From the IMG/VR virus record IMGVR_UViG_3300009375_000045, positions 1 through 20,698 of that record: 20,698 nucleotides of DNA; one strand, given 5' to 3'. The notes under the pieces are model-generated. The model searched no databases. It saw nothing but the letters and a program-made list of their open reading frames with translations, and was not told the DNA's origin. The position numbers were made by a program, and so were the translations under genes. Shown in pieces: positions 1 through 20,698 of the stretch (position 1 is the stretch's first letter; every line of letters starts with the position of its first letter). Origin of the DNA: a virus.

Positions 1-173
1 GTGCGGGTGGTGTCGTTTGGCCCCTTGATCTGGATTGAAAGTTTCTTTTCCAGGTTGGCCCGCCTGGAATAGACATTACGGACATTTAGTTTAAGGTGGT
101 CCGCTAAAGCCTGCGCCCCAACCTTCCTGAAAAGGTCAATAAATTCCTCGTCCGAACATGCGGCCTTTGTCAT
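1..173 (-). CDS. Partial helix-turn-helix protein (N-terminus only)
   Basis: The reading frame opens with ATG at 173 and runs off the left edge of the window, so only about 57 residues are seen. An AAAGGG ribosome-binding sequence lies 7 bases upstream. The N-terminus reads MTKAACSDEEFIDLFRKVGA and is followed by a short helix pair ending in VRNVYSRRANLEKK, which looks like a small helix-turn-helix domain. From memory, similar N-terminal segments occur in phage proteins where this domain is joined to a calcineurin-like metallophosphoesterase; the part that would show this lies outside the window. It follows the small membrane-protein gene by 18 bases in the same direction, so it is probably the next gene of the same transcript. 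The DNA-binding role is inferred from the motif shape only. Confidence 0.6.
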   Translation of the reverse strand, partial: MTKAACSDEEFIDLFRKVGAQALADHLKLNVRNVYSRRANLEKKLSIQIKGPNDTTR

Positions 174-191
174 ACAAAGCCCTTTCGGTTG

Positions 192-386
192 TTAATCCGT
201 TTTTCGCCACTCTTTGAATGTGATATGCAGGCGCAACGCCAAGAGGAAAACGCCGCCGATTAGAAGAATGGCTTGCAGAGTTGGCTCAAGGTATTGCCAC
301 CACATCGGGCTTGATATGGCACCGCTTCCCAAAGAAACATCCGTGGCTGTTTTGTGCTGTTCAATAAACTGCTCCACCCTAATCAC
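192..386 (-). CDS. Small single-span membrane protein, holin candidate
   Basis: About 64 residues starting at GTG 386, whose GTGA overlaps the stop of the exported-protein gene upstream; a second GTG at 377 is also possible. A longer in-frame version from 455 would overlap that upstream gene by 70 bases and is less likely. The protein has a polar N-terminus (about 30 residues), then a hydrophobic stretch beginning near MWWQYLEPTLQAILLIGGVF and ending at LLALRL, then a charged tail HITFKEWRKTD. This is one transmembrane helix with a basic C-terminus. Size, topology and position after the fibre gene fit a small holin or other lysis protein, but no endolysin is seen in the window, so the role is inferred from context. 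The upstream G-rich run gives a poor but purine-rich ribosome-binding site. Confidence 0.6.
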   Translation of the reverse strand: MIRVEQFIEQHKTATDVSLGSGAISSPMWWQYLEPTLQAILLIGGVFLLALRLHITFKEWRKTD

Positions 387-862
387 GCCCCCCGCCCCCC
401 ACTCGCGGCCTGATCCCAAATCTGTCTCGGGAAGGGACGCCCGGCGAAATAGCACCCGTCCTTAAAGAGCAAAACCATGACACTTTCAGCGGTTCCATAG
501 GTTCCGTTGTTAAAGGTAATCATGCCTGTTGCCTTGGGGACGCTTTCCCCCAGAACATCGGCTAAAGCCTGGGTGAGAACCTTGGTCATGCTCTCTGTAT
601 AAACGTCCACATTCCCCCTCGGGTCTGCGTGAATATGCTCCAAGGCCCGGTCTATGTCGGAATCACTCACCCCGGTTATGGGCTGTTCGTCCATGAGTTT
701 TGCCCGCATGATTTCCTTCATAACCGCCTCTCGGGCTATGCGGTCGTTTTCAATGTCCTGTCGGGCTTGTGCCGCAACATCCTCGATCCTCTCACACTCC
801 GCAGAAGCAGAAAGCGGACACAAAAAAACCACCGCAAAAAGGGTGGCAAGCAAAACTCTCAT
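383..862 (-). CDS. Exported protein of unknown function
   Basis: A 159-residue protein with ATG at 862 and AAGGAA 7 bases upstream. Residues 1-21 are a textbook signal peptide: a basic MR start, a hydrophobic core LLATLFAVVFLCPL, and an ASA cleavage motif before E22. The mature part is mostly helical and charged (about residues 25-105), followed by a short segment with ITFNNGTYGTAESVMVLLF and FKDGCYFAGRPF. Two cysteines remain after cleavage (C23 and C137) and could form a disulfide in the periplasm. I do not recognise the family. It starts 12 bases after the second fibre gene and overlaps the small membrane-protein gene by GTGA. An exported product in a late operon could act in lysis, superinfection exclusion or envelope change; none of these is shown by the sequence. 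Confidence 0.75.
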   Translation of the reverse strand: MRVLLATLFAVVFLCPLSASAECERIEDVAAQARQDIENDRIAREAVMKEIMRAKLMDEQPITGVSDSDIDRALEHIHADPRGNVDVYTESMTKVLTQALADVLGESVPKATGMITFNNGTYGTAESVMVLLFKDGCYFAGRPFPRQIWDQAASGGRGA

Positions 863-874
863 GTGATGTTCCTT

Positions 875-2071
875 TTATGCAGCGTATTCCGTAACGGTGA
901 GCGTGGTCGCCATAACGCCACCAAACCTTCTGGCCGATGCGTTCCCGTTAAGCGCAACTTGAGTTGTATCACTCCCCCCATATCTGACTTTAAAGGTGGT
1001 GGCGCTTGTCGTTCCGGCTGTCATTTCGTAATCGAACGCCAACGGGTAAACCTCGTTCCCGCCGTTTATGTAACGCGCCCCACAAGTAAGGGCGCTGGCT
1101 GTGGAATCCTGAAACAGTCCCATAATGACAGCCTTGGACGCTGACCCAGACACAAAGGCAAATACCCTGATATGTAATTTGTTGTTGCTGTTTTTGGGCG
1201 TGATGGAAACCGTCAGGGCTTCCTTGCCCTCCGTGTTTTGCGGGATGGTGTCGTCATAAGGGATAGCTGTATTACTTGTATCGAAGGTGGTTAGTGTAGA
1301 TCGTTGGCGCTGGACAACCGAAGCCCCCCACTCAGGAGCCGTTGCCCCCGTGTTCATTCTCAATCCCTGGTTGGCCGTTCCCTTCGCCAGCCGCACATAA
1401 TCCGTGCCGTCATAATAGAGAACGTCACCTTGGGCATCCGACCCCATGGCGATCTTCGCCCCGGTCACAGCGTTATCGTCGATCTGTGCCGTATCAACCG
1501 TGTTTAATGCAGCAAGTGATCCCGTATCGGCGGAATCGATCCCCGTTCCCGGCAGGGAAACCATTTGGAAGTTTGTCCCGTCATAAACGCAAACCACAGC
1601 CTGCCCGGATTCAATATCCCCGGATTCAATATCCTGATCGTTGTATTTCTTGATCGTTTTTGCACCCAATGAATTGACGTTGAGCGTCGAGGCCCCCGTC
1701 GAGGCGTTCCCTGCGGTGAAAATAACCACCTGTCGCGCCGTGTATGCCGACGGGGCGGGGGTTAGGGTCACAGCGTAGGTATCGGCTGTCCCGGAATCAG
1801 CCGCCGCCACGAGCGATCCGTCCTGCACCTGCCCCGCTGCTGCGTATTCGGTCAGGGCGGAACCATCAGCAACCCCGGTATGTTTGAAGTTCCCCATGGG
1901 CATGTTGGCCGTTGGGGTGGTCTGCCCGTCCTTTGTGATGCATGTAGAGAGGCCGGTGGCGAAGCCGTCCATTTCATCATCCATCTTTGAAGATCGGATT
2001 TTGACTGAGTTAGCCGCATCAGTGGCCCAATTGTAGAGCCTGTTGAATGTGCCTGATCCGTTAAAGGCCAT
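875..2071 (-). CDS. Phage tail fibre / appendage protein
   Basis: A 398-residue protein with ATG at 2071 and AAGGA 6-7 bases upstream. The N-terminus (MAFNGSGTFNRLYNWATDAA, then KIRSSKMDDEMDGFATGLS and ITKDGQTTPTANMPMGNFKH) is a motif set I recognise from many podovirus and siphovirus fibre-type proteins, where it is probably the virion-anchoring part. Residues about 85-180 form a repeat-poor beta region ending in VYDGTNFQMVSLPGTG. Residues about 190-250 are a linker region containing LYYDGTDYVRL. The C-terminal part from about 255 is a serine/threonine-rich beta domain likely to be the exposed receptor-facing part. No enzymatic motif is seen. It is cut off from the ejection-protein genes by two hairpin terminators, so its expression may be lower or separately driven. 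Confidence 0.85.
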   Translation of the reverse strand: MAFNGSGTFNRLYNWATDAANSVKIRSSKMDDEMDGFATGLSTCITKDGQTTPTANMPMGNFKHTGVADGSALTEYAAAGQVQDGSLVAAADSGTADTYAVTLTPAPSAYTARQVVIFTAGNASTGASTLNVNSLGAKTIKKYNDQDIESGDIESGQAVVCVYDGTNFQMVSLPGTGIDSADTGSLAALNTVDTAQIDDNAVTGAKIAMGSDAQGDVLYYDGTDYVRLAKGTANQGLRMNTGATAPEWGASVVQRQRSTLTTFDTSNTAIPYDDTIPQNTEGKEALTVSITPKNSNNKLHIRVFAFVSGSASKAVIMGLFQDSTASALTCGARYINGGNEVYPLAFDYEMTAGTTSATTFKVRYGGSDTTQVALNGNASARRFGGVMATTLTVTEYAA

Positions 2072-2080
2072 CGGTTTTCC

Positions 2081-2112
2081 TTATTAAAAATCCCCGCTTC
2101 TTAATGGCGGGG
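2081..2112 (-). terminator. Intrinsic terminator or attenuator before the fibre gene
   Basis: On the minus strand CCCCGC and GCGGGG form a perfect 6-bp stem around a 9-base loop, followed at once by ATTTTTAATAA. The U-run ends only about 10 bases before the ATG of the fibre gene, so the hairpin could also hide or expose its ribosome-binding site. Read in the other direction the same stem is followed by TTGTTCCTG and a T-run, so it may work weakly both ways. Confidence 0.6.
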
Positions 2113-2145
2113 TTGTTCCTGTTTTTTTCTTGTCGTTTTTTCATT

Positions 2146-2167
2146 AAAAAAGCCCCGGAAAGGGGCT
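2146..2167 (-). terminator. Intrinsic terminator after the ejection-protein genes
   Basis: On the minus strand AGCCCC, loop TTTCC, GGGGCT, then TTTTTT form a compact Rho-independent terminator. It lies about 80 bases past the stop of the 571-residue gene and probably ends, or thins out, the long late transcript. Confidence 0.8.
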
Positions 2168-2200
2168 ATGGTCGCGCCATGCTTTTAATCTGGCGTATAT

Positions 2201-2219
2201 ACAAGACAGTGAGTCTTGT
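2201..2219. repeat. Perfect 7-bp inverted repeat in an intergenic region
   Basis: ACAAGAC and GTCTTGT are separated by AGTGA. The repeat sits between the stop of the 571-residue gene and the terminator at 2146-2167. It has no U-run of its own, so it may be a binding site or an RNA hairpin protecting the 3' end. The whole 2072-2245 gap holds this repeat, two terminators and no gene I can support; I see no convincing promoter. Confidence 0.45.
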
Positions 2220-2245
2220 GCTTGTCCTGTTGGCTATTTTGTTCG

Positions 2246-3961
2246 CTATCTTAAAGCGGGGGTAACACCGCGCCCTTGAAGGGCATTGACCAGCATCTGC
2301 CTTTCAAAGTCCTCATCCCCGATACGGCCTCCTTGGAATAACTCGTTGCCGAAGGCTCTTGCCTTTGGTGCATCGACATTACCAAGTAAACTCTTCGCCA
2401 ACCCCGCGCCCTTGCCTGCGTAATACGCCGCCTCACCCACCAAACGCGGAGAAGACGCAGCTAATGCCGGAAGTGCCCAGGGACTTACAAAGCCTGAGCC
2501 CACACCCACGCCCAGCCCGAGGGCTGACGGCGCAAGTGAGACGCCTTGTATTCCCCTTGGCGCGGGGCTGCTTAAAGCCTGCCCTGCGAGTTTCTCTCTT
2601 ATATTTGGCGCACCGGATTCCGCTAAAACATCAACCTGCTTCACGCGGTTTCCATAATTTGTGTTGGCATTGTTCCGCATGACGGATTGCAGTTTTCTCA
2701 ACGCCTGATCCGTAGAGGCTTTACGGCCCCCAGACAATGATCGTTCAATTTCACGAATTTGAGTCGCCGCCGTTTCGTAATCCTTCATCACCTTTGCATA
2801 TTCCGGGGCTTGCTTGGTGACTTCATTCTTAATCGCCGCGTAAACCTGGTCTGCAACCATGCGCCCCTGGCTCTTGGTCATGGGGTCGTAACCCGTCCCT
2901 ATATCGCCAATTTTCTGCTTGAGGGCGTCCAGACCTTCCGGGGTGTGAAATTCAGCCGGATCGAGCAATTTCCATTCATCAAAGACCTTGCGAATTTCAT
3001 CTACAGCGCCCGCCGCATTTGGCCTAATCTGCTGGCCTTTATATGTTCCGACATTGGCAATTTTCTCAAAAGCCGCATCGATAGGCCCAAAGTCTATAAC
3101 CGTTTTGTCGGCGGCCACCCCCGCCATACCCTCCCGATAAGCGGCGTTTTTCTGTTGCTTCATTTGAGCTAATGCCGTGTGAAGATCGGTTACGGCGTCT
3201 TCCATATCTGCCGCGCCACGGAGATTGCCCTGAAAATCAGCGGCCTTTTCTCCCCCCTCTGCACCAGCAGCAGCAGCCCGCTTAATTGGCTCTCCTCCTG
3301 TCCCTGTTGCCGCGCCGAGAACATGGGCAGCCCCGGCCCCAAGATACTTACCGCCCTTGCCTGCTGTCCTCCCGGCTATAACAAGTGGGTCTATGGCCTT
3401 CCCTGTTGACTGCATCGCTTGGCCGGTTTTTTCAACTGCCATTCCCGTAGGGCCAACCTTTGGCGGAATGAATCCTGTCCTGCCAGCCTTTGCAACCATG
3501 CCAGGGGCTTTAGCCGCCAACATTCCACCGCCCGTCAGAACGGCGCTGGCATCGGCCAACATACCCACCGGGTCATTGGCGAGGGTGTTTTTAATGCCCT
3601 CGATGGAGCCGTAACGGTCCATGAAGAATTGCCCCACCGCGTCAGCCATTTGTTCATCTGCCTGCTCACCGGGGATTAGCTTTTGGATAATTCCCAAGCC
3701 AAGCTGTCCGAGGGTCTTGGCGGTGTCAATGGGATGGATAATAGGCTGAACAATATCCTCACCGAATTGCACAGCACTTGAACCGAAATTACCCGCCGCC
3801 CCAGAGAAGGCTTCTCCCCATGACATAGAATCAGAAACCCCGCCTTCGGGGGCGGGGCTGTCAATCAATCCTCTGGTGCGAGCTTCGTTAAGGATTTCCT
3901 GTTTGTCGGGGGGTAAAATGCCTCGCCTTTCGGCCTCAAGCATTGCCTCTAACTTCTTCAT
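2246..3961 (-). CDS. Putative internal virion / DNA-ejection protein
   Basis: A 571-residue protein whose ATG at 3961 overlaps the preceding stop by ATGA. The first 35 residues are charged and helical (RRGILPPDKQEILNEARTRG). Residues about 50-230 are rich in Gly and Ala with hydrophobic, possibly membrane-active stretches such as LADASAVLTGGGMLAAKAPG and GKYLGAGAAHVLGAATG. The middle (about 240-440) is helical and charged, with coiled-coil character. Residues about 465-530 are again Ala/Gly/Pro-rich. This mixture, with its place after the nozzle, suits the ejection proteins that podoviruses release into the envelope to carry DNA across. There is no visible transglycosylase or peptidase motif. 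The function is inferred from context and composition. A terminator follows. Confidence 0.65.
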   Translation of the reverse strand: MKKLEAMLEAERRGILPPDKQEILNEARTRGLIDSPAPEGGVSDSMSWGEAFSGAAGNFGSSAVQFGEDIVQPIIHPIDTAKTLGQLGLGIIQKLIPGEQADEQMADAVGQFFMDRYGSIEGIKNTLANDPVGMLADASAVLTGGGMLAAKAPGMVAKAGRTGFIPPKVGPTGMAVEKTGQAMQSTGKAIDPLVIAGRTAGKGGKYLGAGAAHVLGAATGTGGEPIKRAAAAGAEGGEKAADFQGNLRGAADMEDAVTDLHTALAQMKQQKNAAYREGMAGVAADKTVIDFGPIDAAFEKIANVGTYKGQQIRPNAAGAVDEIRKVFDEWKLLDPAEFHTPEGLDALKQKIGDIGTGYDPMTKSQGRMVADQVYAAIKNEVTKQAPEYAKVMKDYETAATQIREIERSLSGGRKASTDQALRKLQSVMRNNANTNYGNRVKQVDVLAESGAPNIREKLAGQALSSPAPRGIQGVSLAPSALGLGVGVGSGFVSPWALPALAASSPRLVGEAAYYAGKGAGLAKSLLGNVDAPKARAFGNELFQGGRIGDEDFERQMLVNALQGRGVTPALR

Positions 3962-4209
3962 AAATCACCCCACATGTTATCGTTCTTTCGTGGTAAAAGT
4001 CCCTGCCTTGCACACCACCCTTGGTCATATTCGGGGAAGATTCCCCGTTCCCGCGCCTCAAACAGATACGGAAGAATTGACCTGTCCAGCTTGCCTAAGC
4101 ATTCAGCGCCGAGAATTACATAGGTTCTCGGGTCGTCTTCCGGCTTCTCGGGTGGCGGAGAGGCAGCCAAGGTCAAAAGGACAGGCGTTATCTTCAATAA
4201 TGGCGTCAT
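3958..4209 (-). CDS. Small protein between two ejection-protein genes
   Basis: An 83-residue reading frame joined to both neighbours by 4-base ATGA overlaps, which is strong support that it is translated. It begins MTPLLKITPVLLTLAASPPP, a short hydrophobic stretch that could be a weak signal or membrane anchor, followed by a Pro/Glu/Asp segment and a soluble part containing YVILGAECLGKLDRSILPYL and the acidic-basic tail KNDNMWGDL. Two cysteines are present. I do not recognise a family. Its place between two probable ejection proteins suggests a virion or assembly part, but this is only context. Confidence 0.65.
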   Translation of the reverse strand: MTPLLKITPVLLTLAASPPPEKPEDDPRTYVILGAECLGKLDRSILPYLFEARERGIFPEYDQGWCARQGLLPRKNDNMWGDL

Positions 4210-5627
4210 TGAATAACATTCAGAATTTCATCATCGGTCATTTTTTTGACGCTACCATTCCCCGGCTGTCCTGTGCCAGTGGTTTGGGGTTGGGGTTTTT
4301 CAGGAACACCGCTAAGGGAATACTGGTTGCCGAATATCTTTTCATAGTTGGTAACGATATTCTGGCTGTGGCCTAAGCGCCGGTCAATCATCTCCAAGGC
4401 ATCGCCCCAGACCGCCATACGCTCAGGGTGGCTTAATTCCGCGCTGCCTTCCAATGCGCGGAGAACCTCACCTTCTCGCTGGGTGAACTGCGCCCCGAGA
4501 GATGCGCGCAGTTTGGAAGCCCACTGCTTGCCGACAAGAGTCTCCATAAGATTGGTTGCGTGTGCGCCCTCTTTCCCAAAACCAGGCAGATAATCTGCAC
4601 CAGGAATATTACGAGAGGCCCAAGTGCGTTCGTTCGCTGTTGGCCCCTCAAAGGCTGTAGGACTCAACTCCATCGCCTTCACCAAAGATGCGCGTGCCTC
4701 TTCGAAACCCGGCATCTTGTCAACGTGAGTCGCATAAAGCTGCTCCTGTCTCGCGGTGGGGCGCTGCGTTCCCTGCACCATCTCTGGTCCCGCTGAAATG
4801 ACTGGAGAAGTGGGTTGCGGCTGTTGTGGTGCCTCTTGTCCCCCCCCCGCCTCTATCGGGGGTGGCGCACCCTGTGGGGCGGGTTGCTGTGGCCGAATTT
4901 GTGCCGGAATTTTCATAAACCCTTGCGGCGTGTTGACATATCTCGGCTCTGAAAGGTATTTAACCGCGCTTTCGTAGCGTGGGTCGGATGGGCCGTTGTT
5001 GTATGCATCCCACATATTGCCCTCGACAGAGTTACCGAAGTCAGGTCTTTCCTCCTGAAGTTGGGCGCTGGGGTCAACCCTGGAAGCATCATCTGTATAT
5101 ATCAGATAACCCGCTGCGTTTTTCGCCGTGGGACGTTTTTGCGGCTTCTGAGGCGGAAATGCCTTATTCTGCTGCTGAAACAGATACAATTCCTTCTGCC
5201 GTTCCGTGTCCTGCTTGCCCTGCAATGCCTTCACAATTATTGCGATTGCCCCTTCATAATCCCCCGAAGCCGCAAGGCTATGGCCGTATTCAATCATGGG
5301 ATCGCCCGGCACCGGGTTAGCATCCGACATAGCCCCGTTATCCGCCATTTGGTTGCCGCCCAAACGCTCCACAAGGCCCGCATATTTGGACCGTGCCGCC
5401 TCCGTCTGTTCGCGCTGCTTGTTCTCGTATTTCTCCTGTGCCTTGTTCGAGACAAAGGCCGAGGCAATATCTCCTACCGCCGAGTTAATACCCTCCCCGA
5501 CATTCCTGATCTGGCCGTTGCCTGAACGCAATGCTTCGGCAAGCCGTGAAAGCTGGTCATTCGCCATCTGCTTTTGCATGTCGGGGCTGAGAACAACCGG
5601 GGGGGCTTCCTGTTGAATAATTGCCAT
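4206..5627 (-). CDS. Putative internal virion protein
   Basis: A 473-residue protein starting at ATG 5627 in a TAATG overlap with the gene upstream. Residues about 15-105 are helical and Gln/Glu-rich (LSRLAEALRSGNGQIRNVGE, then NKAQEKYENKQREQTEAARS). Residues about 245-290 are a Pro/Gln/Gly linker (PQQPAPQGAPPPIEAGGGQE). The C-terminal part from about 300 is a folded helical region with TWASRNIPGADYLPGF and FTQREGEVLRALEGSAEL, which recalls helical segments seen in podovirus ejection proteins. A Gly/Pro/Thr tail ends in MTDDEILNVIQ. No catalytic motif is visible. It stands between two other ejection-type genes, so an internal virion role is likely but unproved. A run of nine G residues encodes part of the Gly-rich linker. 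Confidence 0.6.
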   Translation of the reverse strand: MAIIQQEAPPVVLSPDMQKQMANDQLSRLAEALRSGNGQIRNVGEGINSAVGDIASAFVSNKAQEKYENKQREQTEAARSKYAGLVERLGGNQMADNGAMSDANPVPGDPMIEYGHSLAASGDYEGAIAIIVKALQGKQDTERQKELYLFQQQNKAFPPQKPQKRPTAKNAAGYLIYTDDASRVDPSAQLQEERPDFGNSVEGNMWDAYNNGPSDPRYESAVKYLSEPRYVNTPQGFMKIPAQIRPQQPAPQGAPPPIEAGGGQEAPQQPQPTSPVISAGPEMVQGTQRPTARQEQLYATHVDKMPGFEEARASLVKAMELSPTAFEGPTANERTWASRNIPGADYLPGFGKEGAHATNLMETLVGKQWASKLRASLGAQFTQREGEVLRALEGSAELSHPERMAVWGDALEMIDRRLGHSQNIVTNYEKIFGNQYSLSGVPEKPQPQTTGTGQPGNGSVKKMTDDEILNVIQ

Positions 5628-6493
5628 TAGCCTCTCGCCCCATAATAAGCGCCCGCAGCTTTGCCGCCCGCTGCAAGAACATTACCAAACAAGGCAGACT
5701 TCCTTGCGTTGGCGTCATTGGCGAACTGAGCATCAAGCCCATAAGCCCCCGCCGCATCCACCGGCTGGACATTCACTTGCGGATTAGCCCCGAAGTTCGG
5801 CACCTGCGTCTGGAATCCCCCAAGCAATGCCGTAACCTCATTCAAGGGCTGGCCCCTCTCAAGAAGCCTCTCGTTGATCCCCTGCGAGCGTGCGGCCTGC
5901 CCCAACCCGAACAGGCGGGATTGTTCCTGTCCGCCCGCCGCCAGGGCCCCCAACGAAAGATCATTAAAGGCGTTGTTTCTCTCCTGGTTGAAGTTTCCTA
6001 ACTCCCGCCCGAAGGCTTCACTCCCCCGCGAAAAACCCTGGTTCGCAAGCTGCGCCTCTAATTCCTTCCGCCGCTGGTCGTAAAGAGGATTCACGCGATC
6101 CGCAGCACGATTGAAATAAGCCTCCGTCACCCTGTCCCTGTCGGCAGAAAAATCATCCACCCCCGGTGCCTTGGGCAACCCCTTGAGGGTAAACTGGTCC
6201 TGGGGCACAAACCGCGCCAGATTTTCAGCCCTGATTCCCAAGGTTTCGGCAATACGGTTTTGCGCGTCAAACTGCCGTTGCCCCGAAGCGGAAAGCGACG
6301 TGGTGCGGGTGCGGTTAGGTGAACCAATATCACCCGAATACGTCACCGACCCAAAGGGGTTGTATTCGTTTATTTGGTTGAGTTTGGCGGTTTCCTGCGC
6401 TGCCTTAATGTTGGCTTCCGCCCCGGCATTAATCGCCCTTGACGGATCAAACTCTGTCTTGCTGGTGCCGAGAAGGTCTGAAAAGAATCCCAT
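5627..6493 (-). CDS. Conserved podovirus-type virion protein, probable ejection protein
   Basis: A 288-residue protein with ATG at 6493 in a TAATG overlap. It begins MGFFSDLLGTSKTEFDPSRA and continues with a Gln/Asn/Ala-rich helical stretch ending in NEYNPFGSVTYSGD, a segment I recall from many phage proteins lying directly downstream of the nozzle-type gene. The centre (about 120-200) is strongly helical and contains YDQRRKELEAQLANQGFSRG followed by a Glu/Asn/Arg-rich run. The C-terminus is Gly/Ala-rich and ends GGKAAGAYYGARG, a plausible membrane-interacting tail. Comparable genes are often annotated only as hypothetical or as tail-fibre-domain proteins. The ejection role is inferred from composition and place. 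Confidence 0.65.
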   Translation of the reverse strand: MGFFSDLLGTSKTEFDPSRAINAGAEANIKAAQETAKLNQINEYNPFGSVTYSGDIGSPNRTRTTSLSASGQRQFDAQNRIAETLGIRAENLARFVPQDQFTLKGLPKAPGVDDFSADRDRVTEAYFNRAADRVNPLYDQRRKELEAQLANQGFSRGSEAFGRELGNFNQERNNAFNDLSLGALAAGGQEQSRLFGLGQAARSQGINERLLERGQPLNEVTALLGGFQTQVPNFGANPQVNVQPVDAAGAYGLDAQFANDANARKSALFGNVLAAGGKAAGAYYGARG

Positions 6494-7983
6494 TATATCC
6501 CTGTTCCTGTTTCAAACCGCATATCCACAGAGTGAAACTCTACTGTCTGGTTTTTGGTTGCCGTCTTTAGATGGAGTGAGCCGTTACGCCCAACACCCGA
6601 TACGCTCTGCCACTCCGCAACCGGGGTAATCCCCGGTGCCCAATAATCAACGTCCCATGTGGCCGTATCCCACTCCGCGCCTGTTTGCGCGGTGGAGGAA
6701 ATAGCCGACGTTGCGCCCCTGTCTGAAAAATCCGTGTCCAACCCAATGGAGACCGGCAACCCGCCATCTGCCGAAAATACCGGCCTTGCCATGGTGTATC
6801 GCTTGAGCGATTGCCCCCCGTGGTATTTAAAGGCCGTTCTTATGTCACCGTTGATATTCGCCCCGGCGTCGCTGGTTCCTGTATCGGCCTTGTAAACAAC
6901 CCCACTCCAGCCGAAATAAAGGTTGTCGCTGAAAGTTGACCAGCACCGCGCGTCCATACCTGAAAACAGGCACCACGCCCCGGTGGTGGTGTTAATCACA
7001 TGCTGCTCATATTGAGAATTGCCCTTTGGCACGTTAACGAGCGCCATCGACCCATTGGGGTAATGGATAGGCTGCCAGCCGAAGGTTGAAGAATTAAGCC
7101 TTGCCGCCTCCCTCACCGCGCCGGAAATCTTGTCGCTAATTCCCTCGTCGGTCCTCCCCGAAGGCAACTCCCTTGAAAGGGGTTTGTAGCCGTCCTTGGT
7201 AATAACGATCAGATCAGAGCCGACATTCAACAAACACCTTCGGCCAATCGGTGCGCCGATATTAAAGACACCCACTTTGGCAAAGGTTGAGGCCGAGGCA
7301 GGATCGGTGCCGGAATAAATAACCACTTCCCCGGTGGACATGACGAACACGGCCATATCATCGGGACCGGCCCCACCGTCACGGGTCCATGTTCCCATTG
7401 CCATCAACTCACCACCGCGAGAGACAATCGGGCCTAAATCAAATTCAGTTGCACCCCCGGCAACAGCTCCCGTGCCGAGATACCAGAATGACGCCGTGTT
7501 CTTCTCGATAAAAAATAACCTTGACCCGAAAACCATGGGCGCAATCAGGTTGGCCGATGTAACCCCGGTGATCGAGGGGGTTGACCACGTTGTGCCGTTA
7601 TAGTTCCTGACCGAATCGGCCCCGTTGCAGGCAACCAGGTAATCCCCGCCCCCGGCGGTAAACATGACATGCTGGAACTGGGCGCTTGTCAGGCTTGAAA
7701 CAACAGCCGCCCCCACCGCCCCGCTTGAGGAAACATCATAGATATTGGCCCCTGCCGCCGCGAACAACTCCGAGGCCGTCCCCGATTCATATTCCATCAG
7801 GGACTCAACATTTGACCCCAACCCGGTAGCGTATGATTCATACCCCTTGCGGAGTTTGACCGACGACGTTGAGGGAAAATAGTTCTCAAGCGTAATCGCC
7901 TCGTTTTCCACCATGTCTGAAATCTGGTCGCGGGCGTTCCACCCCCCGATAGGTGCGGGGGAGGTATCCTGTCCAATTGCCAT
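6493..7983 (-). CDS. Probable tail nozzle (beta-propeller type) protein
   Basis: A 496-residue, mostly beta protein. Its ATG at 7983 directly follows the preceding stop (TAAATG). The N-terminus contains PAPIGGWNARD, then ITLENYFPSTSSVKLRKGYE, a pattern I recognise from a widely conserved phage protein found near the adaptor gene in short-tailed phages. The body has repeated short beta stretches with Gly and aromatic turns (LMEYESGTASELFAAAGANI, QHVMFTAGGGDYLVACNGAD, GSRLFFIEKN, GWSGVVYKAD), consistent with a propeller. In SU10- and T7-like tails such a protein forms the nozzle below the adaptor. Naming it nozzle is an inference from fold style and place; a hub or fibre-base protein is the main alternative. 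Confidence 0.65.
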   Translation of the reverse strand: MAIGQDTSPAPIGGWNARDQISDMVENEAITLENYFPSTSSVKLRKGYESYATGLGSNVESLMEYESGTASELFAAAGANIYDVSSSGAVGAAVVSSLTSAQFQHVMFTAGGGDYLVACNGADSVRNYNGTTWSTPSITGVTSANLIAPMVFGSRLFFIEKNTASFWYLGTGAVAGGATEFDLGPIVSRGGELMAMGTWTRDGGAGPDDMAVFVMSTGEVVIYSGTDPASASTFAKVGVFNIGAPIGRRCLLNVGSDLIVITKDGYKPLSRELPSGRTDEGISDKISGAVREAARLNSSTFGWQPIHYPNGSMALVNVPKGNSQYEQHVINTTTGAWCLFSGMDARCWSTFSDNLYFGWSGVVYKADTGTSDAGANINGDIRTAFKYHGGQSLKRYTMARPVFSADGGLPVSIGLDTDFSDRGATSAISSTAQTGAEWDTATWDVDYWAPGITPVAEWQSVSGVGRNGSLHLKTATKNQTVEFHSVDMRFETGTGI

Positions 7984-8352
7984 TTAACCCAGCACCCAAC
8001 TTGTCGCGGACTCATCCCATACATATCCGGCACCGGGATTAGGCGTGGGAGGATCCCAATCGCCCTCAGTCTCGTTCAATACCCATGAGGGATATTTCTT
8101 CGGTGGGATAAAACCATTTCTTGCGCGGTCAAACTGATAACCAATACCGGCGAAGTTCTTGCGGAACGGTGTCTTACCCTGAGCGTGGACATTGCGGCGC
8201 GTGTTGAAGCTGGTCTGCGCCCATTTCGTATCGTTGTCATAGAGGTTTTTCAGATACGCGACCCCCGTCGCCTCATCGGGAGCATCGCCGTCATGAACGA
8301 CAATAACCTGAACAACAATATCGCTCGCGTCGAGTTGTGCAAAATGCGCCAT
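7984..8352 (-). CDS. Small conserved phage tail-region protein (MAHFA type)
   Basis: A 122-residue protein. I chose ATG 8352, which overlaps the preceding stop as TAATG and gives the N-terminus MAHFAQLDASDIVVQVIVV; the longer frame from 8382 would only add an out-of-place overlap. Similar small proteins, opening MAHFA and carrying a central TSFNTRRNVHAQGKTPFRKN segment and FAGIGYQFD, are common in marine and proteobacterial phages near tail genes. The C-terminus has WDPPTPNPGAGYVWDESATS, a Trp/Pro pattern also usual in that family. Its molecular role is unknown to me; a minor tail or fibre-associated part is likely. Confidence 0.8.
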   Translation of the reverse strand: MAHFAQLDASDIVVQVIVVHDGDAPDEATGVAYLKNLYDNDTKWAQTSFNTRRNVHAQGKTPFRKNFAGIGYQFDRARNGFIPPKKYPSWVLNETEGDWDPPTPNPGAGYVWDESATSWVLG

Positions 8353-9212
8353 TAGAACGTGATACTCCCTGATCCTGTCCACTCGTAAATACGATAACCA
8401 CCTGAAACAGTGTAAGTCGGTGAACCTGTCGTGCTGTCGGCTGGGGCGTAAGTGTCGGCGTATCGGATAATCACGACGCCCGAACCGCCTGCCGCGCCGT
8501 TCCCGCCCGTACCGTCCGTGGGGTGACCGAAGCCACCGCCGCCACCGCCTGTATTTGCTGTTCCAGCAACCTGGTCGTCATTTGTGCCGCCAGCACCGCC
8601 ACCGCCTGAACCCCCAACACCGCCTGTGGTCGAACCACCGCCTGAGTAACCACGGCCACCACCGCCTCCTCCTCCACGGGTGACAGATGAACCGTTAATC
8701 GAGGATGCAGAACCGGCACCGCCAGCCCCGCCGTCTGTTGAGGTTGCAGCCCCACCGACAGCACCCGCACCACCACCACCGCCCGCAGCCTGGGAGGCAT
8801 TATGACCAGCACCACCCGCATTGCCTTGGCCTGATGGAGTGGCTGCGCCAGCGGCGGAATTATAAGAACCGCCACCACCGGAACCGCCAGCCGTGCCAGC
8901 CGTGCTAGGCGTAGCACCACCACCGCCTCCGGTAGAGGTAACAGAATCAAAAACCGAATTGGAACCGTTTGAGCCGTTGTTATCGCCTGTGCCACCAGCA
9001 CCGCCACCGCCTACAGTCACGGTTAAGGGTGTGCTGTCTGCAACCGATAAGCCTGTAGCAGTTTTGTAACCTCCTGCGCCACCGCCACCACCGCCCGGAG
9101 ATGAACCACTAAGCGCACCGCCACCAGCACCACCAGCCACCACAAGGTATTCAACCTCAGAAGGGGCGACTAGCGCACCGCCATAGCGGTAAGGATTAAG
9201 TATAACCCCCAT
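8352..9212 (-). CDS. Glycine-rich tail adhesin-like protein
   Basis: A 286-residue protein with ATG 9212 in a TAATG overlap. It starts MGVILNPYRYGG, a short anchor-like motif seen in other phage tail proteins, then EVEYLVVAGGAGGGALSGSS. Residues about 27-250 are dominated by runs of Gly with Ala, Ser, Thr and Asn (several GGGGGG tracts), and the segment closes with GAAGGSGVVIIRYADTYAPA. The last 30 residues are a small beta tail, YTVSGGYRIYEWTGSGSITF. This is the layout of the glycine-rich domain found in tail tips and adhesins, where Gly-rich segments can pack as polyglycine II helices and their loops bind the receptor. No chaperone gene is evident. Receptor binding is inferred from the family, not shown. 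Confidence 0.8.
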   Translation of the reverse strand: MGVILNPYRYGGALVAPSEVEYLVVAGGAGGGALSGSSPGGGGGGAGGYKTATGLSVADSTPLTVTVGGGGAGGTGDNNGSNGSNSVFDSVTSTGGGGGATPSTAGTAGGSGGGGSYNSAAGAATPSGQGNAGGAGHNASQAAGGGGGAGAVGGAATSTDGGAGGAGSASSINGSSVTRGGGGGGGRGYSGGGSTTGGVGGSGGGGAGGTNDDQVAGTANTGGGGGGFGHPTDGTGGNGAAGGSGVVIIRYADTYAPADSTTGSPTYTVSGGYRIYEWTGSGSITF

Positions 9213-10246
9213 TATGTCTTGTAACCGATTAGGTAAACTTTCAGGCCCGCACCAGCAACCGTCGAGCCGATCTGGTCTATATCAACCGTAATCTCCGCAT
9301 CGTCAGCTAGGGACGCGTCGGAAATCACCGCCGGAGTTGCCGCCGTGGTGGAAGTTTTCTCAGAGGCATCAATAGTCAGCTTGGTGGAGAGGATTGTTAC
9401 ACCGCCCTCGTTAATATCCACCGTCAATGTCGCGCCCGTTGGGGCCGTGGTTGCGGAACACCGAACCGCCGTCAGCGTGAAGGCGTAGGGCATACGGAAT
9501 GTTGCCTTGGCCGTTCCTGTAGTCAGGGCTGTAGTTTCGTCTGAACAGGCAATTGAGATGTGTTCTGTGGGGGCCGTTGATCCCGTCCTAGTGGCGTTGT
9601 CCGCATCGTAAGCCTGGACCGTAACCCCTATATCGGCGTCAACAACAATTGTGGCGTCGTAAGCTTGGACATCAGTTCCAATGACAAGCCCGAGCGTGGT
9701 TCTTTGTGCCGCCGCACTCGCATCATCCAGCAATGCAGCACCCGCCGCCGTAATCGTATAGGTGGAATCCTTGAGGGTCTTTCCACCCGTTCCGTCAAAC
9801 AGGGCAATAGCCGAATCCGTGGCACTCGCGGGGCCGGAAACGTCACCCGAACCCGCCAGATCGGAAAGCAAAACCTTTTTCAAGGTGGAGGCGGAATCGT
9901 CATAAGTCATAACGTAATCCGCACCCGAATCCGGCGACCCGTCAGCCGTCAAACTGCTTATATCAACGGCCAGCGTGCCGGTTGTGGAGATTGTGCCACC
10001 CGACAGCCCCGTTCCTGCCGTAACGCCCGCCACCGCGCCGCTAACGCCGCCAGAGAAGGTCGCTACGCCCGTAACAGCCAAAGTGCCGGTGGACTTAACT
10101 CCTGTCGTCGAAACCTGTAATGCAGAAGCCGTCCCCTCCCCGTCCTCCACATCTCTCAGGGTTGTATCAATACCGGCATTGGAATTGGAAACCTGCACTA
10201 AATCCTTATAGCTGTTTCCGGGCTTCTGCCCTGTAAGCGCGGTCAA
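9212..10246 (-). CDS. Tail fibre-like structural protein
   Basis: About 344 residues. I chose TTG 10246: its TTGA overlaps the stop of the adaptor gene and a GGAGG lies 6 bases upstream, which is ideal; the alternative TTG at 10261 would lie upstream of that site. The N-terminus reads LTALTGQKPGNSYKDLVQVS. The next part is Gly/Ser/Thr-rich beta repeats (TGTLAVTGVATFSGGVSG, TAGTGLSGGTISTTGTLAVD), typical of fibre shafts. The C-terminal 120 residues (HISIACSDETTALTTGTAKA, FRMPYAFTLTAVR, LTIDASEKTSTTAATP, DIDQIGSTVAGAGLKVYLIG) form a conserved beta domain I recall from many phage appendage proteins. It precedes the Gly-rich adhesin gene, and the two may form one appendage. Confidence 0.75.
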   Translation of the reverse strand: MTALTGQKPGNSYKDLVQVSNSNAGIDTTLRDVEDGEGTASALQVSTTGVKSTGTLAVTGVATFSGGVSGAVAGVTAGTGLSGGTISTTGTLAVDISSLTADGSPDSGADYVMTYDDSASTLKKVLLSDLAGSGDVSGPASATDSAIALFDGTGGKTLKDSTYTITAAGAALLDDASAAAQRTTLGLVIGTDVQAYDATIVVDADIGVTVQAYDADNATRTGSTAPTEHISIACSDETTALTTGTAKATFRMPYAFTLTAVRCSATTAPTGATLTVDINEGGVTILSTKLTIDASEKTSTTAATPAVISDASLADDAEITVDIDQIGSTVAGAGLKVYLIGYKT

Positions 10247-10980
10247 ACCAAATCCTCCCAATTATCGTTCGTCCAGTCCGCCCATGTATTGAGTGTCACC
10301 GTCGCGACATCCTGCACCCCGTCATTCTTTGGTGACGCCATCCCCAAGGTTGGGGCAGAACCAGACCTCCCCAACGCCTTATCAACCCTTTTTTGGTATG
10401 CCCTCTCGTCGGGTTCCCATTCAAAGCCCTTGCGCTTCAACCAACGCCAGATAATGCCGTCCGCCATAAGGCTTTCAGAGATTTTCCCGGTATCGTCATC
10501 CGCCGTCCATGCGGTTTGCCCAACCGAACCAGATGATTGGCACCACTGGTCCGAGATATATTCAAAGGCCACCGTCTCCACACTCGTCGGTGTTGGCGTG
10601 ATGATGATGTTCCCGCCCTGGATACGAAACCGCCCGAAGGGGTAATTGGTTCCTGACGCCTGGTCCGCCTGGTATCCCTGCGGAGAAAGCGGCCCTCCCA
10701 CCGGACGTCTTGTGGTGCGGTTCCAGATCGTGTCATTCAGCATCCGGTCGTAATCAGAGGCCACCGTGGACAGCGCGTATGACGCCGTTCCGTTGGCGGT
10801 GCTGAATGTCTCCTCGGTGATTAATTCCTGCCATGGACCACGCTCTGCCAGTTCCGCGCCTTCCTTGTTGGCAAGGCCCAGCAGCGTTCTCACGGTCTGG
10901 TCGGTTGAGTCGATAATGGCGGTAGGACGCGCAACGCCTATTTCGTCGGCTACGTCCTGCAACATGGAAAGAAGCGTCAT
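10243..10980 (-). CDS. Head-to-tail adaptor protein (SU10/T7-adaptor-like)
   Basis: A 245-residue protein with ATG 10980 in an ATGA overlap. The N-terminal helices (MTLLSMLQDVADEIGVARPT, LLGLANKEGAELAERGPWQE) followed by LITEETFSTANGTASYALST and a beta part with SDYDRMLNDTIWNRTTRRPV are the usual build of phage adaptor proteins. Later segments FRIQGGNIIITPTPTSVETV and AFEYISDQWC, and the helical region with WRWLKRKGFEWEPDERAYQK, also fit. In this family twelve copies form a ring that joins the portal to the tail nozzle. Length and place (after the head genes, before the tail genes) agree. The exact subgroup is not certain. Confidence 0.8.
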   Translation of the reverse strand: MTLLSMLQDVADEIGVARPTAIIDSTDQTVRTLLGLANKEGAELAERGPWQELITEETFSTANGTASYALSTVASDYDRMLNDTIWNRTTRRPVGGPLSPQGYQADQASGTNYPFGRFRIQGGNIIITPTPTSVETVAFEYISDQWCQSSGSVGQTAWTADDDTGKISESLMADGIIWRWLKRKGFEWEPDERAYQKRVDKALGRSGSAPTLGMASPKNDGVQDVATVTLNTWADWTNDNWEDLV

Positions 10981-11534
10981 GCGGCTTTCTTTTTCCCTTT
11001 CTTTTCGACCTTGGCGGCGAGTTCGGCCACCTGGGATTTCAACATTTCGATTTCGTCTTTTTGCCGTTCGTTCTCGGCGGCCAGCTTTTCAAGTCCGGCG
11101 TTTCCGTTGGCCGCTTCCAATGCCGCCTTCGCCTTGGCAACAAGCTCCCTTGCCCCCATGCCGACGTTCTGGATTCCGGTATCGGAAAGCGCCGCCAAAG
11201 CCTCGACGGTGGGGATGTTCATGTGCTTGAGTTCGGCAATTTGCGACTTGGAAAGCGCTGGCCACTGCTCGATAGGCCAGCCCTCGACGGCAATTTCCTC
11301 GTTCTTCTCGTAAAACTCCCACTCACGGGGCCAGCGTTGCTTGTCGCTGTCCTTGATGGGGCGAATCACCTCATCCCGCGATCCCGCCGTCATGATCTTG
11401 ACGAAGGGCTTGTCCACATAAACAGGGTGGCCTTCTTCTTCCGATTTGAACTTGTGATGCACGGCCTCGGTAAAGAACTCGACGAATTGCGCCTTGTCCT
11501 GCTCCAGTCCTACAATGTCTCCGTTATTCAGCAT
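10977..11534 (-). CDS. Coiled-coil protein of the head-tail region, function unknown
   Basis: A 185-residue protein, ATG 11534, with AAAGGAG 8 bases upstream and an 11-base overlap with the DUF115-like gene. The N-terminal 80 residues are acidic and mixed (VEFFTEAVHHKFKSEEEGHP, then YEKNEEIAVEGWPIEQWPAL). Residues about 95-140 (LSKSQIAELKHMNIPTVEAL, AALSDTGIQNVGMGARELVA) resemble a helix-hairpin-helix-like fold in which a short helical domain leads to a GMGARELV turn. The remainder is a coiled coil ending in a Lys-rich tail KVEKKGKKKAA. From memory, phage head clusters often carry such a protein as hypothetical. It may bind DNA or the head-tail vertex, but this is conjecture. Confidence 0.7.
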   Translation of the reverse strand: MLNNGDIVGLEQDKAQFVEFFTEAVHHKFKSEEEGHPVYVDKPFVKIMTAGSRDEVIRPIKDSDKQRWPREWEFYEKNEEIAVEGWPIEQWPALSKSQIAELKHMNIPTVEALAALSDTGIQNVGMGARELVAKAKAALEAANGNAGLEKLAAENERQKDEIEMLKSQVAELAAKVEKKGKKKAA

Positions 11535-12336
11535 GTTTCGCTCCTTTTAGTTTCTTGTGGATATGGGCCAGCAACCCGTCACCATGAACGGTGAGGGAAA
11601 ACATCCAGCCCCATTGTTGTATAAACTCGGTGAATACCGCCGCCTGCTTGGCAAGATACGGCATGGTCTTGAACAACCGCCCGCCACACCAGACCTCTAT
11701 AAACTGGTGATTCTCGTCGGTGCGATTGGTGTAAACGTGGGTCGTGTCCTCGCAACAGGCGTCGCAACCCACCATCTCGAATTTACGAAACCCCAACACC
11801 AACCCAAGGGTTAAACAACTCAATGACGGGGTGCCAAGGCATGTCACCAGAAGCGGGTTTTCATCGGGGATAACCGCCACCTCGCCTATGTCTGATCTAG
11901 CGTGCCACATGGTGACGTCTCGGCCCTCGAGTCGGTCGAAGGCCGGTGGATGGGCGTGGGAGGGTATAAAATACCTGCACCCTTCCGGGTATTCCTCACA
12001 AAGCGCATCAGGCCACGGGGCAACCTCAAGAAAGGCAAACCCCCAGGGGTAAATTCCCTCCCTCACAAGGAAGTCGTGGGCCTCATTTACGCAAATGATT
12101 TTATTGTCTGTATTTTTTAAATAATCGAGATGGGTCTTTAACGACGGGCCACCGCCAACAATAACCAGCGTGTCGTCGCGTATTTCCCCGGCTTCCAAAC
12201 GTGGCAGGGGTCTTTTGCAGTTCTCGCGGATATGGCCTAAAGCCTCGTCAACCTGTTTGGGGTTAAATTCCCGTGAAAACTCCAGCGGGGAAAGTCCGGG
12301 GGGGATTTCTCCCCCCCGGTCAGTCCTAGAATCCAC
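11524..12336 (-). CDS. DUF115 / MptE-like Rossmann-type protein in the head cluster
   Basis: About 270 residues from GTG 12336, which overlaps the stop of the capsid-cement gene; no good ribosome-binding site is seen and a later start is possible. Residues about 57-66 (LVIVGGGPSL) match the glycine-rich loop of the DUF115 / MptE-like (MAF-type) family. Residues 168-192 (GTPSLSCLTLGLVLGFRKFE, then MVGCD) match its second conserved block. Family members include archaeal pterin pyrophosphokinases and bacterial flagellin-glycosylation factors, so a nucleotide-sugar or pyrophosphate-linked reaction is possible. The C-terminal 80 residues contain a Cys/Trp-rich part (CDACCEDTTHVY, IEVWCGGRLF). The substrate is unknown. 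Its place among structural genes suggests a role in virion or surface modification. A perfect GC hairpin spans its first codons. Confidence 0.65.
   Translation of the reverse strand: MDSRTDRGGEIPPGLSPLEFSREFNPKQVDEALGHIRENCKRPLPRLEAGEIRDDTLVIVGGGPSLKTHLDYLKNTDNKIICVNEAHDFLVREGIYPWGFAFLEVAPWPDALCEEYPEGCRYFIPSHAHPPAFDRLEGRDVTMWHARSDIGEVAVIPDENPLLVTCLGTPSLSCLTLGLVLGFRKFEMVGCDACCEDTTHVYTNRTDENHQFIEVWCGGRLFKTMPYLAKQAAVFTEFIQQWGWMFSLTVHGDGLLAHIHKKLKGAKHAE
12296..12319 (-). repeat. Perfect 9-bp GC hairpin at the capsid-cement / DUF115 junction
   Basis: CCGGGGGGG and CCCCCCCGG are separated by six bases. In the minus-strand RNA the hairpin begins 6 bases after the capsid-cement stop codon and lies inside the first codons of the DUF115-like frame. 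It has no U-run, so it is not a standard terminator; it may protect the 3' end of capsid messages, lower downstream translation, or both. Confidence 0.7.
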
Positions 12337-12808
12337 CAGACTTGGGATGGGTCATGATAACCTCAGTCCCGCCCGCCGGAGTGCCAAGCGCCGTGACAAC
12401 CACAACACCGTCAATCTTGGTCGTGGTGGTCGCGTCGTCAAGCGAACCGGCAGTAGCCGAAGTGTAAAGGGCAACGTCAGCCGCGCAAGATGCAAGCACC
12501 GCGCCGTTGATGTTGGAACCCTTCGTGGCAACCCAGCCGTAATCGTTATCGGCAAAGGCCACCTGTGCAGCACCAATCATCCAACCGTCATCGGCCATCG
12601 CAGTCGTCAGCGAGGCCGCCTCAAAGTTTTCGTCAATGCCGACGAAATCATACTGGGTGATTGCACCGTTGGCGTGGACATACATATACACCCCGCCGTC
12701 ATTGGTGGAGACACACTTGCCGAGAGCGAATCCCGGCGTGCCAGCTTCGGAATCTGCGGGTGTGGCCGTCAGGTCAACACCAGTAGAACCGTCAATGGTA
12801 TAAGCCAT
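12326..12808 (-). CDS. Probable capsid decoration (cement) protein
   Basis: A 160-residue, Gly/Ala/Thr-rich beta protein starting at ATG 12808 with a strong GGGAGGG ribosome-binding sequence, 11 bases after the capsid-protein stop. The N-terminus reads MAYTIDGSTGVDLTATPADS; the middle has GKCVSTNDGGVYMYVHANGA, and ASLTTAMADDGWMIGAAQVA with FADNDYGWVATKGSNINGAV. The beta-rich style, size and position right beside the major capsid gene fit a head-decoration protein, and the strong ribosome-binding site fits an abundant product. No direct motif proves the role. Two cysteines are present. The next gene overlaps it by 11 bases. Confidence 0.65.
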   Translation of the reverse strand: MAYTIDGSTGVDLTATPADSEAGTPGFALGKCVSTNDGGVYMYVHANGAITQYDFVGIDENFEAASLTTAMADDGWMIGAAQVAFADNDYGWVATKGSNINGAVLASCAADVALYTSATAGSLDDATTTTKIDGVVVVTALGTPAGGTEVIMTHPKSGGF

Positions 12809-12819
12809 TATTCCCTCCC

Positions 12820-13791
12820 TTAATCTTTGAGAACGCCCTGGAGCGAAGCATTGCTCAGGGTCATGTTACCGGCCCAGCCAATCAGCTTGACCACGGAATC
12901 CTGATTCACAGCATGGCGATCCGGCGAAAGCGGAACCATGTTGCGGTCACGATGCGGACGATAGTGGATGTAATCCGAATTGAGGAAATACATATGATTG
13001 CTCGGCGCATCGGCACCGAACCCACCATCAAGAACAACGTCTGCGCCCATGTATTTGAGCGAGGTAAAGCCAGCAGAGGCCATCTTGTCGTCAGTGACGC
13101 GCTGAATGGTCTGGAGGCTTCCCAGATAGAGGTTGTAATAATTGTTGTCGGCAACGATCAGGTCAGGATGATCGGTTCCACGAACCAACTGGTTGTAAAC
13201 CGTGTTCATGTAGCCCTGAATGTTGCTTGACGTAGCGGCACCGCCGCCGTCAGTGGTGGAATCGTAAGAGATATTCCGCCAAAACGACCAGTTGGCGCGG
13301 TTAATACCGCCAACCGTTCCCGTCGAGGGGCTATCGGCAACAAGCAACTGCAAGCCACCGATTTCCTTGGACGAGGAACCCGTGCCGTCGGAATACACAC
13401 CGTCGGACAGGGTGTTGACCATGGAACGCTCGGCGTTCTTCACGCGGGATTCCAGAAGGTCGATAATCGCTTCCTTGCCCGAGTTCTGAAGCTGCTCCAG
13501 GCCCGAAATCGACACGGCGACAGCAAGCTGCTTCCAGTCAAACTCGGCGCTGGTGAATACGTCCTGGGGCGTAATTTCAAGGTTTTCATACCCCGAATAC
13601 CACATGGTTGTGCCGTTGGCGGCGTATTCCAGTTCCTGGTTGATCTTACGACCGCCGGAAAGCGGGCGCATGTTGCCTTTCTTCTTCAGCCGATGAAGAA
13701 GGGCGTTGTTGTTCGACACGTTGTCCGCCAGCTTGCCGGAGCGATTGCTGATGGTCGTCGTGACGATTTCCGAGAGATTCGGAGATGCCAT
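12820..13791 (-). CDS. Major capsid protein (HK97-fold type)
   Basis: A 323-residue protein with ATG 13791 and AAGGAAG about 8 bases upstream. The N-terminus (MASPNLSEIVTTTISNRSGK, then ADNVSNNNALLHRLKKKGNM) and the long-arm-like part (GGRKINQELEYAANGTTMWY) lead into a helix region with SAEFDWKQLAVAVSISGLEQ and LLESRVKNAERSMVNTLSDG, probably the spine helix. Later segments TDHPDLIVADNNYYNLYLGS and YMGADVVLDGGFGADAPSNH, followed by FLNSDYIHYRPHRDRNM, are typical of podovirus-type capsid proteins of this size. Position after the scaffold gene and the strong ribosome-binding site agree. No protease gene is seen, so this capsid protein probably assembles uncut on the separate scaffold. Confidence 0.9.
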   Translation of the reverse strand: MASPNLSEIVTTTISNRSGKLADNVSNNNALLHRLKKKGNMRPLSGGRKINQELEYAANGTTMWYSGYENLEITPQDVFTSAEFDWKQLAVAVSISGLEQLQNSGKEAIIDLLESRVKNAERSMVNTLSDGVYSDGTGSSSKEIGGLQLLVADSPSTGTVGGINRANWSFWRNISYDSTTDGGGAATSSNIQGYMNTVYNQLVRGTDHPDLIVADNNYYNLYLGSLQTIQRVTDDKMASAGFTSLKYMGADVVLDGGFGADAPSNHMYFLNSDYIHYRPHRDRNMVPLSPDRHAVNQDSVVKLIGWAGNMTLSNASLQGVLKD

Positions 13792-13831
13792 TTTTCTGAC
13801 TTCCTTTTTTTATTGTTTTTGTTCGGAAGCG

Positions 13832-14887
13832 TTAGAACTGGGCCGCGATTTCCTCCCTGAGAGAAGGTTTCGGACCCGCCGGGGATTCGCCCGATGGTGA
13901 ACCTGTAACGCTGGACGAGGCATTGGCCGCATCCGCCGCTTTCTTTTTCACGGCTTGCGTGTTGGATTCGCTTACAGCCTTCTTTTCGTTATCGAGAAGG
14001 GCCTGCCTTGTTTCGGTGTTTCCCCATACCGCCCTGTCGTAAGCCAATTCCAGAACCTCCTTGTTGGGTTTGTTCGGATCGGTGGCGCGGATTTGCACAA
14101 TAATGCCTTCCATGTCCTTCACAACAGCCTCGTAATGGGGGCGCAACAATTGTCCGTTGGCGTCCTTCTCACTGGCAAAGGCGTTAATTTCCCCCTCCAC
14201 GGAGGCAAACGCGGCTTGCTGTCTGTCGTTCTGGTCACGTTGCATCATCGCCCGCAAGTCAGACACTTCGCGTTGTAGCGCGGTGGTCTGCGGGTCGGCG
14301 TATTCCTGTGCTTCGGTTAAGGTGTTGATGTCAACGGCGGCTAATTGTGATAGCCCCGTGATAATGTCGGCCTTCTGCTGCGGTGTCCCGTGTTCCAGCG
14401 TGTGAACCATGTTTAACGCCCCCTGGAATGCAACGAGAGGGGTGTCGCCCTTCGATTGCAGATAGGGGATATACGGTGTCACGATCTGCTGGAACTCGTC
14501 CGCGACCTTGGCCTTGTCGTCCATTGTCGTTTTGAGTTGCGTTACCCCGCTATCCATTTCCTCCTCACGCTGGAGGATATAGTCACGGGCCTCTTTCGGC
14601 AGGGCGCTGAATACCTCTTTGTATTCTGCTTTCCATGAGGCGGGCGCTTGTGGCGCTTCCTCTACTGCCTCCGGCTCGGCTTGTGGCTCGTCGCCGGTTG
14701 ATTCTTCCGCCGGTTCTTCGGCGGGTGGTTCTTCTGCTTCGCTTTCAGGCTCCTCGTCCTTGGCCGCAAACCGCCCCTTGTCGTCACGGGTCGGGCCTTC
14801 TTCCGCCGGTTCCGCATCGAAAGCGTCGGTTAATGCCTCCCGGAGATCATCCCCGGTATCTTCAATTTCTTCGTTTTCTTCTTCCAT
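13832..14887 (-). CDS. Capsid scaffolding protein
   Basis: About 351 residues. I chose ATG 14887, with AGGAG about 9 bases upstream and an acidic N-terminus MEEENEEIEDTGDDLREALT; the in-frame GTG at 14953 would add 22 basic residues and has no clear ribosome-binding site. Residues 1-85 are Glu/Pro/Ala-rich and disordered. Then comes APASWKAEYKEVFSALPKEA with RDYILQREEEM, a motif I recognise from phage scaffold proteins. The middle is helical, with a coiled-coil part around TALQREVSDLRAMMQRDQND. The C-terminus has Ser/Gly/Pro spacers and ends KPSLREEIAAQF, the usual small helix that contacts the capsid shell. It lies 40 bases before the capsid gene, as expected. Confidence 0.85.
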   Translation of the reverse strand: MEEENEEIEDTGDDLREALTDAFDAEPAEEGPTRDDKGRFAAKDEEPESEAEEPPAEEPAEESTGDEPQAEPEAVEEAPQAPASWKAEYKEVFSALPKEARDYILQREEEMDSGVTQLKTTMDDKAKVADEFQQIVTPYIPYLQSKGDTPLVAFQGALNMVHTLEHGTPQQKADIITGLSQLAAVDINTLTEAQEYADPQTTALQREVSDLRAMMQRDQNDRQQAAFASVEGEINAFASEKDANGQLLRPHYEAVVKDMEGIIVQIRATDPNKPNKEVLELAYDRAVWGNTETRQALLDNEKKAVSESNTQAVKKKAADAANASSSVTGSPSGESPAGPKPSLREEIAAQF

Positions 14888-14960
14888 TGCTCCATTCTCC
14901 TGTGGGCTTTTGTTGAAAGTGCGGTGGGGTGCGCGGGAGCGGCGCGCAAACACCCACCTG

Positions 14961-14999
14961 CCCGGCCAGGGTTTCGTTTTGCTCCTTTATGTGGCCGGG
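14961..14999 (-). repeat. Inverted repeat enclosing an unused Shine-Dalgarno
   Basis: CCCGGCC and GGCCGGG are 25 bases apart, in the 114-base gap between the small conserved gene and the scaffold. On the minus strand the loop contains AAAGGAG, which does not serve the chosen scaffold start at 14887 (about 95 bases further on). It may be a processing or translational control structure or a relic; the gap holds no other feature I can support. Confidence 0.35.
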
Positions 15000-15001
15000 T
15001 G

Positions 15002-15292
15002 TTAGTTCAGCGCCCTAATGATCTCATCGCGGGGGCTGTCCAGTTCCTTACGTTTGTTGTTCATTTTCTCATTGCCGACCTCGACGCATCCGGCGTCCCG
15101 TGTGGCCTTGGCAAAGGCCCGTTTGGAATCGTAATACTTGCCGTCACAGACGTTTTGCGTGCGGTCCATCTCGTCGGAGATAATCAGCGGGGCACCGTCC
15201 CCCGGTTCCCATTTCGAGGGCGGCTCCTCGCATCGCTCCCCACTGTCCTTGTCATACCAGAGGCCGTCGGCCTTAAGCGTTTTGCCCGGCAT
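15002..15292 (-). CDS. Small conserved phage protein between portal and scaffold
   Basis: A 96-residue protein with ATG 15292 and AAGGAG 8 bases upstream, overlapping the end of the portal gene by 20 bases. It reads MPGKTLKADGLWYDKDSGER and ends with SPRDEIIRALN. Central features are a Cys-bearing stretch NVCDGKYYDSKRAFAKATRD followed by AGCVEVGNEK. Three cysteines (C20, C49, C69) might bind metal, but the spacing is not that of a classic zinc ribbon. I recall similar short proteins at this place in other short-tailed phages, annotated hypothetical. Its role is unknown; the location suggests head assembly. Confidence 0.75.
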   Translation of the reverse strand: MPGKTLKADGLWYDKDSGERCEEPPSKWEPGDGAPLIISDEMDRTQNVCDGKYYDSKRAFAKATRDAGCVEVGNEKMNNKRKELDSPRDEIIRALN

Positions 15293-17297
15293 TCATCTGC
15301 TCCTTGATTCTTTGATTTCCCTCAATCTCAGCCGCCTTCAATTCCATGTTGCCGACCATCTCCTGCTCTCGTAACGCCATGTCTGCCTGTTGGCCCTGCG
15401 CCTTCAGGGCCATGTCAGCCTCGGCCTTCTGCATTTCCGCGCTCTTGTCGCCGTGAACGGCGTCCAGTTCGGCTTTAAGCTGTTCGACGACCTGTTGGGC
15501 CTCCATCAGGCGCGGGTCGTCCTGGGGCTGTGAGAGGCGTTCCTGCAATCCCTCCATAGCCCTGTCAAAAGCCGCCTCCATGGTGCGCCCGGTCTTAAAT
15601 CCCCTCACGGTGAACATCATCATTTCACCGACCAGCGGGGCCATCTCAGGGGCGGCCTGCATTAACGGGAAGGCGCGCTCGATAAACGACGACATGGCCT
15701 CGATAAACTGGATGCGGGCTTCCTTTTCCGCCTGTTCGTCGGGCTGGATGGTTGAATCGGTTTCAATGTCGATGCGGAAAGACCGCTTTACCTCGTTCCG
15801 CAACAGGTCAATGACTTGGGGAAAGAGTTGCATATCTTCTTCATCCATCAGCTTGACGCCCGACATTTCTGCAATGCGCTCGGGGTCAAACTTCTCGGCA
15901 ATCAGTTCCGCCTTCATGCGGATAATATCGCGGGCAAACCGCTGAACCTCCGTCTGCCTGTCCCTTATGCGGAGAGAGGCAAACTGTCCCTTTAACCGTT
16001 GCGCTGTCGCTGTCTCGGAGGCTTGTGACGTGCCCCGGATAATGTCCGATATACCGGTAATCTCGAACAACGCATCCTTCGCCTTGTCCCGTGCGTCATA
16101 CAGCCCCGCCAGAACCGTGGCGATCTGGTCAATGGGGAGATAGTCAATAACCCCTTTCAACCCGCCCTTCTCGGCAAAGGTCGCCCATTGATCCACGGGA
16201 ACAAGAACATTCTCCCGGCCCTTGATGATCTGCCCGAGATTCGCCGCGACGCTTGAATCATACACACCGGCAATTTTCAGGCTTTCAAGAAGCAGGTTGA
16301 TCCGCGCCGTCATTTCGTCAATTTCGAGCACCTGGTCCTGATACAGAACATAATCGGGAATGGGGTTGAGGCTGTCTGTCGTCAAGGTGGCGTATAACGG
16401 TCGCGGACAAGGGAAAAACCCCCTGAGATTCAGCGGGTCTTTCTTCCTGTCGAGCAATTCCTTGTGGTCACGGGCAATCCAGTAAACGGTCTTGGTGGTC
16501 TTGTCCCATATCTCCCAAACCGTCGCTTTCTTGAAGGCTTCATTCTGCTTGCCTTCGTCATCGAGTGCCGATTTGGGCTTATGATCGAGGGGAACCTTCT
16601 TGCCCTTGTCGCCAAATCGTTTCACCAGTTCATCACGGGTCATAAAGGCCCGCTTGGCAACCCACCTCACCTCACCCCAATACCGCGCCGGGTTGTGGAG
16701 GAAATCCATCCAGTGAATGTAATCGCAAACCGCTTCCTCGGACGTTACCTGCTGGTATGGCTCCTCCTGGGTAAAGGCCCGTCCATCCTCGCCATATTGC
16801 GCCCCCTCGGGAAAGCCTGTGCCGCCCGCCATAACATCGGCAACATCAGGCTCCAGATACTCAGGCTCCGGGGTGATGTCCTCAAACTCGGCATTGTATC
16901 GCACCCATGCCGCGCCCCGTGCGGTCAGAAGGTAATCGGTAACGCAAGAGCGCATAACCGTGTCGAAGTCGTAATTCTCCACCGCATAGCCGGTCGCCCT
17001 CTCAAGTATCTCAGAGGCGGCGCGTCCTACCGGGTCGCTGTCCTTGAATTTACGGGTTATCTCAGGATTGGGGGTCGCCGCATATAAAGCGGGCTTTAAG
17101 GTTTCGACGTTCGACCACAGAAGATTGAACTTGCGTCCCCCCTTCTCACTTGAGGGGCGCTCATCACGATACCGCTTGATAACCTTCTTGGCCTGTCCCT
17201 CCCACTTCTCCCGGTCCTTCTCGGCCATGCGGATTTCGATATCCCAACGGTCATATTCACTCTTGGCGTCGGCTACCGTCTCAAGGGGTTCGTTCAA
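15273..17297 (-). CDS. Portal protein (P22-type)
   Basis: About 674 residues. I chose TTG 17297, whose TTGA overlaps the terminase stop, with GAGG 9-10 bases upstream; a longer frame from 17408 would run back through the coding end of terminase and give an unlikely His/Arg-rich leader. Residues about 36-75 (KKVIKRYRDERPSSEKGGRK, FNLLWSNVETLKPALYAATP) are the conserved portal N-terminal block. The middle holds DYIHWMDFLHNPARYWGEVR and VLYQDQVLEIDEMTARINLL. The stretch GTSQASETATAQRLKGQFAS followed by LRIRDRQTEVQRFA is a strong family marker. The last 80 residues are a Gln/Ala/Glu-rich coiled coil like the P22 portal barrel. The dodecameric ring would be the DNA gate and the base for terminase and adaptor. 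Confidence 0.9.
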   Translation of the reverse strand: MNEPLETVADAKSEYDRWDIEIRMAEKDREKWEGQAKKVIKRYRDERPSSEKGGRKFNLLWSNVETLKPALYAATPNPEITRKFKDSDPVGRAASEILERATGYAVENYDFDTVMRSCVTDYLLTARGAAWVRYNAEFEDITPEPEYLEPDVADVMAGGTGFPEGAQYGEDGRAFTQEEPYQQVTSEEAVCDYIHWMDFLHNPARYWGEVRWVAKRAFMTRDELVKRFGDKGKKVPLDHKPKSALDDEGKQNEAFKKATVWEIWDKTTKTVYWIARDHKELLDRKKDPLNLRGFFPCPRPLYATLTTDSLNPIPDYVLYQDQVLEIDEMTARINLLLESLKIAGVYDSSVAANLGQIIKGRENVLVPVDQWATFAEKGGLKGVIDYLPIDQIATVLAGLYDARDKAKDALFEITGISDIIRGTSQASETATAQRLKGQFASLRIRDRQTEVQRFARDIIRMKAELIAEKFDPERIAEMSGVKLMDEEDMQLFPQVIDLLRNEVKRSFRIDIETDSTIQPDEQAEKEARIQFIEAMSSFIERAFPLMQAAPEMAPLVGEMMMFTVRGFKTGRTMEAAFDRAMEGLQERLSQPQDDPRLMEAQQVVEQLKAELDAVHGDKSAEMQKAEADMALKAQGQQADMALREQEMVGNMELKAAEIEGNQRIKEQMNAGQNA

Positions 17298-18613
17298 ATC
17301 CTGCCTCGTTCCTCTGGTTTCGCCGTTTTCCAGGCGTCGTTCATGGTCATAGTCTGCATGGTGCGTGGTTCTTCCGGCTTGGCCGGTTTGGGGGCAATCT
17401 CCCGCCACCCCATTGCGAGGTATCGGAAGGCGTCCGCCGCATGGCTTGTCCAGTCATGCAGGGGGCGATCCCTGAACACATTGTTCTTTTCGTCAAAATC
17501 CGCCCGGTATTGGCGCAGTGCCTCGATACCGTCCCGGCATTTCACCTCGTCGAAATACATACGGGGCAACAAAACCCTTGCGGCGTTAATACCGTCATCA
17601 ATCTTGTGGGCAGGTATCAGGCGCGGCTTGCGGCCCAAACCCTGCAAGGTTTCAATCCTTGTGCGCCCGGTTCCCAATTCCCGCACCTTGGCGTCATGGG
17701 GAACCCAGTCAAACTTGTATTTATAAGGCTTGCTCTCAAGCACCTTGGCGTAATGGCCGAGGCTAAAACCACTGTTCTCGTAGAAATCAATGACGCGGAT
17801 TTCATTGCCCGCCGCCTGCCAGAACCAGATAGCAGTTGAATCCCCTATCCCCAAATCCCAGACCGTGTGGACTTCCAGTTCCGGGTCATAGGGAACATCA
17901 CATATCCGCCTGTCCCGTTCCGCGTCGGCTATCTCCTTGCCGAAATAAGCCCCGGCAATCGCCGCCTCAAAGGAACACTCATATTCCTGGGCGTATTGCC
18001 CCGGCGTCATGTCCTTACGAGCCAGACCCAGCTCCTCGTCGTCGATCAGACTGGTTTCAGAGGCCCGCAGCATCATGTCGAACCACTTGGGGTCTTTCAC
18101 AGCGCCGTCATACACATCGAAAAAGGCGTTGCGCCCTTTCGGGGTGCCGATAAACACCGCCCAGCCCTTGCGATCCGACAAGGCCGGTCTGACAACCTCC
18201 CCCCATGTGCGGGGGTTCATGTCGGCGTATTCGTCGAGAATCACCCCGTCAAGATAGATACCGCGCAACGTGTCCGGGTTGTCGGCCCCGTAGAGCCGCA
18301 CACGCCCCCCGTTCCAGAAATCTATACGGAGTTCCGACTCATTGGCTTCGGCCAGCCCTGCCGCCATTAACGGCGCAACCGCCTCCTTTAGATACGTCCA
18401 GGCAACATCCTTGGCCTGCTTGTAAAGGGGCGCGATATAGGCAAAGCGCGGGTTCTTGTTTTCACAGCGTAGAGCGAAGTCCACAAGATCGTGAACGCAC
18501 GCCACGGTCTTTCCCGCCCGCCTGTGGCAGACAAGGGCGGCGAACCGTGTTTCCCTCTTGTGAAATGTTACAAACTGTTTCCGTGGCCGATAGCCGAGAT
18601 CAATCTGCGTCAC
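17294..18613 (-). CDS. terL: Terminase large subunit (packaging ATPase-nuclease)
   Basis: A 439-residue protein from GTG 18613, overlapping the small-subunit gene by 14 bases, with no clear ribosome-binding site, so translational coupling is likely. The Walker A-type motif is VCHRRAGKT (about 28-36), the Walker B motif is GVILDE (about 123-128), and FIGTPKGRN (about 154-162) is the coupling motif. The nuclease half has VWDLGIGDSTAIWFWQ (about 251-266), in which D253 is a probable metal ligand, and HDWTSHAADAFRYLA (about 387-401), in which D394 fits the last conserved acid. All core motifs look intact. It pumps DNA into the procapsid through the portal and cuts the concatemer. The mechanism (headful or cos) cannot be read with confidence. 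Confidence 0.95.
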   Translation of the reverse strand: MTQIDLGYRPRKQFVTFHKRETRFAALVCHRRAGKTVACVHDLVDFALRCENKNPRFAYIAPLYKQAKDVAWTYLKEAVAPLMAAGLAEANESELRIDFWNGGRVRLYGADNPDTLRGIYLDGVILDEYADMNPRTWGEVVRPALSDRKGWAVFIGTPKGRNAFFDVYDGAVKDPKWFDMMLRASETSLIDDEELGLARKDMTPGQYAQEYECSFEAAIAGAYFGKEIADAERDRRICDVPYDPELEVHTVWDLGIGDSTAIWFWQAAGNEIRVIDFYENSGFSLGHYAKVLESKPYKYKFDWVPHDAKVRELGTGRTRIETLQGLGRKPRLIPAHKIDDGINAARVLLPRMYFDEVKCRDGIEALRQYRADFDEKNNVFRDRPLHDWTSHAADAFRYLAMGWREIAPKPAKPEEPRTMQTMTMNDAWKTAKPEERGRI

Positions 18614-18938
18614 GCGGAACGCCGGTGAATACCGACACGGACCCGGAATGCTCTACGTCCTGCTTTTCAGACCACCGCATCCTGGCCTTTGTCCACCAGA
18701 TTAAAGCCGTTGTGTCGCCGCTTGTGGCCTTCTGGTAAAGGGTCTGCGCTATCTTGGCGTTTGCTTTTGTGGCCGCCGTGTCCAGTTCTTCGCGGTAGTG
18801 TTCCCGTAAGGTCTTGGGCGCAACGCCTATCACCACCGCAATATCATCTTGCAGGATACCGCCCGCCGCCATAGCCTCTACCGTCTTGCGGCTTTGGTCT
18901 GTAGGTTCGTGCTTGGGCCTTCCACCTTTATCTTTCAT
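18600..18938 (-). CDS. terS: Terminase small subunit
   Basis: A 112-residue protein with ATG 18938 in an ATGA overlap with the Mom-like gene. The N-terminus MKDKGGRPKHEPTDQSRKTV leads into a helix-turn-helix with GGILQDDIAVVIGVAPKTLREHY (quoted in part: DDIAVVIGVAPKTLREHY). A second helical part (ANAKIAQTLYQKATSGDTTA, LIWWTKARMRWSEKQ) matches the oligomerisation segment I know from many small terminase subunits. The size is within the usual range. It would recognise the packaging site and bring the large subunit to it. The place directly before the large subunit supports this. Confidence 0.88.
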   Translation of the reverse strand: MKDKGGRPKHEPTDQSRKTVEAMAAGGILQDDIAVVIGVAPKTLREHYREELDTAATKANAKIAQTLYQKATSGDTTALIWWTKARMRWSEKQDVEHSGSVSVFTGVPRDAD

Positions 18939-19645
18939 TCGGCACCCGTTGATTTTGGAGCGTGGCGGTCAGTGCTGCCCTGCCGCTGTGCCGCTGGAAC
19001 GGCCATCGCCTGCTTGCCACGCTTAATGCCTTTGTACATGCCCGCACCCGCTTCCTCAATTGCGCTGAATGGCAATTCAGGGACGGTCAGCCTTTCTCGG
19101 CACGCCTTATCTAGAAAATAGATATACCTCATCTGGAAACCGGGCAATGTTTCGGAGCCGGAAAAATCCCTCTTGCTCGTCCCGTGCTTCGCCGCAACGC
19201 TACCATCTGCGAGACGCACAATGGTACTGTTCTTCTTCAACCCACAAAGGACAAAGCCGCTGGCTCTGTAGATAGTCCCGTCCCCGCATTGAGTGCCGTC
19301 CGCGAAGGATACCACCCACTTGATCTGCGGATATTGTCTTTTGATAAGCCGAAAGGCCACCCCTATTGCGCGGCTCTCGCTGTTACGCGGCAGCCTCTCT
19401 CCGAAGGCCATGCGATTTAGTTCCAGCATGTCGTTCCATTTGGCTCCGGCGACCAGACCCAACAAATTGCGCCTATCAATTGGAGGGCCAAACTGCATAG
19501 CACCCTCTAAGCGCCCATCAAGGAACACGCCCATATGCAGCTGACTATTCTGCACCACCTTGCCGCTGTAATGGATACGCCTAACAAGGGCCGCCGCGTC
19601 TTTTGCGGATATTGGCTCGACACGCAAATCTTTAGCCGACGCCAT
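18935..19645 (-). CDS. Mom-like DNA modification enzyme (adenine acetamidation family)
   Basis: About 236 residues. I chose ATG 19645, which overlaps the ParB-like gene by 14 bases; starting at 19717 would add 24 residues and an 86-base overlap. Conserved elements of the Mu Mom family, a GNAT-like fold, are visible: HYSGK (25-29), LELNRMAFGERLP (74-86), NSESRAIG (88-95), SFADG (113-117), IYRASGF (125-131) and PGFQMRYIYFLD (168-179). The His-Tyr pair, the Arg, the Asp of SFAD and the Tyr of IYRASGF correspond to residues known to matter in Mom. Mu Mom turns adenine into a carbamoylmethyl (acetamido) adenine that blocks host restriction. The C-terminal 35 residues are basic and Gln/Ala-rich. 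It sits between the ParB-like gene and terminase. The exact modification is not shown. Confidence 0.82.
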   Translation of the reverse strand: MASAKDLRVEPISAKDAAALVRRIHYSGKVVQNSQLHMGVFLDGRLEGAMQFGPPIDRRNLLGLVAGAKWNDMLELNRMAFGERLPRNSESRAIGVAFRLIKRQYPQIKWVVSFADGTQCGDGTIYRASGFVLCGLKKNSTIVRLADGSVAAKHGTSKRDFSGSETLPGFQMRYIYFLDKACRERLTVPELPFSAIEEAGAGMYKGIKRGKQAMAVPAAQRQGSTDRHAPKSTGAE

Positions 19646-20264
19646 ATTGCCCCACAAACATCTCACAAACGCGGGACAAAGCGTTCCCGTTCCCGTTTTC
19701 GTTTGGTGAGTCAACAAACTCGCCCATCTCTTTGGCTATACGCAAGGCGTTAGAAACACTGTCGGCCTGCTCGTCGTGAAGTGTAAACGTCATTTGCTGG
19801 AAAGGTGACTTTTCACCATCCGGGAGGTCCGGGTATTCATCAATTGGCGTTGGGTTTAATGCGTCTAATTCGCCTTCATCGAAGCCAAGGGCTCCAATGT
19901 CAAACCCAAGTGCATCTAACTCGCCGATCTCACAGCGCAACAAATCCAAATCCCACCCGGCGTTCAGGGCCAGCTTGTTATCAGCAATAACCAGGGCTTT
20001 GCGCTGCGCCTCGGATAAATGGTCAAGCGCGATACAAGGCACATCATCCATGCCAAGTTTCTGCGCCGCCAAAAGCCTGCCGTGGCCAGCGATAATTCCC
20101 CGATCCCCGTCAATCAACAAAGGGTTGGTAAAGCCAAACTCCTTAATGCTGGCCGCTATCTGCGAAACCTGTTGCTCGCTGTGCGTCCGGCTGTTGTTGA
20201 TATACGGAATCAGGTCAGAAACCGCGATATACTCAATTTCCTTTTTATCCACGGTAAAAACCAC
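19632..20264 (-). CDS. ParB/sulfiredoxin-fold domain protein
   Basis: A 210-residue protein from GTG 20264 with GGAG 10 bases upstream. Residues about 10-100 form a ParB-like domain: IAVSDLIPYINNSRTHSEQQ, ASIKEFGFTNPLLID and the key loop GIIAGHGRLLAAQKLG, with GHGR at 60-63, then HLSEAQRKALVIADNKLALN. Similar phage domains are often fused to a DNA methyltransferase; here no methyltransferase follows. Instead residues about 105-140 hold a Leu/Asp/Gly repeat (LDALGFDIGALGFDEGELDA), and the C-terminus (FQQMTFTLHDEQADSVSNAL, NENGNGNALSRVCEMF) is a conserved tail I recall from comparable phage proteins. The gene runs into the Mom-like gene, so a shared modification role is inferred. The biochemical activity (CTPase, nuclease or DNA binding) is unknown. 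Confidence 0.85.
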   Translation of the reverse strand: MVFTVDKKEIEYIAVSDLIPYINNSRTHSEQQVSQIAASIKEFGFTNPLLIDGDRGIIAGHGRLLAAQKLGMDDVPCIALDHLSEAQRKALVIADNKLALNAGWDLDLLRCEIGELDALGFDIGALGFDEGELDALNPTPIDEYPDLPDGEKSPFQQMTFTLHDEQADSVSNALRIAKEMGEFVDSPNENGNGNALSRVCEMFVGQYGVG

Positions 20265-20445
20265 GTTTAATCTGCTCCGTCTTTCCTCCGGGGTGTCCCG
20301 TCAGTCTTGGTTGATTTGATCCCTCGTAAATCTGCTCCGGGTCGTATTCGATTGATTTACCCCCCTGGTGTATCCGTGCAATCTCCCGCTTCCATTCCTC
20401 TAGATCGTCGAAGTCTTTGGGGATTAGCTTTATGTGGTCTTGCAT
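20245..20445 (-). CDS. Small protein at the head of the operon, function unknown
   Basis: A 66-residue frame with ATG 20445 that overlaps the ParB-like gene by 20 bases. It is charged and helical at first (MQDHIKLIPKDFDDLEEWKR) and ends with a Gly/Lys/Arg tail (HPGGKTEQIKRGFYRG). I do not recognise the family. No ribosome-binding site is evident in front of it; two mini-ORFs end close to its start, so it may be translated by coupling. If it is real it is the first full gene of the late block seen here. Confidence 0.55.
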   Translation of the reverse strand: MQDHIKLIPKDFDDLEEWKREIARIHQGGKSIEYDPEQIYEGSNQPRLTGHPGGKTEQIKRGFYRG

Positions 20446-20459
20446 TCAGGTTGTTTCAT

Positions 20460-20483
20460 TTATGCGCCGTCGAGTCCGTCCAT
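20460..20483 (-). CDS. Possible 7-residue leader peptide
   Basis: ATG 20483 is preceded by GGAG at a 7-base distance and encodes MDGLDGA before a stop. The TAAATG at its end opens a second mini-ORF (MKQPECKTT, 20430-20459) that overlaps the start of the 66-residue gene. The strong ribosome-binding site has no longer frame to serve, so it may drive coupled translation. Such short frames can also occur by chance. Confidence 0.3.
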   Translation of the reverse strand: MDGLDGA

Positions 20484-20548
20484 GACGATTCTCCAAAAGA
20501 TAACCCCGCAAGCCGGAACCTACATACCTCTTTAAACTGGTGGAGTCG

Positions 20549-20567
20549 TCCGGGCGCCGCCCCCGGA
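20549..20567. repeat. GC-rich inverted repeat in the leader
   Basis: TCCGGG and CCCGGA enclose CGCCGCC. In the minus-strand RNA this would be a stable hairpin without a U-run, between the palindrome at 20578-20597 and the mini-ORFs. It may be part of a structured 5' leader. Confidence 0.45.
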
Positions 20568-20577
20568 GTTTGCCGTT

Positions 20578-20597
20578 AAGATCATTTAACTGATCTT
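20578..20597. promoter_or_regulatory. Perfect 20-base palindromic repeat, possible operator
   Basis: AAGATCA and TGATCTT are separated by TTTAAC. The AT-rich dyad lies between the upstream terminator and the first gene of the block, the usual place for an operator. I see no convincing -35/-10 pair around it, so the promoter is not placed. A weak hairpin is the alternative. Confidence 0.45.
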
Positions 20598-20623
20598 ATT
20601 TGGCCGTTCTACTCGACCCCATG

Positions 20624-20656
20624 AAAAAACCCGGCAGGATTGCTCCGACCGGGCTT
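20624..20656 (-). terminator. Intrinsic terminator upstream of the late block
   Basis: On the minus strand AGCCCGG pairs with CCGGGTT, an inner GGA/TCC pair closes a GCAA tetraloop, and the stem is followed by a run of T. This is a standard Rho-independent terminator and separates an upstream gene from the leader of this block. Confidence 0.78.
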
Positions 20657-20666
20657 TGTGTGCGCC

Positions 20667-20696
20667 TCAAGGGTTTAATCTTGACGCACGAATTAC
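20667..20696 (-). CDS. Possible 3' end of an upstream gene (partial)
   Basis: One minus-strand frame entering at the right edge reads VIRASRLNP and stops at TGA 20669-20667, 11 bases before the terminator. The spacing is typical for the end of a gene. Another frame stays open through the terminator to about 20597, so the choice is tentative and no function can be given. Confidence 0.3.
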   Translation of the reverse strand, partial: VIRASRLNP

Positions 20697-20698
20697 AT

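What the first reader, a model, noticed from the sequence alone, without database searches (positions are those of the whole stretch)
18935..20264. ParB-like plus Mom-like pair transcribed directly into the terminase genes
Seen: a free-standing ParB/sulfiredoxin-fold protein (GHGR at 60-63) with no methyltransferase, overlapping a Mom-like enzyme, which overlaps the small terminase subunit by ATGA. Known: Mu Mom makes a bulky modified adenine that blocks many restriction enzymes, and Mu needs the separate Com regulator. Inference: here the ParB-like protein may replace a methyltransferase partner, either guiding Mom to DNA or regulating it, and linkage to terminase would time modification to just before packaging. 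No com-like gene is visible.
Basis: partly seen in the sequence, partly recalled or inferred. Interest (0 to 1): 0.72.

Follow-up and report, generated by a model that had tools for sequence, protein, structure and literature searches.

The report
ParB-type partner for phage Mom enzyme
This phage carries a DNA-disguising enzyme of the Mom family together with a ParB-like protein whose conserved C-terminal tail is nearly always found right before this branch of Mom, which suggests that phages plug different DNA-modifying enzymes into a common ParB module near their DNA-packaging genes.

Summary
In detail: a 210-aa ParB-like gene (GHGR at 60-63) overlaps a Mom gene by 14 nt, and Mom overlaps the small terminase gene by ATGA. 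Mom is firmly assigned (PF25680; Mu Mom crystal structure, Z 21.6; residue of the inactive S124A mutant conserved). A viral-contig search by the tail alone (best 80 of 484) gave 77 loci with Mom next; the other 3 contigs end within 254 nt. Of 168 distinct viral Moms of this branch, 166 have the tail; near-copies of Mu Mom 0 of 32, four more distant named phages 0 of 4. ParB domains are exchanged while tail and Mom stay together; two loci have tail+Mom without ParB. Related ParB domains are fused to methyltransferases or precede other DNA-modifying enzymes. Best reading: ParB is a swappable DNA-engagement module and the tail its Mom adaptor. This is inferred: a covariation test found no contact-like signal, and adjacency alone could explain co-inheritance. 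A Com-like regulator is the main rival. Chemistry and any timing by terminase linkage are untested.

The parts
19632..20264 (-). ParB-like protein with C-terminal tail (210 aa, GTG start)
   Evidence: AF2 model mean pLDDT 90.7
19857..20243 (-). ParB/sulfiredoxin-fold domain, residues ~8-136
   Evidence: fold match to Noc 7ng0 over residues 8-99, Z 13.6, 91 aligned, rmsd 1.4
20076..20087 (-). GHGR P-motif (nucleotide-pocket motif), residues 60-63
   Evidence: sequence; 39 of 45 aligned relatives keep Arg, 6 have Thr
19656..19817 (-). C-terminal tail, residues 150-203 (TFTLHDEQ ... NENGNGNAL), proposed Mom adaptor
   Evidence: no Pfam or PDB match by sequence; helices 164-179 and 191-207
19632..19645 (-). 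14-nt overlap of ParB end and Mom start (likely translational coupling)
   Evidence: overlap in 151 of 164 non-redundant pairs
18935..19645 (-). Mom family DNA-modification enzyme (236 aa)
   Evidence: PF25680, phrog_1384, Mu Mom 8bv8 Z 21.6
19373..19375 (-). Ser91, equivalent of the residue mutated in the inactive Mu Mom S124A structure
   Evidence: invariant in 42 of 42
19568..19573 (-). His25-Tyr26, equivalents of Mu Mom H48-Y49 (numbering of the Mu record)
   Evidence: invariant in 42 of 42
19028..19090 (-). C-terminal Mom extension (LPFS.I.E.GAGMYKG), typical of tail-linked Mom
18600..18938 (-). terminase small subunit
   Evidence: phrog_309 E 2.4e-20
17294..18613 (-). terminase large subunit
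   Evidence: PF03237, phrog_2
20245..20445 (-). 66-aa ORF of unknown function just upstream, overlapping ParB by 20 nt
   Evidence: no Pfam or NCBIfam match, one weak PHROG match E 0.037

Best explanation
A two-gene DNA-modification module, probably translated as a coupled pair and placed directly in front of the packaging genes. Mom is the catalytic subunit (by family most likely adding the Mu-type carbamoylmethyl group to adenine; chemistry recalled, not tested). The upstream protein is an adaptor: its N-terminal ParB-fold domain, a nucleotide-binding fold, engages phage DNA, and its C-terminal tail holds Mom, so that Mom is carried on or along the phage genome before packaging. In sister systems a ParB domain is joined covalently to a methyltransferase; here the tail takes the place of that covalent link. 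Shown: gene pair, families, folds, the near one-to-one tail-Mom association in the loci sampled, ParB-domain exchange. Inferred: physical tail-Mom contact, NTP-dependent loading on DNA, timing before packaging, chemistry.
For: (1) ParB in 82 of 82 loci first examined (80 nearest of 598 viral Mom loci, the window's own copy, cultured phage Y8A). (2) Search by tail alone: best 80 of 484 viral loci; 79 have ParB fused to the tail (the other is cut by the contig start), 77 have Mom; the 3 without end 83-254 nt after the tail. 62 of the 80 have a tail not identical to one, and 59 of these have Mom. (3) Over together, 166 of 168 distinct viral Mom sequences have the tail upstream; L267 starts at Mom and L268 has divergent tails. 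Genome contigs: 62 of 65. Near-copies of Mu Mom: 0 of 32; Mu, pAEv1818, PAN70, P12002L and JeffCo: 0 of 5. (4) Tail more conserved than the ParB domain (52% vs 41% mean pairwise identity, 45 sequences) and follows Mom better: Spearman 0.40 vs 0.26, difference 0.14 (0.055-0.217), 164 triplets. (5) Exchange: L134/L239 tails differ 7%, ParB domains 69%. (6) L335 and L338: tail+Mom without a ParB domain. (7) ParB domains fused to N6/N4 methyltransferases in 79 of 80 loci (found with such a fusion as query) and 40 of 80. (8) Y8A carries ParB-Mom-TerS-TerL in order. (9) PMC12704722 (abstract, passages): the ParB fold binds CTP, ATP or GTP in various proteins, Arg->Ala in the P-motif abolishes it, and phage ParB folds are often fused to methyltransferases.
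Against: Tail and Mom are neighbours on the DNA, so co-inheritance could reflect linkage alone. Covariation with clade-preserving shuffles (177 pairs, effective number 125, two cluster cut-offs): the strongest tail-Mom column pairs are not above shuffles (z -1.2 to -0.5), while the strongest ParB-Mom pair is slightly (z 1.6 and 2.6); mean mutual information is above shuffles for both (tail z 2.2 and 6.2, ParB 2.4 and 3.8), which shared descent can also give. No ParB-Mom or tail-Mom fusion among 356 Mom ORFs. Mom genes without ParB, tail or detected Com exist (pAEv1818, P12002L), so no partner is needed for Mom in general. The P-motif Arg is Thr in 6 of 45 relatives, so nucleotide use may not be universal. 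A covalent ParB-methyltransferase link does not prove that ParB positions the enzyme. All lists were capped at the 80 best matches; more distant relatives were not examined.
Confidence: 0.5

Rival explanations
1. The ParB-tail protein is a regulator of Mom, the counterpart of Mu Com: it controls mom expression or holds Mom inactive until late infection, since premature Mom harms the host.
For: Same position and overlap with mom as Com has in Mu; no Com found in the two contigs examined; tail-only ORFs of 106 and 151 aa in L335 and L338 are fairly small, as Com is; [quoted passage not shown] another ParB group with a CPHC (zinc-type) tail precedes a second Mom branch, and Com is a zinc finger protein (PMC6483171, abstract start).
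Against: Related ParB domains are fused to methyltransferases, which points to acting with the enzyme; the window's tail has no Cys pair and showed no likeness to a Pfam family.
Confidence: 0.25
2. The tail is a DNA-binding domain (ribbon-helix-helix-like) that binds a phage site or operator; ParB-tail acts as a site-specific clamp or autorepressor, and Mom is only a neighbour in the operon.
For: Stretch with alternating hydrophobics followed by two helices (alternation by eye); hhalign places CopG and NikR in the expected register (by eye); two tandem ParB-tail genes in a few loci (L323, L328; divergent L268) could form a pair.
Against: hhalign probabilities 0.2-2.1%, not significant; the structure comparison barely tests the tail; the near-exclusive tie to Mom is unexplained.
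Confidence: 0.15
3. The ParB-like protein is a nuclease or nicking enzyme (for example against host or rival DNA) that Mom-modified phage DNA resists, a phage-borne restriction-like pair.
For: A ParB-methylase of Bacillus cereus is reported to nick DNA non-specifically, and other ParB domains are described as DNases/NTPases (passages of PMC5512222).
Against: Does not explain the tail, the ParB-domain exchange or the tail-only loci; the Arg is lost in some relatives.
Confidence: 0.07
4. Chance or hitch-hiking: ParB is an unrelated late gene that sits at this place in many phages.
For: ParB genes sit upstream of terminase with various partners, and in Vibrio phage phi 2 without a recognised modification gene between.
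Against: Tail-Mom tie in loci from several bacterial phyla by record title; in the 159 ParB loci the tail was detected once, next to Mom (L487).
Confidence: 0.03

Closest known systems
Phage Mu Mom (PF25680, PDB 8bv8) with Com
   Same: Same enzyme family and fold (Z 21.6, rmsd 2.4, 188 aligned, 37% identity); the residue mutated in S124A and the H, Y, R, D, Y positions conserved; an overlapping upstream gene.
   Different: Upstream gene is ParB+tail; Com not found; placed before terminase, not near the genome end; lacks the Mu N-terminal extension and has a C-terminal one.
Psychrobacter phage vB_PmaS_Y8A ORF16-ORF17-TerS-TerL (OQ059336)
   Same: Same gene order and ParB-Mom overlap; ParB 56% and Mom 60% identical to the window's.
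   Different: ORF17 is annotated as hypothetical and ORF16 is discussed as a chromosome-partition protein (PMC10434257, passages); the phage also has a second, divergent Mom elsewhere.
Phage ParB-N6/N4 methyltransferase fusions (Psychrobacter phage pOW20-A, Verrucomicrobia phage P8625)
   Same: ParB domain 60% and 66% identical, upstream of terminase.
   Different: Enzyme is fused and is a methyltransferase; no NxNxNGNA tail.
ParB/Noc/Spo0J CTPases, SerK, sulfiredoxin
   Same: Same fold and a P-motif Arg.
   Different: Different C-terminal part; linked to a DNA-modifying enzyme.

Membership tests
Mom (methylcarbamoylase) family | Sequence profile PF25680 over its cut-off | tested here: met
   173.2 bits vs cut-off 27.1
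Mom (methylcarbamoylase) family | Fold of Mu Mom (GNAT-like) | tested here: met
   8bv8 Z 21.6, next GNAT 13.3
Mom (methylcarbamoylase) family | Residue of the inactive S124A mutant and other conserved residues | tested here: met
   S91 and H25, Y26, R78, D116, Y126 align with Mu Mom and are invariant in 42 of 42
Mom (methylcarbamoylase) family | Makes N6-carbamoylmethyl adenine in DNA | not testable with these tools
   needs nucleoside mass spectrometry
Mu-type mom operon with Com | Com zinc-ribbon gene (PF10122) | tested here: not met
   no match in the window record (20.7 kb) or the 30.3-kb contig of the same locus; Mu positive; both are fragments
ParB/sulfiredoxin fold | Sequence profile | tested here: met
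   PHROG ParB families to E 5e-59; Pfam ParB_N 25.9 bits, just under 26.3
ParB/sulfiredoxin fold | Fold | tested here: met
   Noc 7ng0 Z 13.6 over residues 8-99
ParB/sulfiredoxin fold | P-motif Arg | tested here: met
   GHGR present in the window; Thr instead in 6 of 45 relatives
Canonical ParABS partition protein | Adjacent parA and parS sites | not tested
   no ParA or parS search was made
ParB-methyltransferase fusion | Fused methyltransferase domain | tested here: not met
   Pfam scan finds only ParB_N; protein is 210 aa
Ribbon-helix-helix DNA-binding domain (tail) | Profile similarity to Arc/Mnt/CopG/NikR | tested here: inconclusive
   hhalign probability at most 2.1%; helix-helix layout compatible

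The most novel reading that the evidence does not exclude
Phages use the ParB fold as a general, exchangeable DNA-engagement platform for DNA-modifying enzymes, often placed in front of the packaging genes. The enzyme is plugged in either by fusion (N6/N4 methyltransferases) or through partner-specific C-terminal adaptors: the NxNxNGNA tail for one Mom branch, a CxxC zinc-type tail for another Mom branch and a C5 methyltransferase, and a beta-alpha-beta-like tail for ABC-GNAT proteins, Dam-type methyltransferases and, with more varied tails, glycosyltransferases. ParB, possibly through its nucleotide switch, would load or slide these enzymes along phage DNA before packaging.
Probability: 0.35. 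Interest if true: 0.8.

Novelty: new variant of a known kind. Interest (0 to 1): 0.6.

Why it matters
Why phages carry ParB domains next to or fused with DNA-modifying enzymes is called unknown in recent work (PMC12783734, passage). A tail tied to Mom, kept while the ParB domain is swapped, gives that question a small testable handle, and predicts unannotated Mom-type modification in phages such as Y8A and in many uncultured ones.

Tried and rejected
Tail as a known domain: 9 weak Pfam hits, each in 1 of 20 members, best E 0.029; PDB profile hits only at E 0.36 or worse. Tail as RHH: hhalign not significant; no RHH row appeared in the structure second look, whose rows span mainly residues 3-128 and barely test the tail. 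Natural ParB-Mom or tail-Mom fusion: none in 356 Mom ORFs. Residue covariation tail-Mom: no contact-like signal. A tblastn of the tail against 50,697 phage records found one record, Y8A. Tail in sampled genomes: 2 of 398, 2 of 294 and 1 of 297; 3 of these 5 are the centre genomes, chosen because they hold it; one (G548, L349) is, by eye, a chance match in a chemoreceptor-like protein; one (G1012, L514) is ParB-tail-Mom. Mom in 398 genomes of one phylum: 5 hits; only the centre genome has ParB+tail in the ~1 kb flanks read; two are Mu-like by their N-terminal extension, one is a partial match in a long frame, one was not recovered by my own profile. Promoter scan of 17000-20698: none found, shuffles give 2.0, so no promoter is claimed. 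The ParB-domain tree is poorly resolved (131 columns, 110 rows): Mom label 24 changes against a shuffled mean of 37.2, so the label is clustered too, and only 3 changes are forced by strong branches. An automatic P-motif count over 164 sequences was too crude to use; the 45-row alignment is quoted instead. The C-terminal-extension motif was too strict at first and was loosened. One script stopped with an error after its useful output. An early count '70 of 72 further viral loci' included contigs already held; one search recounts distinct sequences.

Papers: no report of the ParB-Mom pair or the tail was found by searches; this covers only the open-licence library, and two papers wanted (Iyer et al. 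2013; Karambelkar et al. 2020) are not held, so earlier mention is possible. Two papers naming both ParB and Mom do not describe the pair in the passages seen.
Full report
What is there. The window is an IMG/VR virus record of 20,698 bases. On the minus strand, a 210-aa ParB-like gene (19632-20264), a 236-aa Mom gene (18935-19645), the terminase small and large subunits (18600-18938, 17294-18613), portal and major head protein genes run in one direction, with overlapping ends at each junction from ParB to TerL. A longer contig (30,255 bases, L002) carries an identical Mom.

Mom. PF25680 at E 7e-51 and phrog_1384 at E 3e-49. The AlphaFold2 model (mean pLDDT 87.5) matches the crystal structure of phage Mu Mom S124A (8bv8) at Z 21.6, rmsd 2.4, 188 residues, 37% identity; the next GNAT reaches 13.3. 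The serine changed in that entry falls on Ser91 of the window protein, invariant in 42 of 42 aligned relatives, as are His25-Tyr26, Arg78, Asp116 and Tyr126. Relative to Mu Mom it lacks an N-terminal extension of about 23 residues and has a C-terminal extension with an LPFS..GAGMYKG motif. By a simple motif this extension is seen in 228 of 240 distinct complete tail-linked Mom ORFs; of the 12 misses, by eye, 6 are motif variants, 5 broken or shortened ORFs and one (L332) differs. It is also seen in 5 of 24 Mom ORFs without a detected tail: L279, L333, L268 and two in L267. By eye these five belong to the same branch: two Bradyrhizobium loci with decayed surroundings, a locus whose ParB tails are divergent, and one whose Mom starts at the contig edge. 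The extension may thus mark the branch rather than a docking site.

ParB and its tail. The AlphaFold2 model (pLDDT 90.7) has the ParB fold (Noc 7ng0 Z 13.6 over residues 8-99; sulfiredoxin and SerK follow lower). PHROG families agree; Pfam ParB_N falls 0.4 bit short of its cut-off. Residues ~150-203 form a second unit with two helices, Q166, N188 and N194 invariant in 45 of 45 relatives and an N-x-N-x-N-G-N-A motif at least 91% conserved in 164 non-redundant sequences. I found no Pfam or PDB counterpart by sequence. In 45 relatives the tail is better conserved than the ParB domain (52% vs 41% mean pairwise identity), and the P-motif Arg is kept in 39 and is Thr in 6.

How often. All lists are capped at the 80 best. 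The 80 nearest viral Mom loci (of 598; 70 distinct Mom sequences) plus the window's own copy and Psychrobacter phage Y8A all have a ParB homologue (82 of 82), on the same strand in 81 of 81 non-window loci; with the longest ORF starts the two ORFs overlap in 73 of 81, and eight have gaps of 18 to 1,931 nt. A search by the tail alone gave the best 80 of 484 viral loci: 79 have the tail fused to ParB, one is cut by the contig start; 77 have Mom; the 3 without end 83-254 nt after the tail. 62 of these 80 carry a tail not identical to one already seen; 59 of the 62 have Mom, the other 3 being those contig ends. A broader Mom query added 72 loci (58 with a Mom not identical to one): 70 of 72, and 56 of 58, have the tail; L267 starts at Mom; L268 has two ParB genes with divergent tails. 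Over the three searches 166 of 168 distinct viral Mom sequences have the tail. In genome contigs 62 of 65 Mom loci have the tail. 58 of them also have a ParB hit, including L281, whose ParB frame is broken. Four have none: L288 (contig start), L342 (divergent N-terminal part), and L335 and L338, where the tail sits in a short ORF without a ParB domain, the N-terminal parts of the two alike by eye. Without tail: L279 and L333 (Bradyrhizobium) and L340 (contig start). By record title the loci come from Pseudomonadota, Bacillota, Bacteroidota, Verrucomicrobiota, Acidobacteriota, Spirochaetota and others, many of them metagenome-assembled. Contrast: 32 loci with Mom 85-99% identical to Mu's (28 distinct; a 33rd held no Mom ORF) have neither tail nor ParB within 3 kb upstream, and neither was found in the stretches read around Mom of Mu, pAEv1818, PAN70, P12002L and JeffCo (0 of 5). 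In 164 non-redundant triplets the Mom start lies inside the end of the ParB gene in 151, mostly by 14, 8, 4 or 22 nt.

Domain exchange. Over those 164 triplets Mom distances follow tail distances better than ParB-domain distances (0.40 vs 0.26; difference 0.14, bootstrap 0.055-0.217); 519 pairs have similar Mom (under 38% different) and very different ParB domains (over 68%), against 37 with very different tails; the clearest is L134/L239, tails 7% and ParB domains 69% different. This can be read as function or as mere adjacency of tail and Mom on the DNA.

What ParB does elsewhere. Among 110 ParB domains compared, the one most identical to the window's (70%) is fused to an N6/N4 methyltransferase (L377); the nearest by tree path is a Mom-linked one (L069) and the tree is poorly resolved. 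In named phages the window's ParB is 60% and 66% identical to the fusions of pOW20-A and P8625, which also lie upstream of terminase. In Moraxella phage Mcat8 a ParB with a CxxC tail precedes a C5 methyltransferase, a second SAM-enzyme-like gene, another gene and terminase; in Pasteurella phage Pmp13 ParB precedes an ABC-GNAT protein, a gene on the other strand and terminase; in Vibrio phage phi 2 ParB is followed by one gene of unknown role and terminase. In the best 80 of 591 viral loci for the Pmp13 ParB: 40 are methyltransferase fusions by my profile (built from the proteins); 7 have a ParB without the NxN tail followed by a divergent Mom (all 7 with a CPHC tail by eye; PF25680 confirmed in the 4 scanned); one is ParB-tail-Mom (L487); the other 32 include ABC-GNAT partners (phrog_11143 in the 2 scanned, others by eye), a D12 methyltransferase (L447; L489 alike by eye), TET-associated glycosyltransferases (L449, L479), PLP-enzyme-like genes (L510 over, L455 under the Pfam cut-off), other fused methyltransferase-like proteins by eye, and loci cut by contig ends. 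These are nearest relatives of one query, not a random sample. A TerL gene was found within 3 kb downstream in 72 of 124 tail-Mom loci with enough sequence (92 more too short), and within 3.5 kb in 46 of 54 and 19 of 22 loci (25 and 58 too short); detection was by pairwise profiles, so these are lower bounds.

Mechanism. I favour an adaptor: ParB engages DNA, the tail holds Mom. The argument is by analogy with covalent ParB-methyltransferase fusions plus the tail's near-exclusive tie to Mom in the loci sampled. It is inferred. [quoted passage not shown] Some Moms have none of these partners (pAEv1818, P12002L). A residue-covariation test gave no contact-like signal for tail-Mom; the strongest ParB-Mom pair did slightly better. 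The ribbon-helix-helix idea for the tail was not supported.

Literature. Kaljevic et al. 2025 (PMC12704722, abstract and passages) surveyed the ParB fold, with phage methyltransferase fusions and CTP, ATP or GTP binding; the word Mom was not found in its main text. PMC12783734 (passages) notes ParB-domain genes near phage cytosine hypermodification genes and calls their function there unknown. The Y8A paper (PMC10434257, passages) treats the ParB as a partition protein, and the table passage seen goes from ORF16 to ORF18; ORF17 is here identified as Mom. Searches showed no paper describing the pair or the tail; Iyer et al. 2013 and Karambelkar et al. 2020 could not be read.

Verdict. A real, widespread, under-annotated module: a known enzyme family with a partner not described in the papers I could search, and a well-posed but unproven mechanism.

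Noticed in passing
L433, L444, L451, L456, L460, L498, L503: A second Mom branch preceded by ParB proteins with a CPHC-type (zinc-like) C-terminal tail instead of the NxNxNGNA tail; Mu Com is a zinc finger protein too.
   Followed up: partly
L086, L431, L432, L441, L442, L458, L463, L488, L507: ParB with a beta-alpha-beta-like tail (by eye) directly before an ABC-ATPase plus GNAT protein (phrog_11143 in L431 and L507, Pfam in L086, others by eye); possibly another DNA-modification enzyme.
   Followed up: partly
L449, L479, L455, L510: ParB genes directly before TET-associated glycosyltransferases or PLP-enzyme-like genes, families recalled from phage base hypermodification.
   Followed up: no
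L323 (same place as L348/L350), L328, L268: Two tandem ParB-tail genes before one Mom (tails divergent in L268), perhaps a heterodimer.
   Followed up: no
L304/G005; L267: Two Mom genes in tandem.
   Followed up: no
L512 (OQ059336 39393-40157): Phage Y8A carries a second, divergent Mom far from the ParB-Mom pair, without ParB or tail detected in the 3.7 kb read.
   Followed up: partly
window 20625-20660: By eye, a GC-rich inverted repeat followed by T6 on the minus strand, upstream of the ParB operon; it may end an upstream unit (the scan did not list it).
   Followed up: no
L511 (contig of L002, near its end): A 445-aa open frame with a partial N6/N4 methyltransferase match, opposite strand, roughly 10 kb from ParB-Mom.
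   Followed up: no
window 13832-14953, 2246-3961, 4206-5627, 9212-10261: Long ORFs among the structural genes without a PHROG match at E 0.001.
   Followed up: no
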